A stretch of DNA of 64,000 nt from Oscillospiraceae bacterium (GTDB taxonomy: Bacteria; Bacillota; Clostridia; Oscillospirales; Oscillospiraceae). A model generated the notes under the pieces. It saw nothing but the letters and a program-made list of their open reading frames with translations, did not search any database and was not told the origin of the DNA. Each line of letters starts with the position of its first letter. Within the stretch, counting starts at the first letter, position 1. Below, in pieces: positions 1 to 64,000 of the stretch. Both the position numbers and the translations under genes were made by a program. The stretch lies in NCBI GenBank assembly GCA_015067565.1, contig SVMF01000013.1, positions 16,055 through 80,054 on the forward strand, read 5' to 3'.

Positions 1-1357
1 CCTCATCCCAAAGGGTGTCGACCTGCTTGCGGCAGTAATCGCGAATCTCATTGAGACTCGGCAGCTTGTAGACCAGCTCGCCATTCAGGAAGATCGGGAC
101 CTGCAGCTCCTTGGCTGTAAAATCATAAACCGTCTTCTGCTTCCATGTTGCCTCGGGGTCAAAGATCAAAAGATCCTTGCTGTCATCAACCACCTCGTCA
201 TGCACCGTCAGGTAGTCGGCAATGGCCTTGCCCGTGTCGTTTCCGTAGAAACGATAGAGCTTCTTATAATGCGGATTGGTGATCTTACCGACATTCTCAG
301 AAATCTTAATCTTCGGGACAACCTCACCCTCATCATTTTCGACCGCAACCAGCTTATATACACCGCCAAAGACGGGTTCGCTGCGCGCTGTGATCAGACG
401 CTCACCAACACCAAACATATCGATCTGTGCACCCTGACGCAGAAGATCCTGAATGATATATTCATCCAGCGAGTTGGAAACCGAAATTTCACATTCCGTC
501 CAGCCTGCCGCATCGAGCATTTGGCGTGCTTTCTTGGTCAGATAGGTCATGTCGCCGGAATCCAGGCGGATGCCGCATTTTTTAATACCCTTTGGTTTGA
601 GAACCTCATTGAAGGCTCTGATGGCATTGGGAATACCGCTGTTTAAGGTGTTGTAGGTATCGACCAAAAGCGTTGCGTTGTGGGGATAGAGCTCGCAATA
701 GGTCTTGAAGGCCTCGTATTCCGTGTCGTGCATCTGTACCCAGGAGTGCGCCATCGTACCACCTGCCGGAACACCGTAGAGCTGGTCGGAGATGGTACAG
801 GCCGTACCATTGCAGCCGCCAATATAGGCCGCTCTTGCGCCCAAAATGGCGCCCTGCGCCCCCTGCGCTCTGCGGGAGCCAAATTCCAGTACCCGCCTGC
901 CTTGCGCTGCACGTACCACACGGTTGGCCTTCGTCGCAATCAGGCTCTGGTGGTTCAGAATCAGCAGGACATAAGTCTCAATCAGCTGTGCCTCAATGGC
1001 AGGCGCGCGCACCGTCATCATTGGCTCCTTCGGGAAGATCGGCGTTCCCTCAGGAACGGCATAAATGTCGCCCGTGAAGCGGAAATTGCGTAGGTAGGAC
1101 AAGAATTCCTCGTTGAAGATGTTACGGTTTCGCAGGTATTCGATGTCCTCATCGGAAAAATGCAGATCCTTGATGTATTCGATCACCTGCTCCAGACCCG
1201 CGGCAATGGCGAAGCCGCCACCATCTGGCACGCTGCGGAAGAAAACATCGAAATAGCAGATACGATCACGCATCTTGTTCTGGAAATAACCGTTACTCAT
1301 CGTGAGCTCGTAAAAGTCGCAAAGCATTGTCATATTCAGCTTATCATAGGTATCCAT
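1..1357 (-). CDS. pncB: nicotinate phosphoribosyltransferase, 3' end cut by window
   Basis: The enzyme joins nicotinate to PRPP to make nicotinate mononucleotide in the NAD salvage pathway, in the cytosol. Translating the minus strand from the ATG at 1357 gives about 452 codons of open frame running off the left edge. It starts MDTYDKLNMTMLCDFYELTM, which is the N-terminal signature of this family. Later landmarks are the segments GGTMAHSWVQMHDTEYEAF and GIRLDSGDMTYL, expected near the phosphoribosyl site. GGAGGTG lies 6 nt upstream of the ATG. The gene is absent from the ORF track only because it has no stop inside the window. It is divergent from the thioesterase operon. Confidence 0.93.
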   Translation of the reverse strand, partial: MDTYDKLNMTMLCDFYELTMSNGYFQNKMRDRICYFDVFFRSVPDGGGFAIAAGLEQVIEYIKDLHFSDEDIEYLRNRNIFNEEFLSYLRNFRFTGDIYAVPEGTPIFPKEPMMTVRAPAIEAQLIETYVLLILNHQSLIATKANRVVRAAQGRRVLEFGSRRAQGAQGAILGARAAYIGGCNGTACTISDQLYGVPAGGTMAHSWVQMHDTEYEAFKTYCELYPHNATLLVDTYNTLNSGIPNAIRAFNEVLKPKGIKKCGIRLDSGDMTYLTKKARQMLDAAGWTECEISVSNSLDEYIIQDLLRQGAQIDMFGVGERLITARSEPVFGGVYKLVAVENDEGEVVPKIKISENVGKITNPHYKKLYRFYGNDTGKAIADYLTVHDEVVDDSKDLLIFDPEATWKQKTVYDFTAKELQVPIFLNGELVYKLPSLNEIRDYCRKQVDTLWDE

Positions 1358-1385
1358 AAGGCGCACCTCCAAATTTTATATCCAT

Positions 1386-1414
1386 ATTATATATCGTAAT
1401 CCACAAAATCGCAA
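1386..1414 (-). promoter_or_regulatory. probable pncB promoter
   Basis: On the minus strand TTGCGA and a perfect TATAAT are separated by 17 nt, about 30 nt before the pncB start codon. Found by eye. Confidence 0.5.
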
Positions 1415-1425
1415 CGATTATTTTA

Positions 1426-1454
1426 TTGACCCGAGGCAAAGAATTTGATATGAT
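1426..1454 (+). promoter_or_regulatory. probable promoter of the thioesterase-rimM-trmD operon
   Basis: TTGACC and TATGAT are separated by 17 nt, 28 nt before the first ATG of the operon. It would originally also have driven the sirtuin gene that followed trmD. Confidence 0.55.
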
Positions 1455-1481
1455 ATAAAAAAACACAAAGGAGAACGTATT

Positions 1482-1868
1482 ATGGCCATTGAGATCGGAT
1501 GCAAGGGCGAGGCTTTTGCACAGGTAGAAAAGGAAGATACTGCGCAGATTGTCGGCTCGGGAGACCTTCTGGTCTATGCGACCCCGTGCATGGTTGCGCT
1601 CATGGAAGGAGCCGCCTGCGAGTCAATTGCCCCGTTTTTAGCAGAGGGCGAAAGCTCCGTCGGTACCATGATCCATGTCAGCCATACCTCCGCCACCCCC
1701 GTGGGTATGGAGGTGCATGCCGAATCGGTCGTCACGGCCGTGGAGGGTCGGAAGGTCTGCTTTGACATCGTAGCCTACGACGAGGCCGGTGAGATCGGCC
1801 GCGCCACGCATGAGCGTTTTATCATCAAAGCCGACCGTTTTCTGGAAAAAACCTATGAAAAACTGTGA
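1482..1868 (+). CDS. hotdog-fold thioesterase (fluoroacetyl-CoA thioesterase-like)
   Basis: A 128-residue protein matching the single-domain FlK-like acyl-CoA thioesterases, which hydrolyse short acyl-CoA esters in the cytosol. The segment ATPCMVALMEGAACESI corresponds to the first helix region of the fold, and SVGTMIHVSHTSATPVGM carries the threonine and histidine residues typical of the FlK active site. The C-terminal strand ends with ATHERFIIK, usual for the family. AAGGAG lies upstream of the ATG. It is the first gene of an operon with rimM and trmD, whose ribosomal and tRNA functions do not explain its substrate, which is unknown. Confidence 0.82.
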   Translation: MAIEIGCKGEAFAQVEKEDTAQIVGSGDLLVYATPCMVALMEGAACESIAPFLAEGESSVGTMIHVSHTSATPVGMEVHAESVVTAVEGRKVCFDIVAYDEAGEIGRATHERFIIKADRFLEKTYEKL

Positions 1869-1876
1869 GGGATGTT

Positions 1877-2377
1877 ATGGATAAGCAATTTTTGGAAGCC
1901 GGCGAGATCGTCAGTACACACGGCATTCAGGGCGAAGTCAAGATTCTCCCGTGGGCAGACGGCCCCGAGTTTTTGCTGAAGTTCAAGACCTTCTATATCG
2001 GTGGAAAGCCCGTGGAGGTTGTATCCTCGCGCATCCACAAAACCTGCGTACTGGCCAAGCTGAAGGGGATCGATACCCCCGAGGAGGCAATCGGCCTTCG
2101 CGGTCAAGCAATCTGCATCGACCGCTCGCAGGTAAAACTGCCCAAGGGCACGGTTTTCATCGCTGATCTTCTGGGCTGCCGTGTGCTCGATGATGGTGGA
2201 AACGAGATCGGCATCATCAAGGATGTCCTGACCATGCCATCGAGCGATGTCTATGTGATCGAGGGTGAGCACAAATATATGGTCCCCTCCGTCAAGGAAT
2301 TTGTAAAGGAGATCGATGTGGAAAACGGCCTCGTCCGTGTCCACCTGATCGAAGGAATGGCAACCGATGCGAATTGA
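1877..2377 (+). CDS. rimM: 16S rRNA processing protein RimM
   Basis: RimM binds ribosomal protein S19 and helps maturation of the 30S subunit. The N-terminal half shows the family start FLEAGEIVSTHGIQGEVKIL, followed by a PRC-barrel half containing LLGCRVLDDGGNEIGII. The ORF track starts at a GTG at 1865, but that GTG lies in the ribosome binding site (GTGAGGG). The ATG at 1877 has correct spacing and gives 166 residues, normal for the family. It overlaps trmD by 11 nt, the usual rimM-trmD arrangement. Confidence 0.95.
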   Translation: MDKQFLEAGEIVSTHGIQGEVKILPWADGPEFLLKFKTFYIGGKPVEVVSSRIHKTCVLAKLKGIDTPEEAIGLRGQAICIDRSQVKLPKGTVFIADLLGCRVLDDGGNEIGIIKDVLTMPSSDVYVIEGEHKYMVPSVKEFVKEIDVENGLVRVHLIEGMATDAN

Positions 2378-3125
2378 CATTTTGACACTTTTCCCCGACA
2401 CTGTCGGGGACATGATGAACGAATCCATTCTCGGAAGAGCGCAGGAGCGCGGTTTTATCCGGATCGAGGCGCATCAGATCCGGGACTATACCACAAACAA
2501 GCAAAATCAGGTCGACGATTATCCCTACGGCGGTGGCCACGGTGCGGTCATGCAGGCCGATCCTCTCTACAACTGCTGGACGCACGCCTGTGACGAGGCC
2601 GGTGGTGCGGTGCACACGATCTATCTGTCCCCCTGTGGACATGTGTTCAAGCAGGCCGATGCCAAGAGACTTGCCAAAATGGACAACATCATTCTGGTGT
2701 GCGGTCACTACGAGGGTATTGACCAGCGCTTCATCGACGAGTGCGTGGATGAGGAAATCTCTATCGGCGACTTCGTGCTCACGGGTGGTGAGATCCCTGC
2801 CATGGCGGTCGCCGATGCCGTGTGCCGTCTGGTGCCGGGTGTTCTGTCCGATGCCGCGTGCTTTGAAGACGAGAGTCACTGGGACGGCACGCTGGAATAT
2901 CCGCAATACTCTCGTCCTGCCGTTTGGCACGGCCGTGAGGTGCCCCCCATCCTGCTCTCGGGCGATCATGCCAAGGTGGCGCGCTGGCGCAGAAAGCAGT
3001 CTCTGCTACGGACAAGAGAGCGCAGACCCGACATGTACGAAAAGCTCGTTCTGACGAGCAAAGAGGATAAAAAACTCCTGAAGGAGATCGCTGAAGATGA
3101 TTTCAACGCTCAAGAAGTGGATTAA
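2367..3125 (+). CDS. trmD: tRNA (guanine-37-N1)-methyltransferase TrmD
   Basis: TrmD methylates G37 of tRNAs with SAM and prevents +1 frameshifting. The 252-residue product has the family start MRIDILTLFPD, the knot-forming loops YPYGGGHGAVMQ and LVCGHYEGIDQRF, and SIGDFVLTGGEIPAM, which binds the cofactor. Length is normal. The start overlaps the end of rimM. The end overlaps a second ATG at 3097, which is the original start of the sirtuin gene now split by the prophage. Confidence 0.97.
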   Translation: MRIDILTLFPDTVGDMMNESILGRAQERGFIRIEAHQIRDYTTNKQNQVDDYPYGGGHGAVMQADPLYNCWTHACDEAGGAVHTIYLSPCGHVFKQADAKRLAKMDNIILVCGHYEGIDQRFIDECVDEEISIGDFVLTGGEIPAMAVADAVCRLVPGVLSDAACFEDESHWDGTLEYPQYSRPAVWHGREVPPILLSGDHAKVARWRRKQSLLRTRERRPDMYEKLVLTSKEDKKLLKEIAEDDFNAQEVD

Positions 3126-3186
3126 CGAAAGCCAAAGTGCCGTATTTTTCGGCGGCGCAGGCGTCAGCACTGAAAGCAGCAGTTAG
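3097..3186 (+). pseudogene. 5' stub of host sirtuin gene, cut by prophage
   Basis: An ATG inside the last codons of trmD opens a frame starting MISTLKKWINESQSAVFFGG and reaching AGVSTES, the NAD-binding start of Sir2 deacetylases. After three phage-derived codons it stops at TAG. It is too short for the ORF track. The rest of the host gene lies 23 kb away after attR and begins with the matching STESGIPDFRSVDG. Joining the two host parts gives a sirtuin of about 235 residues, which is the normal CobB length. The stub may be translated with trmD but cannot be functional alone. Confidence 0.92.
3166..3180 (+). other. attL, left prophage junction
   Basis: The host reading frame is lost within AGCACTGAAAGCAGC. 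Aligning this with attR (TCTACCGAGAGCGGT) leaves AC, GA and AGC identical at matching positions. Large serine integrases need only a two-base shared core, so GA at 3172-3173 is a plausible crossover point. The exact point cannot be fixed from one sequence. Confidence 0.75.
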
Positions 3187-3203
3187 TCCACCATATACGA
3201 AAA

Positions 3204-3233
3204 CTCCCACAGGAAGCATGCTTCCTGTGGGAG
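3204..3233 (-). terminator. hairpin after the endolysin gene
   Basis: A perfect 15-bp-arm inverted repeat (CTCCCACAGGAAGCA and its complement). TTTTC follows on the minus strand after the endolysin stop. On the plus strand ATTTTTT follows within a few bases, so it may work in both directions. Confidence 0.8.
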
Positions 3234-3241
3234 CTCATTTT

Positions 3242-3979
3242 TTATACGCTCACAATCAGCTCACGCACGAGCTCATACAGCCGCTGCAGCATGACAGCCA
3301 TCTCTTCACGAGTCACGTTATCCTTCCACGCGAAGTCGATCTTGCCGTCAGCGCCGTAGCCGTTGCCGCGGATGATGCCGTTCTCGACTGCCCATGCACG
3401 GGCTTCCTTGCTCCAGGCCGCACCTTCGCCGATGTAAAGCGCATTGCCGCCTTCGGGCGGAATATACTCCATCTTGAAGTAATCGCACATACCTTGAGCG
3501 ATGGCCTCTGCGATCTTCTCGGTGTTTTCGATGAGCCACTTGGCAACATCGGGCACATCATGGAAGTCAACTTCGATGTACACAGAGATTGCCTTCGGCT
3601 TGTGGATCTCATACAACTCAGGATGAGCAGATACATTCTCACTGGTTCCGGGCGTGATCGGCGCAAGGTGCTTGAACACAGCAACGCTGGCCCTGTATCC
3701 TTCGCCCTTGAGGTCGAAGCACATGATTCTCGTTCCGGCGACCTTCTTATTGAAGGCATTCGTGTGAAGAGGCACATGAACATCAGCTCCCCACTCATCG
3801 GACTCTCTAACACGAGCCTCCATAGAGTCGGTCAAGTTGAGCTTTGTGTCGAAGCCACAGCGCAAAAGGGCCTTTTCGGTCGCTACCGCAATGCGCTCGC
3901 ACTGCGCCTCCTCGTTGGTATTGCCTGCCGCATAGACATTTCTGCCCTGGTCAGACGGACTGATGTAAATTTTCGGCAT
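3242..3979 (-). CDS. phage endolysin: N-acetylmuramoyl-L-alanine amidase with SLH domain
   Basis: This 245-residue protein should cut the amide bond between MurNAc and the stem peptide at lysis. Residues 1 to about 170 fit the zinc amidase_3 family: the start MPKIYISPSDQGRN, the segment VHVPLHTNAFN with a metal-binding His, and the glutamate in AISVYIEVDFHD. Residues about 185-240 form one S-layer-homology domain (WAVENGIIRG, VTREEMAVML), which would bind the host secondary wall polymer. AAGGAGG precedes the ATG. It is the last gene of the leftward late operon, after the holin and the Acb2/Tad1-like gene. Confidence 0.9.
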   Translation of the reverse strand: MPKIYISPSDQGRNVYAAGNTNEEAQCERIAVATEKALLRCGFDTKLNLTDSMEARVRESDEWGADVHVPLHTNAFNKKVAGTRIMCFDLKGEGYRASVAVFKHLAPITPGTSENVSAHPELYEIHKPKAISVYIEVDFHDVPDVAKWLIENTEKIAEAIAQGMCDYFKMEYIPPEGGNALYIGEGAAWSKEARAWAVENGIIRGNGYGADGKIDFAWKDNVTREEMAVMLQRLYELVRELIVSV

Positions 3980-3991
3980 AATAATTCCTCC

Positions 3992-4534
3992 TTAAACTGT
4001 ATGCGTGCCTTCCACGCCTCTGGCTTCCCGCTGCATCGTGCGCTTACGCAGCCACAACAGAGCTTCCTCCAGCTTTGTAATCGCCATCGCATTTTCACGG
4101 CACTTAAACTCCGATTTCTGGAAATGCTCTAAGTGGTCAATGACCATGTTGATCAAATCCTCGTTACCCACGCCGTTGACGCCGGCCTCATTGCACGGGC
4201 CTTCCTGGAAATGGATGTAGCACAGCCCACGACCGTCATCTGCTGCTGCGACAAAGTATTTGTGCGGAGCGTTGTATGTAAAATCACTCTCAACAAATAC
4301 CTTCGTGTACCTGGTTCTCAGCAAAGGCATTTCGAGCTCATCGACATCGCCGATCTCACGGTAGGTGTTCTCAAAGACCTCCTTCGGACTCCAGGATTCA
4401 TAGCCGTCTGCGTAGAGCACATGATATCCTTCTTCGTCTGCGTTTTCAGAGATGGGCCACCCTCTATACTTGTTGTATTCGTTTTTTGTCATCGGCTCAG
4501 CGTCGATAACCTTTGTTCCGATGTATGTCTTCAT
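3992..4534 (-). CDS. Acb2/Tad1-like cyclic-nucleotide sponge (anti-CBASS / anti-Thoeris candidate)
   Basis: The 180-residue protein has two parts. Residues 1 to about 60 (MKTYIGTKVIDAEPM, SWSPKEVFENTY) are a small module often seen in phage proteins of unknown role. Residues about 105-180 carry GVNGVGNEDLINMVIDHLE, FKCRENAMAITKLEEALLWL and the end RGVEGTH, the hallmark of the Acb2/Tad1 helical-hairpin family. Characterised members bind cyclic di- or tri-nucleotides or gcADPR made by CBASS and Thoeris and so block host defence. I recognise the family from its motifs; the ligand cannot be told from sequence. It lies between holin and endolysin, each with its own ribosome binding site. Confidence 0.75.
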   Translation of the reverse strand: MKTYIGTKVIDAEPMTKNEYNKYRGWPISENADEEGYHVLYADGYESWSPKEVFENTYREIGDVDELEMPLLRTRYTKVFVESDFTYNAPHKYFVAAADDGRGLCYIHFQEGPCNEAGVNGVGNEDLINMVIDHLEHFQKSEFKCRENAMAITKLEEALLWLRKRTMQREARGVEGTHTV

Positions 4535-4537
4535 GAG

Positions 4538-4738
4538 TTATTCCTCCTTCACTTCCGGCAATCCTGCCACGCTGGTCAGCAAGCTTACCACACCTGCCAA
4601 GGCCGCTGCACTTACCACAGTCAGCCAATTCACCTCAGAAATCAGCGCACTTGCACCGATCACGCCGACTGCTGTCTGTGCGACCGTCTTGATTGCCCTG
4701 ACTCCCGCAGCCTTCGCCCATGTTCTCCAATTCTTCAT
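4538..4738 (-). CDS. phage holin, r1t-like
   Basis: A 66-residue protein that would form membrane holes to release or activate the endolysin. It starts MKNWRTWAKAAGVRAIKTVA and has two hydrophobic segments (about residues 20-36, TAVGVIGASALI, and 41-58, LTVVSAAALAGVVSLLTS), ending with a charged tail. This start and layout match r1t-type holins of Firmicutes phages. It overlaps the upstream coiled-coil gene by 4 nt and is followed by the Acb2/Tad1-like gene. Confidence 0.85.
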   Translation of the reverse strand: MKNWRTWAKAAGVRAIKTVAQTAVGVIGASALISEVNWLTVVSAAALAGVVSLLTSVAGLPEVKEE

Positions 4739-4965
4739 GGTAGTTCCTCCTTGTTATGTTCCAAATCGTTCAAACGGTGATTGATCCCTTTGATTTGTTC
4801 CTGGATTACGGGAATCTTCTCACCAAATCCGTTATGCTTGTCAACCTTCTTTTCCAGCTGCTCGATTCGATAGGCGGTCAGCTTTCCGGCTGCCACAATA
4901 CCTCCGAGCGTTCCCAGCAGCGTTCCTGCCAGGCTTAAGAGAGCAACCGTAACCTCAGGACTCAT
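4735..4965 (-). CDS. small membrane-anchored coiled-coil protein, holin-associated (XhlA-like)
   Basis: Start moved to the ATG at 4965, which has AGGAGG 7 nt upstream; the ORF track extension reads through the previous gene. The 76-residue product has one N-terminal membrane segment (VTVALLSLAGTLLGTLGGIV) and a charged coiled-coil tail with the heptad-like stretch IEQLEKKVDKHN. This resembles haemolysin XhlA-type proteins that accompany holins, but the similarity is of layout rather than a clear motif. It sits just before the holin in the same operon. Confidence 0.6.
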   Translation of the reverse strand: MSPEVTVALLSLAGTLLGTLGGIVAAGKLTAYRIEQLEKKVDKHNGFGEKIPVIQEQIKGINHRLNDLEHNKEELP

Positions 4966-5555
4966 GTCGCACCTCCTGCTAACGCCGCAAGCGCTTCTGC
5001 AAGGGTGGTATAGGTCGTTCCGCCAATCGTTACGCTGCAAGCGACATCCTCAGCTCTCACCCGAATGATACCGCAGGAAACAAACTGATTGTTTGCCGTC
5101 TTAATGTTCTTGATGCTGATACAATACGGTCTGCCCAAAAGATTGTTTTTGCCGCTGTCCTCAAAGTAATAGTCCGCAAGTGTTGCAGAATCCGCAACGG
5201 TTGTCAGCGGCACAAAGCCTCTTTTGCCCGTTGTGGTTTCAGAAACATCTGCAATCAGCAGCTTGCCGTCGGCATACGCCTTTTCCACCTCGGCAAAAGT
5301 GACACCATCCAAGGTACAATCTACCGATTTCGCCAGGTTATCGCCCTCGGTGGCAGTGATCGTGACCGTAAACGGCACAAAGCACAGCTCCGGCACACCA
5401 CCGGACGCACCGCCAAGCTTCTCTTTCATGACCTCAAGCATTTCTGCCAGCATTTCTCTTGTTGCACCTTCTCGCACTGCAATGCTTTTCAAAGCCTCAA
5501 CAATCAGTTCTCCGGTCTTGTCCAGCAGCATCGGTTCTTTTATCACTTCACTCAT
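4962..5555 (-). CDS. phage late protein of unknown function
   Basis: I do not recognise the family. The 197-residue protein has a helical N-terminus (residues 1-47), a glycine-rich hinge (GGASGGVP), then a β-rich body with repeated Thr/Val stretches (FVPFTVTITATEG, SVTIGGTTYTTLAEALA). No signal peptide or membrane segment is seen. The start overlaps the end of the transglutaminase-like gene by 4 nt (ATGA), so the two are likely made together. Its place between tail-fibre-like genes and the lysis block suggests a virion surface or baseplate part; this is inference. Confidence 0.5.
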   Translation of the reverse strand: MSEVIKEPMLLDKTGELIVEALKSIAVREGATREMLAEMLEVMKEKLGGASGGVPELCFVPFTVTITATEGDNLAKSVDCTLDGVTFAEVEKAYADGKLLIADVSETTTGKRGFVPLTTVADSATLADYYFEDSGKNNLLGRPYCISIKNIKTANNQFVSCGIIRVRAEDVACSVTIGGTTYTTLAEALAALAGGAT

Positions 5556-6862
5556 TCAAGCTCCTCCCATCTGTAGAGCGAATTGCCCTCATATTTGTAA
5601 TTTGCTGTCGGCTCTGCATCGCCGCAAGGCAAGGTGCCGTAGCCCTTTGAAGAATCAATTTCATGCCTCGGATAGCTTTGGAAGATCGTATCTACATCGA
5701 GGAAGTATCTCCAGATCACATCGTCACGCACAGGCGCAGCACCACCATAGGCGGCTTCATGTGCAGGTTCGTCCCAATAGACATCGATGCATGACCAATC
5801 CTGCGGCTCCTGCGAATATGTGCCGTATTCGTAGCTGTCGCTCATCTGCACGGCGCACCATGTATGGCCATCTCCATCAATCTGCGAAGCATTTCGATAG
5901 GCATATCCGCTCATGTAAATGGCATGGATGCTGAACGATCGAGCCATGTAATTGAATGCTTGCGTATATCCGCCGCAGAGCGCAATTCTTCCAGGATCGA
6001 GCGCAGCATAAGCGGTATTTGAGAGGTAATTGACCTCAAGACCGCTGCCGTTCGATTCGGTCTCGCTCGACCATCCGTGCAGGATCATCCAATCGTGGAT
6101 GATTTTCAGCACTTTCTTTTTCTGCTCAACAGATAGCGGCTTGCCGGCTTCGATTCCGTAAAGGTGGTAAACCTTGTCATGCACATATGCGCGTGCCTTT
6201 CTCATAACATCCACCATTTCCTTGCGCTTTTTGCCGGTCGGAGCGATACAATAAAGCGTTTTATAACTTCCGTTTTCTTCAAGCACAGGCAAAGCTTGGC
6301 TGTCGCTTGGGAACAGAAGGAAGCAAAGCTCAGGGTTATCTTCCTTCACTCTGTAAATTACATTCAGAAGCGTTTCTTCGCTCAGTCCCTCAAATTGCAT
6401 CAGCGGAATATTCATCACACGGAAATTTTCCGGATCGCTCGGATATTGCTTGCCGAACCATTCCAGACTGCCGGCTGAGGTATCGCCATATGCTCTCGCA
6501 ATTGCAAAAGCAAGATCTGTTCCTCCGTCTACAGCAACCGGTTCTTGCTCTACACCATCCATCATAATGGTTCTGTAGTCTACGGTGAAGCCTTCCTTTG
6601 CACAGCGGTACAGCCATCTGTACAGCTCCATAGAGTCCATACCCTCGGCAACGCATCGTTGCCATCCCCATTCTTTGAGGTACGGCTCGTCCATCGGCAG
6701 GGACAGCTCTTTCTGCTGCCAGCGTGCACCGCCAACCACTTCGGTTGAGATGCTGACGCACGGCTTTCCTTCCTGCACGCTGAACAGCTCCGGCGTCCAT
6801 TTGCCCGCAACAATTTTGTACCAAATCCCGCCTTGTTTAAGCTTCAGAACCGCCATCGGCAT
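5552..6862 (-). CDS. phage tail-fibre-region protein with transglutaminase-like cysteine-protease fold
   Basis: The 436-residue protein has a short N-terminal segment like those of phage tail appendage proteins (MAVLKLKQGG) and a C-terminal half with the papain-like transglutaminase core. That core has the cysteine in LCGGYTQAFNYMA, the histidine in GDGHTWCAVQM and the aspartate in WSCIDVYWDEP, in the expected order and spacing. Such domains act as proteases, amidases or cross-linkers. The first ATG (6862) is only 3 nt from AGGAGG; the second (6856) has 9 nt spacing and may be the true start. Role in entry or host-surface binding is inferred from position. Confidence 0.7.
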   Translation of the reverse strand: MPMAVLKLKQGGIWYKIVAGKWTPELFSVQEGKPCVSISTEVVGGARWQQKELSLPMDEPYLKEWGWQRCVAEGMDSMELYRWLYRCAKEGFTVDYRTIMMDGVEQEPVAVDGGTDLAFAIARAYGDTSAGSLEWFGKQYPSDPENFRVMNIPLMQFEGLSEETLLNVIYRVKEDNPELCFLLFPSDSQALPVLEENGSYKTLYCIAPTGKKRKEMVDVMRKARAYVHDKVYHLYGIEAGKPLSVEQKKKVLKIIHDWMILHGWSSETESNGSGLEVNYLSNTAYAALDPGRIALCGGYTQAFNYMARSFSIHAIYMSGYAYRNASQIDGDGHTWCAVQMSDSYEYGTYSQEPQDWSCIDVYWDEPAHEAAYGGAAPVRDDVIWRYFLDVDTIFQSYPRHEIDSSKGYGTLPCGDAEPTANYKYEGNSLYRWEELE

Positions 6863-7016
6863 TCACCTCCTGCTGTATCAGATTTCTGTACTCCTCATCG
6901 GAGATCAGGTAGAATTCGTCAGCATTTCTGCCGACCTCAAGAAAGACCTTCTTGGCATAAAGGGTGCCATCGGTCAACCACATCCCACTGGGAGCGATCA
7001 TAGGTTCTCTTATCAT
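6837..7016 (-). CDS. small phage protein of unknown function
   Basis: Start moved to the ATG at 7016, which has AGGAGG 6 nt upstream. The 59-residue product starts MIREPMIAPSGMWLTDGTLY and has an acidic end (LISDEEYRNLIQQE). It looks like the small XkdX or chaperone-like genes found between tail-fibre genes but lacks a decisive motif. It overlaps the next gene by 26 nt. Confidence 0.5.
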   Translation of the reverse strand: MIREPMIAPSGMWLTDGTLYAKKVFLEVGRNADEFYLISDEEYRNLIQQEVNADGGSEA

Positions 7017-7027
7017 GTTCGTCCTCC

Positions 7028-7828
7028 TTACGACAATGTGATTGTCCAATTCGGCACACCGTCTACCAGCGCTGTCCACTCAGCACAGGTGCTTCCATCT
7101 GCCGCACCTTCGCTTGTTTCAAATGCCTTGTTGACAGCAGCCAAAGAGAAAGCTGCATATTTACCGCTTGCCTCTGGAGAAAGTACATGGAACACGCTCA
7201 AGATGCTTTCTTTGTCAAGAGGGCATTCCTTCAAGCCTAAATACGAGATATAAGTGCCGCTAAAAATGCAATGACTCAACTTCGTGCAGCCGATGAATGA
7301 CCCCTGCGAATCGTTCGCTGCAATCTTGGTCGTTTCCGAGCAGCGAATCCCCTCGATGTATTCGAGGTCTTTACAGCTCATAAAGACCTGGTTAGCCGCT
7401 ACCGCACTTGAAAAATCCAAGAGCGGCAAATGTGTAACCTTGGACGCTCTGAACATCTGCCCGACATCTGTAGCCTCGCTTAAATCCAAGGTAACACCCT
7501 GCTTTTCAAGCGCCGCTTTCACGTTTTTGATGTATGTGCCGTCAAACATATTGAGCGCACCACGGGCAGAGATCGCGATGTTGTACTTTGGGGTGAAAAT
7601 CTCGTCCGTCCATCCGGCCTTGAATGCGTGTGCATAGGATGTGCGCCTGCCTTGATCTTGCAAAGTATCCCAAAATAGGTCTTTGTAGCTATCACCGCCA
7701 CCGACAGAAATGGCATTGATCGCATCTGCCATCCGATCCGTTTGAATCGGCTCGGCCGTTCCTGCTTTTGCCCTGATAGCGTTGGCGATGCCTTGCAAGG
7801 TTTCATCTTTGATAAACTTAGCGTCCAT
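7028..7828 (-). CDS. phage tail-fibre / receptor-binding candidate with leucine-rich-repeat-like body
   Basis: The first 50 residues (FIKDETLQGIANAIRAKAG, followed by DRMADAINAI) are the short helical leader common on Firmicutes phage tail-fibre proteins. The middle (NMFDGTYI, MFRASKVTHLPLLDFSS, VFMSCKDLEYIEGI, FIGCTKLSHCIFSGT) has the spacing of BspA-type or DUF285-like surface repeats, which appear on adhesive proteins. Length is 266 residues. Its start overlaps the stop of the BppU-like gene (TGATG). Host-surface binding is inferred. Confidence 0.65.
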   Translation of the reverse strand: MDAKFIKDETLQGIANAIRAKAGTAEPIQTDRMADAINAISVGGGDSYKDLFWDTLQDQGRRTSYAHAFKAGWTDEIFTPKYNIAISARGALNMFDGTYIKNVKAALEKQGVTLDLSEATDVGQMFRASKVTHLPLLDFSSAVAANQVFMSCKDLEYIEGIRCSETTKIAANDSQGSFIGCTKLSHCIFSGTYISYLGLKECPLDKESILSVFHVLSPEASGKYAAFSLAAVNKAFETSEGAADGSTCAEWTALVDGVPNWTITLS

Positions 7829-8838
7829 CAGTACGCCACCTCCTCGGCATACGGTATTTTGTCAAGTGCAGCCTTAACAGCATCTTCAATGCGTTTGCTC
7901 AGCTCTTCATCGGAAATACAACCATCGTCGTCCTCACCGCCATCTTCCGAAGGATCAAGCCACCAGTCACCGTCAACAGCCTCGAGCGGTTCTTGCGCCT
8001 GCCGAAAGATGCGTGCACCATCTTTACCGACTGCTGCAAACAGCTTATCTACATACTCCTTCGGCGACGCATCCGCACTGTTTTTGGGCATCGCAACACC
8101 TCTGAGTCTCACAGTCGAATCGTCATCCAGGCCTCCAAGCTCTGTCACAGGCACGCCATCTTCCCGACCGGAGGCATACAAATAGAAACCATCGACCTCA
8201 TTGCCGAGAGCCATGACATTTCTCGCGGCTATATTGTGTACATCAATTTCGCCGCTGCCGTCGGTCAGCTTACGAAACCGATCTCCGGTCTGTTTTGCAT
8301 CGGCCGCCTTCCCTGCCAGCAGAAGTGTCGCATCGACCACCGCATCCTTACCGGCAGGCCCCTGTTCTCCCTTAAATTCCCCGTTTTTAAGTGCCGTCTC
8401 GATCTGCGTCTTTACAACACGCGTCTGACCGACCAATTCACTCAGCAGCGAAAACTCGCTGGAAGAGTCCACAACATCCCCATCACTGTAAACCGTACCG
8501 TCCACGACGATTGTAAACCGTGGAGAAGTGATCAGCATAGAATCCGAACCATAGAGACGAATTTCGCAGAGAAGCTCTCCTTCTACCGCTGTGGTCTGCG
8601 GTGTCACTGCATATGCGATGATATTTCCGTGAATCACACACGAATTGTACAAGATATTTCCATCCGGTTTTTTCGCCGTAAAAGCAGCCATGCAATCTTG
8701 CGTCAGCTGATATGGTCTGCCGTTTTCCGTCAGAGTAATAAAGATTCGCCTTGCGCTGTCAGCTTTCTTGATGTATAGCGTCACCTGAGAATGTATCTCG
8801 TGGATATCTAATGAAATACGAAAAATTGAACTGTTCAC
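7828..8838 (-). CDS. baseplate upper protein (BppU-like N-terminal domain)
   Basis: Residues about 20-115 (TLYIKKADSARRIFITLTEN, VHGNIIAYAV-like strand, GELLCEIRLY) match the BppU N-terminal domain that attaches side fibres to the baseplate. A collagen-like fragment follows (GEQGPAGKDA), then a body with YLYASGREDGVPV and an acidic C-terminus with DGDWWLDPSEDG. The start is a GTG at 8838, with AAAGGATG upstream. It follows the fused portal/virion-protein gene and is part of the leftward late operon. Confidence 0.72.
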   Translation of the reverse strand: MNSSIFRISLDIHEIHSQVTLYIKKADSARRIFITLTENGRPYQLTQDCMAAFTAKKPDGNILYNSCVIHGNIIAYAVTPQTTAVEGELLCEIRLYGSDSMLITSPRFTIVVDGTVYSDGDVVDSSSEFSLLSELVGQTRVVKTQIETALKNGEFKGEQGPAGKDAVVDATLLLAGKAADAKQTGDRFRKLTDGSGEIDVHNIAARNVMALGNEVDGFYLYASGREDGVPVTELGGLDDDSTVRLRGVAMPKNSADASPKEYVDKLFAAVGKDGARIFRQAQEPLEAVDGDWWLDPSEDGGEDDDGCISDEELSKRIEDAVKAALDKIPYAEEVAY

Positions 8839-8871
8839 TTACATCACATCCTTTGCCATAGCATAGCACAA

Positions 8872-8899
8872 AGAGGGAGGATTTCTAAATCCCCCCTCT
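8872..8899 (-). terminator. weak hairpin between late genes
   Basis: Near-perfect arms (AGAGGG-GGATTT and complement) lie directly after the large fused gene. Only TTT follows on the minus strand, so termination is probably partial and late transcription can continue to the tail genes. Confidence 0.5.
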
Positions 8900-8907
8900 C
8901 GTCGTTT

Positions 8908-11900
8908 TTAGTCCTCAAGCCACCTGTCAATATCCTTGGATTTTTTGCTGCGATCGTAGCCCAACGCAACATAAGCATTCAATAGATAACCCTTGATTGC
9001 AGCTCGTTCATAGCCTGTCATTTCCAAGTACAGCGGTTTGAAATAGGAGGTAATCTGTGATGCGAGAGTCCCTTTCTTAACGCCTCGATCCGTATAGGTT
9101 TTAATAGCCTGTTTCAGATTCTTTCCGCTCTGTACCGCAGCATAGAAGTCGTCATATTTGCTATAACCCTCTGCGCTTCCATTTGCATTTGAATAATCCC
9201 ACTTATCCAATTGCCAATATGCCTCATCTTCCGAATGCCCACCATACGAAACAAGATACGACATGGCGGTATCATCTCCGATAATGCTCTGACGATACAT
9301 TTCACCGATCACACTGCGAACGTCACTGTAGAAACTACTGTTGGCTTCTTCTGCCGACTTTCCTTTTTCTACATATCTTTGGATGATATAACTCTTGACT
9401 TCCTCCGCAGTCGCAGGCTCGTCGAGCACCGCAGCCATATAATCCTCCGCATCAAACATAGAAGGCTTACTCGGAGTAGCTTCACCATCTCCGTTTTTGT
9501 CGTTTTCAATTGCGGACATTTGGCTCTTAATTGCCGCCACAACATCATCCTGCGTGAAGCAATCTTCTGCGGTGATCGCTTTCACAAGTCCCGTATACGT
9601 AGAAATATCTCCATTCATTCGGGCAGTCGCAGCCTCTTTGATTCGCGGATCATGTTCTTTCAAGGCAGAACGCACGGCGTTGACAAAAGCACTGTCACTC
9701 TTGTAATTCTCTCGCAAAGCCGCCAAACGCCCTTTGTCGCCACGAATCATAGCTTCATACAGTTTCTCAGATTTCGACTGCTCTTCGCCGTTGAATCCAC
9801 GCACAAAAGCATCTAATACACCCTGAGGCTCTATATCATCCGTTGCGGCAATATACACATTGTAGATTCCTCTTGCATCCTTCATCAGATTCTTAACTGG
9901 CAGACCGAAAGCGGCTGCAAACGAGCCTGCAAAGTTCTCGATCTTTTTCCATGTCGTAACCTTATCGCTGCCCAGATTATCATAAGCGGAAATAATGTTG
10001 GAGATCACCTCCATGTCGGGGCGAGTGACATCCCAGCCTTCGACCATGGACATAATATCTCTCACATAGGGAATCATGTTCAGAACATTGAGTTCCGATG
10101 AGAGCTTACCTCCGAATTGTTCTGCCCATTTTTCTGTCCAGGACTCATCATCATCGTCATCACGGTTTGCATAAATGACCGAGGCGGCAGCAGCGGCGGC
10201 CACGGTAGATACAAACACAGAGGCAACCACTCTTGCGGCATGTCCCTTGCTTCCGCCACGCTTTGCTTGCAAAATTGCATCAAAGAGCATGTTGATCGAT
10301 GTCGTAGGCTCACCCATAAAAGAGGTAGCAAACTTATTCAGTTCACTTTTGCTGCGCATCAGACCGCTTTTCGCATTCACAGAATCGTATACCTGCGTTA
10401 ACGCAACAACTTCCGTAAAGCGTTCGCCGCAGCGTTTGAGATACGCTTCCGTACTCTCAAAATCCCCCTCTTTGGAGGCAACTTCTTTCTTGACAGCACT
10501 CCAGATCGCAGTCCAACCGAGCACGTCGCCCTTAGAGGCCAGGTACATAAACGCATCATCCGTAGCTTTGCTGCGATATGCCTTATCCGTGAAGAACCCT
10601 TTAAACTTACCGCCCACGCCCTCATATTCGGTAATGCCGATGTAGTCCTTCGTCTGACGGTTAGAGCCGACATCAAAGCCGCCCATTTCCTTGACGATGG
10701 CAATCGGTGCATACTGCTTAAGCTCATTGTACAGGTTCATGGACTCAGTTGTTTTTTCCTTTCCGCTGCGAAGGAAGGGAACGAAATAATCAGGACGGAT
10801 GTGCGCCATTGCTCGCAGAATTGCGGTCGGCTGCTGAATTGCGGTAGACAGAGAAGCCCCAACAGCAGTTTTCTTGAACTTGCTGAACCAGCTCATCATG
10901 CGCCCCTGTTCGCCGCCCATAACACCGCCGTTCAGATCTTCGATGTACTTTTGCAGATACTTCACCGCACCATTTCCGAAAGCTCCACCCAGTGTCAGCT
11001 TCATCGAAAGTTCCTGTACCTCATTTGAGTTTTCGGTATAGTTAAATACCTTGCTCAGATTTTCAATCGGAAGAACAAATGCGTGATAGGTAGACATTTT
11101 GTTGACGTGCTCCAGCCACACATCGTCGAAGTTGCTCAGCACAATCGGGTTTGATGCGTGAGGCACTGTTTCTTTTGCCATGCCCGTATTTTTTAATGAT
11201 GCCGTGGTCTGCGCTTTTTGAAGCTCAGTCTGTGCCGAATCGAGGAAATCCTGTGCAGATCGCAACGGGAAATAGAACTTCTCGTTGAACAGATCAACGC
11301 CGTACATCGCTCTGGAAACCTCGTTGCCCTTCTTGCCCATCTGCGACAGATATTCCTGCATCGCTTCGGCATACGCTTTTTGCTCCGGTGTCAGTGTTTC
11401 AATGATGCGGCTCAAAAGATCGATGTCCACACGGTACGTCTCGCTCTGATTTGCAATTCGCGCCATGTCAAATTTATGTTTTTTGAAGGTCTCCGAACGG
11501 TTAAAGATAAAGCCACCCTTGAGCTTATCGTCCCAGGCATCGGAATACACCTGTTCAAAATCGCACTGTTGCAGCAGAACAGGCATAACAGAAGAGAGGG
11601 TTTTCGCCTCTTGAACGTCGTTTTTCTCTCTGGGCAGGATGTTGGGCGCAGGGAAATTGTCCATTGCATCGGCGTGCTTATTGGCAATGGAGTTAAACAG
11701 CCACGCACTGACAGGTTCGACCTGTTCTCCTTCCTCCTTCGAGCGCAAATACTCCCAGTGACGAAGCTTGTACCACTGCTCATTGCGAATTAGGCGCTGT
11801 TCCAGGTTTGCCTTGCCTGCCTTGTATTTCTGCAAGATCTGATAAGCTTCCTGCACCTGTTTCTGTCCGATCACCTCTTGCGCCGCCTCAAAATTCCCCT

Positions 11901-12039
11901 TTGAATGAGGAGCGAAGCTACCAAGTTGGTCACCCATAGGCGCATCCATTGCAGGAGTGCCACTCATCTGCAGATCACCTCCCTGCATCTTGTCATCTTT
12001 TCCACGCAGCCTATCACGCATTGCGCTGAATATCGACAT
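8908..12039 (-). CDS. in-frame fusion: portal N-terminus joined to C-terminus of a large polyvalent virion protein
   Basis: Residues 1-175 are the N-terminal part of a P22-like portal (EQWYKLRHWE, SAWLFNSIANKHADAMDNFP, FEQVYSDAWDDKLKGG). At residue 176, about base 11512, the portal stops abruptly. The remaining 868 residues look like the C-terminal region of large polyvalent proteins injected with podoviral DNA, with STAIQQPTAILRAMAHI, FMGEPTTSINMLF and a hydrophobic stretch near VVASVFVSTVAAAAAASVI. A normal portal is about 700 residues and is followed by capsid genes; here they are gone. The most direct reading is a large internal deletion that kept the frame. The start overlaps terL by 26 nt. 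Confidence 0.85.
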   Translation of the reverse strand: MSIFSAMRDRLRGKDDKMQGGDLQMSGTPAMDAPMGDQLGSFAPHSKGNFEAAQEVIGQKQVQEAYQILQKYKAGKANLEQRLIRNEQWYKLRHWEYLRSKEEGEQVEPVSAWLFNSIANKHADAMDNFPAPNILPREKNDVQEAKTLSSVMPVLLQQCDFEQVYSDAWDDKLKGGFIFNRSETFKKHKFDMARIANQSETYRVDIDLLSRIIETLTPEQKAYAEAMQEYLSQMGKKGNEVSRAMYGVDLFNEKFYFPLRSAQDFLDSAQTELQKAQTTASLKNTGMAKETVPHASNPIVLSNFDDVWLEHVNKMSTYHAFVLPIENLSKVFNYTENSNEVQELSMKLTLGGAFGNGAVKYLQKYIEDLNGGVMGGEQGRMMSWFSKFKKTAVGASLSTAIQQPTAILRAMAHIRPDYFVPFLRSGKEKTTESMNLYNELKQYAPIAIVKEMGGFDVGSNRQTKDYIGITEYEGVGGKFKGFFTDKAYRSKATDDAFMYLASKGDVLGWTAIWSAVKKEVASKEGDFESTEAYLKRCGERFTEVVALTQVYDSVNAKSGLMRSKSELNKFATSFMGEPTTSINMLFDAILQAKRGGSKGHAARVVASVFVSTVAAAAAASVIYANRDDDDDESWTEKWAEQFGGKLSSELNVLNMIPYVRDIMSMVEGWDVTRPDMEVISNIISAYDNLGSDKVTTWKKIENFAGSFAAAFGLPVKNLMKDARGIYNVYIAATDDIEPQGVLDAFVRGFNGEEQSKSEKLYEAMIRGDKGRLAALRENYKSDSAFVNAVRSALKEHDPRIKEAATARMNGDISTYTGLVKAITAEDCFTQDDVVAAIKSQMSAIENDKNGDGEATPSKPSMFDAEDYMAAVLDEPATAEEVKSYIIQRYVEKGKSAEEANSSFYSDVRSVIGEMYRQSIIGDDTAMSYLVSYGGHSEDEAYWQLDKWDYSNANGSAEGYSKYDDFYAAVQSGKNLKQAIKTYTDRGVKKGTLASQITSYFKPLYLEMTGYERAAIKGYLLNAYVALGYDRSKKSKDIDRWLED

Positions 12040-13450
12040 TGGAAATCATCTCCATTCTCGGCCTTTTCGTGGCCGGCAAAATATCCGTTTTCGGAATATC
12101 GAGGAACAAGCTCCTCGGATCGGTATCGTAATCGTCAGGCGCAGGGGCGATTCTCGGCTTGATTGGCCTCGACATCAGGAAATATCGCACCTCGTCAGCA
12201 ACATGGTCCTCCCCAGCCGTGTCCAGATCTTCAGGTTTGTGCTCGTCATACATCAATAGCGGCATCGTGCGGATAAACGCCTTGCAGTTGCTGAAAATAT
12301 ACATCATCGGAAATCCGTTCGGGTCAAATTGAAGCCGATAGTGAACTTGCATCCAGCCGGGGATGCGTTTGTGATCGCCCTTTTGGAAGAACACCTGATG
12401 TTTTGCCGCAACATCGGCAATGCTCTCACCGGTCTCAGCATCCCAAATGGCAGGATCGGCAACACCGCTGATCTTTTTTCCTTTGAGTAACGGATGCTCC
12501 GTTTCGATGCGGTGAATTTCCGCAAACACCTGCGGAGGGGTCCATTTCACTCCCTCATTTGGCGTTTTCGTGCAGCCGTAAAGCTCCAATATGCGGTAAA
12601 CGACGCCCTCATAATCGACAGCCCACCAGCCACAGGAAAACGGCTTGTTGTAGCCCCAGTCGAACGATCTGTATATCTTCCACGCAGGGTCGATGGCAAA
12701 GGGATCTATCACATGGCTCCATTGCCTGTCTGCATAGTGTTCGGGTCTGTCAAAGAAATCTTCAAAGAACTGTCCCTCAAACACATTCCAGTCACCTTCC
12801 AGCCATGCTTTTCTGAGCTTCGGTGGCAGAGCTTCGAGCTGTTTGACATAGTCGGGCTGACATTCGAGCAGGATGTGGTTGTCCTGCACACGGCTCTGAA
12901 TGAATTCGTATTCCTGCGGATCTTCTCCGACTTCATACTTGCGGTCGATGAAGATGCGCTTGATGTAGTGATGCCCCTGCCCACCGGGGTTGCAGGTGTA
13001 GTAAATGCGTTTCGGAAAATCGTTGACACCGCGCAAGCATGCGGTGATGGTTTTCATCTGATATTCCGAAAGCTGTGTTGCCTCGTCGAGAAAGATCACA
13101 TCGTATTCCACACCCTGCAAGCGGTCTAAGTCGCCGTCTTTTGCACAGTAGGTAAAGTTGATGCTTGAGCCGTTGGCAAATTTGAGCACCTTGTCTTTGT
13201 CGTTGTAACGGGCAATGTTCAAAAGCTCTGCTTTGAGGATGTTGATGTGATTGTTGATCAGCTCGGGATAGGTGCGGCGCACGATCAGGATGCGGATCCC
13301 CTTGTAGCGCAGGGCAAGTAGTTTTGCCTTTGTGCGAACACTCCAGCTCTTGCCGCCGCCACGGGCACCACCGAAGCCAATGTGTTTTTTGTTCGCTTTT
13401 AGAAACTCCTTTTGTTTTGGCTGCGCCTCGGGAATAAATAGCTTTTTCAT
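12014..13450 (-). CDS. terminase large subunit
   Basis: The motor ATPase and nuclease that packages phage DNA. The 478-residue protein has the Walker A motif GGARGGGKS near residue 28, Walker B VIFLDEATQ near 120, the coupling motif YYTCNPGG, and a C-terminal RNase H-like nuclease with acidic residues in SFDWGYNKPF and GVADPAIWD. Length is normal and the frame is intact. Start overlaps the small subunit by 4 nt (ATGA). Confidence 0.95.
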   Translation of the reverse strand: MKKLFIPEAQPKQKEFLKANKKHIGFGGARGGGKSWSVRTKAKLLALRYKGIRILIVRRTYPELINNHINILKAELLNIARYNDKDKVLKFANGSSINFTYCAKDGDLDRLQGVEYDVIFLDEATQLSEYQMKTITACLRGVNDFPKRIYYTCNPGGQGHHYIKRIFIDRKYEVGEDPQEYEFIQSRVQDNHILLECQPDYVKQLEALPPKLRKAWLEGDWNVFEGQFFEDFFDRPEHYADRQWSHVIDPFAIDPAWKIYRSFDWGYNKPFSCGWWAVDYEGVVYRILELYGCTKTPNEGVKWTPPQVFAEIHRIETEHPLLKGKKISGVADPAIWDAETGESIADVAAKHQVFFQKGDHKRIPGWMQVHYRLQFDPNGFPMMYIFSNCKAFIRTMPLLMYDEHKPEDLDTAGEDHVADEVRYFLMSRPIKPRIAPAPDDYDTDPRSLFLDIPKTDILPATKRPRMEMISNVDIQRNA

Positions 13451-14034
13451 TGGCTGAACTCCTCAGCATTGCCGCCGAAAATAACCTCGATCTGCTTGTC
13501 ATCGTCCTGCGAAGCGGCGTGCTTTTGCAGATTGGCAATTCTCGCCTCCTGCTCTTTACGGTCGAGCTCCGAACGGAGCATTTGAACCTCTTTGAGATCC
13601 TTGAGGGCCGAAGCGATCTGCTTTAACCCCTGACGGTCAATGATCGACGTCATGCTCTGCACCGTCTCCTTCTCGCGTATAACCTCTTTGGTTGGCTTGT
13701 TCGGTCTTTCGGCGTTGTTGTATTCAATTTCCTTGACTTTTTCACTTTCTCGGACGATCTGAATGTCCAGTTCCTCCACAGCTCTCTCCAGCTTCTGCAG
13801 CAGCCTTTCCGCCACAGCATCAAAACGAGCCATTTTTTGAGCCTGTTTCGAAGCGATTTTGTCCAGTGCTTTTGACAGCGTTTTGTCCCGATGCTGTTTT
13901 CTCATCGCAGGCCACTGCTCCGCTTTCCCCCGATTGGCAACCAATGTGCGGTTTAGCCCGTATTTTTCAGCGAGCTTCCGATAGCTCGTGTCGGTCGTAA
14001 TGTATTCGGTTTTGATCTCATTCCAATCTGCCAC
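13447..14034 (-). CDS. terminase small subunit
   Basis: The DNA-recognition partner of the packaging motor. Residues 1-45 hold an HTH segment (YITTDTSYRKLAEKYGLNRT), followed by long charged helices (MARFDAVAERLLQKLERAVE) used for ring assembly. The 195-residue product starts at a GTG. It directly precedes terL. The transcript starts after a 600-base repeat-rich gap, so the promoter of the late operon may lie in or near that gap. Confidence 0.85.
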   Translation of the reverse strand: MADWNEIKTEYITTDTSYRKLAEKYGLNRTLVANRGKAEQWPAMRKQHRDKTLSKALDKIASKQAQKMARFDAVAERLLQKLERAVEELDIQIVRESEKVKEIEYNNAERPNKPTKEVIREKETVQSMTSIIDRQGLKQIASALKDLKEVQMLRSELDRKEQEARIANLQKHAASQDDDKQIEVIFGGNAEEFSQ

Positions 14035-14639
14035 AAACTACTCAGCCCCCTTTCTCGTCAGTCCAAGCTCTCCCTATCATGTCATTGCACCCGCAAGGGG
14101 TAGACCGCATCCGTAGCGCTCCTTCGTCGCTGACGGCTGCGCACCGAGGCCGCCTTGCAGCCGTGACAATCTCAATCCACCGACTCGCGCCGTACCCCCT
14201 ACGTTGTCATTGCAGAAGTTTCCGTTCCACGCACCAAATTTCACCCCCATCATACACCCTCACCCCTCAAAAATTAAATCCCCCCCTCTTCGTCGGTGCA
14301 AGCTTCATATTTTTCGCTTCGCTGCAAGCAGCAAAGCTCAGTCATTACGCTGCACCTCCTCTCCGAAATGCATCCACTGTGTTGGGATGCCTTTCGGTTT
14401 TTCTTTTTGGTGCAAGCTCCATATTTTTCGCTTCGCTGCAAGCAGCCATTGAACATTTCCTTGCACCGCACGCATCAAAGCCTTCCCCTTGAGGGGAAGG
14501 TGGCACGGCGCAAGCCGTGACGGATGAGGTGTCCGTGCAGGAACTACCTGTGGTCGCCATGCAGCTCCCTAACATGTCATTGCGAGGCCGCCTTGCGGCC
14601 GTGGCAATCTCAAACCGCCAATCACCTCCGCACTCACAT
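14035..14639. other. repeat-rich stretch with no gene
   Basis: No supported gene. It holds several dispersed-repeat types: a CCGCAAGGGGTAGACCGC-type segment near 14088 that recurs near 21840; a GTCATTGCGAGG...GTGGCAATCTC-type element near 14576; a CTTCCCCTTGAGGGGAAG hairpin near 14480 followed by GGTGGCACGGCGCAAGCC; and a 38-bp direct repeat (separate entry). These resemble host intergenic repeats rather than phage DNA. Confidence 0.6.
14295..14446. repeat. 38-bp direct repeat pair
   Basis: Bases 14295-14332 and 14409-14446 are the same except for one base (GGTGCAAGCTTCATATTTTT versus GGTGCAAGCTCCATATTTTT, then CGCTTCGCTGCAAGCAGC). The 76 bases between them are unique. They could mark an old insertion or slippage. 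Confidence 0.8.
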
Positions 14640-14678
14640 AAAAAACGGCTCCCACCCGATTTCTCGGGCAGAAGCCGT
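14640..14678 (-). terminator. terminator at the end of the early leftward operon
   Basis: On the minus strand the stem ACGGCT...AGCCGT encloses an inner CCCGA/TCGGG stem and is followed by TTTTTT. It lies 4 bases after the stop of the small Cys-rich gene, separating early genes from the terminase genes. Confidence 0.85.
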
Positions 14679-14682
14679 ACGC

Positions 14683-14895
14683 CTATTCATATTTCTTCGC
14701 CAACATCATCGCAATCGGACATTGCTCCCAATTTTTGCAGCAGCAAAACCGTTGCTTAAAGTCCGTTTTTCGTTCCTGCGAGCCAAAGAACTGCGCAAGA
14801 TTTGATCCTTCTTCGACCCCTTCGCAAAACAGTCGCATCGAATCTTCCTTGCGATAAAACGGGCATTGCGCATATTTCGAAACATACTGTTTCAC
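14683..14895 (-). CDS. small Cys-rich phage protein, probable zinc binder
   Basis: A 70-residue product starting at a GTG with GGAGG 8 nt upstream; the ATG used in the ORF track lies upstream of that site. Cysteines sit in KYAQCPFYR, RLFCEGV, RFCCCKNW and EQCPIAM, a pattern suggesting a small zinc cluster. The function is not recognised. It is the last gene of the early leftward operon, next to the methyltransferase fragment and the terminator. Confidence 0.6.
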   Translation of the reverse strand: MKQYVSKYAQCPFYRKEDSMRLFCEGVEEGSNLAQFFGSQERKTDFKQRFCCCKNWEQCPIAMMLAKKYE

Positions 14896-14912
14896 TCTCG
14901 GCACCTCCAAAT

Positions 14913-15122
14913 TCAAATCAAATCAAACATCGAAAACAAATGCGGCTCCTCCGTTTCAAAATCTTTCAGATACCCGACCGCATCTCGGAAATAGTCGTTG
15001 TTGAGCTCAATGGTATATCCCTTACGCCCTGCTTTCATCGCTTGCAGCGCAACAGTACCCAAACCGCCGAAGGGATCCAATACCAAATCACCCTCGTTGC
15101 TGTAGCGGTTGATCAGCCTCAT
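14913..15122 (-). pseudogene. C-terminal fragment of a phage DNA methyltransferase
   Basis: The 69 residues hold only the SAM-binding end of an N6/N4-type DNA methyltransferase: LINRYSNEGDLVLDPFGGLG followed by TVALQAMKAGRKGYTIELNN. The catalytic DPPY-type motif and the N-terminal two thirds are missing. The fragment begins exactly at the end of the YopX-like gene and uses a ribosome binding site (AGGTGG) inside that gene, as expected after a deletion. It cannot methylate DNA alone. Confidence 0.8.
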
Positions 15123-15508
15123 TACTCTCCACCTCCGATCAATTCGGGATTGTCGTGGATGTTGCCGATGACTTCTAAATCAGTTCCATTGATGTTCGAA
15201 TGGAAATCAACACAAAATCCATCTGCTTCAACCTGAAAACCGCCATCGTCATAAGCAACAATTCCGATTTCCTCATCTTCTGTGAGAATATCAACAATAT
15301 CCCCCTCAAAAATCTTATTTCCGTTCTTGTCGGTCAAGCCTGTATACTGACCGACAGAAGCAGGATTAACAATCGTTTTTGTCATTTCCACAAAGCTATC
15401 GTTCTCTGAATAGCAGATATCGGTAGCTCCGTCAGGCCACACAACCAGCGAACCTTCAACCCATTCGCCGTTATTCCGCTTTCCACGAAACAAAATCTCA
15501 CGCATCAT
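15122..15508 (-). CDS. YopX-family phage protein
   Basis: Start moved to ATGATG at 15508 with AAAGGAG upstream. The 128-residue product has the YopX family start REILFRGKRNNGEWVEG, the middle SVGQYTGLTDKNGNKIFEGD and the end VIGNIHDNPEL, all characteristic. YopX proteins are common in Gram-positive phages and their function is unknown. It overlaps the neighbouring Cys-rich gene and ends against the methyltransferase fragment. Confidence 0.9.
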   Translation of the reverse strand: MMREILFRGKRNNGEWVEGSLVVWPDGATDICYSENDSFVEMTKTIVNPASVGQYTGLTDKNGNKIFEGDIVDILTEDEEIGIVAYDDGGFQVEADGFCVDFHSNINGTDLEVIGNIHDNPELIGGGE

Positions 15509-15782
15509 CGGTTCTCCTTTCTCCGTATGAACAGAAATCGTCCAGTTTAGGTTCGTTGTCAGGGTGTGATGTATCAATCGCACAGCCGCACCAGCTACCA
15601 TCATTATTAGGTGCATACCACTGGCAATCCTTGCACCGAACCACAGGCACGGCATCCACGGTGGGCAATTTAGCTAATTCATCAGCCGCTGCAAAAAGGC
15701 CAAAAGAAAATGTAGTCGGATATTTTGCTACACATTTGCCTCTCAGAAGCTTAATTGCTTCATCCAAATCAATCAGCCTCAT
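15498..15782 (-). CDS. small phage zinc-cluster protein
   Basis: A 94-residue protein of a type frequent in Firmicutes phages: start MRLIDLDEAI, then PTVDAVPVVRCKDCQWYAPN with a Cys pair, and further cysteines in SWCGCAID and DDFCSYGER, probably a single zinc site. AAGGAGG precedes the ATG. Function unknown; the position among early genes suggests a host take-over or replication accessory role, but nothing shows it directly. Confidence 0.7.
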   Translation of the reverse strand: MRLIDLDEAIKLLRGKCVAKYPTTFSFGLFAAADELAKLPTVDAVPVVRCKDCQWYAPNNDGSWCGCAIDTSHPDNEPKLDDFCSYGERRTDDA

Positions 15783-15963
15783 TTTGTACCTCCTTGAAGT
15801 ACGGACACGGAGTATTTGCTTTGACGATCAGGCAGAAGCATTTTCCGTCGCCGTTCTTGTTGTCGCAAATGCCGCATTCGCCGCCGCAAACAGCTTGACA
15901 CCAGTTGTAAAAGTCATACTTGCAGGCTTGACATAAATCCTTGCTCTTGATCGGTATGCTCAT
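15769..15963 (-). CDS. small Cys-rich phage protein
   Basis: Sixty-four residues with nine or ten cysteines (KDLCQACKYDFYNWC, GGECGICDNKNG, KCFCLIV, TPCPYF), probably binding two zinc ions. It overlaps the upstream gene by 4 nt (ATGA) and the downstream gene by 14 nt. The function is not recognised. Confidence 0.6.
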   Translation of the reverse strand: MSIPIKSKDLCQACKYDFYNWCQAVCGGECGICDNKNGDGKCFCLIVKANTPCPYFKEVQNEAD

Positions 15964-16631
15964 TCTTCCCCCTCCTGCAAAGCCGCTTGAATGGCTTTTC
16001 TTTCGAGGTCTGACAGCTCGCCGTCATGCGACTGATACTGCGCCGCCTTGTTTGCCCGACTGTTTCGGCTGCATTGTCCGTCCTCCTGCCACCAGCGGAT
16101 GATTGTGCCATAATGGTCGTACACCTTGGCACCCGTCCTGGAAATAAAATCGCTCAGTCTTTCCACATAGCGGTAGAAAGCCGTCTGTCCCATTTGTCGG
16201 ATCAAAATGTCGACCTCATATTCGTCCAGAAACACATTTTTACTCTCGCCTAGTGCGAGCAACGGGGAAGCACTCCCCTCACCATCAACATCAGTATCAT
16301 TATCAATATCAGTATTAGCCTTTTCCTTTACCTCTACATCCCTTGCGTTTTCCCCTTGCTTCGGTTTTGCTTTCGGTTTGCTTGCGTTTTGCTTTCCGTT
16401 TGCTTTGCCCCCCTGCTTGCCGCTGGCAGCTTTTTTTCTGCCCGAATCCAAGGTCGGTCGAATGAGCTCAAATGCAGTCGTAGCAGGGGCGGACAGCCCT
16501 TTCGGCTCCGTCTCGTAAAGCGCATACTCGCACACGGCAAGAATGATCGCAGCACGATCTCTTTTGTTCAGATTCTGTATCGCATCGAAATACGAACGAT
16601 AGAATGTAAATTGGTTTCTCACCTCTGCCAA
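15960..16631 (-). CDS. phage replication-region protein (DUF6291-like)
   Basis: The body starts RNQFTFYRSYFDAIQNLNKR and continues with FELIRPTLDSGRKKAASG, as in DUF6291-type proteins found where replisome organisers lie in Firmicutes phages. A basic, low-complexity linker (KQGGKANGKQNASKPKAK) joins an α-helical C-terminal domain (VDILIRQMGQTAFYRYVERL). I place the start at TTG 16631, 8 nt after GAGG; GTG 16622 is also possible. The ATG in the ORF track lies inside the MBL gene. A role in origin binding or helicase loading is inferred from the layout. Confidence 0.65.
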   Translation of the reverse strand: MAEVRNQFTFYRSYFDAIQNLNKRDRAAIILAVCEYALYETEPKGLSAPATTAFELIRPTLDSGRKKAASGKQGGKANGKQNASKPKAKPKQGENARDVEVKEKANTDIDNDTDVDGEGSASPLLALGESKNVFLDEYEVDILIRQMGQTAFYRYVERLSDFISRTGAKVYDHYGTIIRWWQEDGQCSRNSRANKAAQYQSHDGELSDLERKAIQAALQEGEE

Positions 16632-16641
16632 AGCCGTTTCC

Positions 16642-17340
16642 TCACTTTCCGCAAGCTGTAACACGCACGTGTTTTGGCACAACTCGCATCACTTTGTAGA
16701 TAAAATTGCCTTCGTGACTGGTCGCATCGGACAGATGCAGAAGAAAAATCTCTCTGCATTTTTCCAAATCCAACCGCTTCAGATATTCGCACAACCGCCT
16801 GATTTCCATGTGGCTGTTTTCGATTCTGTGCCTGGTTTTCTCGGGCATACGCTCCGACCGAGATAAAATATCGGCATCGTAATTGCTCTCAATAGCAAGC
16901 ATCGTCAGCTCCTCAAATTGGTAGCCCAAATTGACCGTATCGGTCGCAAAAGCGAGGCTTTCTCCGTCAACCCGGCTCTTGATGTAGAAGCCTAACGGCT
17001 CTTGTGCATCGTGGAAGGTCTCAAACGGCACGATGTCCATCGTCCCGACCGAAAACTGCCGCCTTGCCTCGATCACTTCCACCCCGTCAAGCTCCAACGC
17101 CTGCGCCGTACCCTCGCTCATAAACACCGTCAGACCACTTTTAATGAGCTCCTGCACGCACTTCGAGTGATCCTTGTGTTCGTGGCTCAGAAGGCAAGCA
17201 TCGATCTCAGAGAGCTGAAAATCGAGTTTCTTTTGCAGTGTCCGAAAGGCCAGCCCACATTCCAAAAGTATTCTCGTTTGACCGTCAGAAACGGCATAAC
17301 AATTACCAGCCGAACTACTTGCATACGAATAGAATTCCAT
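16642..17340 (-). CDS. phage MBL-fold metallohydrolase
   Basis: A 232-residue metallo-β-lactamase-fold protein. The metal-binding motif is SHEHKDHSK near residue 54; further ligands are FHDAQEPL and LLHLSDATSHEGN. Phage members next to recombination genes are often annotated as nuclease-like MBL proteins. It overlaps the HNH-like gene upstream by 26 nt, and the DUF6291-like gene follows. Nuclease activity is inferred from family and neighbours. Confidence 0.85.
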   Translation of the reverse strand: MEFYSYASSSAGNCYAVSDGQTRILLECGLAFRTLQKKLDFQLSEIDACLLSHEHKDHSKCVQELIKSGLTVFMSEGTAQALELDGVEVIEARRQFSVGTMDIVPFETFHDAQEPLGFYIKSRVDGESLAFATDTVNLGYQFEELTMLAIESNYDADILSRSERMPEKTRHRIENSHMEIRRLCEYLKRLDLEKCREIFLLHLSDATSHEGNFIYKVMRVVPKHVRVTACGK

Positions 17341-17851
17341 TTTTCTTTCGCCTCCGATCGTCTATAGCTTTTCGGATATTCTCCTCCATCGTGATCCACT
17401 GGCAGTTGGAAGGCTCATAATTTCCATCGACATTGATTCGGTCAATGGTAAGGTCATCCGTATAGCCATTAGCCATGGCCCACTCGTAGAAGGGTGGGAA
17501 CTGATGCCATTCCTCGCAAACCGAAATACCACGACCTCCATATGCCATATAGCAGATATCTTTTTTCCTTCTACAACGGTTAAGCATACCCTGCCAAATC
17601 CCATATAATCTTGGATTCGCCTTTTTCAGACCGTGCTTAACACTGGGTTTGTTTTTTCGCATGAGCTCTACTACCAAACAACCGCATGACGTTGATCGAC
17701 CAGAGCGCAAATTGTAGCCATTCACGCTCTTAATTGTTCCGCAATTGCACACGCAAAACCAGTTTGCATCTCCACTACTTGTAGTATGGTCAAACCACAA
17801 AACCTTCCAACGCCCAAATGTTTTCCCTGTTAAGTCGATGCGTTGGCTCAT
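17315..17851 (-). CDS. HNH/AP2-type homing-endonuclease-like protein
   Basis: Start moved to the ATG at 17851 (GAGG 10 nt upstream). Residues 1-70 hold a small DNA-binding module (LTGKTFGRWKVLWFDHTT; Cys in CVCNCG and CGCL). The C-terminal part has GGRGISVCEEW, DDLTIDRINVDGNYEPSNCQ and W, the HNH-like motif of free-standing phage endonucleases. It overlaps both neighbours, which is common for homing genes placed inside recombination blocks. It may be selfish rather than part of phage replication. Confidence 0.72.
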   Translation of the reverse strand: MSQRIDLTGKTFGRWKVLWFDHTTSSGDANWFCVCNCGTIKSVNGYNLRSGRSTSCGCLVVELMRKNKPSVKHGLKKANPRLYGIWQGMLNRCRRKKDICYMAYGGRGISVCEEWHQFPPFYEWAMANGYTDDLTIDRINVDGNYEPSNCQWITMEENIRKAIDDRRRKKNGILFVCK

Positions 17852-18540
17852 ATTGGACAAGCCTCTTTACTCATAGGCACACCTTGCGCAGGCACTCCTT
17901 GCACCGCCGTAGTGGCAGATACCATCTTCCCGTTTGCAGACGCTGCGGCAACATCCGCACCTCCAATCGGCTGCACCCCGATCTTGTCCGTCGGAGCATG
18001 TTCCTTCTGCCATTCAGACGACTTCTTGATACGCTCCTGCGCCCATTCGGGAAGAGCCTCAAACGCTTTCTGATCCCACGGCTCCATGTCGAAACGCATG
18101 AGCGGCAATGTCGCCTGCGGCGTCGGAAATCCTGCCGGGATCTGCATGATGCTCTCAATGTTGGCATATTCGCCTGTTTCATTCAGCACAACGTTCAGCA
18201 TCGCAGGCTTGCCGACGAGATCATTGGTGTCGAGTTCTAAAAACTCATCGTCCGTGTATTCCTTCGCATCCCATGCGCTGACAAACTTGCGCAGAGCGGA
18301 GTTTTTGCTCTTGGCAATGTTGAAGGTTCTTCCCAAAGTTCTCGGCTCTTCCTTGCCGTCGATCTGAGCGGTAACGCCCATCAGCTCAAAGCCAAGCATC
18401 ACCTGATTGTTGTAGCTCTTTCCCTTGTCCTTGTATTCGCAAAGCTGCTCGCCGATCGCAATGGAATACACGCAAACGGCAAGATATGTGCCACCGGGAA
18501 CAGGCGGCAAACTCGGCTTGACGCCGCTTTTAATTTTCAT
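17848..18540 (-). CDS. phage DUF669-like ssDNA-binding candidate
   Basis: A 230-residue protein; start moved to the ATG at 18540 with GAGG 7 nt upstream. The β-rich N-terminal part (PPVPGGTYLAVCVYSIAIGE, GRTFNIAKSKNSALRKFVSA) followed by LVGKPAMLNVVLNETG fits the OB-fold-like DUF669 proteins of Firmicutes phages, which sit with SbcC-like and MBL genes. An Ala/Val-rich tail ends the protein. A role in single-strand protection during recombination is inferred. Confidence 0.65.
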   Translation of the reverse strand: MKIKSGVKPSLPPVPGGTYLAVCVYSIAIGEQLCEYKDKGKSYNNQVMLGFELMGVTAQIDGKEEPRTLGRTFNIAKSKNSALRKFVSAWDAKEYTDDEFLELDTNDLVGKPAMLNVVLNETGEYANIESIMQIPAGFPTPQATLPLMRFDMEPWDQKAFEALPEWAQERIKKSSEWQKEHAPTDKIGVQPIGGADVAAASANGKMVSATTAVQGVPAQGVPMSKEACPI

Positions 18541-20455
18541 ATTCACACCTCAGTTCCTTATCCTGCTCCGATACCACCAGGCGAATGACCTGCGTGTCGG
18601 AGTATTCAAGCCTTGTCACGCTCTCTGCATTGTCGATAAACAGCGGCACCTGCACGCCGTAGTAATTCGAAAGCGTATTGATGATGTCAATGCCGACATT
18701 GATCTTTGCACCGGAGTTCACCGATGCGTAGGGAATGCCGTCAAATACCACGTCACACCGTTCCTCCACGCCGCCGTTGGCCTGCTCTCGGAACAGGCGG
18801 AAACGGGCAATGCGGAACAGGCTGTTGATCGTGTCTTCGACAAAGCCCATTTTGTATCGTGTAAAATCCTCGATCAGCCAAAGAAGCTTGTCCAGCTTCT
18901 CCATCTGTGCCGAAGCCGCAGCCGATTCCTCACGCAAGCGTGAGATCTTCTCTCTTACGCTGCTGAGCGTGTCTTCCTTACCGACCGTGATCTGCTGCGT
19001 TGCAATCGCCGCATTGATCTCCTGCAGGGAGCTTCGAAGCTGACCTTCCACGGCTCTGCTGTCACCCTTGATCTTGAGGATCTGACGAGCAATCTCCTCT
19101 TCCTGCTCACAAAGAGCTTTTTTGTGCTCGGCAAAGCCCTCCATTGGCACGATCTGCGGCACAGCCTGCATCGTCCTACCGATCTCGGCAATTTCGTTTT
19201 CGATCTGCATATTTCTTGCTTGCAGATGTTCTGCACGCTCCTGAAGACGCAGCTTCATTGCCTTTTCGCTGTTGGCCGTGCGCTCGATTTCTTCCAGGCG
19301 ATCCTTTTTCCATTCCTCAAAGCGTTCGTTTGCAGCTGCAAGCTGCTCCATGGGCAAATCCTGGCCGCAGGTCGGACACTTGCCGCCTTCGAACACCTCA
19401 CCCTGCACGTTGATCCAACGCCTGCGGGCATCCTCAACCGACCGCTCAGCACCACTGATCGCATTTTGCTTCTCGGCAATCTCTCTGAGGTTTGCAGCAA
19501 GCTCTGCCTCCAACGCTCTTTTTTTCGCTTCGAGTGCGCTGATATTCGGAAGGCCTTCCCTCTGCTCGGCCATAAATGCCTGATTTTCACGCTCCAGCTC
19601 TGCAATCTGCATACGCACGGAAAGGAGCTCTTTTTCCTGCTCGGTTACAGCGCTCTCGTTCTGCAAGGCGGTGATCTGCCCCAAAACAGACTCTTTTTTC
19701 GCATCAAGCGAAGTAATCTCCGATTTTGCCGCGGCAAAATCAAGTCCGCTCAATTCTCGTTCCATTTCCTGCAATGCAGAAATCTTTGCGGGATTTTCGT
19801 CACGAACGCTCAAATAACCCTTCCTCTCTGCGCTGACCTTCTTTTTCAGCTCATCACAGCTCAGATGGCCGCAAGCTTCAAAAAGCGGCAAAAAGCGTTC
19901 TTCCGTCTGCAAGATGGATTTTTCCGACATCGTACCCGAGATTTCAAACAGGAGCTTTCTGCGGCTCTTCCAGTCCATCTCGGAAGAGAAATATGTAATG
20001 CTCGTCAGCACACGGAAGATCTCTTCTTCAACAACTTCCCCAATGCGGCGGTCGTATTCAAATTTCTTGCACGGCACACCGTCAACAAAATAGTCGCTCG
20101 TGTTTCCGTCATAGGTCAGCTCAAGCGAGCCTCTCTTCGAGCTCCAGATCTCACGCAGCGTGCGTTTGATGCTCATGCTCTGATCATCGACCTGCAGTAC
20201 CGCCTCGACACTTGTGATCGCCTCGTGATCCCTGACATTGCCGTTTTGGTCCAAGGGCTTGATGTCGATGCTCTTCTCGCCGTTACCCTTGCTGTCCTTG
20301 CCAAACAGAAGCCATGTCAGCGCATCATAGACCGTCGTCTTGCCGACGGCATTGTTTCCATAGAGGGAAGCAGATTTCCCCATAAAATCAAGCTGCAAAT
20401 GCGTGTGGCATTTGAAGTTTTCCAAACGCATCGACAGAATTTTCACTTTTTTCAT
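18530..20455 (-). CDS. SbcC/Rad50-like AAA ATPase
   Basis: The 641-residue protein has the SMC-type Walker A motif LYGNNAVGKTT near residue 33, long coiled coils (residues about 190-510), a zinc-hook CPTCGQ near the middle (GGKCPTCGQDLP), and a C-terminal part ending IDNAESVTRLEYSD. The Walker B region is reduced compared with host SbcC, as often in phages. It likely works with the adjacent DUF669-like and MBL proteins in DNA end processing. It starts after GGAGG and is first of this recombination set. Confidence 0.85.
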   Translation of the reverse strand: MKKVKILSMRLENFKCHTHLQLDFMGKSASLYGNNAVGKTTVYDALTWLLFGKDSKGNGEKSIDIKPLDQNGNVRDHEAITSVEAVLQVDDQSMSIKRTLREIWSSKRGSLELTYDGNTSDYFVDGVPCKKFEYDRRIGEVVEEEIFRVLTSITYFSSEMDWKSRRKLLFEISGTMSEKSILQTEERFLPLFEACGHLSCDELKKKVSAERKGYLSVRDENPAKISALQEMERELSGLDFAAAKSEITSLDAKKESVLGQITALQNESAVTEQEKELLSVRMQIAELERENQAFMAEQREGLPNISALEAKKRALEAELAANLREIAEKQNAISGAERSVEDARRRWINVQGEVFEGGKCPTCGQDLPMEQLAAANERFEEWKKDRLEEIERTANSEKAMKLRLQERAEHLQARNMQIENEIAEIGRTMQAVPQIVPMEGFAEHKKALCEQEEEIARQILKIKGDSRAVEGQLRSSLQEINAAIATQQITVGKEDTLSSVREKISRLREESAAASAQMEKLDKLLWLIEDFTRYKMGFVEDTINSLFRIARFRLFREQANGGVEERCDVVFDGIPYASVNSGAKINVGIDIINTLSNYYGVQVPLFIDNAESVTRLEYSDTQVIRLVVSEQDKELRCEYEN

Positions 20456-20594
20456 TGATTATTCCTCCAAAGTATGATATATTGAAGGCGGTCCTACCAA
20501 CCGCTTTTCCGTCTGGTGATCTTCCCCATCACCGGGCGGATTTTTCTATTGATTTTTGCAAGAAACTGTGCTATATTGAAAATAGAGTTGTTCG

Positions 20595-20714
20595 TTACTG
20601 CTCTACCTCATGCTCCTGCTGATCTTCCACATCGGCAGGAGCATTTTCTTCGCAGTTGCAGATCTCTTCCGGGTCCAGAGACGCGCCGCAATCGGGGCAA
20701 ATACGGTAGTACAT
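20595..20714 (-). CDS. 39-residue zinc-ribbon-like phage protein
   Basis: Too short for the ORF track. From an ATG at 20714 (GGAGG 7 nt upstream) it encodes MYYRICPDCGASLDPEEICN and continues acidic (CEENAPADVEDQQ). The CPDC and CNC pairs suggest one zinc site. Such mini zinc-ribbons are frequent in Firmicutes phage early regions. Two short inverted repeats lie in the 139-base gap to the SbcC-like gene (around 20487-20500 and 20515-20535). Confidence 0.6.
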   Translation of the reverse strand: MYYRICPDCGASLDPEEICNCEENAPADVEDQQEHEVEQ

Positions 20715-20727
20715 TCTGTTGCCTCCT

Positions 20728-21123
20728 TTATGTTTGTGCTCCGCGCAGATTGCGGATGACCTTACTTATACTGCACGGAATCAAGCCCCGTTCCCAGTTC
20801 GAAACGGTTGCCGCCGACACGTGCAAAATACTCGCCGCAGTTCGCAGTGACAGCCCCAGTTCCTTACGAAGCTCTTTGATTTTCTTCTGCTGAGCTGCGA
20901 GCTTCTCCCGGTTGGCTTCACGGTACGCCTTCTGCTGAGCTGCAACCTTCTCCCGGTTGGCTTCACGGTACGCCTTCTGCTGAGCTGCGAGCTTCTTGCT
21001 CTTCGGCGTTGAGCGCAATGCCTTGTCACGCTTTGATGCTTCTATGTAGTCCTCGTGGTCCATCTGATCGTTGATACAGTCAGGATACGGACAATGGAAG
21101 CAGTCCTTATCGCAGATGCTCAT
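20728..21123 (-). CDS. phage zinc/HTH protein with internal tandem repeat
   Basis: A 131-residue protein from an ATG at 21123 (GAGGAGG 8 nt upstream). The N-terminus has a four-cysteine cluster (CDKDCFHCPYPDC). The middle repeats AAQQKAYREANREK about two and a half times, forming a charged helix. The C-terminus is an XRE-like HTH (LRTAASILHVSAATVSNWE). The domain order matches a known but unnamed Firmicutes phage family with a variable charged middle. DNA binding is likely; the target is unknown. Confidence 0.7.
   Translation of the reverse strand: MSICDKDCFHCPYPDCINDQMDHEDYIEASKRDKALRSTPKSKKLAAQQKAYREANREKVAAQQKAYREANREKLAAQQKKIKELRKELGLSLRTAASILHVSAATVSNWERGLIPCSISKVIRNLRGAQT
20885..21000. 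repeat. 45-bp coding tandem repeat
   Basis: Units 20885-20929 and 20930-20974 differ at about two bases and are followed by a partial third copy. The unit is 15 codons, so copy-number changes keep the reading frame of the HTH protein. Confidence 0.85.
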
Positions 21124-21461
21124 GCTTCCAACCTCCTCAGCTTCAGCGCACATAGCGATAAAAACTCCGAGTTCCTGTAGCGTCCGGTCCGAACATTGAC
21201 CTCAAGACCAAGCAATTGGATGATTCTGTCATAATCCTGATAATCGAACATCACCTCGACCGCATGACGAATCGCCCTTTCCACACGGCTTGCCGTACTC
21301 CCCATCCGTTTTGCAACCTCAGGATAGAGCCGTTTTGTAATCTGATCCATTACATTCGGGTATTCCAAAATGATCTCAATGGCACAGACACCAGCCTGAA
21401 AGCCTTTCAAACACGGTGGGATGCCGAGCGAAAGAAACAGCTTTGCAATTTTTTCCCGCAT
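21120..21461 (-). CDS. Spo0A C-terminal-like DNA-binding protein on phage
   Basis: The 113-residue protein matches the effector domain of Spo0A without the receiver: KLFLSLGIPPCLKGFQAG, EVAKRMGSTASRVERAIRHA (recognition-helix region) and RNSEFLSLCALKLR. The start is the ATG at 21461, overlapping the stop of the upstream gene (TGATG). In the host, Spo0A controls sporulation. A phage-borne free effector domain could read Spo0A boxes constitutively or serve as a phage regulator; which one is unknown. Confidence 0.8.
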   Translation of the reverse strand: MREKIAKLFLSLGIPPCLKGFQAGVCAIEIILEYPNVMDQITKRLYPEVAKRMGSTASRVERAIRHAVEVMFDYQDYDRIIQLLGLEVNVRTGRYRNSEFLSLCALKLRRLEA

Positions 21462-21781
21462 CAGATCCACCCCGCCCTTCTCATCACAGCCATCATACCC
21501 ACCGTCGGCAGAACCGCCGTCCATATGGGAGCGGCAAGAATGCAGACGGCCGAAACAACCATGCAGCTCACGACGCCAACAAAGGCAACCATGCCGTCAA
21601 GCTCTTTGCGTGCGGCACGTCGTTCTTCTCTGCGATAAGCCTCGCTTAATTGCAGCTTAGCCTCCGCAATTGCAAGTCTCCGTGCATTCTCCCTGGCCTC
21701 ACTCCTTGCCGAAAGCATCTGCCAAAAAAGTTCATCGTTCAGATCCGCTGCCCTCTCCGGCAGCATTTTTTGTTTTTTCAT
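21461..21781 (-). CDS. small phage membrane protein
   Basis: The 106-residue product starts at the ATG at 21781 (GGAGG 6 nt upstream). A charged helical N-terminal half (SEARENARRLAIAEAKLQLS) is followed by two hydrophobic segments (MVAFVGVVSCMVVSAVCILA and TAVLPTVGMMAV). Function unknown. It is translationally coupled to the Spo0A-C-like gene. Confidence 0.55.
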   Translation of the reverse strand: MKKQKMLPERAADLNDELFWQMLSARSEARENARRLAIAEAKLQLSEAYRREERRAARKELDGMVAFVGVVSCMVVSAVCILAAPIWTAVLPTVGMMAVMRRAGWI

Positions 21782-21830
21782 AACAACCTCCATATGTTTT
21801 TTTATTCTTTATCTGCACCCCTTGCCCTGT

Positions 21831-21895
21831 CATTGCACCCGCAAGGGGTAGGCCGCATCCGCAAAGCGAAGCGACGTGGCAATCTCAGTCCAGCG
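21831..21895. repeat. dispersed GTCATTGC...GTGGCAATCTC-type repeat
   Basis: The segment CCCGCAAGGGGTAGGCCGCA recurs with few changes near 14088 in this window, and it ends with ACGTGGCAATCTCAG, as in the 14576 copy. It fills the gap before the Hfq-like gene. Confidence 0.65.
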
Positions 21896-21906
21896 TCATT
21901 GTGCAC

Positions 21907-22104
21907 TCAGTCCCACTTACGAACCGTCGAAACAAAATCCTTGTATACAAGCTTCTGTTTGCCCTCGGTCTCGATCACAATCACATGATCATCAAAATCA
22001 ACGATCTTACCGACCATTCCATAGCCGTTTCGCAGATAAACCGCAACCTGGCATCCCTGCGCTCTGAACTGCTTCAAGAACGCACTTTCCAATCTGTTGT
22101 CCAT
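21907..22104 (-). CDS. Hfq-like RNA chaperone encoded by the prophage
   Basis: The 65-residue protein fits the Sm fold of Hfq. Its Sm1 motif is VAVYLRNGYGMVGKIVDFDD and its Sm2 motif is KLVYKDFVSTV, with EGKQ between them. The start LESAFLKQFRAQG equals the N-terminal helix of Hfq. In Sm2 the conserved YKH of Hfq is YKD, so RNA binding at the proximal face may differ. GGAGG precedes the ATG. It could act on phage or host small RNAs; this is inference. Confidence 0.78.
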   Translation of the reverse strand: MDNRLESAFLKQFRAQGCQVAVYLRNGYGMVGKIVDFDDHVIVIETEGKQKLVYKDFVSTVRKWD

Positions 22105-22172
22105 AGGTATAATCCTCCTTTCTCAGCAAATGTGTTATGCAAAACCGCATGGTATTGCTAATGTCACCCTGC

Positions 22173-22331
22173 TCAAACGCGCGCCCTTTCTTGCGATATT
22201 CCGTTTTCTGCATCAGCATTCTCCTTAGGTACAGCACTCAAAGTAATCTTTGCGCCATGCTTTTCGCTCAATATCTCTGACAACACCGCCATAAGTCGAT
22301 TTACATTCAAACGATTTCCCGTTTGCTCCAT
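22173..22331 (-). CDS. small phage protein of unknown function
   Basis: A 52-residue product from the ATG at 22331, preceded by AAAGGTGG. It holds one helix (NRLMAVLSEILSEKHGAKIT) and a charged tail. It lies directly before the Hfq-like gene. I see no decisive motif. The longer ORF track version reads into the HTH gene region and is not supported. Confidence 0.5.
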   Translation of the reverse strand: MEQTGNRLNVNRLMAVLSEILSEKHGAKITLSAVPKENADAENGISQERARV

Positions 22332-22414
22332 TTTTTCACCACCTTTCAACAAAACTTCGACTACAGTCCCATATATCGGACAGTGAATATGTATAATGGA
22401 ACTGTCAACGGACC

Positions 22415-22618
22415 TCAATTCGCTGAACTCACATTGCAAAGAACATCAACAGAAACATGAAAATAATTTGCAATCTTCTGCATTTTTACCGCAGACAACG
22501 TCTTTGACCGCCCGTGCTTCAGATCAGATATAAGCCCTTGCCGCAGGCCTAAGTCCTTGCACATCTGTGCAACGCTGATTTGTTTTTCCTCGCATAATGC
22601 TTTGATAATGTTGTACAC
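22415..22618 (-). CDS. HTH (Cro/CI-type) regulator
   Basis: A 67-residue one-domain XRE regulator (ISVAQMCKDLGLRQGLISDL, then KHGRSKTLS and KIANYFHVSVDVL). I chose GTG 22618 because the upstream part (KCRERGE) contains the ribosome binding site AAAGGGG; the spacing of 13 nt is slightly long. It is the second HTH gene after the leftward promoter and may be a Cro- or anti-repressor-like control of early genes. Confidence 0.72.
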   Translation of the reverse strand: MYNIIKALCEEKQISVAQMCKDLGLRQGLISDLKHGRSKTLSAVKMQKIANYFHVSVDVLCNVSSAN

Positions 22619-22647
22619 GCTTGCGCATTCACCCCTTTCTCTACATT

Positions 22648-22857
22648 TCAATTCGCAACACGTTCTTCATGATTTGCGAGAAGATAATCGATAGAGCAAT
22701 CAAACAGCTCAGACATTTTCACAAGTGCAGACTGAGGAATGTTCCCGCAATTACACCAGTTATAGAAAGTCTTACGAGTTACCCCCAAAGTTGTAGCAAG
22801 CACCTCTGCACTCATGCCCTTTCTGGCACGTTCAGCTTCGATGTTTGGATATCTCAT
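22648..22857 (-). CDS. HTH (Cro-type) regulator, first gene of the leftward early operon
   Basis: A 69-residue XRE protein (MSAEVLATTLGVTRKTFYNW as the HTH, then LFDCSIDYLLANHEE). AAGGAGG precedes the ATG. It stands directly across the operator region from the ImmR-like repressor, the normal place of a Cro-type gene in lambdoid-like switches of Firmicutes phages. Confidence 0.82.
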   Translation of the reverse strand: MRYPNIEAERARKGMSAEVLATTLGVTRKTFYNWCNCGNIPQSALVKMSELFDCSIDYLLANHEERVAN

Positions 22858-22896
22858 TGTTCCACCTCCTTGTTATTCATTTCGGGTACACCACGG

Positions 22897-22925
22897 ATTA
22901 TATACTCGTTTTGAGTATATGTCAA
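22897..22925 (-). promoter_or_regulatory. leftward early promoter with palindromic operator
   Basis: A perfect consensus promoter on the minus strand: TTGACA, 17 nt, TATAAT. The spacer holds the palindrome ATATACTC-N5-GAGTATAT (22900-22920), so a dimeric repressor bound there would cover the promoter fully. It drives the Cro-like gene. Confidence 0.82.
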
Positions 22926-22933
22926 GTCAAAAA

Positions 22934-23003
22934 TTACCCAAAATGCATAGATCATTTTTGTAGATTTTACCCAAATTGCGTTTTTCTTATTGACAAATTA
23001 CCC
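22934..23003. promoter_or_regulatory. three spaced TTACCC operator-like repeats
   Basis: TTACCCAAAATGC (22934), TTACCCAAATTGC (22967) and TTACCCGTCC (22998) are spaced 33 and 31 bases, close to three helical turns. A reverse copy (TGTACCCGAA) lies near 22881. The last copy lies between the -35 and -10 of the repressor promoter. They are probable ImmR or Cro binding sites. Confidence 0.6.
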
Positions 23004-23018
23004 GTCCTGTGTAATAAT
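22990..23018 (+). promoter_or_regulatory. rightward promoter of the lysogeny operon
   Basis: TTGACA and AATAAT (or TAATAA one base earlier) are separated by 17 (16) nt, shortly before the repressor ATG at 23037. It contains one of the TTACCC repeats, fitting autoregulation. Confidence 0.65.
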
Positions 23019-23036
23019 AAGGTAGGGTGATACTAA

Positions 23037-23384
23037 ATGAACAAAATGAACGAACTCCGCAAGAAAATGGGAATCAGCATGAGAGAAGCGGCGAGCAGAC
23101 TCTCCATGCCATATACCACCTATGTCAACTACGAAAAAGGTGCGCGAGAGCCAAATTCTGAAACGCTGATTCTCATAGCACGTTTTTTCGGAGTTACAAT
23201 CGACTATCTTTTAGGCAAAGAAACAAAAACGCCCACCACAGAAGGTGAGCGTCCGATCAATGATAACGATATTAAATTTGCCCTCTTTGGAGGCGAAGGT
23301 GAGATCACCGATGCCATGTATGAAGAAGTGCGGCAGTTTGCCGAATTTGTCAAGAACCGGGAGGCGCAAAAGAAGAAGGAGTAG
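23037..23384 (+). CDS. ImmR-like phage repressor
   Basis: The 115-residue protein has an N-terminal XRE HTH (SMREAASRLSMPYTTYVNYE; LIARFFGVTIDYLLG) and a short C-terminal part (ITDAMYEEVRQFAEFVKNRE) like ImmR-type repressors that are cleaved by an ImmA protease rather than cleaving themselves. It lacks the LexA-like self-cleaving domain. The next gene, 2 bases on, is the ImmA-like protease. It should keep the lytic promoters silent by binding the operator cluster. Confidence 0.85.
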   Translation: MNKMNELRKKMGISMREAASRLSMPYTTYVNYEKGAREPNSETLILIARFFGVTIDYLLGKETKTPTTEGERPINDNDIKFALFGGEGEITDAMYEEVRQFAEFVKNREAQKKKE

Positions 23385-23386
23385 CG

Positions 23387-23818
23387 ATGAAAAGTATTCT
23401 ATCGCTTTATCAGTATGCAGAAAAACAGAATATTGAAGTATTGTCGTTTCCTCTGCCCGAAACAAGCTCCATGTCAATTATGACCGACAGTGGCGATTGT
23501 TATATCGGCATTGACGATAGCAAGAAAGACGGTGAATCCTTAGAGCGTGTCCACCTTGCGCACGAGATCGGGCATTGCGTGACCGGTGCATTTTATAACC
23601 GTTATTCCACTGCTGATATGCGTCAACGCCACGAGAATAAAGCAGATAAATGGGCGATCCGCAAACTGATCCCGATAGCAAGGCTCGATGCCGCCATCGC
23701 AGATGGCCATACCGACCTGTGGGATCTTGCAGATCACTTCGGTGTCACCGAAGACTTCATCCGCAAGGCCGTCTGCTACTATACCCACGGCAACTTGGCC
23801 ACTGAGGTGTACTATTAA
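23387..23818 (+). CDS. ImmA/IrrE-family metallopeptidase
   Basis: The 143-residue protein carries the zinc protease motif LAHEIGHCV near residue 57 and a downstream acidic ligand region (RHENKADKWAIRKL) as in ImmA. In ICEBs1 and related phages, ImmA cleaves the partner repressor after DNA damage or cell signalling. AAGGAG precedes the ATG, and it is coupled to the repressor gene. The pair is a standard induction switch; the activating signal here is unknown. Confidence 0.88.
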   Translation: MKSILSLYQYAEKQNIEVLSFPLPETSSMSIMTDSGDCYIGIDDSKKDGESLERVHLAHEIGHCVTGAFYNRYSTADMRQRHENKADKWAIRKLIPIARLDAAIADGHTDLWDLADHFGVTEDFIRKAVCYYTHGNLATEVYY

Positions 23819-24058
23819 CAGACATACAGATACCACAAGCTATACCATATCGCATATCTCTATTGCAAAAGTAGCAAGGTAATCAATCCGGACGGTCGAT
23901 CTTTCTGCAGAGAAGATTTAATTAAGAACATATTAGACACCAAGCAGATTCAGATATCATCGCTATAAAGTCCATCGAACTTTATCCGCGCAGCAACTAA
24001 GTTGTAGCGAACCATCTTCCGCTTTAACAGAGAATCATACAGAAAGGATGATAGTGCA

Positions 24059-24373
24059 ATGAATGACAGCAACAAAAACAGACCCCTGTCGCTTGCCGAA
24101 AAGAATGTCGCCTCACACCAAAAGGAAAGCCATTATTTCAAAATACTGTTGATCGTAGGCGGCGTCATTCTGATCATAGTTCAAATTTTGTCCTATTTCG
24201 GTTCTGCTAAGAGAGCAGAGCTGCAGGGTATTCAGCATGAAACAACATTCACATTCAATTCTACGGGCATTGCCAGCCTCATAGGCTCCAACATTTTCGG
24301 ACTGGCAGGCATCATTTCCGTCGTCCTTGGAATCGTAGGTCTCATTCGGCAAAAGAAACAGCCAAAGCAGTAA
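24059..24373 (+). CDS. two-TM membrane protein in the lysogeny region
   Basis: The 104-residue protein has a hydrophilic N-terminus, a membrane segment (FKILLIVGGVILIIVQILSY), an external loop with HETTFTFNSTG, and a second segment (IFGLAGIISVVLGIVGLI) with a basic tail. AAAGGATG precedes the ATG. It lies between the repressor/protease pair and the integrase, the place where lysogens keep genes expressed for superinfection exclusion or host benefit. The function is not recognised. The 240 bases before it (23819-24058) show no gene. Confidence 0.6.
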   Translation: MNDSNKNRPLSLAEKNVASHQKESHYFKILLIVGGVILIIVQILSYFGSAKRAELQGIQHETTFTFNSTGIASLIGSNIFGLAGIISVVLGIVGLIRQKKQPKQ

Positions 24374-24400
24374 AAGCTTCATATGCAACGCAAAATAGCA

Positions 24401-24435
24401 AAAAAAGACCGCCCCTGCGCCAACAGGAAGCGGTC
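24401..24435 (-). terminator. leftward terminator between rightward genes
   Basis: GACCGC...GCGGTC with an inner CCTG/CAGG stem; on the minus strand it is followed by TTTTTTT. Flanking genes run to the right, so it would stop antisense transcription entering the lysogeny operon from the integrase side. Confidence 0.65.
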
Positions 24436-24510
24436 GTGTAGAAAATCACCGTCAAATACAAAGGGATATATCTACCCTTTTATGCTATCACATGAAAGGA
24501 AAAAAGTCAA

Positions 24511-24558
24511 ATGAAATACACATATTATTCTGCAAATAGACGGAGTATGGCACCATGA
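24511..24558 (+). CDS. possible 15-codon leader peptide coupled to integrase
   Basis: MKYTYYSANRRSMAP opens 10 nt after AAAGGA and stops in ATGA shared with the integrase start. Too short to be certain; the exact overlap suggests translational coupling that could limit integrase synthesis. Confidence 0.35.
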   Translation: MKYTYYSANRRSMAP

Positions 24559-25931
24559 GCGGCGTACTCAGAGTTGCCCTTTATCCGAGAGTGTCCACGG
24601 AGGAACAGGTGCTAAAGGGCTACAGCCTTGAAGCACAAGAAGAAGCGCTTGTCAGCTATGCCGAAGAAAAAGGCTATAAAATAGTCGGAATATATCGTGA
24701 CGAAGGCTTCAGCGCACGCAAGTCTGCAATGAAACGAAAGGTCATGCAAGAGCTTCTTATTGATGTAAAGGCCGGCAAGATCGACCGTATTTTGTTCATC
24801 AAATTAGACAGATGGTTCCGCAATGTGCGTGAATATCATAAAGTACAAGCAATTCTTGACGAGCATAATGTGACATGGGAAGCCACGATGGAGGATTACA
24901 ACACCTCTACCGCCGACGGCCGCTTGAAGGTCAATATCATGCTGTCAGTCGCAGAGAACGAATCCGACCGCACAAGCGAACGCATCAAATTTGTTTTTGA
25001 GGCCAAGCGCAGGAGGAAAGAATACTGTTTTACGGGTAAGATCAAGCCTTTTGGTTATACCGCTGAGATCATAGACGGCGTAAAGCGATGCGTTAAGGAT
25101 CCTCAAACCGAGCATATCGTAAATGACTTTTGGGACTATGTACTCAAATACAACAGCATCCGCAAAGCCGGAATGTATTGCAACGAAAAATACGGCATCA
25201 ACCGCCACTATCGCACATGGATACAAATGTCTAACAACGAACTATATACCGGCACTTACAGAGGCGTTGAGGAGTATTGCCCTGCCTATATCAGCCACAA
25301 GGATTGGGAATATGTCACGCAATCGCATGTTATGATCAAGAAAACGCAGAAACCAGAACGGATCTATCTATTCACAGGCATGCTGCGCTGCCCTGACTGT
25401 GGTAACACACTGAAAGGGACATTCAAAACCTATCCGAGCGACCGAAGCAGGGAATATCTTAGTTACCGTTGCAACAACGGAAGATTGCGAATGTGCCCTT
25501 ACCGTGGAACCCCTTCGGAGAAAAAACTTGAAAAGTATCTACTGGAAAACACAAGATACGAATTAGAACGATTTATCGTAAATGTGGACATCCAAGAGCA
25601 AAAAAAGAAAGCACAGCCACGGCTTCACGACATTGTCGCCCTATCAGAGCAGCTCCGCCGTCTGAATGTGATCTATATCGCCGGTAACATTTCAGACGAG
25701 GAGTATACCGCCGAATCCAAGCGACTCCGTTCAGAGATAGACGTTGCAAGGAATGTGGACGAAGAAGCCGCCCCCATTGATATAGATCACCTAAAAACCT
25801 TCCTTCTCACGGATTTTGAAGGAATCTACGGAACACTATCAAAGGAAGACAAACGCAGAATGTGGCGTTCCGTGATCGAAGCCCTTTATATTGAACATAA
25901 TACCGTTAAATCTATCAAATTCCGCACATAA
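24555..25931 (+). CDS. large serine integrase
   Basis: The 458-residue recombinase has the catalytic domain at residues 1-140 with the nucleophile serine in LYPRVSTEEQ and arginines in LDRWFRN and NESDRTSERI. It is followed by a recombinase domain (GKIKPFGYTAE), a zinc ribbon (LRCPDCGN and the later Cys residues in YRCNN and RMCPYRG) and a C-terminal coiled coil (ALSEQLRRLNVIYIAG). Length fits large serine integrases. It sits 180 bases from attR and most likely placed this prophage in the sirtuin gene. The sirtuin fusion starts 24 nt after its stop. Confidence 0.95.
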   Translation: MSGVLRVALYPRVSTEEQVLKGYSLEAQEEALVSYAEEKGYKIVGIYRDEGFSARKSAMKRKVMQELLIDVKAGKIDRILFIKLDRWFRNVREYHKVQAILDEHNVTWEATMEDYNTSTADGRLKVNIMLSVAENESDRTSERIKFVFEAKRRRKEYCFTGKIKPFGYTAEIIDGVKRCVKDPQTEHIVNDFWDYVLKYNSIRKAGMYCNEKYGINRHYRTWIQMSNNELYTGTYRGVEEYCPAYISHKDWEYVTQSHVMIKKTQKPERIYLFTGMLRCPDCGNTLKGTFKTYPSDRSREYLSYRCNNGRLRMCPYRGTPSEKKLEKYLLENTRYELERFIVNVDIQEQKKKAQPRLHDIVALSEQLRRLNVIYIAGNISDEEYTAESKRLRSEIDVARNVDEEAAPIDIDHLKTFLLTDFEGIYGTLSKEDKRRMWRSVIEALYIEHNTVKSIKFRT

Positions 25932-25955
25932 GGAAATTCATAGGAGCATACGCGT

Positions 25956-26750
25956 ATGGAGAATAAGATCAGCGTATTAAAGAAATGGATCCAAGAAAGC
26001 AAGCGTGCCGTCTTTTTCGGCGGAGCCGGAGTAAGCACCGAATCCGGAATTAAAGATTTCCGTAGTCCGGATGGATTGTACAACGAAAAAACGTGGACTA
26101 ACGAACACATCTCTACCGAGAGCGGTATTCCCGATTTTAGAAGTGTTGACGGCCTTTATCATCAGAAATTTGAATATCCGCCCGAAGAAATTCTCAGTCG
26201 CAGCTTCTACCAAAAAAATCCTTCGTATTTTTTCCGCTTCTATCGAGAGAAGATGATTCCTCTGGGTTACGAGCCGAATGTCACGCACAAGGTCCTGGCT
26301 CGTCTGGAGCAGGAAGGTCACCTGGCAGCCGTTGTAACGCAGAACATCGATGGTCTGCACCAAAAGGCAGGCTCCAAAACCGTTTATGAGCTGCATGGAA
26401 GCGTGCTGCGCAACTACTGTGTCAGATGTAAAAAATTTCACGACGCAGAGTTTATCAAGCACTCCGAAGAGGTTCCTATGTGCGACTGCGGCGGCACGGT
26501 CAAGCCCGATGTCGTCTTGTACGAAGAGCCGCTTGACGGCGGTATTCTCATGGCAGCCGCGCAAGCCATCTCGCAGGCTGATCTGCTAATCGTCGGCGGC
26601 ACAAGCCTGACCGTCTACCCTGCCGCTGGTATGCTTCAGTATTACAACGGTGACCGCCTTGTTCTCATCAATCGAGAGGAAACTCCATATGACAAGTTTG
26701 CAAATCTGGTATTCCACGAGTCCTTAGGTTCTGTATTTTCTAAACTTTAG
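25956..26750 (+). CDS. Sir2/CobB-type NAD-dependent deacylase, phage-host chimera with duplicated motif
   Basis: Sirtuins remove acyl groups from lysine using NAD. Residues 1-52 are phage DNA and already contain AVFFGGAGVSTESGIKDFRS and PDGLYNEKTW, a diverged copy of the sirtuin N-terminus. From residue 53 the host gene resumes with STESGIPDFRSVDGLYHQKF, repeating the cofactor-loop motif. The rest is normal: TQNIDGLHQKAGS, the catalytic His in ELHGS, zinc cysteines in CVRCKKFH and CDCGGTVKPDVVL, and GGTSLTVYPAAG. The chimera is 264 residues; the native protein would be about 235. TAGGAG lies upstream, so phage transcription drives it. Activity is uncertain because 26 residues are inserted in the NAD-binding loop. 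Confidence 0.9.
   Translation: MENKISVLKKWIQESKRAVFFGGAGVSTESGIKDFRSPDGLYNEKTWTNEHISTESGIPDFRSVDGLYHQKFEYPPEEILSRSFYQKNPSYFFRFYREKMIPLGYEPNVTHKVLARLEQEGHLAAVVTQNIDGLHQKAGSKTVYELHGSVLRNYCVRCKKFHDAEFIKHSEEVPMCDCGGTVKPDVVLYEEPLDGGILMAAAQAISQADLLIVGGTSLTVYPAAGMLQYYNGDRLVLINREETPYDKFANLVFHESLGSVFSKL
26112..26126 (+). other. attR, right prophage junction inside the sirtuin frame
   Basis: TCTACCGAGAGCGGT joins phage codons (…TNEHI) to host codons (GIPDFRS…). It pairs with attL at 3166-3180. The frame is kept across the junction. Confidence 0.75.
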
Positions 26751-26759
26751 GAGGAAAAT

Positions 26760-27425
26760 ATGAAGCATATTGCACATATTCACACCGATTTCCCGACAAA
26801 ATTCGGCATTCCTCGTCAAAGCGGCCTAGTCGAAGAGCTGACGGCAACCATCATCTTCGAGCCGGAATACCGCAATGCTGATGCGCTGCGCGGCTTGGAG
26901 GGGTTCTCGCATCTTTGGCTAATCTGGGAATTTTCCAAGGCAAAAAGAGAAACCTGGTCCCCCACCGTCAGGCCGCCCAGACTCGGCGGTAACCGCCGTT
27001 TGGGTGTCTTTGCGACTCGCTCTCCATTCCGCCCAAATCCTGTGGCGCTGTCCTGCGTAAAACTCGTGGACCTTCGTCAAACGGAAGAACATGGCACCGT
27101 ACTTGTCGTGTCGGGCGCTGATCTTATGGACGGAACTCCCATCTATGATATTAAGCCCTATATCCCCTATGCCGATGCCAAGCCCGATGCCGTGGGTGGG
27201 TTTACTGAGGACGCTGACGATTTTATTTTGACCGTAAACTTCCCAGAGGAGCTCCTTAAAAAAATTCCTGATGATCGCCGTGCCGCCCTGCTGGCCGTTT
27301 TGGCGCACGACCCAAGGCCATCGTATCAGGACGACCCTGAGCGTATCTATGGCATGGAATTTGCAGGACATGATGTCCGATTCCAGATAAATGAAAAGAC
27401 GCTAACCGTTTGCGAAGTTGAATAA
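26760..27425 (+). CDS. trmO: tRNA-Thr (t6A37) N6-methyltransferase TrmO
   Basis: TrmO adds a methyl group to t6A37 of threonine tRNA. The 221-residue product shows the β-barrel fold motifs FPTKFGIPRQSGL, LEGFSHLWLIWEF, RPPRLGGNRRLGVFATRSPF and RPNPVALSCV. The C-terminal part contains LMDGTPIYDIKPYIPYAD. TAGGAGG precedes the ATG, 9 bases after the sirtuin stop. Before the prophage arrived it was probably the last gene of the rimM-trmD-sirtuin operon, a tRNA-modification context. Confidence 0.93.
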   Translation: MKHIAHIHTDFPTKFGIPRQSGLVEELTATIIFEPEYRNADALRGLEGFSHLWLIWEFSKAKRETWSPTVRPPRLGGNRRLGVFATRSPFRPNPVALSCVKLVDLRQTEEHGTVLVVSGADLMDGTPIYDIKPYIPYADAKPDAVGGFTEDADDFILTVNFPEELLKKIPDDRRAALLAVLAHDPRPSYQDDPERIYGMEFAGHDVRFQINEKTLTVCEVE

Positions 27426-27463
27426 CAAGCAGCCGCCTCCGGTAAGGGGGGCGGCTGCTTGTT
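27424..27463 (+). terminator. hairpin at the trmO stop
   Basis: Arms AACAAGCAGCCGCC and GGCGGCTGCTTGTT are perfect, and the loop is 12 bases. The stem includes the stop codon. The T-run is weak (TTGTTC), so it may be a stabilising or partial terminator. Confidence 0.6.
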
Positions 27464-27577
27464 CGCAAAGTTCCAATTTATCGCGTCGTCCAATGTAGGC
27501 AATAGCAGCATGCCTTCGCCTTGGTATTCGGTCCCACCAAGCAATAGAAACACGGTTCATTTCATACTGCTTATACT

Positions 27578-27677
27578 GAGTTTCTATAGCCCGAAAGGGC
27601 GTAGAAACTCGTACAAGACGGCTTATGTGCCCAGCAGGGCACATAAGGTCCAATTAAAAGTGTCTACTTTTAATTGG
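27578..27677. repeat. three perfect hairpins in tandem
   Basis: Within 100 bases: GAGTTTCTA/TAGAAACTC enclosing GCCC-GAAA-GGGC (27578-27610); CTTATGTGCCC-AGCA-GGGCACATAAG (27622-27647); CCAATTAAAAG-N6-CTTTTAATTGG (27650-27677). There is no gene in 27464-27802, and no strong U-tract follows any of the three. It lies between the convergent trmO and Nudix genes. Function unknown. Confidence 0.8.
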
Positions 27678-27802
27678 ATAGTAGTATTAAAAGCCATATC
27701 CAACATACTCACAATCGCCTCTGTGCCATAGCTAACTTCGTTTCCGCTTCTCTTTACCTACGCGAAATGACGGTTGTTCCTCTGATCTCTTTTTCATGCC
27801 AT

Positions 27803-28279
27803 TCACTCCATTTCAGTTCGTATGGTAAAGGTTTCGGGAAGACGGAATATCTCTGTCTTCAAAAATTGTGGATAGAAATACGCATCCTTCAAATTTTCGA
27901 ATTTCAACCACTCAAATGTATGGATATGACCGCCCTCATTTGTGGTAAATTTTTCACCCCTCTGTAACAGGTCCATGCAATCTGCATCCATCAGGAAGTA
28001 AATGCATAGTTCATGGTAATCCAAGCGATCCACATCCTCCCGGAAGAACGCTTGATTAAGCCACAGTGGCCGCACGATCTTCAATGTCAAGCCCAGCTCT
28101 TCTTGAACCTCTCGGATCACAGCGCTCTGTGCTGTTTCGCCGATCTTTACTCTGCCACCGGGCAGATAGTAATACGGTGATCGTTCATCATGCATCGCCA
28201 GAATCTTTCCGTCCGAGATCATCACAGCGCAAACTCTGTAGTTGAATTTCCCGTTGCCATGCTTGTAGGATATATCCAT
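27803..28279 (-). CDS. Nudix hydrolase
   Basis: A 158-residue protein with the complete Nudix box GGRVKIGETAQSAVIREVQE followed by ELG, preceded by PYYYLPGG. It hydrolyses a nucleoside diphosphate-linked substrate; which one is not visible. It lies 5 bases after the ThrE-like exporter stop and is probably co-transcribed with it. The C-terminal part (EGGHIHTFEWLKFENLKDAY) is typical of standalone Firmicutes members. Confidence 0.88.
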   Translation of the reverse strand: MDISYKHGNGKFNYRVCAVMISDGKILAMHDERSPYYYLPGGRVKIGETAQSAVIREVQEELGLTLKIVRPLWLNQAFFREDVDRLDYHELCIYFLMDADCMDLLQRGEKFTTNEGGHIHTFEWLKFENLKDAYFYPQFLKTEIFRLPETFTIRTEME

Positions 28280-28284
28280 CTCCC

Positions 28285-29529
28285 TTACTCCTTTTTCTGC
28301 AAACTCTCTTTGTTTCTCTTATGAGTCGTCCACATACGCACAGCCGTACTGACCACCAAAATTCCTGCTGCCATCACACCGGCCGTAGAAAGTGTCTCCA
28401 GGCCATAGTCGGCCGCCAGATCCATATTGCCACGGATCGCTTGCTGTGCAGCATAATAAATGCCCGCGCCAGGGATCAGGGGCAGCAAGGAAATCAGCAA
28501 ATAAGAAATGGCCGGGTACTTGCGGACTCTTGCCATAATCTCCGAAAATGCAGCAGCAACGCAGGAGGCAGCAAAGCAGCACATCAACATATGGCAGCCC
28601 AACGCCGAAGCGATGCAGTATGCGCCCCAAGTAATTGCACCGCCAAGTGCACACAAAATACTTCCATAGCCATGCACATTGAACACGATCACAAAGCCTG
28701 CGCAAGCAACGAAACTGACAAAGCAGGTGATTGCAGGACTATGGGCAATGGCATCCACTTGCTGTGGAAGGCCGCCAAGGGACACATTCAGATTCCATGC
28801 CGCAGCCGTGCCCAATGCCACCGCCACAGCGATCAACAAGGCCTCTACCACACGGCTAACACCGGAATTGGTGTCGCCAAAGATGATGTCGCGCATCGCA
28901 TTTGTGAACAGTGCACCCGGGACCAAAAGCATAAGCGTTCCGATCACAGAGGCATCCGCATTCGGCACGATCCCCAGCTCGCTCATGCCGTAGGCAAAAA
29001 ATGCCAGTACGAATGCCGCGGCAATATTTTGAAAAAAAACATTGGTTTGCAGTTTCCCCATGAAATACTCCGCAACACCCAGCAAAAATCCGCAGGCCGC
29101 TGCGCAGGCAGAATCCATCATGCCACCACCAAAGAAAATACTGAACCCCCACGCTACCAAAACATATCCCAGCAAGAGTGTCGGTAACTTATATTGCTTG
29201 CGTTTTTTCTCCGTTTCCTTTACCCATTGCATTGCCGTTTCCAGATCGGGTATTTGGGTACAAATGCGTCTTCCGAGATTGGAATACTGCTCCACCGCAT
29301 CCAGGTCCGTTCCTTTGCGCTCCATGCGGCAAAGTTGGGTCATGGGTGCCTGCCCCGGTATCAATATGGTAATGATCAAGCTGTTGGGGACGGAATACAC
29401 TCTCGATTCCACCCCATAGGCTGTGAGGATACGGTTGACACTTTCCTCCACGCGATATGTTTCGCCGCCACCGACAGCAATGCGGCAGCCAATTTCGGAG
29501 ACAAGCTCCATCAGCAATGTGTAATTCAT
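28285..29529 (-). CDS. threonine/serine exporter, fused ThrE type
   Basis: The 414-residue membrane protein joins both halves of the ThrE system. Residues about 1-250 start with CRIAVGGGETYRVEESVNRI and hold five membrane segments (DUF1212-like). Residues about 260-400 add the second five (DUF3815-like), with ISYLLISLLPLIPGAGIYYA as the signature. It would export threonine or serine with protons. A serine dehydratase gene lies 7 kb away but not in the same operon. The gap 29530-29784 has no gene. Confidence 0.88.
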   Translation of the reverse strand: MNYTLLMELVSEIGCRIAVGGGETYRVEESVNRILTAYGVESRVYSVPNSLIITILIPGQAPMTQLCRMERKGTDLDAVEQYSNLGRRICTQIPDLETAMQWVKETEKKRKQYKLPTLLLGYVLVAWGFSIFFGGGMMDSACAAACGFLLGVAEYFMGKLQTNVFFQNIAAAFVLAFFAYGMSELGIVPNADASVIGTLMLLVPGALFTNAMRDIIFGDTNSGVSRVVEALLIAVAVALGTAAAWNLNVSLGGLPQQVDAIAHSPAITCFVSFVACAGFVIVFNVHGYGSILCALGGAITWGAYCIASALGCHMLMCCFAASCVAAAFSEIMARVRKYPAISYLLISLLPLIPGAGIYYAAQQAIRGNMDLAADYGLETLSTAGVMAAGILVVSTAVRMWTTHKRNKESLQKKE

Positions 29530-29702
29530 AATGAAAATCCTTTTGCAGTTTCATAGCAGCCGCGCAGAGGCGCACCTTGCGCTCGTTATTTCTCTCAGCT
29601 TCGCCCGCCATTATAGATTTTTGACAAAATTTTTAAAAAGTTATCGCTTTCTGTATGCAGCAAATTCCGATTTTGCTGTCTGTTATTGCACAGCCACGGT
29701 AG

Positions 29703-29722
29703 GGTTGAGGCATGCCTCAACC
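29703..29722. repeat. 20-bp perfect palindrome
   Basis: GGTTGAGGCATGCCTCAACC, with outer flanks GGTAGG and CCTACC that extend the stem imperfectly. It lies downstream of the GNAT gene with no T-run; it may be a factor-binding site or RNA end. Confidence 0.5.
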
Positions 29723-29784
29723 GGCAGAATCCTACCAGCACAGTCGCCTCTATTGTAAATGCAGTTGTGTGATACTTTCCGATC

Positions 29785-30723
29785 TTACCTGATCTTTTTG
29801 CGCCAGAACCCAATGCTGTCTTCGGTAATAAATCCCGCAGCATTGTAAAATTTCCTTCTCCAATCGTAAGAATTGACATAGCATTTTTCAATTCCCTTTT
29901 CTCTGCATCGCTGTATCACGCCATGCATCATTGCCGTACCGATGCCCTTGTGCCGATATTTCTCTCTGGTGCTGACGGGTTCAATGAATGCGGTTTTTGA
30001 TTTTTCGTCCACATAGACGAAGCTATAGGCGCAAACAGCATTTCGTTCGCAGGCATTTTCATCCACCACAATGCATTCAAAGCTGTCCGGATACATCGAC
30101 GAGTTCTTTCGGGAATGATAGGGGTTCATGCCGTTTCTGTAGTCAGGGCTCTCAAGACTCGGATGAAATCCCAAATTGCAGGCACTCCACTTGTTCTCTT
30201 CCTCTTCATATTCTTCGCCAAAGAGAAGTCGAAAGCCTTCCGGCAAGTCGATCGAAATATTTGTCTGCAAAGGGTGGACATAGTTATCATAGTCCTCTTC
30301 AAGCTGTCTTTCGTATCCCAAGCTTATCAGAATATCCCGCCGATAGGTCAGGCTGTCGTTGGAAACAACCAAAAAATCCACCGAGCCGTCTTCTTCTCTT
30401 TCAAAAAGTGGCAAGCAGTTTTTCTCGCCGTAGGCAAGGATCTGTTCGAAGAGGTGTTCATAGCTGTTTTGAATGCTTATGTAGACGGCATCCCCATCGG
30501 GCAGAATGCAAGCAACAATCTTGCCATCTTCTTCCCACAAAAAGATATAGTCTGTAGATCGCTCTCTACCGCCATCTGTCTCTTGCGCTCCCATTCTGTA
30601 AATCAGGTCATGGAGCCTTTCCGGAAGCCATGAGGCCATATTGTGATTCTCCAGATACAGCTCCCTTAAATAGGATTCCAGTTTCGGAAGATCTTTTTCG
30701 AGTTGAAATTTTCTGGTTTGCAT
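29785..30723 (-). CDS. GNAT-family N-acetyltransferase
   Basis: Start moved to the ATG at 30723, 8 nt after GGGGG; the ORF track start lies in non-coding DNA. The 312-residue protein has a C-terminal GNAT core: VCAYSFVYVDEKSKTAFIEP, then the acetyl-CoA loop VSTREKYRHKGIGTAMMHGV and YDWRRKFYNAAGF. The N-terminal half (DYIFLWEEDGKIVACILPDG) looks like a second, degenerate GNAT domain. Substrate unknown. Confidence 0.82.
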   Translation of the reverse strand: MQTRKFQLEKDLPKLESYLRELYLENHNMASWLPERLHDLIYRMGAQETDGGRERSTDYIFLWEEDGKIVACILPDGDAVYISIQNSYEHLFEQILAYGEKNCLPLFEREEDGSVDFLVVSNDSLTYRRDILISLGYERQLEEDYDNYVHPLQTNISIDLPEGFRLLFGEEYEEEENKWSACNLGFHPSLESPDYRNGMNPYHSRKNSSMYPDSFECIVVDENACERNAVCAYSFVYVDEKSKTAFIEPVSTREKYRHKGIGTAMMHGVIQRCREKGIEKCYVNSYDWRRKFYNAAGFITEDSIGFWRKKIR

Positions 30724-30820
30724 ATACGTTTCCCCCATTGCCCGGAATTCTTTCGCAGCTGCCTCTTTCGACCTGCATACATTGGTGGGTGCGATCCACA
30801 ATTCTACATAATGCGTACTG

Positions 30821-30970
30821 AACAACGCGAAATCCCTTGCAAGCCAAAGCTTTCAGGGCTGTTTTGCGTTGTTCGAGTGCAAGGTTTTGGCGGTAAAACC
30901 GCTAAAAACCTTGCACATTTCGCACGAGCGTTGCGATGCTCGTGCGAATAAGCCGCAGTAGCGACTTATT
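30821..30970. repeat. four tandem hairpins between divergent genes
   Basis: Stems in order: AACAACGC...GCGTTGTT with inner CCCT/AGGG (30821-30873); GTGCAAGGTTTT-GCGGT...ACCGC-AAAACCTTGCAC (30877-30916); TTCGCACGAGC-N8-GCTCGTGCGAA (30919-30948); AATAAG-CGC...GCG-CTTATT (30947-30970). Neighbouring stems are 0-3 bases apart. The gap 30724-31079 has no gene. The layout is like 27578-27677 but the stem sequences differ. Confidence 0.75.
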
Positions 30971-31027
30971 CAGCAGACATTACATAGAATTATACTCTCA
31001 TCATGCACAGAATTCAAGGCCTATCCA

Positions 31028-31056
31028 TTGAAATCGCAAGCTCCGCATGGTATAAT
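31028..31056 (+). promoter_or_regulatory. probable promoter of the phosphatase gene
   Basis: TTGAAA and TATAAT are separated by 17 nt, 24 nt before the ATG at 31080. Confidence 0.6.
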
Positions 31057-31079
31057 GAGCTTGAAAGTGAGGTTTTTGT

Positions 31080-31541
31080 ATGACGAAGATCCTTTTTGTC
31101 TGTCACGGGAACATCTGCCGCAGCCCGATGGCAGAATTCATCATGAAAGAACTTGTGCAAACACAAGGGTTGGAGCATCTGTTTGAGATTGCCTCGGCGG
31201 CCACAAGCGATGAAGAGTTGGGCTCCGCTCCCTATCCGCCCGTGCGGGCGCTCTTGTCCGAGCGTGGCATCAGCACCAAGGGCAAAACCGCCCGTCGGCT
31301 CACACGAGACGATTATGAAAAATATGATTATTTCATCGGCATGGACGGCGCCAACCGCCGCAATATGCTGCGACTATTCGCAAACGATCCGCAAGGTAAG
31401 GTCTCCCTTCTCTTGGACTACACGGATCGCCCGAGAGATGTGGCTGATCCTTGGTACACAAGAGATTTCCGTGCCACGGAACGAGATGTCGATGTCGGCT
31501 GTGCCGCATTGCTGGAATATCTTCTGAACACATCACACTAA
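31080..31541 (+). CDS. low-molecular-weight protein tyrosine phosphatase
   Basis: A 153-residue enzyme with the P-loop VCHGNICRSPMAE (CX5R nucleophile cysteine and arginine) at the N-terminus and the general-acid aspartate in VADPWYTRDF. These enzymes dephosphorylate tyrosine or arginine residues. It is followed by, but separated by 40 nt from, the surface-protein gene. Length and motifs are normal. Confidence 0.93.
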   Translation: MTKILFVCHGNICRSPMAEFIMKELVQTQGLEHLFEIASAATSDEELGSAPYPPVRALLSERGISTKGKTARRLTRDDYEKYDYFIGMDGANRRNMLRLFANDPQGKVSLLLDYTDRPRDVADPWYTRDFRATERDVDVGCAALLEYLLNTSH

Positions 31542-31581
31542 GCACATCATCAAAAAACAAACCGAAAAAAGGAGGATTTTT

Positions 31582-34020
31582 ATGAAGCGCTATTTCTTGT
31601 TTTTCCTTTGCATTGCCTTGCTTCTTCCGTTGTTTTGTCCAACCACTCCTCAAACACAAGCCGCAAGCACTTATGATCCTTACAAGGCCATTGCCTATGC
31701 CGAGGCGAACTGGAACAGCGGAAAAGGCCTTTGCGCCGAGTTCGTTTGGAATTGTCTGAAGGCCGGCGGTCTGAACCTCAGCACATCCGGACTTCAGGAA
31801 TCGCCCTATGTCACGACCGGCCTTGCCGAAGCCGCCTGCAGAGCCATTGGCAAGCCGTATACGGGCGTAAAAGATTTCCCACTTCTCGTAACAGACAACC
31901 GTTTTGGCCCAACCCATGCCTACAATCAGCATCCGAACAACAATGCTGTAACCATCGGCGACCTTCTCTTCGTTTACTGCGAAACCTGCGGCAAAACACC
32001 CCATGTCGTCATCTGTAGCGGCTACGGCAACGGCTCTCTTCTGTGTGTTTACGGCCATAACTATGCCCAGCAAAACAGCTTCTCCCTCCCCGCAGGTGCC
32101 AACGAGGGCGGCCATGTCGGTCATCAATTCTCCATGCGTTACCTCGATTTGTCCAATGCGGAAGAATATAACTGCGAATGCAGCGTCCTTTTCGATGTCG
32201 ACAAAGCCGCATGGTATCACGAATATGTCCACGAAGTCCTGAACAAAGGTCTAATGAGTGGTGTTTCGGAGTATCGCTTCGATCCCGAGGGCAGCATGAC
32301 ACGTGCCATGGTAGTGACGGTTTTGTACCGCTACAACTACGAGCCGCAGGCCAAGGCACCCACCTTCAGCGACATTGAACCGTATCAGTGGTACACCAAC
32401 GCCGTATCCTGGGCAGCAGAAAACGGGATCGTCGGGGGTGTCGGCAACAACCGCTTCGATCCCAGCGGCAATGTCACAAGAGAGCAGCTGGCCGCCATCT
32501 TGTACCGCTACACAGCCTCTATGGGCAATGACTGCTCCGCAGCGGCCGATCTGTCCGCTTTTTCTGATGCGGTCAAAGTCAGTCCGTGGGCACGCGAAGC
32601 CATGCAATGGGCCGTAGCTGAAGGTCTTATCAATGGCTCTGACGGCAAGCTGCTGCCCGGCGGCTTTGCCACACGCACGCAGGTTGCCGCCATTTTAATC
32701 CGCTATATCGAAAAATTTGGTGTCATCGCCACGTCGGGCGCTTGCGGTGACAATGCAACATGGTCGCTCAGCTGTGACGGCACCATGACCATCTCCGGTC
32801 AGGGCGCCATGTGGGACAACTTTTCCGACTATCCCGAAGGCGAGCACTGGTACAAGCAGGCCAATTTTATCCGCAGCCTCATCGTGGAAGACGGTGTCAG
32901 CACTTTGTCCGGTCTGACAGAAGTCCTCCCCTCGCTGCAAGAAGTCCGAATGGCCGATTCCGTCGAGCAGCTCGGCACTTATTCCTTCATGGACGCACCG
33001 AATCTGCACACGGTTCGTTTGAGCAAGTTTTTGACAGAGATCCCGAACGGATGCTTCAACGGCTGCGCCAAGCTCACCTCTGTTGAACTGCCCGATTCTC
33101 TGAAAAAAATCCACGGAGATGCGTTCAAGGGCTGCAGCTCTCTGCAGCGACTCACCCTTCCCGGAAGTCTGGTCTATATCGGGCCGAATGCCTTTGCCGA
33201 CTGCTCAAGCCTGCAGGAAATTCAGCTTCCCGAGGGTCTTAAAGAGCTTGCTGCAGACGCATTTTGCAACTGCACCGCCTTGAATTCCCTGAAGATTCCC
33301 GCAAGTGTAGAGAATATTTTCACGGAAGAGGATTACAACCTGTACCAGAATTTCTTCCCGTGCCGCATTGAGGTCGATGATAGCAACCATTTCTATTGCA
33401 GCGACAAAGACGGCATCCTCTACAGCAAGGATCAGACGACGCTGCTTTACGCAAACGAAGCGCTCTGTGGCAGTTTCACGATCCCCGAAACGGTCAAAAA
33501 GATCGGTGACTACGCATTTTCCGGCTGCCGCAATCTAACCTCTGTCACCGTGCATGAGCAGGTGCGCAGCATCGGCATCTATGCCTTTATGGATTGTGGA
33601 TCGATGCAGAGCATAAAGCTCCCCAAAACCGTCGATCAATTCGGCCACGGTGTCTTTTACCAATGCACAAAGCTGAAACGCGTGGATCTGCCCGAAGGCG
33701 CAAACGATTTGTATGATATGTTCAATTTCTGCATCTCATTGGAACAGGTCACGCTTCCCAAAGGGCTCACGAAATTGGACTCGTATGCTTTTAACGAGTG
33801 CTACAGCCTGAAATCGTTCGTCGTCCCCGAAGAAGTGAGTGTCGTACGCTATCAGGATTGGAGAAACTGCTACCAGCTGAGAAACATCTACTTCCTGGGT
33901 GATGCGCCCGAGGAATTCAACGCCGGCGGCGGCAGGATCACCCTGCGATATATCGCAGGAAAGAACGGCTGGACAAGTCCATCCTGGCACGGTTACCCCA
34001 CAGCGACGTGGGAACCCTGA
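31582..34020 (+). CDS. secreted surface protein: amidase-like domain, three SLH domains, leucine-rich repeats
   Basis: The 812-residue protein begins with a signal peptide (MKRYFLFFLCIALLLPLFCP; cleavage likely after TQA). Residues about 35-190 look like a Cys-His peptidase/amidase domain, with a Cys in GKGLCAEFVWNCLKAGG and a His in KTPHVVICSGYG. Three SLH domains follow at about 215-380 (LMSGVSEYRFDPEGSMTRAM and two more), anchoring the protein to the wall. Residues about 430-800 are BspA-type leucine-rich repeats (CFNGCAKLTSVELPDSL and similar). AGGAGG precedes the ATG. It is likely an adhesin or wall-modifying protein. Confidence 0.85.
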   Translation: MKRYFLFFLCIALLLPLFCPTTPQTQAASTYDPYKAIAYAEANWNSGKGLCAEFVWNCLKAGGLNLSTSGLQESPYVTTGLAEAACRAIGKPYTGVKDFPLLVTDNRFGPTHAYNQHPNNNAVTIGDLLFVYCETCGKTPHVVICSGYGNGSLLCVYGHNYAQQNSFSLPAGANEGGHVGHQFSMRYLDLSNAEEYNCECSVLFDVDKAAWYHEYVHEVLNKGLMSGVSEYRFDPEGSMTRAMVVTVLYRYNYEPQAKAPTFSDIEPYQWYTNAVSWAAENGIVGGVGNNRFDPSGNVTREQLAAILYRYTASMGNDCSAAADLSAFSDAVKVSPWAREAMQWAVAEGLINGSDGKLLPGGFATRTQVAAILIRYIEKFGVIATSGACGDNATWSLSCDGTMTISGQGAMWDNFSDYPEGEHWYKQANFIRSLIVEDGVSTLSGLTEVLPSLQEVRMADSVEQLGTYSFMDAPNLHTVRLSKFLTEIPNGCFNGCAKLTSVELPDSLKKIHGDAFKGCSSLQRLTLPGSLVYIGPNAFADCSSLQEIQLPEGLKELAADAFCNCTALNSLKIPASVENIFTEEDYNLYQNFFPCRIEVDDSNHFYCSDKDGILYSKDQTTLLYANEALCGSFTIPETVKKIGDYAFSGCRNLTSVTVHEQVRSIGIYAFMDCGSMQSIKLPKTVDQFGHGVFYQCTKLKRVDLPEGANDLYDMFNFCISLEQVTLPKGLTKLDSYAFNECYSLKSFVVPEEVSVVRYQDWRNCYQLRNIYFLGDAPEEFNAGGGRITLRYIAGKNGWTSPSWHGYPTATWEP

Positions 34021-34046
34021 ATGCCACTTCCTGCGATTTTATAAAA

Positions 34047-34355
34047 AAACTGTGGAGCAATGCTCCACAGTTTCAGTCTGTCGAAAAACTTGATTTTCGA
34101 CAGACTGACAGAGTTCAAAAAGTCGTCAAGACGAGCAAACCGAGCGCGTCGGCGTACGATGGTACGGTAGAGCTCGGTTTGCGATGTAAGTCAAAATGCC
34201 TTGCGCAGCAAGCATTTGAAGTGCTTTTTTGCTGTATCGGAGATACATTCGCAATCGCTTATTTGAACACAGATCGCCAACCGCCAAAAATTTGCATTTT
34301 GACGATTGGCGACTTTTTTGACACTCTGAAACTGTGGAGCAATGCTCCACAGTTT
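34047..34355. repeat. 27-bp terminator hairpin duplicated around the 255-bp element
   Basis: Copies at 34047-34073 and 34329-34355 are identical: AAA, stem CTGTGGAGC/GCTCCACAG, TTT. Outside them the plus strand continues TTTTAT on the right and the minus strand continues with a T-run on the left, so the original was one bidirectional terminator between the surface-protein gene and proS. Confidence 0.85.
34074..34328 (+). mobile_element. 255-bp MITE-like element, copy 1
   Basis: Homologous to the reverse complement of 43932-44186 and of the same length. Ends are CAGTCTGTCGAAAA and TTTTTTGACACTCTG, which form imperfect terminal inverted repeats. The first and last segments fold as hairpins on their own (CAGTCTGTCGAAAA with its complement; CGCCAACCGCCAAAA with its near complement), and a central stem GCAAACCGAG/CTCGGTTTGC surrounds CGTAC/GTACG. 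No protein is encoded. It sits exactly between the two terminator copies. Confidence 0.85.
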
Positions 34356-34368
34356 TTTATTGCTTAAA

Positions 34369-35805
34369 TCAATATGCGACGCCCCAGTAGATCACCTTGT
34401 CAGCATCCTTGCCGCAAACAGCGCACTTGTTGCCGATGGGCAGCTCACCGAAGGGCATGCAACGGCTGGACATACCGGCCTCTTCCTTCATCTTTATCTC
34501 ACAAGCCTCGTCACCGCACCACATCGTGCGGATAAAGCCGCCGTTTTCCTGCTGCAGGCGCTTTGCCTCTTCCAGAGTCTCAGCATCGTAGGTGTGGTCG
34601 GTCAGATTCTTCTTTGCCTTCTCGAACATGCCTTGATGCACCTTCTCCAAGAGCTCTGCTGCAACTGCTTCGATCTCGTCGAGAGAGACGAAGCTCTTTT
34701 CGCCATTATCACGACGAGCAAAGACGCATTGGTTCTTTTCAATATCCTTCGGGCCGAGCTCCAGGCGCAGAGGAACACCCTTCATTTCATATTCAGCGAA
34801 TTTCCAGCCGGGGCTCTGCTCACTTTCGTCAATCTTCACGCGGATGCCGGCCTTCTTCAAACGCTCGACAACTGCACGGCAAGCTTCCAAAACGCCTTCC
34901 TTATGCTGCGCAACGGGAATGACAACAACCTGGATAGGAGCGACCTTCGGCGGCAGAACGAGACCGTTGTTGTCACCGTGGGTCATGATGATACCGCCGA
35001 TCAGACGGGTGGAAACACCCCAAGAGGTCTGGAAAGGATAGGCTCTCTGGTTTTCCTTGCTTGCAAAGGTGATGTCAAAGGCTCTTGCGAAGCCGTCGCC
35101 GAAGAAGTGAGAGGTGCCTGCCTGCAAAGCCTTGCGGTCATGCATCATACACTCGATGGTGTAGGTTGCCTCTGCACCGTTAAACTTCTCCTTGTCGGTC
35201 TTCTTACCCTTGGTAACAGGCATTGCCAAAACATTTTCGCAGAAATCGGCATAAACCTTAAGCATCTGCTCAGTCTCCGCCATAGCCTCCTCAGCCGTTG
35301 CATGCATGGTGTGACCCTCCTGCCACAGGAACTCTCTGTGGCGCAGGAACGGACGACTGGTCTTCTCCCAACGAAGGACGCTGCACCACTGATTGTACAT
35401 CTTGGGCAGGTCACGGTGGGACTGGATGACATTACGGAAATGCTCGCAGAAGAGCGTTTCCGATGTCGGACGGATGCAGTAACGCTCCTCAAGCTTCTCA
35501 CTGCCACCATAGGTGACCCACGCACACTCGGGTGCAAAGCCTTCGACATGGTCCTTCTCCTTCTGCAGGAGGGATTCGGGGATCAGCATCGGCATATACA
35601 CATTCTCCGCGCCGGTCTTCTTGAACTCTGCATCGAGCTGACGCTGGATACTCTCCCAGATGGCATAGCCATACGGGCGGTAAATAAACATACCCTTGAT
35701 GGAAGAATAGTCGATCAACTCTGCCTTCTTACACACATCGGTGTACCACTGGGCAAAATCGACCTCCATATCGGTAATCTGTTCTACTTTCTTTTCCTTC
35801 GCCAT
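34369..35805 (-). CDS. proS: prolyl-tRNA synthetase, archaeal/eukaryotic-like type
   Basis: Charges proline tRNA. Start moved to the ATG at 35805, 8 nt after GGGAG. The 478-residue length and the lack of the inserted editing domain place it in the short ProS class. Class II motifs are visible: motif 1 region [15 protein letters not shown], motif 2 [20 protein letters not shown], and motif 3 [16 protein letters not shown]. The C-terminal zinc-like part has [15 protein letters not shown] and CAVCGK. Confidence 0.96.
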
Positions 35806-35921
35806 AATCATATCTCCCTTTCGGCAAAAATCTAACATAGATTATACCATATGTGTCAAGTCTTTTCCAGTAGCAAGTGAAGAAAAAATTCATACAATGG
35901 AACGTATGGGAGGGATTTCAT

Positions 35922-36077
35922 GTGAGTGTCACCATCACGCTCGATTCTGTGGTCGCAGCGTTCTATACGAAAGTCGCACAGCAGGCGAATCTGCCGCTCG
36001 AGCAGGTGCTTTCTGACACGCTTTTTAAGCTGGCCGCCGAGCTTTCTCTGGAATCGCTGCAGAAAAAGTCATTGTAA
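35922..36077 (+). CDS. small conserved-looking protein of unknown function
   Basis: Start moved to the GTG at 35922, 7 nt after GGGAGGG. The 51-residue product reads MSVTITLDSVVAAFYTKVAQ then ANLPLEQVLSDTLFKLA. One β-strand plus two helices resemble a ribbon-helix-helix DNA-binding fold, but no partner toxin lies nearby. It precedes the serine dehydratase gene with its own promoter between them. Confidence 0.5.
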   Translation: MSVTITLDSVVAAFYTKVAQQANLPLEQVLSDTLFKLAAELSLESLQKKSL

Positions 36078-36100
36078 TTTCCATTCGAAGATGTTATAAT
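36072..36100 (+). promoter_or_regulatory. probable promoter of the serine dehydratase gene
   Basis: TTGTAA and TATAAT are separated by 17 nt. The -35 overlaps the last codons of the small upstream gene. Confidence 0.55.
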
Positions 36101-36131
36101 AGCTTGGAATATAACAAATGAGGTGGCACAA

Positions 36132-37346
36132 ATGAAATCCATCCGTGAGATTTATAAAATCGGAAAAGGCCCGTCAAGCTCTCACACCATGGGTCCGGCC
36201 CGTGCGGCAGAAGTTTTCTTAAGCCGCTATCCCGGCGCTAAAACTTATTGCGTCAAGCTCTATGAATCGCTGGCCAAGACCGGCCGGGGTCACGGTACTG
36301 ACCGTGTCTTGTATGAGGTTCTGGGCAAGAGCCGCACTGATGTGCAGTTCTGTGAATATGTCGAAGAAGTGCTCCCTCACCCGAACACGATGGACTTCTT
36401 CGCCTACGATGACGACGAAAACGAGATCGGCACCATGCGTGTTCTGTCCGTCGGCGGTGGCGATATTCTGATTGAGGGAGAGCCGCACGACGAGGCGACG
36501 GAGATTTATCCCGAGAATTCCTTTGCTGAGATCAAGCAGTTCTGCGCTTGGCGCTATATCAGTCTGAGTGAATATGTCGAGCTCAACGAGGGGGCCGAAA
36601 TCTGGGATTTCTTAGCCGAAATCTGGCGCGCAATGAAGCGCTCTATTTCCATGGGCCTGCACACCGAGGGCATCCTGCCCGGTGGTTTGAAGGTACAACG
36701 CAAGGCAAAGCATATCTTCTCACAGGAGCGCGAAAACGAAATTCCACAGGTGCGTGAGCTCCGTTTGGTCTGCTCCTATGCCTATGCCGTCACCGAGGAA
36801 AATGCCGACAACGGCATCGTCGTCACCGCTCCGACCTGCGGTTCGTGCGGTGTTCTGCCTGCAGTTCTGCTCTATATGCAGGAGCGTGGCGGCTTCTCTG
36901 ACGAAAAGATCCTGCAGGCGCTGGCCGTGGCCGGTCTGATCGGCAATCTGGTCAAGCGCAATGCCTCCATCTCCGGCGCCGAGTGCGGTTGTCAGGCTGA
37001 GATTGGCACGGCAACAAGCATGGCCGCTGCCGCTTTGTGCACACTGTTCGATCTGACCATTGATCAAACCGAATATGCCGCCGAGATTGCCATGGAGCAT
37101 CAGCTCGGTCTGACCTGTGACCCCATCTGTGGACTTGTGCAGGTGCCCTGTATCGAGCGCAATGCAGTTGCCGCAAAGCGTTCCCTGGATGCGTTCAACC
37201 TGGCCTCCTTCCTCTGCGGCACCAGAAATATCAGCTTTGATATGGTCGTGCGAACGATGAAGGAAACGGGTCATCACATCAGCGAAAAGTTCAAGGAAAC
37301 CAGCGAGGGCGGCTTGGCAAAGCTTTACAGCCGCAGAAGAACATAA
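36132..37346 (+). CDS. sdaA: L-serine dehydratase, single-chain Fe-S type
   Basis: Converts L-serine to pyruvate and ammonia using a [4Fe-4S] cluster. Start moved to the ATG at 36132 after GAGGTG. Residues 1-150 form the β-type half (IGKGPSSSHTMGPARAAEVF). Residues about 165-404 form the α-type half with SMGLHTEGILPGGLKVQRKA, the cluster region APTCGSCGVLPAVL and further Cys in GAECGCQAEIGTA and CDPICGLVQVPC. The 404-residue single chain is a known form in Clostridia. Confidence 0.93.
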   Translation: MKSIREIYKIGKGPSSSHTMGPARAAEVFLSRYPGAKTYCVKLYESLAKTGRGHGTDRVLYEVLGKSRTDVQFCEYVEEVLPHPNTMDFFAYDDDENEIGTMRVLSVGGGDILIEGEPHDEATEIYPENSFAEIKQFCAWRYISLSEYVELNEGAEIWDFLAEIWRAMKRSISMGLHTEGILPGGLKVQRKAKHIFSQERENEIPQVRELRLVCSYAYAVTEENADNGIVVTAPTCGSCGVLPAVLLYMQERGGFSDEKILQALAVAGLIGNLVKRNASISGAECGCQAEIGTATSMAAAALCTLFDLTIDQTEYAAEIAMEHQLGLTCDPICGLVQVPCIERNAVAAKRSLDAFNLASFLCGTRNISFDMVVRTMKETGHHISEKFKETSEGGLAKLYSRRRT

Positions 37347-37351
37347 AACAA

Positions 37352-37380
37352 ACGGGACTGTAAAGCGTACAGTCCCGTTT
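37352..37380 (+). terminator. terminator after sdaA
   Basis: Perfect 12-bp arms (AACGGGACTGTA and complement), 5-base loop, TTTT following. Confidence 0.85.
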
Positions 37381-37410
37381 TCTGTCAGGTACGGCGCAAG
37401 CAAAAACAAA

Positions 37411-37439
37411 TTGACCTTTTTTACATTCTATGTTAAAAT
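37411..37439 (+). promoter_or_regulatory. probable promoter of the ATP-grasp/PHP/NodB cluster
   Basis: TTGACC and TAAAAT are separated by 17 nt, 22 nt before the ATG. Confidence 0.6.
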
Positions 37440-37460
37440 CATACCGTCGGAGGTGAAACT

Positions 37461-38558
37461 ATGGTTATCGTTTGCGATTGTAAATACAGAAGCTCCATTC
37501 CCGCCATCAGAGGGTTTTCCGCACTCGGAGAAGAGATCATTGCTGTCACCACAACGGACACGCCGTCTCCTCCTGCCTTCAAGTCACGCAGGATCACAAA
37601 GAAAATCGTTTTGCCCTCCGATCGGGATTTATATAAGACCGAATTACTCGCCCTGTGCCGCTCTTTGGATCGGCCGACAATTTTTGCGACCGGTGTTTTT
37701 ACCCAGAATATTTTGGCGGAACATCTCGAGGAATTTTCAAGCGTCGCTGATTTTTGCGTCGCCTCCAGCCAAACGCTTTCCAATTTGAACGACAAGATGT
37801 GGGTCAAGCAATTCGCCGCTGCGTGCGGTCTGGCCGTGCCGAAAGCCTTTGACAATGCCAAGAGCGTCACCTTCCCGGCCATCGTCAAACCCCATTGCGG
37901 GGAAAAATTCGGTCTGAAGCCCAGTGAGCGTTACAGGATCGTCCACAATTCTGAGGAGTTGGAAAAAGCACTTTCCTTCTTCGCCCCCTATGACGCGGAT
38001 CCTATTATGGAAGAATTCGTCAGCGGAGACGGCGTCGGTGCAAGCTTCTTGCTCGGCAAAGATAAAAAAGCGAGAACCGCATTCCTCCACCGCCGGCTTT
38101 TGGAATATCCCGTCGACGGCGGCCCGTCAGCTTGTCTGGAAACCTTTGAAAACAGCGATCTGATCCACAGCGCAAAGCATTTTTTGGAGTCTGCAGGTTT
38201 TGTCGGTCTCGGCATGGTTGAATTCAAGGAATCTCAAGGCAAGTACTATGTCCTGGAAGTCAATCCCCGTGTATGGGGCAGCTTCCCCGCCACGGCAAAG
38301 GCCTCGTCGAATATACTTAAATGCTATCTTGAGGCATCTAAAACGGAACCGCACCCCTTCGAGCCGATCTATCGTGCCAATTGCAGGGTGAAATTCTCAA
38401 GAGGTGTTTTGGCTGCAGCGGTCTCATATGTGAAAAGAAAGCGCTTTGCGGCTGCATTTCGCACACTGGGTATCTTTTTCAACCCCTGCATCAAATCCGC
38501 CCTGTTTTCGATCAAGGACCCGTTGCCGTCCATTTCCGACTTTTTCAGGAGATCATGA
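37461..38558 (+). CDS. ATP-grasp carboxylate-amine/thiol ligase
   Basis: The 365-residue protein shows the ATP-grasp layout: an N-terminal Rossmann-like part, TFPAIVKPHCGEKFGLKPSE (ATP-binding lysine), DPIMEEFVSGDGVGASFLL, and the metal-binding end MVEFKESQGKYYVLEVNPRV with NPRVWGSF. It would ligate a carboxylate to an amine or thiol; the substrate is unknown. The C-terminal 70 residues are basic and hydrophobic (AAAVSYVKRKRFAAAFRTLG), perhaps binding the membrane. It is the first gene of a three-gene operon; its stop overlaps the PHP start. Confidence 0.82.
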   Translation: MVIVCDCKYRSSIPAIRGFSALGEEIIAVTTTDTPSPPAFKSRRITKKIVLPSDRDLYKTELLALCRSLDRPTIFATGVFTQNILAEHLEEFSSVADFCVASSQTLSNLNDKMWVKQFAAACGLAVPKAFDNAKSVTFPAIVKPHCGEKFGLKPSERYRIVHNSEELEKALSFFAPYDADPIMEEFVSGDGVGASFLLGKDKKARTAFLHRRLLEYPVDGGPSACLETFENSDLIHSAKHFLESAGFVGLGMVEFKESQGKYYVLEVNPRVWGSFPATAKASSNILKCYLEASKTEPHPFEPIYRANCRVKFSRGVLAAAVSYVKRKRFAAAFRTLGIFFNPCIKSALFSIKDPLPSISDFFRRS

Positions 38559-39325
38559 TGAAAGCTGATATTCATGTCCATACATCCGATTCTGCTTGCT
38601 CGTCCATGTCCTTGGTCGATGCGGTTGCCGCTGCACTTTCCCACGACATCAGGGTCATTGCGGTGTGCAATCACGATAGCACACTGCAAGATACGCACTT
38701 TGGCAGCATCGAGAAAGCCTTGTCTGTAAGGATCAATCCGCCGGCCAGATGTGAAAACGAATTTTACATCATACCGGGAATCGAGCTATCCACTAAATAC
38801 GGCCACATATTGGGTCTGTTTGTGAACAAAGATATCCAGATTGACAAAAATGACCCCTTGAGGAGCATTCACAACGTCGGAGGTCTCGCCATTCTGGCAC
38901 ATCCGTTCGAGCAGACAACCGCATTTGAAAAAAGAGAGCTTGCACTTTCGGAGCTCCTCACAAAGATCGATCTGATAGAAGCCGCATCCGCCAGAGCAAA
39001 CTATAAAAACCGCAATGCAAACAACCAAGCGCTCAAGCTTGCCGAAAAGTACGGGATCAGGACTTCCGCAGGAAGCGACGCCCACTTCCCAAAGGAGCTC
39101 GGCGCAGCCTACATGGAAATTGATGACGGTTTTCAGAGCCTCGACGAATTGAAAGATCGCATCCGAAATCCCCTTAAGTTGCATTGTAAGAACTCAAAAA
39201 GAACTTATATTGCGAAAAGCCAGTTTGTAAAAAACAAAAAAAAGAAAAAATTCAAATGTAAGACAGTATTGTTCTATCTCTACTGTCTTATGCGTGATAT
39301 GGGAGATAAATTATGTCGAAAGTAA
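38558..39325 (+). CDS. PHP-domain metal-dependent hydrolase
   Basis: The 255-residue protein begins MKADIHVHTSDSACSS, the first PHP motif (HxH), followed by IAVCNHDST, IPGIELST, LAILAHPFEQT and SAGSDAHFPKELG, all metal-site motifs. PHP enzymes cut phosphoester bonds. The ORF track start (38381) lies inside the ATP-grasp gene; ATGATG after AGGAG is better and 38558 has the right spacing. A strongly basic tail (KKKKKFKCK) ends the protein. Confidence 0.85.
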   Translation: MKADIHVHTSDSACSSMSLVDAVAAALSHDIRVIAVCNHDSTLQDTHFGSIEKALSVRINPPARCENEFYIIPGIELSTKYGHILGLFVNKDIQIDKNDPLRSIHNVGGLAILAHPFEQTTAFEKRELALSELLTKIDLIEAASARANYKNRNANNQALKLAEKYGIRTSAGSDAHFPKELGAAYMEIDDGFQSLDELKDRIRNPLKLHCKNSKRTYIAKSQFVKNKKKKKFKCKTVLFYLYCLMRDMGDKLCRK

Positions 39326-40611
39326 CTGTCATCCGCCTCTACAAGTCCCTCAAAAGCAGGGCCAAATGTTTTTTGGGCGAGGGTGTCGTCCCCTATGTCT
39401 GCTGGTGCAGAAGAATCAACCGTGTCAAAACCACACAGCGTCTGTGCGCCATGACCTTTGACGACGGCCCGACCAAGGTCGCAAATGGAGCACCCCTGAC
39501 CTCAAAGCTGATCGATGTGCTTGAAAAGTATGGTGCGCACGGTACCTTCGATATCATAGGCACCACAAAAAACAACTATCCCGACACCGAGGGTGAAATC
39601 GGCACTCCTGCGTGGAGCGGTGTTTCCTACGATCATTATCCCTCCTTCAAAAAGGATGACGACGCAGGTGCTTTGGCCTGCCCGGAGCTCGTAGAAAGGA
39701 TCCTTGCAGGTAAGCATGAGATCACCAATCACACCTGGTCGCATATTCTCTTCGGAAAGAAGAGCATCATTTACTCCAAGCGTCATCATCTGTCCTCCTT
39801 TGAAAAGGCTTCAGAGGATGTTAAGAAGCTGCATGATTTCATGCAGGATCAATACGGCTATACCATCTCGATGTCCCGTCCGCCTCACTATGTTGATCGG
39901 ATCACGAAGAATCTCACCTCCTACGATCTGTATGCCTACCTCGGGTATCAGTATCTCGGAGCGTCCTTTGACGGCGCAGGTTGGCTGCCCCTGGCCAACT
40001 ATGACGAAGAAGTCAATGCCATGGTGGCACCCTTAAAGCGAGTTCTCGGTAACAATCCTGATGAGCTGTGCGGTCAGATCATCTTCCAGAAGGATGGTCT
40101 GAACATGGCGCTCCGTGCCCCCGTCGTTGACGGCCTTGAAAAGCAGCTGGCTGTTCTTCAGGAGAAGCAATATAAAGTCATCAACGTCTCCGAGCTGGTC
40201 AATGCCTTCCCCTTCACCGATGTCGGCGACGATGATCCTGATTTCGCTGTATTCAAGGGTCTGCTGGATGACCATGCCATTTTGTACACCGACAACACCC
40301 TGCGTCCCGACAAGCCCATGACCTTGGGAGAGCTCGCCGCCTTCCTTGCGCCGAGGGAGGCTACTGTGGACAAGCGCATCGAACAGATCCTGCAAGGCGT
40401 CAAAAAGACAAACAAGATTCCCGTTGCCCATGTCTATTCCGGTGCATGGCTCTTCATGAAAGAGCGCGGATATCGAGCTTATGCGAGGTTCCACCCGAAC
40501 AAAAAATTGACGCTCGAGCATTTTTCCGATCTTGGCGAATTCTTCGAGGTATCCAAGCTGAAAAATGTTCCGCTTACAAGAAGAAACATCCTGAAGGCTT
40601 ATAAAAAGTAA
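39313..40611 (+). CDS. NodB-type polysaccharide deacetylase with SLH-like C-terminus
   Basis: The 432-residue protein has the NodB fold motifs: MT1 TFDDGPT (catalytic Asp pair), MT2 HEITNHTWSH (metal His pair), MT3 MSRPPHYVDRI. It would remove acetyl groups from a cell-wall or other polysaccharide. No clear signal peptide is seen, only a basic N-terminus, so export is uncertain. Residues about 330-415 (KPMTLGELAAFLAPRE) resemble a weak SLH-like region. It overlaps the PHP gene by 13 nt. Confidence 0.8.
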   Translation: MSKVTVIRLYKSLKSRAKCFLGEGVVPYVCWCRRINRVKTTQRLCAMTFDDGPTKVANGAPLTSKLIDVLEKYGAHGTFDIIGTTKNNYPDTEGEIGTPAWSGVSYDHYPSFKKDDDAGALACPELVERILAGKHEITNHTWSHILFGKKSIIYSKRHHLSSFEKASEDVKKLHDFMQDQYGYTISMSRPPHYVDRITKNLTSYDLYAYLGYQYLGASFDGAGWLPLANYDEEVNAMVAPLKRVLGNNPDELCGQIIFQKDGLNMALRAPVVDGLEKQLAVLQEKQYKVINVSELVNAFPFTDVGDDDPDFAVFKGLLDDHAILYTDNTLRPDKPMTLGELAAFLAPREATVDKRIEQILQGVKKTNKIPVAHVYSGAWLFMKERGYRAYARFHPNKKLTLEHFSDLGEFFEVSKLKNVPLTRRNILKAYKK

Positions 40612-40661
40612 GATGCAAAAACACCGCTGATGCGGCAATACCAAGCTAAGGTTTTAGGTTC

Positions 40662-40711
40662 CATCATAAAAGTTGGGGTCAGGCATACGCCTGACCCCAA
40701 CTTTTATGATG
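40662..40711. terminator. bidirectional terminator between convergent genes
   Basis: Perfect 23-bp arms (CATCATAAAAGTTGGGGTCA… and complement) around ATAC. Both sides are A/T rich inside the stem. It separates the NodB gene from the LCP gene. Confidence 0.8.
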
Positions 40712-40729
40712 ACAGAGTCGTTCTTTTTC

Positions 40730-42160
40730 TCACTCTTCAAAACCGGAAATATACAGATCCTCATAGATGATCCGATACAAGTAATCGCTTGCCCGGTTGA
40801 GGTCGTATACAACATAGAAATACTGCTCAGCACCGAGGCGACCGCCCCAGTAATCCATATGCTCAATGAGCGCATACTGCTCGATGGTGTAGTCGTTCTG
40901 CACCACCTCCGCGCAGATCTCCAGCAGTTGTTCATTGTCAAACGAGGTCGTGCACATTCCCAGACATGCGCGGATAAACTCTGGATAATCCGTCCACGAC
41001 ATATCCTGAAGGCTGTTAAGAATGGAGATCAGAACCTCTCTCTGGCGGCCGGTTCTCTGCTCTTCATTGTCGGTTGCAGAGCTTTTACGCAGGCGAGCAT
41101 ATTCTACCGCAGCCTCACCGCCGAGGTGGCAGGTTCCGATGTGAATATTGCTGAATCCACGCAGGCACCAAGCCTCGTTATAATCCAGATCGACATCAAC
41201 ACCACCGACCAGATCAATTATGGTCGCAAGCTGCATCATATCCACGGCGATATACTCCGTGATATTCATAGCAAAATTGTGGTTGAGCGTACCGACCGCC
41301 CACTGCGCACCGCCCCAGGAATACGGATAGGCCAGCTTGGCATAAGAGCCCCAGGCAGGCACCTGAATATACGAATCTCGAGGGATGGAGATCAGCTTGA
41401 GCTTGTGATGCACACGATCAAACGAGAAGATCATAATCGAGTCAGATGAACCGATCTCGTCCAGGCCGAATAAGGCAAAATTGACGATCTGCGAATGATC
41501 CCCCGTCAGGTAGCTCTTTCCCGTCGGCTCACCCAGATTCATCTTCTCAAGCGCCTCTTTCGGCAGCTCCTCGTTTGTGATATGCTCCCACTCGATCGTC
41601 AGGTCGGGATTCTCCTCCTTCTGTTCCTGTATGACGCTCTCGATATCCTCACGGGAAGCCGAGCCGATCGGTCGTTGCCAATCGCGGTCGATCTCGCCAT
41701 CCTGCTCGGTCTGCACAACATGCAGATCCTCATGTGACAGCTCGTTGAATTCCTTGTCCTGCTCTATCGCGCCGAACATATAGCTGTATCCGTAGATCGC
41801 CACGACTGACCCAAACAGGATCAGAATTGAAAAAATAGTCGCCCAAACTGCAAAGCCTTTTTTCTGGTTCTTCAGGGCATAGGCCGCCACAGACAAGATC
41901 AGCGCAACGGCCGACAGCACTGCCGCAGCTACCACGCCCTTCATAACAAGCTGAATGTGACTGAGCTGCAGGTTCTTGTCAAAATACTTCAGCAGCGCAT
42001 TTCCAAGCACCGCCAGAACCAGCAATCCCGCCAAAATCGCCAACACAAATGCGATGGCGCCGATGGTGTGCTTGCGCTTCTGATCCAGCTTTTGTTTCTT
42101 CTTGATTTGTTTCAGAGCCTCTTCCACGGAAGGCTCCTGCAAAGCTTCTCTTTCGTCCAT
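40730..42160 (-). CDS. LytR-CpsA-Psr family cell-wall polymer transferase
   Basis: These enzymes attach teichoic acid or capsule polymers to peptidoglycan. Start moved to the ATG at 42160 (AGGAGG 7 nt upstream). The 476-residue protein has a cytosolic start, three membrane segments within residues 35-140 (TIGAIAFVLAILAGLLVLAV and two more), and an outer LCP domain with FALFGLDEIGSSDSIMIFSF, LISIPRDSYIQVP and AVEYARLRKSS with the arginines that bind the lipid phosphate. Three membrane segments instead of one is less usual. Confidence 0.88.
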   Translation of the reverse strand: MDEREALQEPSVEEALKQIKKKQKLDQKRKHTIGAIAFVLAILAGLLVLAVLGNALLKYFDKNLQLSHIQLVMKGVVAAAVLSAVALILSVAAYALKNQKKGFAVWATIFSILILFGSVVAIYGYSYMFGAIEQDKEFNELSHEDLHVVQTEQDGEIDRDWQRPIGSASREDIESVIQEQKEENPDLTIEWEHITNEELPKEALEKMNLGEPTGKSYLTGDHSQIVNFALFGLDEIGSSDSIMIFSFDRVHHKLKLISIPRDSYIQVPAWGSYAKLAYPYSWGGAQWAVGTLNHNFAMNITEYIAVDMMQLATIIDLVGGVDVDLDYNEAWCLRGFSNIHIGTCHLGGEAAVEYARLRKSSATDNEEQRTGRQREVLISILNSLQDMSWTDYPEFIRACLGMCTTSFDNEQLLEICAEVVQNDYTIEQYALIEHMDYWGGRLGAEQYFYVVYDLNRASDYLYRIIYEDLYISGFEE

Positions 42161-42190
42161 TTTCATGCCTCCTTCGGCAATATTGAAAGT

Positions 42191-42219
42191 ATTATACCAC
42201 AAATAATTTTGAAATACAA
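42191..42219 (-). promoter_or_regulatory. probable promoter of the LCP gene
   Basis: TTGTAT and TATAAT are separated by 17 nt on the minus strand. Confidence 0.55.
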
Positions 42220-42257
42220 GAAAAAAAGCGGAGAGGCAATGCCCCTCCGCAAGATAT

Positions 42258-42404
42258 TTAGCAGCAGTTGTTATCGCATCCACAGCCGCCACAGCCGCAG
42301 CCGTTGGAAGTCGTGCTCAAACCGTTGTTGCCGCAGCCGCAGCAGAACAGCAGGATCAGAATGATGATCCACCAGCACCCACCAAAACCGTTGTTGTTAC
42401 ACAT
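42258..42404 (-). CDS. small Cys/Gly-rich membrane protein
   Basis: Start moved to the ATG at 42404 with GGAGG upstream. The 48-residue product starts MCNNNGFGGCWWIIILILLF, contains one membrane segment, and ends with clustered cysteines (GCGCGGCGCDNNCC). Similar short proteins are frequent in gut Clostridia. Sporulation or metal-binding roles are suggested for look-alikes, but nothing here proves one. Confidence 0.65.
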   Translation of the reverse strand: MCNNNGFGGCWWIIILILLFCCGCGNNGLSTTSNGCGCGGCGCDNNCC

Positions 42405-42479
42405 AACGAAAACCTCCTGAAATGGATTGAGCAGTTCGCTCATTCCATAGTATGACGAAGGTCTTTATTGGTGACAGTA

Positions 42480-43790
42480 TCAACAGCCTTTTGCATCTTT
42501 TTCCTTGTGAATCACAATTGGAGGCTTCGGGTCGTTCGGCCTTCTTGCGCTGGTCTTACCCTCGGGCGTGATCTCTCCGGCCTTTGTCAGCGAGATCTTC
42601 GTCAGCGCAGGACCAACCAATTCGTAGATCAGAACCGCGAGCAGCACAACATTGCGAACCACTTCACCGTCAGCAAGGCTTGCGGCCGTCAGTGCCATAC
42701 CAAGAGCTACACCGGCCTGTGGGAAGAGCGTGATTCCGAGATACTTGGTAATTGCCTGATTACAATGTGTCAACTTGCAGCTCAACCGTGCACCGAAGTA
42801 TTTACCGCACGTCCTGGACAGGATATAAATTCCGCCGATCAGCAGTATATAGGGCTTGATCAGCATACTCAGATCCAGCTCCGCACCGGAAATCACAAAG
42901 AACAGAATGCTGATCGGAACCGTCCAGCTATCCACACGGCCCATAAGCTCCTCAGAAAAGTCACAGACATTGCAGAACACGGTTCCGGCCATCATGCACA
43001 GAAGCAGCAGTGAAAAACCGCAATGCACACCTGCGATCGTAAACTTGATATCCGACAGGCCAACGGCAAGAAGCACAAAGGCCACAGAGATCGCAGTACG
43101 CTTACTCCTCGAGTGGAAGAAGCGTTCGATCTGATCGAGCGCCAGACCGATCAAAGCACCGACGCCGAGCGACAGCACGATCTCGATGATTGGCTCAATC
43201 AAAATGCCGTTGATGCTGAGCGCGCCGTTCTCGATGGCATTTGCAATACCGAACGATGCAGAGAACAGCAGCAGACCGACCGCATCATCAATGGCAACGA
43301 CGAGCATCAAAAGCTTCGTCAGCGGGCCGTTAGCCTTATACTGGCGAACGACCATCAAGGTCGCTGCCGGAGCAGTTGCCGATGCAATTGCGCCAAGCAC
43401 CAGAGCTGCAGGTACCGACAAGACATTCGGTGCGATAAAATGCAGAACGATCAAGGCGACATCGACCACGATGGTTGTCGCAACCGCCTGCGCGATGCCG
43501 ATGGTAATGGCACGCGAGCCCATGCTCCTGAGCTGGCTCAGGCGGAATTCGTTGCCGATGGTAAACGCGATGAAGCCGAGGGCAACCTGACAGATCACAC
43601 TGAGGCTCTCAACCTCATGCAAGGATCCAAAGCCGATACCCTTGATCTTCAATACACCGATACAGAACGGCCCCAAGAGCAGACCTGCGACCAGATAAGC
43701 GGTAACAGCAGGCAGATGCAGCTTTTTGGCCAAACGCGAGAGCATCAGACCGCCGAGCATTGCAACCGACAGAGAGATTAAATAGTCCAT
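42480..43790 (-). CDS. cation/proton antiporter (CPA family)
   Basis: The 436-residue protein starts at the ATG at 43790 (AGAAGG 6 nt upstream). About 12 membrane segments fit the Na+/H+ exchanger domain: LPAVTAYLVAGLLLGPF, the pore-region aspartates in VVAIDDAVGLLLFS, and FFVISGAELDLSML. The C-terminus is cytosolic and basic. The exchanged ion (Na+ or K+) is not visible. Confidence 0.87.
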   Translation of the reverse strand: MDYLISLSVAMLGGLMLSRLAKKLHLPAVTAYLVAGLLLGPFCIGVLKIKGIGFGSLHEVESLSVICQVALGFIAFTIGNEFRLSQLRSMGSRAITIGIAQAVATTIVVDVALIVLHFIAPNVLSVPAALVLGAIASATAPAATLMVVRQYKANGPLTKLLMLVVAIDDAVGLLLFSASFGIANAIENGALSINGILIEPIIEIVLSLGVGALIGLALDQIERFFHSRSKRTAISVAFVLLAVGLSDIKFTIAGVHCGFSLLLLCMMAGTVFCNVCDFSEELMGRVDSWTVPISILFFVISGAELDLSMLIKPYILLIGGIYILSRTCGKYFGARLSCKLTHCNQAITKYLGITLFPQAGVALGMALTAASLADGEVVRNVVLLAVLIYELVGPALTKISLTKAGEITPEGKTSARRPNDPKPPIVIHKEKDAKGC

Positions 43791-43825
43791 AAAATGCCTT
43801 CTTTTTTCCAAAATTTCCGACGGCT

Positions 43826-43854
43826 ATCATAGCACTGCAGCACCTTTTCCGCAA
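43826..43854 (-). promoter_or_regulatory. probable promoter of the antiporter gene
   Basis: TTGCGG and TATGAT are separated by 17 nt on the minus strand, about 35 nt before the start. Confidence 0.5.
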
Positions 43855-43907
43855 GAGCAATTTTCCACAAACTTTTTAAAAAAAGAAGGCTTTTTTTGTG
43901 CAGAAAC

Positions 43908-44210
43908 AAGGGAACGGTCCCCCGTTCCCTTCAGAGTGTCAAAAAAGTCGCCAATCGTCAAAATGCTAATTTTTTGACGGTTGGCGATCTGTGTTCCAAT
44001 AGACTGTTGCGAGCAGAACCCTAATATAAGCCAAAACACTTCCAATGCTTGCTTCGCAAGGCATTTTGACTTACATCGCAAACCGAGCTCTACCGTACCA
44101 TCGTACGCCGACGAACTCGGTTTGCTCGTCTTGCCGCCTTTTTGAACTCTGACAGTCTGTCGAAAAACGAGTTTTTCGACAGACTGAAGGGAACGGTCCC
44201 CCGTTCCCTT
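43908..44210. repeat. 24-bp terminator hairpin duplicated around the second element
   Basis: Copies at 43908-43931 and 44187-44210 are identical: AAGGGAACGG, loop, CCGTTCCCTT. Outside them the original stem continues (GAAAC before the left copy, GTTTC after the right copy). The empty site was one longer hairpin after the aminotransferase gene. Confidence 0.85.
43932..44186 (-). mobile_element. 255-bp MITE-like element, copy 2
   Basis: Reverse-orientation homologue of 34074-34328 with the same length and same ends (CAGAGTGTCAAAAAA and CTGTCG... complement). About the first 150 and last 55 bases agree closely with copy 1; a middle stretch of about 50 bases differs. No coding capacity; the 153-residue ORF track entry across it is not a gene. 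Confidence 0.85.
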
Positions 44211-44217
44211 GTTTCTG

Positions 44218-45384
44218 TTATCCCATTTTGGTTTTGAGATCTGACAGGCGGTTGAGCGCCTCGTAGAGCGTCTCATCCTTCTTTGCAAAATGCATTCTCA
44301 CGATATTTCCTACATTCTCCATGAAGAAGGAGCTACCCGGCACCACACCGACACCGACCTTTTGTGCCATTTGCTCGCAAAATTCGACATCACTCTGGCC
44401 CTTTTTCATAAATCTGCCGATGTTAGCCAGCACGAAATACGCGCCCTGCGGGTCGGTATACTCGATGCCGATGCGATCAAGGCCTTCCGTGAAGAGCTTC
44501 TTCATATGCGCATAATGCGCACCGAATTCCTCATAGTAGCTGTCCGGCATCTCAAGGCCGGCAACCGCAGCCTCCATCAAGGGCGAAGGCGCTCCGACGG
44601 TGTTGAAGTCATGGAACTGTTTGATGCGATCCATCAGGTGCTTCGGCGCAATGGCATAGCCGAGACGCCAGCCGGTGATGGAATAGGTCTTCGACAGTGA
44701 GCTGCATGAGACTGTGCGCTCCCACATTCCCGGCAAGCTATTCATATAAATGTGCTGATGCGGCGCGTAAACGATGTGCTCATAGACCTCGTCCATGATC
44801 ACATAAGTGTCATACTTGACCGCCAACGTTGCGATCTGCTCCAGCTCTGCCTTTGTAAAGACCTTTCCGCTCGGGTTGGAGGGGTTGCAGATCAAAATCG
44901 CCTTTGCCCCCCGCTTGAACGCATCTTCCAGGACATTTGCATCATAATGGAAGGTCGGCGGCATCAGCGGCACAAAGATCGGCTCGCAGTCGCAAAGCAG
45001 AGTCTGCGCACGGTAGTTTTCAAAATACGGCGAGAACATGATAACCTTGTCACCGGGGTTTGTCAAGGCAAACAGCGTATCGACCATTGCCTCGGTCGAG
45101 CCGATGGTAACCACGACCTCGTTCTCAGGGTCGATGCTACGTCCCATAAAGCGGCCACATTTATTCGCCAGAGCGCGGCGGAAATTGGGCGCACCCATAG
45201 TAATGGGATACTGATGCGGACCGATGGCGCTGATTTCTGCCAAGCGGTCTGTCAAGGCCTTGGGCGGATCAAAATCCGGGAAGCCCTGCGCCAAATTGAT
45301 GGCATTGCTCGCAATGGAAATTCTCGTCATCCTGCGGATCACAGAATCGGTAAAATGCTGTGTTTTTCTACTCAGTTCCTGCAT
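44218..45384 (-). CDS. class I/II aminotransferase
   Basis: A 388-residue PLP enzyme. Motifs are the start INLAQGFPDFDPP, CNPSNPSGKVFTKAEL, the acidic MDEVYEHIVY, the Schiff-base lysine in SCSSLSKTYSITGWRLGY and the end VRMHFAKKDETL. As last gene of the ior/paaK operon it probably converts aromatic amino acids to arylpyruvates; substrate inferred from neighbours. Confidence 0.9.
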   Translation of the reverse strand: MQELSRKTQHFTDSVIRRMTRISIASNAINLAQGFPDFDPPKALTDRLAEISAIGPHQYPITMGAPNFRRALANKCGRFMGRSIDPENEVVVTIGSTEAMVDTLFALTNPGDKVIMFSPYFENYRAQTLLCDCEPIFVPLMPPTFHYDANVLEDAFKRGAKAILICNPSNPSGKVFTKAELEQIATLAVKYDTYVIMDEVYEHIVYAPHQHIYMNSLPGMWERTVSCSSLSKTYSITGWRLGYAIAPKHLMDRIKQFHDFNTVGAPSPLMEAAVAGLEMPDSYYEEFGAHYAHMKKLFTEGLDRIGIEYTDPQGAYFVLANIGRFMKKGQSDVEFCEQMAQKVGVGVVPGSSFFMENVGNIVRMHFAKKDETLYEALNRLSDLKTKMG

Positions 45385-45396
45385 TGGAAAGCCTCC

Positions 45397-45825
45397 TTAT
45401 TTCATCCCGAGGTGCTGCGCCGTGACCGAATGCAGGCCGTGGCGTTCAAGCATCTGCAGCAGCTTCGGCTCGTCGGAAACCCGAAACACCATATAGGCCT
45501 CCTCGGCGCTGCGCTCGATCAGCGAATACATATACTCAATGTCAATACACTCCTGCGCCATCCACGTCAGGATGCGTGCTAGACCGCCCGGCTCATCGGG
45601 CACAGCTACAACAACAACCTCATTGACACTGACGATGCAGTTCTCTTTTTTCAGCGTCTGCTTTGCGCCTTCAACATCGCTCACGAGCATACGCAAAATG
45701 CCAAAGTCGGTGGTATCGGCGATGGACAGAGCGCGCAGGTCGATTCCTGCCTCGGAAAGCGCCCTTGTGATCCCGGCAATTCTTCCGGACTTATTCTGTA
45801 AAAAAACAGACAATTGCTTGACCAT
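45397..45825 (-). CDS. tandem ACT-domain protein
   Basis: A 142-residue protein with two ACT domains: VKQLSVFLQNKSGRIAGITR (first) and VVVAVPDEPGGLARILTWMA (second). ACT domains bind amino acids. Proteins of this type are regularly encoded beside iorAB and paaK and may sense the aromatic substrate. It lies 12 bases after paaK and 12 bases before the aminotransferase gene. Confidence 0.88.
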   Translation of the reverse strand: MVKQLSVFLQNKSGRIAGITRALSEAGIDLRALSIADTTDFGILRMLVSDVEGAKQTLKKENCIVSVNEVVVVAVPDEPGGLARILTWMAQECIDIEYMYSLIERSAEEAYMVFRVSDEPKLLQMLERHGLHSVTAQHLGMK

Positions 45826-45836
45826 GGCTTACCTCC

Positions 45837-47144
45837 TTAATCCAAAAGCTTGCGCTTATCTACCACACGGACAGCCTTGCCCTCAGAGCGCGGGATGGAA
45901 TTGGGTTCCATCAGAGTGACCTTTGCATTCACACCCAGCAGGTTTTTCAGTGCGGCCGCCAATTCCTTGGCACGAACCGCAAGGCCTCTGACCGTGTCGG
46001 AGAAAATCTCATTGCTGATCTCCACCTGCACCTCGATGGAGTCAAAGTTGTTGGCGCGGTCAACCACAATGCGATAATTTGCGCTGTATCCCTGTTCGAT
46101 CAAAACCGTTTCGATCTGTGAGGGGAATACATTGACACCGCGGATGATGAGCATATCATCGGTTCTGCCGCGCGGCTTGGTCATCTTGCAAAGCGTTCTG
46201 CCGCAGGAGCAGGTTCCGCGCACGATCACACCGATATCTCGGGTGCGATAGCGCAGGATCGGAAAGGCTTCCTTCGTGATGCAGGTAAAGACGATTTCGC
46301 CCTGCTCACCGTCAGGCAGCACCTCTCCCGTATCCGGATCGATCACTTCCACAATGAAGTGATCCTCGTTGATGTGCATACCGGTCTGTTCTTCACATTC
46401 AAAGGCGACACCCGGGCCGATGATCTCGGTCAAGCCGTAGATATCGAATGCCTTGATGCCGAACATTTCTTCGATCTGTGCACGCATCTCGTTTGTCCAC
46501 GGCTCTGCACCAAAAACACCCGCCTTCAGGGAAATATCGTCCTTCGTTATACCGTTGGCCTGCATCGTTTCTGCAATATGTAGCGCATACGACGGTGTGC
46601 AGCACAGAATAGTCGAACCGAAATCCTTAAGGATCGTGACCTGCCGCTGCGTATTGCCCGAAGAAACCGGAATCGCCGTTGCACCAATGCGCTTTGCGCC
46701 GCCATCGGCACCCAGGCCACCCGTGAACAGACCGTAGCCATAGGAAATGTGGACAATGTCCTCATCCGTACAGCCCGCGGCCGTCAGCGCACGGGCAACA
46801 CATTCGTCCCAGACCTCAAGGTCGTTTTTGGTGTAGCCAACAACAATCTGCTTGCCCGTCGTGCCGGACGAGGCGTGGAGTCTGACGACATCCTTCAGAG
46901 GCACGGCAAAGAGTCCATAGGGATAGGTATCGCGCAGATCCTGCTTGTAGCTGAACGGCAGCTTGTGCAGATCCTCGATAGAGCGGATGTCCTCGGGTCG
47001 GACACCTGCCTGCGCCATTTTATTGCGATAGAACGGAACGTTTTCATAAACTCGTCTGACCATGGCCACAAGGCGCTCATTTTGAAGCGCAACGATAGTC
47101 TCCCGAGAAGCCGTCTCAATTTCAGGAGTATAGTATTTCTTCAT
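45837..47144 (-). CDS. paaK: phenylacetate-CoA ligase PaaK-like
   Basis: A 435-residue adenylate-forming enzyme: [17 protein letters not shown], the ATP loop [31 protein letters not shown], and the C-terminal core [18 protein letters not shown]. It interconverts aryl acetates and their CoA esters. Next to IorAB it may run toward ATP formation from aryl-acetyl-CoA, as known for anaerobes. It overlaps iorB by 4 nt. Confidence 0.92.
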
Positions 47145-47722
47145 CGTACTTTGTCCGCTTTGCCCAAGGCAAAGGCCTTTCGATTGAGTTCCAAAAATTT
47201 CGGAGGAACGCTCTGCTCAATGGCAAGCTGCCATTCCTCATCGGTAAAATCGAAATAATTCGACAATCTGCCCATCAGCACCAGATTGACTGCCTTGCTC
47301 GAGCCGGCCTGCTGTGCAAGGCTGAGCGCATCCATCGCATCGACCTGAATGCCGAGCAGCTGCATTTTCTCTACCAGCTCCATCGGATATTCCGCCGCAC
47401 CTGTGATCACGGGCATGGGATTGATCTGTTGCGTATTGGTGATGATCCTGCCGTTTGGCTTGAGATAGCACGTCCAGCGTGCCGCCTCCAGAAGCTCAAA
47501 CGAGACGATCACATCGGCCTCACCGCGGTCGATCACGGGAGAATAGACATTCTTGCCAAAGCGGACATAGGTCACAACGCTTCCACCGCGCTGGCTCATG
47601 CCGTGCACCTCGGAAACCTTGACATCATATCCCTTGGACAAGAGCAGCTTTCCCAGCAGCTTGCTTGCAAGAAGGCTTCCCTGTCCGCCGACACCGACGA
47701 TCATAATATTTTTCGTATTCAT
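47141..47722 (-). CDS. iorB: indolepyruvate ferredoxin oxidoreductase, β subunit
   Basis: The 193-residue subunit starts [20 protein letters not shown], then [18 protein letters not shown], both typical of the γ-type domain of 2-oxoacid oxidoreductases. It pairs with IorA to oxidise arylpyruvates to aryl-acetyl-CoA with ferredoxin as acceptor. Overlaps iorA by 4 nt. Confidence 0.94.
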
Positions 47723-49458
47723 TCTTCCGCCTCCCGCAATGCGTCAAATTTGCAAAGCTGCATACAAACACCACAGCCCGTGCAAAGTGTGCTGTCGATC
47801 ACGGCCTTTCCCTGCTCCATGCGGATGGCCGGACAGCCGACCTTCATGCACATCCTGCAGCCCTTGCAGTTGTCTGTGCAGATTTGCAGCGGCTTTCTGT
47901 GACGGACATATTTCAAAAGGGCGCACGGCCGTCTGGAAATGATCACCGATGGAGCCTGTACGGCAAGCTCACGGCGGATGACCTCCTCGCACTGCTTCAG
48001 GTCATACGGATCGACCACGCTGACGCGCTCGATGCCCAGCGCACGGCACAGTGCCTCGAGGTCCACCTTCGCAGCAACATCTCCCTTGAGGTTGTACCCC
48101 GTGGTTGGATTGTGCTGGTGGCCCGTCATGCCGGTGATGGAATTGTCCAAAATGATCACCGTACTGTTCGAGTCGTTATAGGCGATGTTGACCAGTCCCG
48201 TCATACCCGAATGCATGAAGGTAGAATCACCGATTACCGCAACAGTATTCGACTCGCTCGCTCCGTCATTGGCCTTATTGAAACCATGGATGCCCGAAAC
48301 AGATGCACCCATGCAAATAACGCTGTCAACGGCATTGAGTGGTGCAACCGCACCGAGCGTGTAACAGCCGATATCGCCGATCACATGAACCTTGAGCTTG
48401 GAGAGCACATAGTAAAGACCTCTGTGCGGACAGCCCGCACACATCACCGGTGGGCGATTAGGAATGCATTCGGTCAAGCTGCGACCCTCGTCAAAAGGGA
48501 TGTTCAGAGCCCTTGCCAGGTCACTCTGCTTCAGCTCACCGATGTTGGAAAACAGTTCCTTTCCAGCCACCTCGATCCCAAGCTGTCTGCAATGATTCTC
48601 AATGAAGCTGTCAAGCTCCTCGACCACGACAACCTTCCGAACCTGCTTGCAGAACATCCTGATCTTCTCAACGGGCAGCGGCCAAACCATGCCCAGCTTC
48701 AAGACGCTGTAGCGGTCACCACAGACCTCCTTAACATACTGGTAGCTCGTACCGCTTGTGATGATGCCGATCGAACTGTCGGTGCCACCCTCGATGCGGT
48801 TAAGCTCTGTCCTGTCAGCAAATTCCGTCAGTTTGCGCAGACGCTCCTCCACAACAGGATGCCTCAACCTCGCATAGCCGGGCATCATAATATATTTCTG
48901 CGGATTCTTCTCATAGAGCTTCTGCTCGGGAAGGATGCGCTCGTTCGTTTCGACCACGCTCTGGCTGTGGGCGATGCGTGTGCACATCTTCATCAAAAGC
49001 GGTGTATCGTATTGCTCGGAAATCTCATAGCCGAGCTTGGCAAAGGCCAACGCTTCGGCCGAGTCCGACGGCTCGAGCATGGGAAGCTTCGCCGCCCGTG
49101 CATAATGACGGGAATCCTGCTCATTCTGAGAGCTGTGCATCCCGGGATCGTCAGCCACAGCAATGATCATACCCGCATTCACACCGGTATAGGCGATGGT
49201 AAACAGCGGATCGGCCGCCACATTCATACCCACGTGCTTCATACCGCAGAAGCTGCGTTTTCCGGCCAAAGATGCGCCGAATGCAGCCTCCATAGCAACC
49301 TTTTCATTCGGTGCCCATTCCGCGTAAATTTCCGAATACTTGGCAGCATATTCCGTAATCTCCGTACTCGGAGTTCCCGGATAGCTCGAAACAAAGCTGC
49401 AGCCTGCCTCGTAAAGGCCACGAGCCAGGGCCTCATTGCCGAGCATCAACTGTTTCAT
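47719..49458 (-). CDS. iorA: indolepyruvate ferredoxin oxidoreductase, α subunit
   Basis: The 579-residue subunit has the pyrimidine domain (GCSFVSSYPGTPSTEITEYA), the thiamine-diphosphate domain (VIGDIGCYTLGAVAPLN; GDSTFMHSGMTGLVNIAYN) and a C-terminal two-cluster ferredoxin domain (CKGCRMCMKVGCPAI, CTGCGVCMQLCKF). First gene after the operon promoter. Length is usual for the family. Confidence 0.95.
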   Translation of the reverse strand: MKQLMLGNEALARGLYEAGCSFVSSYPGTPSTEITEYAAKYSEIYAEWAPNEKVAMEAAFGASLAGKRSFCGMKHVGMNVAADPLFTIAYTGVNAGMIIAVADDPGMHSSQNEQDSRHYARAAKLPMLEPSDSAEALAFAKLGYEISEQYDTPLLMKMCTRIAHSQSVVETNERILPEQKLYEKNPQKYIMMPGYARLRHPVVEERLRKLTEFADRTELNRIEGGTDSSIGIITSGTSYQYVKEVCGDRYSVLKLGMVWPLPVEKIRMFCKQVRKVVVVEELDSFIENHCRQLGIEVAGKELFSNIGELKQSDLARALNIPFDEGRSLTECIPNRPPVMCAGCPHRGLYYVLSKLKVHVIGDIGCYTLGAVAPLNAVDSVICMGASVSGIHGFNKANDGASESNTVAVIGDSTFMHSGMTGLVNIAYNDSNSTVIILDNSITGMTGHQHNPTTGYNLKGDVAAKVDLEALCRALGIERVSVVDPYDLKQCEEVIRRELAVQAPSVIISRRPCALLKYVRHRKPLQICTDNCKGCRMCMKVGCPAIRMEQGKAVIDSTLCTGCGVCMQLCKFDALREAEE

Positions 49459-49491
49459 ATGTAAAACCTCTCTTCTGAAAAGCGATAATCT

Positions 49492-49520
49492 ATTATATTG
49501 GAAAATCCGTCAAAATTCAA
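49492..49520 (-). promoter_or_regulatory. probable promoter of the ior operon
   Basis: TTGAAT and a perfect TATAAT are separated by 17 nt on the minus strand, 34 nt before the iorA start. Confidence 0.6.
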
Positions 49521-49527
49521 CAAAAAT

Positions 49528-51165
49528 TCAGTTTGTCGTCTGCATTTCGACCAGTCTTCCGTTGCCGTAACGCTCGCGCAGGACAGTCTTCTCGATCTTT
49601 CCGGTCGGATTTCTCGGAACCGTGTCAAAAATGACTCGTTTGGGGCGCTTGTATCTCGGCAAAGCAAGGCAGAATGTGTCGATGTCTTCTTTGCTCAGGC
49701 TCTCGCCTTCCTTTGCCTCGATGACAGCGGCTGCAATTTCGCCGAGTCGGCTGTCTGACAGGCCGATGACCGCCACATCCTTGATCTTTTCGTGGCCGCG
49801 AAGGAAATCCTCGATCTGCACCGGATACAAATTTTCACCGCCGGTGATGATGACGTCCTTCTTGCGGTCAACCAGATAGATAAAGCCGTCGTCATCTTCC
49901 TTGGCCATATCGCCTGTGTAGAGCCAGCCATCATGCAGCACCTCCGAGGTAGCCTCCTCGTTTTTGTAGTAGCACAGCATCACACCGTCGCCCTTGACCG
50001 CCAGTTCTCCGATCTCACCTCTTGCAACTGCGTTGCCGTCGTCATTGATGATCTTCGTCTGCCAACCGTGGCCGGCCTTTCCGATGGCTCCCACCTTGCC
50101 AATGTTTTCCACACCCAAATGGACACAGCCCGGGCCAATAGATTCAGACAGACCATAGTTTGTGTCATATTGGTGGTTCGGAAACACCTTCTTCCAGCGG
50201 TGAATCAGGCTCGGCGGCACGGGCTGTGCACCGATGTGCATCAGCCGCCAGGAGTCGAGCATATATTCATCGAGGTTCACCTCGCCGCTTTCCAAAGCAT
50301 CCAGCAGATCCTGCGCCCACGGAACAAGGAGCCAAACAATGCTGCATTTTTCCTCGGTCACCGCGCGAAGAATCCACTTCGGCTTCACACCGCGCAGCAA
50401 TACCGCCTTGCTGCCGGAAACAAGGCTGCCGAACCAGTGCATTTTTGCTCCCGTATGATACAGCGGAGGAATGCATAAAAACACATCGTCGTGCGTCTGG
50501 CCATGGTGCGCCTGCTCGGTATGGCAGGCAGACAGCAAGGCTCTGTGATTGTGCAGGATCGCCTTAGGGAATCCCGTCGTGCCCGAGGAAAAATAAATCG
50601 CAGCATGGTCCTCCAGGCTAACCTGCACCGGAGGCGGCGTGATCGCACAGTAGTGGATCAGCTCGTCATAGGATTCAGCAAAGGACGGAACATCCTTTCC
50701 TACGAAGAATTTGTATTTGACGCGCTTGATCTTGCCCAAAATCGGCTCGATACGGCTGACAAATTCAGGGCCAAACACCAAAATGTCCACATCAGCAAGA
50801 TCGATGCAATACTCAATCTCATCCGAGCTGTAGCGGAAATTCATCGGCACCGCCAGTGCGCCTGCCTTCAGAATACCGAAATAGATCGGCAACCACTGCA
50901 TACAGTTCATCATCAAAATTGCCACTCGCTGTCCCTTGCGAATCCCTCTGCTGAGAAGGAGATTGGCAAATCGGTTGGCATCACGATCAAACTGTTCCCA
51001 CGTCATCTCCCGGCGGTACGGCTGATCGCCGGTGGCATTCTCGATCAGGCTGAAGTCTCTCCATGTGACGGCCCGGTCTCTCTCCTCCGACGGATTGATC
51101 TCAACCAGCGCGGTCTGTGTACCGTAAAGTCTGGCATTTCGTTCCAAATAATCAAAAATTACCAT
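49528..51165 (-). CDS. acyl-CoA synthetase (AMP-forming)
   Basis: The 545-residue ligase joins a carboxylic acid to CoA through an acyl-adenylate. Start moved to the ATG at 51165; the ORF track start lies in the terminator hairpin. Motifs are AAIYFSSGTTGFPKAILH (P-loop), YGLSESIGPGC, GWLYTGDMAKEDDDGFIYLV and the C-terminal lysine in PRNPTGKIEKTVL. Chain length preference is not visible. It precedes the ior promoter, so it is a separate unit. Confidence 0.9.
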   Translation of the reverse strand: MVIFDYLERNARLYGTQTALVEINPSEERDRAVTWRDFSLIENATGDQPYRREMTWEQFDRDANRFANLLLSRGIRKGQRVAILMMNCMQWLPIYFGILKAGALAVPMNFRYSSDEIEYCIDLADVDILVFGPEFVSRIEPILGKIKRVKYKFFVGKDVPSFAESYDELIHYCAITPPPVQVSLEDHAAIYFSSGTTGFPKAILHNHRALLSACHTEQAHHGQTHDDVFLCIPPLYHTGAKMHWFGSLVSGSKAVLLRGVKPKWILRAVTEEKCSIVWLLVPWAQDLLDALESGEVNLDEYMLDSWRLMHIGAQPVPPSLIHRWKKVFPNHQYDTNYGLSESIGPGCVHLGVENIGKVGAIGKAGHGWQTKIINDDGNAVARGEIGELAVKGDGVMLCYYKNEEATSEVLHDGWLYTGDMAKEDDDGFIYLVDRKKDVIITGGENLYPVQIEDFLRGHEKIKDVAVIGLSDSRLGEIAAAVIEAKEGESLSKEDIDTFCLALPRYKRPKRVIFDTVPRNPTGKIEKTVLRERYGNGRLVEMQTTN

Positions 51166-51173
51166 AGTGCCTC

Positions 51174-51211
51174 CTAAAAAAATCATCCTCTGCATCAAGC
51201 AGAGGATGATT
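51174..51211 (-). terminator. terminator after the LtaS-like gene, touching the next ribosome binding site
   Basis: Perfect 13-bp arms (AATCATCCTCTGC and complement), 5-base loop, then TTTTTTT on the minus strand immediately followed by AGGAGG of the acyl-CoA synthetase gene. Confidence 0.85.
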
Positions 51212-51238
51212 CGACTATTTTATCTCTCTGCCGCGAGA

Positions 51239-53278
51239 TCAATTGTTCATTTCGTCCGCCCCGCTGTCCGGCACTCTCGGTGCGTTCCAAACATGCGGCT
51301 CGGTTCTGCTTAGGATCTCCAGCTCATCTCCTGCGGAAATCTGGCGAATGTCGATCAACGAACCATCATAAAGCGGCAGCCCCCGCGCGATCAGATGGCT
51401 TTTGGAGACGAACTCTGTCACACATTCCTCATCATCGACATAAATACGGCTGTAACGTGTAAAATTCTGTCCGTAGACATGATATACTCCGTCGAGCAAA
51501 ATCACAGACGAGATGGAAATGTCTTCCACATCAAAGCGCAGCGAGGTCGGCAGGATCATGCCCTGAGATGCAAAATGCTCACCTTCAAGCATATCATATT
51601 CCAGATTCTGCAAATCCTTCTGGAACAGCAGATCCTCATCGGGTGGGAAATCGTTGCTCTGATGCAGACGGAAGATCTCGCCCTCGTATATGCCGCAAAG
51701 CTGCATCACATACGCAGCAAGCTGGTAGGTCTGCAGATCGCGCTTTTCATTGCCGATGTCAAAATTCGCCCAGATCACATACTCCGTGGTCTGCTCGTTT
51801 CCATAGGTCAACTCCTCGGGTTGGATATTGAAGCTCGGCAAATGGTCGCCGTAGAACACGACCACGGTTTTCTCGTCATAGTCCTGCAGGATCTTGACCA
51901 GATCGCCCACGAAGGCATCGGTCTGCATCAGCTGGTAAAGGTAGTACTCAAAGCCGATCTTTCGGCTCTCATCCATGCCCTCGCAGGAAAGATAATCATA
52001 ACCTTCCAAGTATTCCGAGGGGTACCTTCCATGCGGCTGCACCGCAACGGTAAAGACCAGATCCGACTCCGGCGTTGCCGTCAGGCATTTCTGGATTTCC
52101 TTTGTCAGGCAGGCATCCTTGGCCCACAAGGTCGGTGTGAAGTCCTTCTCGGGATCCAGATCCATATACTCCAGAGAGGTGAAGGTCTCAAAGGACAAGT
52201 TGGCATAGACCAGATCTCTGTCGTAGAAGGTCGCATTATTGTTGTGAATGGCATGGGTACGGTATCCGATCTGCAGCAGGCTAGAGGCCAGGGTCTGCGG
52301 ACAGGCGGCATCCACGATGGACATATACGGGTACTCACCCACACCGAAATGGCTCAGGTTCATGCCCGTAAGGACCTCAAACTCCGTATTGGCCGTACCT
52401 GCACCGATACAGGGTACGGACAGAAGGCCACTCGGGTAGGCTTCGCGCAATGCGCGGAAGTTCGGTACGGCATCGGTCTCATAGCTCACATCATCAAGAT
52501 ATGTCGGGTCAAAGAAGCTCTCGAGCTGGACAAAGACAATGTTCGGAGGATCCTGCGCCGTCTCGGGAAGCACGCTCGTGCCCTCCTTAATGTCCTCGAT
52601 CGTGGTTTTGGAATAGTCCTCCGGTTCTCCGACACCGCCGGTGATCAGACTGGCCGCGAAGCAATAGCAGAAGCCGTTGTCTCGATAGGCACGGGGCAGA
52701 TTGTGAAAATCCTCCGTGCTCTGCAGCGCACCCATCTTGGTCATAAGCGGAGTCAGCGCCAGCAGAAGCAGCATGAATGCCACCAAATGCGTTGCCGCAA
52801 AGGAGAACATCGCCCGATGCTTTTTGGCCCTGTAGAGGACATAGCAGATCCCCGCAATCGCCACTGCGATCAGGAACATCAGCAGTCCCAGTTCAAACAG
52901 GGAAAGATACTTGTGGAAGATCGTCCGCACCGAGCTCATCAGCCAGATATCGGGAGCCGTCAGGGGCATGGAGCGATAGCTGATCAGAATGCTATCAGCA
53001 ATAGCAACACCGATCCACACACCGCCGGCTACAAACAGAGAAAAGGATCGTCTTCGGAACAGCAGCGCAAAGCACAAGCTCAAAAAAACCAAAAACGCGT
53101 TATAGAGATATGTCAGCGGTCTTGTCGTCATGAACACGACCGTAGCATCCACAGATCGTCTTGCCAGAATCTCGACACAAATCACGATCAAAAGGGCTGC
53201 AAGCACACACTTGAGCAGCAAGCGATAGTTCTGCTTCGTCATCGTCTGCTTCAGCCGATCCAATAAGGCTCGCTTCAT
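51239..53278 (-). CDS. LtaS-family membrane sulfatase/phosphotransferase
   Basis: The 679-residue protein has five membrane segments in residues 20-190 (LLLKCVLAALLIVICVEILA and others) and an outer alkaline-phosphatase-type domain: NIVFVQLESFFDP, the catalytic threonine in GAGTANTEFEVLTG, and VVFYGDHLPSFNIQPEE for metal binding. LtaS enzymes polymerise glycerol-phosphate for lipoteichoic acid. An extra C-terminal region of about 130 residues (YHVYGQNFTRYSRIYVDD) is larger than in typical LtaS and may bind a polymer or protein. Confidence 0.85.
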   Translation of the reverse strand: MKRALLDRLKQTMTKQNYRLLLKCVLAALLIVICVEILARRSVDATVVFMTTRPLTYLYNAFLVFLSLCFALLFRRRSFSLFVAGGVWIGVAIADSILISYRSMPLTAPDIWLMSSVRTIFHKYLSLFELGLLMFLIAVAIAGICYVLYRAKKHRAMFSFAATHLVAFMLLLLALTPLMTKMGALQSTEDFHNLPRAYRDNGFCYCFAASLITGGVGEPEDYSKTTIEDIKEGTSVLPETAQDPPNIVFVQLESFFDPTYLDDVSYETDAVPNFRALREAYPSGLLSVPCIGAGTANTEFEVLTGMNLSHFGVGEYPYMSIVDAACPQTLASSLLQIGYRTHAIHNNNATFYDRDLVYANLSFETFTSLEYMDLDPEKDFTPTLWAKDACLTKEIQKCLTATPESDLVFTVAVQPHGRYPSEYLEGYDYLSCEGMDESRKIGFEYYLYQLMQTDAFVGDLVKILQDYDEKTVVVFYGDHLPSFNIQPEELTYGNEQTTEYVIWANFDIGNEKRDLQTYQLAAYVMQLCGIYEGEIFRLHQSNDFPPDEDLLFQKDLQNLEYDMLEGEHFASQGMILPTSLRFDVEDISISSVILLDGVYHVYGQNFTRYSRIYVDDEECVTEFVSKSHLIARGLPLYDGSLIDIRQISAGDELEILSRTEPHVWNAPRVPDSGADEMNN

Positions 53279-53318
53279 ACGTTAAAGCCAAGTCCCTCCT
53301 TTCCTTCTGTCTTACAAC

Positions 53319-53346
53319 AGTATATCATTTTTGCGCTAAAAATCAA
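53319..53346 (-). promoter_or_regulatory. probable promoter of the LtaS-like gene
   Basis: TTGATT and TATACT are separated by 16 nt on the minus strand. Confidence 0.5.
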
Positions 53347-53374
53347 CAGATTTTTTCATTTTAACAATGCATAC

Positions 53375-53403
53375 TTGCAACTGCGAAGAAAAAATGCTAT
53401 AAT
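53375..53403 (+). promoter_or_regulatory. probable promoter of the CobW pair
   Basis: TTGCAA and TATAAT are separated by 17 nt, 40 nt before the ATG at 53443. Confidence 0.6.
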
Positions 53404-53442
53404 GATTTGGAATTTTTGAAACGCGAAAGGAAGAATTTTCTT

Positions 53443-54537
53443 ATGACCAATATCGATATTTATTCCGGCTTTCTCGGTGCCGGCAAAACCACGCTGATCA
53501 AGAAGATGATCCGGGAGGCTTATTCAGATGAAAAGCTCGTTCTGATCGAAAACGAATTTGGTGAGATCGGCATTGACGGCAGCTTCATGCAGGAGGCCGG
53601 CATTGCTGTCAACGAGATCAATTCCGGCTGCATCTGCTGCTCTCTGGTCGGTGATTTCGGCAAGGCGCTGCATCAGGTCATCGACGAATATCATCCCGAC
53701 CGAATTCTGATTGAGCCGTCGGGTGTCGGCAAGCTGTCCGATGTCATCGGTGCGGTACGCCGTGTCGAAAGCGATGAGGTGAAGCTTAATGCGAGCATCA
53801 CGGTCGTCGATGCAACGAAGTGCAAGGTTTACTTGAAAAACTTCGGTGAGTTCTATCGGAACCAGATCGAAAATGCCGATGCGATCATTTTCAGCCGCAC
53901 GGACAAGCTCTCTGAGCAGAAGCTGCACGACGCGCTTCACCTCATTACCGAGGCGCTCGGCGATAAGGATTGCGTGCTTCTGTCCACACCGTGGGACGAG
54001 CTGACCGGTAAGCAAATTGCAGAAACCGCCGCACATCACAACACGCTGGAGCATGAGCTCCACGAGCTTATGCACGAGGCAGAGCATCATCACGATGAGG
54101 ATTGCAACTGCCCGCATTGCCATGAGCACGAGCATGAGCACGAGCATGAGCACGAGCATGGGCACGAGCATGAGCACCATCACGAAGAAGGCTGCGACTG
54201 CCCGCGCTGCCAAGAGCATCACGAGCATCACCATCATCACGATCACCACCATCACCATGCAGACGAGATCTTCGCAAGCTGGGGTGTCGAGACCGTACAG
54301 CGCTACACCGCCGAGGAACTCGCTGCCATTCTGGCCGAGCTGGATAATGCAGACCGCTTCGGCATCGTCCTGCGCGCCAAGGGCATCGTACAGGCTCACG
54401 ACGGCTCCTGGCTTCACTTTGACCATGTGCCCGGGGAGCACGAGGTTCGCAGTGGCTGCGCCGCTCCCATCGGCCGCATCTGCGTCATCGGCTCGAAGCT
54501 GAACGAAGACGCATTGAAAACCCGCTTTGGTATCTGA
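53443..54537 (+). CDS. CobW/COG0523-family GTPase with long His-rich metal-binding insert
   Basis: A G3E GTPase that delivers metal ions to client proteins. Start moved to the ATG at 53443 after AAAGGAAG. Motifs are the P-loop YSGFLGAGKTTLIKK, the metal-binding CxCC in NSGCICCSLVG, and FSRTDKLSEQ (guanine specificity). Residues about 215-285 are a His/Glu stretch made of repeated EH and HH, with CPHC and CPRC pairs, an unusually long metal buffer. The C-terminal CobW domain ends EHEVRSGCAAPIGRICVIGS. Confidence 0.9.
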   Translation: MTNIDIYSGFLGAGKTTLIKKMIREAYSDEKLVLIENEFGEIGIDGSFMQEAGIAVNEINSGCICCSLVGDFGKALHQVIDEYHPDRILIEPSGVGKLSDVIGAVRRVESDEVKLNASITVVDATKCKVYLKNFGEFYRNQIENADAIIFSRTDKLSEQKLHDALHLITEALGDKDCVLLSTPWDELTGKQIAETAAHHNTLEHELHELMHEAEHHHDEDCNCPHCHEHEHEHEHEHEHGHEHEHHHEEGCDCPRCQEHHEHHHHHDHHHHHADEIFASWGVETVQRYTAEELAAILAELDNADRFGIVLRAKGIVQAHDGSWLHFDHVPGEHEVRSGCAAPIGRICVIGSKLNEDALKTRFGI

Positions 54538-54547
54538 GGAGGCTCCC

Positions 54548-55483
54548 ATGCAGATTCCCGTATACGCGTTCACCGGTTTTTTGGATGCCGGCAAAACCAA
54601 GTTCATTCAGGAAACCCTCTGCGACCCTCGCTTCAACGGCGGCGAAAGAACGCTTCTTTTGCTGTGCGAAGAGGGAGAGGAGGAATTCGACCTTGCTCCG
54701 TATCCGCATAAGAACGTCTTTTTGGAAGTCGTCGACGAGGAATCCGTCACGACCGCTGAGCTCGATGCGCTGTTCAGGAAGCACCGTGCCGAGCGTGTGG
54801 TGCTTGAGCTCAACGGCATGCTGACAGCCGATGTGTTCTATCAGAAAATGCCGCAGGATTGGGTCATTGCGCAGGAGGTCATGTTTGCCGATGCAAACAC
54901 CATCCTGACCTACAATCAGAATATGCGCTCCCTGGTCGTCGATAAACTCAGCGGATGCGAGATGGTATGCTTCAATCGTGTTCCGGTCGGAAGTGACATC
55001 ATGCCGCTGCACAAGCTCGCCCGCGCAGTCAATCGCCGTGTAGGCATCATCTACGAGTATGCTGACGGAACAACGAAGTTCGACGAGATTGAAGATCCTC
55101 TCCCCTACGACATCAACGCACCCATCATTGAAATCGCTGATGAGGATTATGCGCTGTTCTACCGTGATCTGACGGAGGAACCCAAGAAATATAACGGAAA
55201 AACCGTCCACTTCAAGGCGCAGGTCGCCAAGCTCCGCAAGGAAAAAAGCGGCTATTTCGCCCCGGGACGTTTTGTGATGACCTGCTGTGTCGATGATATT
55301 GAGTTTATGGGCATCCCTTGCAAATATGACGGCTCCGAACAGCTCAAGGCGCGCACTTGGGTATGGGTCACAGCCGAAGTTCAGACCCGTTTCCACGCCA
55401 TCTATCGCGGCACTGGCCCGATCCTGACCGCCAAGGAAGTTCTTCCTGCCGAACCAGCCAAGGACGAGGTCGCTCTGTTTTAG
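54548..55483 (+). CDS. CobW-type GTPase domain fused to DUF1980/YcgQ-like domain
   Basis: The 311-residue protein begins MQIPVYAFTGFLDAGKTKFI, the CobW P-loop, but lacks the CxCC motif of its neighbour. The C-terminal third (EDYALFYRDLTEEPKKYNGK, then TVHFKAQVAK, RFVMTCCVDDIEFMGIPC) resembles DUF1980/TIGR03943 proteins, which accompany a COG0523-linked permease. GGAGG lies before the ATG, 10 nt after the first CobW gene. The pair is probably one metal-handling unit; no permease lies beside it. Confidence 0.75.
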   Translation: MQIPVYAFTGFLDAGKTKFIQETLCDPRFNGGERTLLLLCEEGEEEFDLAPYPHKNVFLEVVDEESVTTAELDALFRKHRAERVVLELNGMLTADVFYQKMPQDWVIAQEVMFADANTILTYNQNMRSLVVDKLSGCEMVCFNRVPVGSDIMPLHKLARAVNRRVGIIYEYADGTTKFDEIEDPLPYDINAPIIEIADEDYALFYRDLTEEPKKYNGKTVHFKAQVAKLRKEKSGYFAPGRFVMTCCVDDIEFMGIPCKYDGSEQLKARTWVWVTAEVQTRFHAIYRGTGPILTAKEVLPAEPAKDEVALF

Positions 55484-55499
55484 TTCTAAATTTCATATT

Positions 55500-55700
55500 T
55501 TGTGGTAAGATAATCAAGGCAATGCAAGATTGGAATGGGAAAATCCCAACGGTACCAAGCCGCCGTAGACGGGCATAGGCCGCAGTGTGTCATTGGCAAA
55601 GGCCGAGAAGGCACACCGCATCATGGCGCCCGGAGTCGGAATACAGAGCATTGTCTGCACCCGACAGACTCTTGGGGACAGTCCGTCGGATGTTTTGTCA
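55500..55700 (+). promoter_or_regulatory. probable cobalamin riboswitch
   Basis: The leader of the ECF operon has the order of conserved blocks of B12-type aptamers: TGGAATGGGAAAATCCC, AACGGTACCAAGCCGCCGTA (counterpart of the core GCCACTG block), GGGC, a variable arm, and GGAGTCGGAATACAGAGC (counterpart of the 3' GTCAGGATACCTGC block). A terminator follows at 55708-55739. The match is by eye and some core bases differ from the consensus, so a variant class is possible. Confidence 0.68.
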
Positions 55701-55707
55701 TGTCTTT

Positions 55708-55739
55708 TTGCGTCCTCTTGCGGAGGACGCAATTTTTTT
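55708..55739 (+). terminator. riboswitch-controlled terminator
   Basis: TTGCGTCCTC-TTGC-GGAGGACGCAA followed by TTTTTTT, then GGAGGTG of the EcfT gene. Position between aptamer and first gene indicates transcription control. Confidence 0.88.
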
Positions 55740-55751
55740 GGAGGTGATTTC

Positions 55752-56591
55752 TTGAAACATGATGCTTTTTCCACCTGCCATCCGTGGGTAAATCTCATAT
55801 ACTTTCTCAGCGTGATCGGCTGCAGCGTCGTGATCCGTCACCCCTTCTATCTGGCCGTCAGCCTTGTAGGGGCACTTTTGTACCTGCTTTGTCTCCAAGG
55901 GCAAAAGGCATGGAAAACACTCGGCCTCTCCTTGCCCCTGTTTTTGATCGTCACGCTGGTTAACCCACTTTTCAACACCTCAGGCGCAACGATTTTATTT
56001 CGGCTTTTTTCCCGCCCCTATACGCTTGAAGCGCTGTGCTACGGTGCAGCAACTGCGCTTGGCATTGTGTGTGTGATCGTCTGGTTTGCCTGTTATCAGC
56101 AAGTCATGACCAGCGACAAATTTACTGCACTGTTCGGAAATCTTTCGATCTCTGTGTTGCTTGTTATGATTCTTCGGATGATCCCACGGCTCAGTCGCAA
56201 GACACAGCAGATCACAAATGCCAGACGCTGTATCGGCCTTCCGCCCGAAAGAAAACAGGCATTTCGGGTGCTGTCGGCCGTGACGGACGATGCGCTCGAC
56301 GGCAGTATCGTCACTGCCGACTCCATGCGTGCCCGCGGTTACGGCAGCGCAAAGCGCACCTGCTTTTTTTGCCATCGCTTCGGCCCGCAAGATGGCTTAT
56401 TGCTCACTTTACTCGCTGCGAGCATGGCCGTTGTCATCTTCTTCGGCCGAACCGATGTGCTATACACACCGCAAATCCGAATCCTGAACATTTCGTGGGA
56501 GTTTACCGCATTTGCTGTTTTGGCGCTTCTTCCCAGCATTTTACACGCGAAGGAGGTGCTCTTGTGGCACAGCTTGAGATCCAAAATCTAA
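55752..56591 (+). CDS. ECF transporter T component
   Basis: The membrane scaffold of an energy-coupling-factor importer. Start is the TTG at 55752, 7 nt after GGAGG; the ORF track start lies in the riboswitch. The 279-residue protein has four to five membrane segments (LIYFLSVIGCSVVIRHPFYL and others), the ATPase-coupling motif SMRARGYG and the upstream counterpart ARRCIGLPPERK. Downstream genes supply the ATPase and S component. Confidence 0.88.
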   Translation: MKHDAFSTCHPWVNLIYFLSVIGCSVVIRHPFYLAVSLVGALLYLLCLQGQKAWKTLGLSLPLFLIVTLVNPLFNTSGATILFRLFSRPYTLEALCYGAATALGIVCVIVWFACYQQVMTSDKFTALFGNLSISVLLVMILRMIPRLSRKTQQITNARRCIGLPPERKQAFRVLSAVTDDALDGSIVTADSMRARGYGSAKRTCFFCHRFGPQDGLLLTLLAASMAVVIFFGRTDVLYTPQIRILNISWEFTAFAVLALLPSILHAKEVLLWHSLRSKI

Positions 56592-58189
56592 CCTTCACCT
56601 ACCCCAATGCCCAAAAGCCGTGTCTATGCGACATCTCTCTGTCCGTCAAGCAAGGAGAATTTATCCTTTTGTGCGGACAAAGCGGCAGCGGAAAGACCAC
56701 CCTTTTGCGACATATGAAGCCGTTGCTGGCACCACACGGAGAAAAAAGCGGCCGAATCTGCTATGACGGAGCACCGCTGTGTGCCGATCGCCACAATGCA
56801 GACATTGGCTTCGTGATGCAAAATCCCGATGATCAGATCGTTACCGATCGCGTCAATCACGAGCTCTCCTTCGGTTTGGAGAGCATCGGCTGTGAGCAGA
56901 GCAAAATGCGCCTTCGGGTCGCAGAAATGGCAAGCTATTTTGGCATCGAAGCATGGTTCCACCGTGATACAAGTCTGCTCTCAGGCGGAGAAAAACAGCT
57001 TCTGAATTTAGCTTCTGTGCTTGCCATGCAGCCGAAGTTGCTGCTCCTGGATGAGCCGACAGCGCAGCTCGATCCGCTGGCCGCTGCCGATTTCTTAAAC
57101 ACGCTGCACAGACTCAATCGCGAGCTGGGCATCACGGTCATTATCAGCGAGCATCGATTGGAGGAAGTCTTCCCCATTGCCGACCGCGTCATCGTGATGG
57201 ATGAAGGCTGCATTCTGGCAGATGACTTCCCTGCCCGTGTCGGTGTGTTTTTATTTGCACAGACGCATCCGATGTTTTCTGCCGTGCCGACACCGCTGCG
57301 TGTGTCGCTAAGCTGCAATTCCTCCGAAATGCCCATCACCGTCCGCGAGGGTCGATGCTGGATTGAGCAACACATCAACAAGCCGATCATAGTCGAGGTC
57401 AATATGCCTCAGTTCAATTCCGAAGTCTGCTTGCATCTGAAAAATGTGTGGTTCCGATATGAAAAGGACTCGCCTGACATTCTCAAGGGTGTCACCCTGC
57501 GCGTGCCGAAGGGCTGTATTTATGCCGTGGTCGGCGGCAACGGCACTGGAAAATCCACGCTGCTCAAGTCCATCTGCGGAATCTGCCGCCCCTATCACGG
57601 AAGGGTCGAAATATTCGGAGAAACACAGAAAAAGTACAGAAAAGAGCTGTTTCGCAATGGGCTTTGTATGCTGCCGCAGGATCCCAAGAACCTTTTTTCC
57701 GCAGATACCGTCCTTGATGAGCTGAAGGAAATGGATGCTGGCGCTGCACTCACAATGGCCGAGCTCTGCGAGCTGTCATCTGTGCTGCAAATGCATCCGC
57801 ACGATCTTTCAGGCGGTGAGCAGCAGCGACTGGCCTTGGCCAAGGTGCTTCTGACAAAGCCAAGGTTCCTTCTGCTTGACGAACCGACCAAGGGTCTGGA
57901 TCAGGTGTGGAAAAAACGCTTTGCAGAGATATTATGTAAACTAAAGCAGAAAGGAACCACCATCCTTCTGGTCAGTCATGACATTGAATTCTGCGCTGAG
58001 TATGCGGATCTTGCAGCCTTGTTCTTCGACGGGCAGCTCATCACGCAAGATATGCGGCAAAGATTTTTCTCGCAAAACAGCTTCTACACCACAGCCGCTG
58101 CTCGCATGAGCCGAGGTTATTTTGAAAATGCAGTATCGACGCAGGAGCTGCTTCAGGCCTGTCTCGCAAGCGCAAAGGAGGCACCATGA
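56564..58189 (+). CDS. ECF transporter fused double ATPase (A1-A2)
   Basis: One 541-residue chain holds both ATPase halves. Start is the GTG at 56564 after GGAGGTG; it overlaps EcfT by 28 nt. First half: Walker A LLCGQSGSGKTTLLRH, signature LLSGGEKQLLNLASV, Walker B LLLLDEPTAQLDP. Second half: VVGGNGTGKSTLLKS, DLSGGEQQRLALAKV, FLLLDEPTKGLDQ. Both sets look intact, so both sites should hydrolyse ATP. Fused EcfA is a known form in Clostridia. Confidence 0.92.
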   Translation: MAQLEIQNLTFTYPNAQKPCLCDISLSVKQGEFILLCGQSGSGKTTLLRHMKPLLAPHGEKSGRICYDGAPLCADRHNADIGFVMQNPDDQIVTDRVNHELSFGLESIGCEQSKMRLRVAEMASYFGIEAWFHRDTSLLSGGEKQLLNLASVLAMQPKLLLLDEPTAQLDPLAAADFLNTLHRLNRELGITVIISEHRLEEVFPIADRVIVMDEGCILADDFPARVGVFLFAQTHPMFSAVPTPLRVSLSCNSSEMPITVREGRCWIEQHINKPIIVEVNMPQFNSEVCLHLKNVWFRYEKDSPDILKGVTLRVPKGCIYAVVGGNGTGKSTLLKSICGICRPYHGRVEIFGETQKKYRKELFRNGLCMLPQDPKNLFSADTVLDELKEMDAGAALTMAELCELSSVLQMHPHDLSGGEQQRLALAKVLLTKPRFLLLDEPTKGLDQVWKKRFAEILCKLKQKGTTILLVSHDIEFCAEYADLAALFFDGQLITQDMRQRFFSQNSFYTTAAARMSRGYFENAVSTQELLQACLASAKEAP

Positions 58190-58869
58190 ATCGTTCCAGA
58201 CTGTTTACGCTTCTTACCGTGCTTGTGTGCATTCCGCTGACTCTCGTCCTCGGCAGCTTATTGCAAAGAAAGAGCTATTATTTCATCAGCACACTCCTTA
58301 TCGTCGAGGCCATGCTCCCCTTCTTCGTTACCTTCGAACACCGCAGAGCGCAGGCACGGGAGCTGGTTTTGATTGCCGTCATGAGTGCACTGGCCGCCGT
58401 TTCAAGGCTCATTTTTGCCTTTATACCGCACTTCAAGCCGATCACCGCCATCATCATGCTCTGCGGCATCTCCTTTGGCCCACAGGCAGGCTTTCTATCA
58501 GGTGCAATGTCTGCCTTGGCGAGCAATTTTATCCTTGGGCAAGGCTTCTGGACACCGTGGCAGATGTTTGCCTACGGTCTGTGCGGTCTGCTCGGGGGAC
58601 TCTGTTTTCACAAGCGGCAGCAGGCGAAGCCACTTTGGCTAGCCGGATTCGGTTTTGCGGTCATTGGATTGATCGTCGGCCCCGTGCTGGATTGCAGCTC
58701 GGTGTTTCTGTTCCTCTCCGAGCTGACATGGCAGGGTGTTTTGGGCATTTTTGCCGCAGGTTTGTTTGCCAACACTATGCACGCGCTCTCGTGCGCTATC
58801 ACGTTGTATCTTTTTGCAAAGCCGATGCTTACGAAACTGCGCCGTCTGCAAAACAAATATGGCATATAA
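58186..58869 (+). CDS. ECF transporter S component, probable cobalamin importer
   Basis: The 227-residue membrane protein has six segments and the S-component core ELVLIAVMSALAAVSRLIFA followed by HFKPITAIIMLCGISFGPQA and WTPWQMFAYGLCGLLGGLCF. Its start overlaps the ATPase stop (ATGA). Substrate assignment to cobalamin or a precursor rests on the probable B12 riboswitch at the operon head and on resemblance to CbrT/CblT-type proteins; other vitamins cannot be excluded. Confidence 0.75.
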   Translation: MNRSRLFTLLTVLVCIPLTLVLGSLLQRKSYYFISTLLIVEAMLPFFVTFEHRRAQARELVLIAVMSALAAVSRLIFAFIPHFKPITAIIMLCGISFGPQAGFLSGAMSALASNFILGQGFWTPWQMFAYGLCGLLGGLCFHKRQQAKPLWLAGFGFAVIGLIVGPVLDCSSVFLFLSELTWQGVLGIFAAGLFANTMHALSCAITLYLFAKPMLTKLRRLQNKYGI

Positions 58870-58898
58870 AAACCGCCAATCGGAATGATTGGCGGTTT
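58870..58898. terminator. bidirectional terminator between convergent genes
   Basis: AAACCGCCAATC-N5-GATTGGCGGTTT, perfect 12-bp arms with A/T ends on both sides. Confidence 0.8.
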
Positions 58899-58902
58899 CC
58901 TA

Positions 58903-60264
58903 TCAGATTTGCGGAAGTTTTGCAACACTTGCTGCAATTTCTTCATCGGTCGGCACATAGTCAGACATTTCTCCATCGTTAAATCGCTTGTACGCATACA
59001 GGTCAAAATAACCCGTTCCCGTCAGGCCAAAAACGATGTTCTTCTCCTCACCCGTCTCCTTACACTTGAGTGCCTCATCGATTGCCACACGAATCGCATG
59101 GCTGCTCTCCGGTGCAGGGAGAATGCCTTCAACACGGGCAAAGAGCTCCGCAGCTTCAAAAACCTTCGTCTGTGGTACGCTGACCGCCTCCATCAGGCCA
59201 TCGGCATACAGCTGCGAAACGACGCTGCTCATACCGTGATAGCGCAGGCCGCCTGCGTGAATCGAGGCCGGCATATAGGTCGAACCGAGGGTGTACATCT
59301 TGCTGAGTGGGCAGATCATGCCCGTATCGCAATAGTCATAGGCAAATGTGCCGCGTGTCAGACTCGGACAGGATTCCGGCTCTACAGCGATCAGGCGCAT
59401 GTCTGCCTCACCGCGCAGCTTCTGTCCTGCAAAGGGCGAAATCAGGCCGCCGAGGTTCGATCCGCCGCCTGCACAGCCGATGATGATGTCCGGCTTGATA
59501 TGGTATTTATCCATTGCAGCCTTGGCCTCCAAGCCAATAATGGACTGGTGCAACAGAACCTGATTGAGCACGCTGCCGAGCACATAGCGATAGCCGTCTA
59601 AGTTGCTTGCCGTCTCGACGGCTTCGGAGATCGCGCAGCCGAGAGAGCCGCCCGTTTCCGGGAATTGCTCCAAAATTTTGCGGCCAACCTCCGTGGTATT
59701 CGATGGAGAGGGTGTGATCGATGCACCGTAGGTACGCATGACCTCACGGCGGAACGGCTTTTGCTCATAAGAAACCTTGACCATGAACACCTTGCACTCC
59801 AGGCCGAGATATGAGCAAGCCATCGAAAGAGCAGTCCCCCACTGACCAGCGCCGGTCTCCGTCGTTACGCCCTTGAGGCCTTGCATCTTTGCATAATAGG
59901 CCTGTGCGATGGCAGAATTGAGCTTGTGGCTACCGGAGGTATTGTTGCCCTCAAACTTGTAGTAAATATGTGCAGGCGTTCCGAGCCTCTCCTCTAGGCA
60001 GTATGCGCGCACCAGCGGAGACGGGCGGTACATCTTATAAAAGTCACGGATCTCCTGAGGGATCGGGATGTAGGCCGTGGTATCGTCAAGCTCCTGCCGC
60101 GCCAGTTCACAGCAAAACACCTGCGACAGCTCATCGAGCGTCATCGGCTGCTTCGTCTGCGGATGCAGAAGCGGTACGGGCTTATTCTTCATGTCCGCAC
60201 GGACATTGTACCAATGCATCGGCATTTCCGATTCTTCCAAATAAATCTTATACGGGATCTTCAT
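58903..60264 (-). CDS. trpB2: tryptophan synthase β-chain paralogue TrpB2
   Basis: TrpB2 joins indole and serine (or salvages free indole) to make tryptophan with PLP. The 453-residue protein has the TrpB2-type start RPSPLVRAYCLEERLGTPAH, the PLP lysine in GSHKLNSAIAQAYYAK, ETGAGQWGTALSMACSYLGL and the phosphate cup CAGGGSNLGGL. Length exceeds classic TrpB (about 400), as expected for TrpB2. No trpA is nearby, fitting indole salvage. A T-box leader controls it. Confidence 0.93.
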   Translation of the reverse strand: MKIPYKIYLEESEMPMHWYNVRADMKNKPVPLLHPQTKQPMTLDELSQVFCCELARQELDDTTAYIPIPQEIRDFYKMYRPSPLVRAYCLEERLGTPAHIYYKFEGNNTSGSHKLNSAIAQAYYAKMQGLKGVTTETGAGQWGTALSMACSYLGLECKVFMVKVSYEQKPFRREVMRTYGASITPSPSNTTEVGRKILEQFPETGGSLGCAISEAVETASNLDGYRYVLGSVLNQVLLHQSIIGLEAKAAMDKYHIKPDIIIGCAGGGSNLGGLISPFAGQKLRGEADMRLIAVEPESCPSLTRGTFAYDYCDTGMICPLSKMYTLGSTYMPASIHAGGLRYHGMSSVVSQLYADGLMEAVSVPQTKVFEAAELFARVEGILPAPESSHAIRVAIDEALKCKETGEEKNIVFGLTGTGYFDLYAYKRFNDGEMSDYVPTDEEIAASVAKLPQI

Positions 60265-60292
60265 CGATTTTTCTCCTTTCGCTTGGGACAAG

Positions 60293-60545
60293 AAAAACTC
60301 CTGACCCGAACATCTGCCGGGACAGGAGCGAATATCATTCCTGCAGTGCCACCCTGCGTGCGCAATGCGCTGTGTTCTGCGCGCTTTTACACGCTGACCT
60401 TGTTAACGAAGTGTCTGCTCCGTCTCACCTACTCACTTCGGCTCGCCCTCCGATGCCCATTCAACACGATCCTCCGCACCGCACTTACACCAACGGCGGC
60501 TCTCTGTTGCTTCCAGTCGCGCCTACTTACACACCTTCAACAGTT
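60293..60545 (-). promoter_or_regulatory. T-box leader, tryptophan-type specifier
   Basis: On the minus strand the leader contains AGAGAGCCGCCGTTGGTG (Stem I base), TTGAATGGGCATCGGAG with a UGG specifier after GAA, the T-box sequence AGGGTGGCACTGCAG (60341-60355) and a terminator CTCCTG-T-CCCG...CGGG-T-CAGGAG with TTTTT (60293-60328). Uncharged tryptophan tRNA would prevent termination, turning on trpB2 when tryptophan is short. Confidence 0.88.
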
Positions 60546-60551
60546 TTTATT

Positions 60552-60580
60552 ATTAAAACACAGTCCCTACATTTTGTCAA
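60552..60580 (-). promoter_or_regulatory. promoter of the T-box/trpB2 unit
   Basis: TTGACA and TTTAAT are separated by 17 nt on the minus strand. Confidence 0.6.
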
Positions 60581-60600
60581 GCTTTTGTGTATGATTGCAC

Positions 60601-60629
60601 TTGATTTTTCGCAAAATTTTTAGTATGAT
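60601..60629 (+). promoter_or_regulatory. probable promoter of rubrerythrin
   Basis: TTGATT and TATGAT are separated by 17 nt, 33 nt before the ATG. It lies back to back with the trpB2 promoter. Confidence 0.6.
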
Positions 60630-60661
60630 GATAGTGCAAACAAAATTTAGGAGGTTTTACC

Positions 60662-61195
60662 ATGAAATACGCAGGAACCAAGACCGAAGCCAATCTCCGC
60701 ACCGCCTTTGCCGGTGAGAGCCAAGCTCGCAACAAGTACACCTATTTCGCATCGGTGGCAAAGAAGGAGGGATATGAGCAGATCTCTGCCCTGTTCCTCA
60801 AGACCGCCGAAAATGAAAAGGAACACGCCAAGCTGTGGCTCAAGCACCTCGAAGGAATCGGCAATACCGCCGCAAACCTCGCCGATGCCGCTGCCGGCGA
60901 GAACTACGAATGGACGGATATGTACGCTCAGTTTGCCAAGGATGCCGACGAGGAAGGTTTCCATGAATTGGCAGAGCAGTTCCGCGGTGTTGCTCTGATC
61001 GAGAAATCCCACGAGGAGCGCTATCGCGCACTGCTGAACAATGTCGAACTGAAAGCCGTTTTCGAGAAGGCCGGCGAAGCCATGTGGGAATGCCGCAACT
61101 GCGGCCATCTTGTCATGGGTAAGAAGGCGCCCGAGCTCTGCCCCGTCTGCGCCCATCCGCAGGCATATTTCGAGCTCAGAGCAGAGAATTATTGA
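60662..61195 (+). CDS. rbr: rubrerythrin
   Basis: A cytosolic peroxide reductase of anaerobes. The 177-residue protein has the diiron four-helix domain with [32 protein letters not shown] and [12 protein letters not shown], and a C-terminal rubredoxin-like iron site in [20 protein letters not shown] and C. All ligands are present. AGGAGG precedes the ATG. The aldo/keto reductase gene follows 67 nt later. Confidence 0.96.
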
Positions 61196-61204
61196 TGCAT
61201 CCCC

Positions 61205-61240
61205 GGTCGTAGACTTCCCCCCCCCGGGAAGTTTACGACC
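61205..61240 (+). other. stable hairpin with nine-C run, no U-tract
   Basis: GGTCGTA-G-ACTTCCC pairs with GGGAAGT-T-TACGACC around a run of cytosines. Without a T-run it is unlikely to terminate fully; it may protect the rubrerythrin mRNA end or reduce downstream expression. Confidence 0.55.
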
Positions 61241-61262
61241 ACTGAATATAGGAGATACACAT

Positions 61263-62327
61263 ATGTTTGAGCGTTCAAAAATCAAGCTAGGCTTCGGTTG
61301 TATGCGTCTGCCGAAAGACGGCGATGAAATCCGCCTCGATGAGATGTGTGCCATGGTCGATTCCTTTATGGCCGCAGGCGGAAACTACTTTGACACCGCC
61401 CATGTATACCACGGCGGCAAAAGCGAAATCGCCTTAAGAGAATCTCTGGTCAAGCGATATCCAAGAGATTCTTACATACTGACCGATAAGCTGACCTTCA
61501 TCTGCTACGAAAATGAAGAAGACATTCTACCTTTGTTTGAACAGCAGCTTTCAGACTGCGGTGTGGAATATTTTGACAACTATTTCTTCCACGCTATGCG
61601 CCGCAACTACTACGACAAGTTCGAGCGCACCAATGCCTTTGAGATCGTCAAGCAGCTCAAACGTGACGGCAAGATCCGCCACATCGGTATGTCCTTCCAT
61701 GACTCCCCCGAGTTTTTGAATTGGGTGCTTGAGCATCACCCCGAAATCGAGCTGGTGCAGCTGCAGTTCAACTACGCAGATACCGACAATCCCGATGTTG
61801 AGGCGCTGGAATGCTACGAGGTCTGTAAAAAATTTGACAAACCCGTTATCGTGATGGAACCCGTCAAGGGCGGCACTCTCGCAAATCTGCCCGAGGAAGG
61901 GAAAGCACTGTTGGGTGATCAGAACGAGGCCACCTTTGCGCTTCGCTACTGCGCAAGCTTCGAGCAGATCAAGATGGTGCTTTCAGGTATGAGCACCCTG
62001 GATCAGATGCGGGAGAATGTCGCGACATTCCAATCCCTGCAGCCGTTTACGCAGGAAGAATTCGCTCTCAGCGATCAATTGCGTGCCATCGTTCGCCAAA
62101 CCGAGCTGATCGCGTGTACCGCTTGTCGTTACTGCACGGACGGCTGCCCGAGCAGCATTCCGATCCCCGAGATCTTCGCCGCCTATAATGACAGAAAGCT
62201 GCGTCGTCCGTTCGAGGCTGACACAAGTCTGATTGCAAGCTGTGTCGACTGCGGTGCTTGTGAGAACCTCTGTCCGCAGAATCTGGAAATCAGAAAATAT
62301 CTCAAACGCGCAGAAAAGCTGTTGTAA
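61263..62327 (+). CDS. aldo/keto reductase with C-terminal 4Fe-4S domain
   Basis: The 354-residue protein starts at the ATG at 61263 after AGGAG; the ORF track start lies in rubrerythrin. The TIM-barrel part has LGFGCMRLPKDG, NYFDTAHVYHGGKSE (catalytic Asp and Tyr), the lysine in LTDKLTF and the His in FFHAMRR. The C-terminus has two clusters: CTACRYCTDGCPSSIPI and CVDCGACENLCPQ. Such ferredoxin-linked reductases are common in gut Clostridia; substrate unknown. Confidence 0.9.
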   Translation: MFERSKIKLGFGCMRLPKDGDEIRLDEMCAMVDSFMAAGGNYFDTAHVYHGGKSEIALRESLVKRYPRDSYILTDKLTFICYENEEDILPLFEQQLSDCGVEYFDNYFFHAMRRNYYDKFERTNAFEIVKQLKRDGKIRHIGMSFHDSPEFLNWVLEHHPEIELVQLQFNYADTDNPDVEALECYEVCKKFDKPVIVMEPVKGGTLANLPEEGKALLGDQNEATFALRYCASFEQIKMVLSGMSTLDQMRENVATFQSLQPFTQEEFALSDQLRAIVRQTELIACTACRYCTDGCPSSIPIPEIFAAYNDRKLRRPFEADTSLIASCVDCGACENLCPQNLEIRKYLKRAEKLL

Positions 62328-62338
62328 TGGGTAATTGG

Positions 62339-62370
62339 AAAAGTGATCTGGATTCGTCCGGGTCGCTTTT
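62339..62370 (+). terminator. terminator after the reductase gene
   Basis: AAAAGTGATCTGGA-TTCG-TCCGGGTCGCTTTT, a stem with G-U pairs ending in TTTT. Confidence 0.65.
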
Positions 62371-62499
62371 GCGTTTCGTATGGGTATGCTCATTCTTCAA
62401 GCGACATATCGCAGCCGACTAAGCATAGTCGCCATATGTAGTCCCTATCTCCCCCGACCATCGGTTTCAAAAAAATCAGGAAAATGTAAAAAATAATGA

Positions 62500-62528
62500 T
62501 TGACAAACGCAAACGGATGTGATATATT
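62500..62528 (+). promoter_or_regulatory. promoter of tRNA-Leu
   Basis: TTGACA and TATATT are separated by 17 nt, 31 nt before the tRNA. Confidence 0.7.
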
Positions 62529-62559
62529 ATTTGAGCAATCAGTGATTGCGCAACAATAT

Positions 62560-62647
62560 GGGCGAGTGGTGGAATTGGCAGACTCGCTAGATTCAGGTTC
62601 TAGTGTCCACTCCGGACGTGCGGGTTCAAGTCCCGCCTCGCCCACCA
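62560..62647 (+). tRNA. tRNA-Leu(CAG)
   Basis: Acceptor GGGCGAG pairs with CTCGCCC; the anticodon arm CTAGA-TTCAGGT-TCTAG gives anticodon CAG; a long variable arm (TGTCCACTCCGGACGT) is typical for leucine; the T arm is GCGGG-TTCAAGT-CCCGC. CCA is encoded. Confidence 0.97.
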
Positions 62648-62648
62648 G

Positions 62649-62679
62649 AAGAAACAGTCGAAAGGCTGTTTCTTTTTTT
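62649..62679 (+). terminator. terminator of tRNA-Leu
   Basis: AAGAAACAG-N8-CTGTTTCTT followed by a T-run. Confidence 0.88.
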
Positions 62680-62716
62680 GTCGTTTCGGCGACGATCGCC
62701 TGCCCAAAACAAGCGC

Positions 62717-62757
62717 AAGCCCTTGGAATTCCAACAACTTCGGAATCCCAAGGGCTT
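62717..62757. terminator. orphan hairpin
   Basis: AAGCCCTTGG-A-ATTCC pairs with GGAAT-C-CCAAGGGCTT. No gene ends just before it on either strand; the region 62680-62987 holds no gene. It may be a relic or backup terminator. Confidence 0.5.
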
Positions 62758-62987
62758 CTTTGCTATTTTTCGCCTATTTCCATCTATTGCTCTCTGTTAT
62801 CAAACATTTCCCCAATTTCGGCCGTCGCCGCCGTCGGCGCACCAATAGATCCATATCTACAGTGGGACGGAGGTTTGAGTGAATGCTTTTATGATGATAC
62901 AAAATTTTTATTAGCACACACTTTTCGACAGATTTCTGCTACACGATATGTGTAGAATGAGAATATCAAGTTGAAAGGGGCTTATCT

Positions 62988-64000
62988 ATGACAGAAGAAA
63001 ACTATCAATACCGAACCGGACAAGCTATGCTGCGTAATCAGTTTCAGGGTGATGGGATTTTTCAGATCCCTATCATCCCAAAGGCAAGCTTTACGGAAAG
63101 TGATTTTGCAAACCTACTTTTGATTGGCTTTGACCGTGCAAGGGAGGATGATGACAAGAATTGCGACCGTATGGTGCATTTCTTTCTGTACGATTACAAA
63201 TTTGAACGAGTTTGGAAGGATCCTGAGCAGGACATAAAACGACTTCAAAACTATCGCGCTGTGTTATCTCCTGACTTCAGTATGTATTTGGAGATGAATC
63301 CGACGATGCAGCTTTATAACACTTTCCGCAATCGATGGTGCGGAGCTTTTTGGGCAGATCAAGGTTTGCGTGTAATTCCGACTGTAAGCTGGGGAGCGGA
63401 AAACACTTTTGACTTTTGCTTTCTTGGAATACCGAAAGGCAGCACGGTAGCGGTGTCTACCTATATGGTTTCGGAACATGATAATCGGTGTGATCAAAAG
63501 GAGTTTTTTCTAAAGGGTTATCGGGAAATGCTGCGCAGGATCGAACCGGAGAGAATCATTTGCTACAACACACCGTTTCCTGAGATGGAAGGCAACATCG
63601 TTTATGTGGATTACGAGCTATCATCTTGGAAATATCAAAAAGATTTGGAACTGTCACCCTACGCAAAATATATTGTTGGGGAGTTGCCTTTGCCCGAAAA
63701 TAGTGGTATTATTATCAAAAGAGGATATATTATGCCAACTGCAAAAGGCATGGGCAGCGCCTACGGCGGACAATGGAAACCAAATTCCAACAAGCCGAAT
63801 GATATGATTTTTATTGGACCACCTAACACCATACAGCGAATCTTTATTCCTACGGGCAAAGGTGGATACTGGACACAGGTGAAATATGGCGATGATGGTT
63901 GGGCTACTGCAATTCGTCATGAAACTGACCACGGATACGGGAATGCACACTCGAACCCACATGACCATTATCCTATGGCATACGATCCACATACCCATGC
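62988..64000 (+). CDS. DUF4417 family protein, 3' end cut by window
   Basis: Read by eye because the frame leaves the window. From the ATG at 62988 (AAAGGGG upstream) the product has the DUF4417 signatures GDGIFQIPIIPKASF, VHFFLYDYKFERVW, LSPDFSMYLEMNPTMQLYNT, FRNRWCGAFWADQG and IPTVSWGAENTFDFCF. Members are frequent on mobile elements of Firmicutes; function unknown. After about residue 245 the protein continues with a Gly/Asn/His-rich part (IRHETDHGYGNAHSNPHDHY) not needed for the core domain, perhaps an added metal-binding domain. Confidence 0.85.
   Translation, partial: MTEENYQYRTGQAMLRNQFQGDGIFQIPIIPKASFTESDFANLLLIGFDRAREDDDKNCDRMVHFFLYDYKFERVWKDPEQDIKRLQNYRAVLSPDFSMYLEMNPTMQLYNTFRNRWCGAFWADQGLRVIPTVSWGAENTFDFCFLGIPKGSTVAVSTYMVSEHDNRCDQKEFFLKGYREMLRRIEPERIICYNTPFPEMEGNIVYVDYELSSWKYQKDLELSPYAKYIVGELPLPENSGIIIKRGYIMPTAKGMGSAYGGQWKPNSNKPNDMIFIGPPNTIQRIFIPTGKGGYWTQVKYGDDGWATAIRHETDHGYGNAHSNPHDHYPMAYDPHTH

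Follow-up and report, generated by a model that had tools for sequence, protein, structure and literature searches.

A 255-bp MITE flanked by duplicated terminator hairpins in an Oscillospiraceae genome, probably mobilised by an IS1182-family transposase

The element between the surface-protein gene and proS

The window, that is, the whole 64,000-nucleotide stretch of DNA analysed here, contains a 27-bp hairpin (AAACTGTGGAGCAATGCTCCACAGTTT) twice, at 34047-34073 and at 34329-34355. The two copies are 100% identical and directly abut a 255-bp insert (34074-34328), which starts with CAGTCTGTCGAAAA and finishes with TTTTTGACACTCTG. The features of this locus, and those of a second copy of the element in the window, are as follows.

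31582-34020, forward strand: upstream gene for a surface or S-layer-like protein with leucine-rich repeats, which stops before the terminator (open reading frame, named from the appearance of its sequence).
34047-34073, no strand: target hairpin, left duplicate, 27 bp with 13-bp arms and a 1-nt centre, read from the window sequence.
34074-34328, forward strand: MITE of 255 bp with tips CAGTCTGTCGAAAAA and TTTTTTGACACTCTG, coding for no gene of its own, with about 50 copies in the genome.
34074-34107, no strand: terminal palindrome of 34 bp, CAGTCTGTCGAAAAACTTGATTTTCGACAGACTG, resembling the solo palindromic elements of other genomes (L063, L072, L073).
34109-34328, no strand: putative inner unit of 220 bp with its own imperfect inverted repeats, CAGAGTTCAAAAAGTCG and CGACTTTTTTGACACTCTG, delimited by inspection of the sequence.
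34329-34355, no strand: target hairpin, right duplicate, followed by the outer T-run.
34369-35838, reverse strand: proS (proline--tRNA ligase), convergent with the upstream gene, with a bidirectional terminator common to both (name from the initial annotation and the appearance of the sequence).
43908-43931, no strand: left 24-bp hairpin duplicate of the second window copy (locus L041).
43932-44186, reverse strand: MITE, second copy in the window, with 88% identity, found by BLAST of the window.
44187-44210, no strand: right 24-bp hairpin duplicate of the second window copy (locus L041).

The initial annotation had described a 255-bp element within a duplicated 27-bp terminator hairpin, which is borne out by the identical flanking hairpins, the exact borders and the 40 full-length copies in the genome. 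In the second window copy, both flanking 24-bp repeats read AAGGGAACGGTCCCCCGTTCCCTT. Judging from its sequence, the 255-bp MITE looks composite, made of the 34-bp palindrome and the 220-bp unit, the latter having tips of its own (CAGAGTTCAAAAAGTCG...GACTTTTTTGACACTCTG). A 119-aa open frame spans 34008-34367, through the insert and both hairpins, and is probably due to chance.

As also described initially, the T-run is found only at the outer hairpin copies: the inner hairpins abut CAG (TTT, then CAG), and the outer ones keep their U-tract. Transcript readthrough into the element is plausible. On both strands, the inserted unit is predicted to fold far more stably than shuffled sequences, with z-scores of -14.2 and -14.7. 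In terms of known structured RNA families, none was found at the Rfam gathering score, the best match being IMES-2 with 14.9 bits against 54.7 (E 0.24).

Copies across the genome and geometry of the duplications

We found 78 matches to the 255-bp element in the 2.1-Mb genome, many of them extra hits to the short tip palindrome of a copy already matched. From these matches 50 distinct places were collected, 40 of them full-length copies with both flanks readable. For each full copy, the left flank was compared with the right one, the empty site was rebuilt by joining the flanks, and the best palindrome was located.

A site-specific hairpin is present on both sides in 37 of the 40 full-length copies. 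The script called the duplication directly in 35 of them, with lengths between 19 and 41 bp and a mean of 26, and two further duplicated copies (L007, L033), in which the loop has diverged or 1 nt is inserted or deleted, went uncalled. In L010 and L024 the hairpins at the two MITE ends are different, and L032 continues into a different repeat at the end of a contig. The earlier proposals that palindromes or terminators are recognised by the mover, that the hairpin is duplicated as a whole, and that other copies would have flanking duplications at non-random sites, agree with these counts and with about 20 more copies in related species. The proposed duplication length of 24-27 bp was too narrow.

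The same counts bear on an account in which the hairpins belong to the element, or derive from gene conversion or recombination, and the repeats are not target duplications. Some copies do have different end hairpins, and the synteny of L024 points to recombination between copies. However, the hairpin differs from locus to locus and yet matches on both sides in nearly all full copies, while the tips stay constant as the hairpins vary, and three IS copies are alike in this. We consider this account highly improbable; it is contradicted in general and valid for the mixed-hairpin minority only.

Duplication and palindrome are centred on the same point, with an offset SD of 0.48 bp and a maximum of 1.5 bp (n = 33, own genome, a set that leaves out two copies abutting an IS). 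The offset is at most 1 bp in 34 of the 35 called duplications. For the elements of relatives, the SD is 0.28 bp and the maximum 0.5 bp (n = 16). Only one duplication out of 35 exceeds its palindrome by more than 2 bp, against 5.6 expected by permutation with shuffled lengths (P = 0.00014), and the two lengths are weakly correlated (Spearman 0.19, P = 0.27). The palindrome essentially bounds the length of the duplication without fixing it, a bound that is approximate, with the palindrome finder and its score cut-offs being our own.

Mixed hairpins were also found in L098, L105, L109 and L110, and in a Thermocaproicibacter plasmid. In all relatives where both genes flanking L024 were found, they belong to different contigs or are separated by about 60 kb on a single contig, so that this locus most likely goes back to recombination of one MITE copy with another. 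Some of the mixed copies named at the start of this paragraph may be assembly chimeras, or result from another mechanism; in the synteny comparison of L010, the flank contains another repeat. Mixed copies would also be produced if the ends of the element each attacked a different one of two neighbouring hairpins, with deletion of the intervening DNA. The junctions are exact at both differing hairpins, and mixed hairpins are frequent among the few autonomous ISs read elsewhere, which would suit such an attack, but the distant flanking genes of L024 fit recombination between dispersed copies, and we take the two-hairpin attack to be improbable.

At another locus of the own genome (L011, C18:5382-6465), a small HTH-regulator gene and a further ORF lie between two MITE copies with a spacing of about 580 bp. 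Both of these copies are edged by the hairpin CAGCCGCATCGTAAGATGCGGCTG, and the arrangement is composite-element-like.

The partner IS and related elements

The element is non-coding, short (255 bp) and present in about 50 copies, and its tips are common to an IS in the same genome, as in a MITE. At least 8 contig ends of the own genome extend into a longer element that carries the tip CAGTCTGTCGAAAAA and codes for the peptide MLERGKMERGIFEIVDT. These contigs break off 125-127 bp into it, in the order tip CAGTCTGTCGAAAAAGCTC, promoter-like region and start MLERGKMERGIFEIVDT. A search of this assembly for the IS interior gave contig ends only, as expected of a collapsed repeat. Both junctions could be matched for three IS copies (C24/C2, C30/C6, C28/C5), which were paired by the common hairpin itself. 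Hairpins of about 25, 28 and 30 bp flank them on both sides, giving direct repeats and palindromic targets of the IS1182 kind.

A degenerate KMERGIFE search in GTDB contigs and IMG/VR, starting from the N-terminal peptide, returned autonomous ISs of 1.6 kb with a match to it in other Clostridia and in a viral contig. Three of these (L098, L102, L105) have 1591-1600 bp, CAG..CTG tips and one ORF of about 495 aa. The transposase derived from L102 reaches 398.5 bits with the NCBIfam IS1182 model NF033551 (cut-off 270), and the relatives' IS transposase contains the Pfam domains DUF772 and DDE_Tnp_1_6; that of the own genome is known from its first 17 residues and from these relatives. The left tip of the MITE (CAGTCTGTCGAAAAA) is identical to the left tip of the own-genome IS, and at the right end its tip CAGAGTGTC is similar to that of the L102 IS. 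With their matching tips, these ISs provide the longer, transposase-encoding relative that the initial annotation had anticipated.

A transposase search of about 100 genomes of the family gave matches in 4, with the own assembly lacking one because the IS is collapsed there, and a scan of viral contigs gave one relative. No hairpin-flanked element turned up among viral contigs with the exact 17-nt tip as query.

Bacterial MITEs, REPINs and other palindromic repeats are short, non-coding, multi-copy, intergenic and strongly folding. REPINs carry their own palindromes, and HUH transposases move them without target duplication. The element described here is likewise short, non-coding, multi-copy, intergenic and folding, but the palindrome is that of the target and is duplicated. 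A REPIN/RAYT identity (HUH, Y1) is ruled out by the target duplications and the DDE-transposase partner.

In other species of the genus we found elements of about 250 bp, with 71-78% identity over the first 100-145 bp or so. A duplication was called in 21 of the 28 relatives' copies with sequence on both sides, with 2-3 of these calls covering a partial hairpin only. Incomplete copies at contig ends of relatives also start at a hairpin. A second MITE of the own genome, of about 175 bp, is also located at hairpins, and six of its copies have called duplications of 20-31 bp. Furthermore, nested arrays were found at three places (L031, L042, L053), where the IS entered a hairpin duplicated by the MITE.

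The second MITE, represented in the own genome by L056/L132 and about 16 others like them, has the tips AGTGTGTCAAAA and TTTTTCGACAGWCTG and contains a CGTGGCAATCTC...CATTGCGAG motif. Several of its copies are inside the palindrome GGGGAGGGGCATGCCCCTCCC, which is part of another repeated sequence. Other genomes contain solo palindromic elements (L063, L072, L073; 32-57 bp) that consist of two tips only, CAGTCTGTCGAAAA...TTTTCGACAGACTG, and are edged by palindromes. These are possibly the smallest mobile form, or a remnant of excision.

Considering only proS, a proS-like sequence was found in 12 relatives. At their proS terminators we found no empty site that has exactly the hairpin of the window locus. 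Most of these terminators consist of one hairpin, unrelated to it in sequence, which suggests the ancestral empty state, short of proof. In two other species of the genus, related elements lie downstream of proS at its terminator (L121 in G008, L128 in G006), apparently through independent insertions.

Target choice and proposed mechanism

In 28 of 33 sites, at least 4 T follow or at least 4 A precede the duplicated part, as in a terminator. The sites are mainly between convergent or tandem genes, with 1 of 40 scored as divergent; the orientations come from a rough ORF method, which does not pick up proS itself. Both results would be expected if targeting were coupled to transcription termination, through the RNA hairpin or the paused polymerase, and not to the DNA palindrome. 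However, perfect palindromes without a loop or U-tract are targeted as well, namely L009 and L012 and, for the second MITE, GGCGGGGCATGCCCCGCC and several others, and the duplicated part lies symmetrically around the DNA dyad, with no polarity along the U-tract. Coupling to termination is thus quite unlikely. Since loopless, T-less palindromes are used and the duplication is dyad-centred, palindromy, and not terminator function, seems to be the common target factor.

We consider it very likely that this is a MITE mobilised by an IS1182-family transposase, which selects hairpins, joins the element ends at the 5' feet of the hairpin and leaves the whole hairpin copied. The MITE is non-autonomous and would be moved in trans by the DDE transposase of the same-tip IS in the genome. 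This transposase would select palindromes, mostly intrinsic terminators, by their dyad symmetry or hairpin shape and not by sequence. Each 3' end of the element would then be joined to the 5' foot of the hairpin, one per strand, and gap filling would copy the whole hairpin, giving the order hairpin, element, hairpin.

As for the state of the target, we lean modestly towards an extruded hairpin, either a cruciform or a lagging-strand stem-loop, attacked at its two 5' feet. The length of the duplication would then be set by the extent of extrusion and not by a fixed protein geometry, and each insertion would double the target, leading to nested arrays at one terminator. A variably extruded hairpin joined at its feet predicts dyad-centred, palindrome-bounded duplications; the agreement with the data is no proof of extrusion. 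A transposase dimer might instead sit on the palindrome arms in B-form DNA and make a staggered cut outside the arms, with no extrusion. Any symmetric dimer would give the dyad centring alone. On the other hand, the targets have no evident common sequence, the length of the duplication is bounded by the palindrome, and a stagger of 19-41 bp puts the cuts on very different helical faces and distances, while an extruded hairpin or cruciform brings both feet together at any arm length. We find the B-form dimer doubtful. The very long staggered cut proposed in the initial annotation holds as far as the long, whole-hairpin duplication is concerned; joining at the hairpin feet is a more likely route than a literal cut on linear DNA, because the stagger varies while symmetry is kept.

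Direct repeats of 2-60 bp are on record for the IS1182 family (PMC7335449, citing ISfinder), and some of its members are described as targeting palindromes (Siguier et al., as cited in PMC5678879). The transposase score above the NCBIfam IS1182 cut-off, together with these repeats and palindrome targets, fits this family. IS1272 and TnSha1 of staphylococci (PMC5678879, PMC4923244) also have an IS1182-family transposase and hairpin or terminator targets without a sequence consensus, and structure-dependent target choice has been proposed for them, as here. In contrast, IS1272 deletes the hairpins that it targets, terminators included, without target duplication (PMC5678879, PMC4923244), whereas here the whole hairpin is kept and duplicated. 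An insertion of the hairpin-replacing IS1272 type is ruled out by the hairpin duplication in the 37 full copies. PMC5678879 proposes that the stem-loop is lost when the ends are joined at its 3' feet, and that attachment at the 5' feet would lead to its duplication (Fig 13, pathway b, hypothetical, 2017). The present data are consistent with pathway b.

Other IS1182 members differ. ISCaa15 and ISPse1 have short repeats of 4 bp (PMC3196728, PMC3281130), and ISCfr1 and a Hymenobacter member have no hairpin duplication in the one copy of each examined. An ISEfa7-type IS of Enterococcus faecium, IS1182-like with an approximately 43% identical transposase and CAGACTGT tips, has a 19-bp hairpin (AGATAGGCTAAACCTATCT) exactly at both ends at one E. 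faecium site, so that the duplicating mode is not confined to this genus. Unlike here, a second E. faecium site is without duplication.

In the literature searched, with subscription reviews and ISfinder/TnPedia outside its scope, we found no IS1182-derived MITE and no demonstrated whole-hairpin duplication. The IS1182 family and its palindrome preference are already known; the genome-scale, dyad-centred and palindrome-bounded duplication and the MITE are new. Until now the 2-60 bp repeats of IS1182 were a listed oddity, and here dozens of natural insertions show a dyad-centred palindrome of variable length. These repeats point to structure-guided target choice and complement the published hairpin-replacing mode of IS1272. 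The question whether a DDE transposase attacks an extruded hairpin becomes directly testable. The analysis also suggests that small mobile elements may remodel terminators genome-wide and seed recombination between distant loci. Insertion tools landing beside terminators, with little gene damage, are a possible application.

Lastly, two elements have end hairpins that are alike except for a reverse-complemented loop: L111, an IS of 1522 bp (AAGATT/AATCTT), and L204, a MITE in G016 (ATTC/GAAT). It is as if one hairpin had been inverted, and this could be a trace of cruciform processing.
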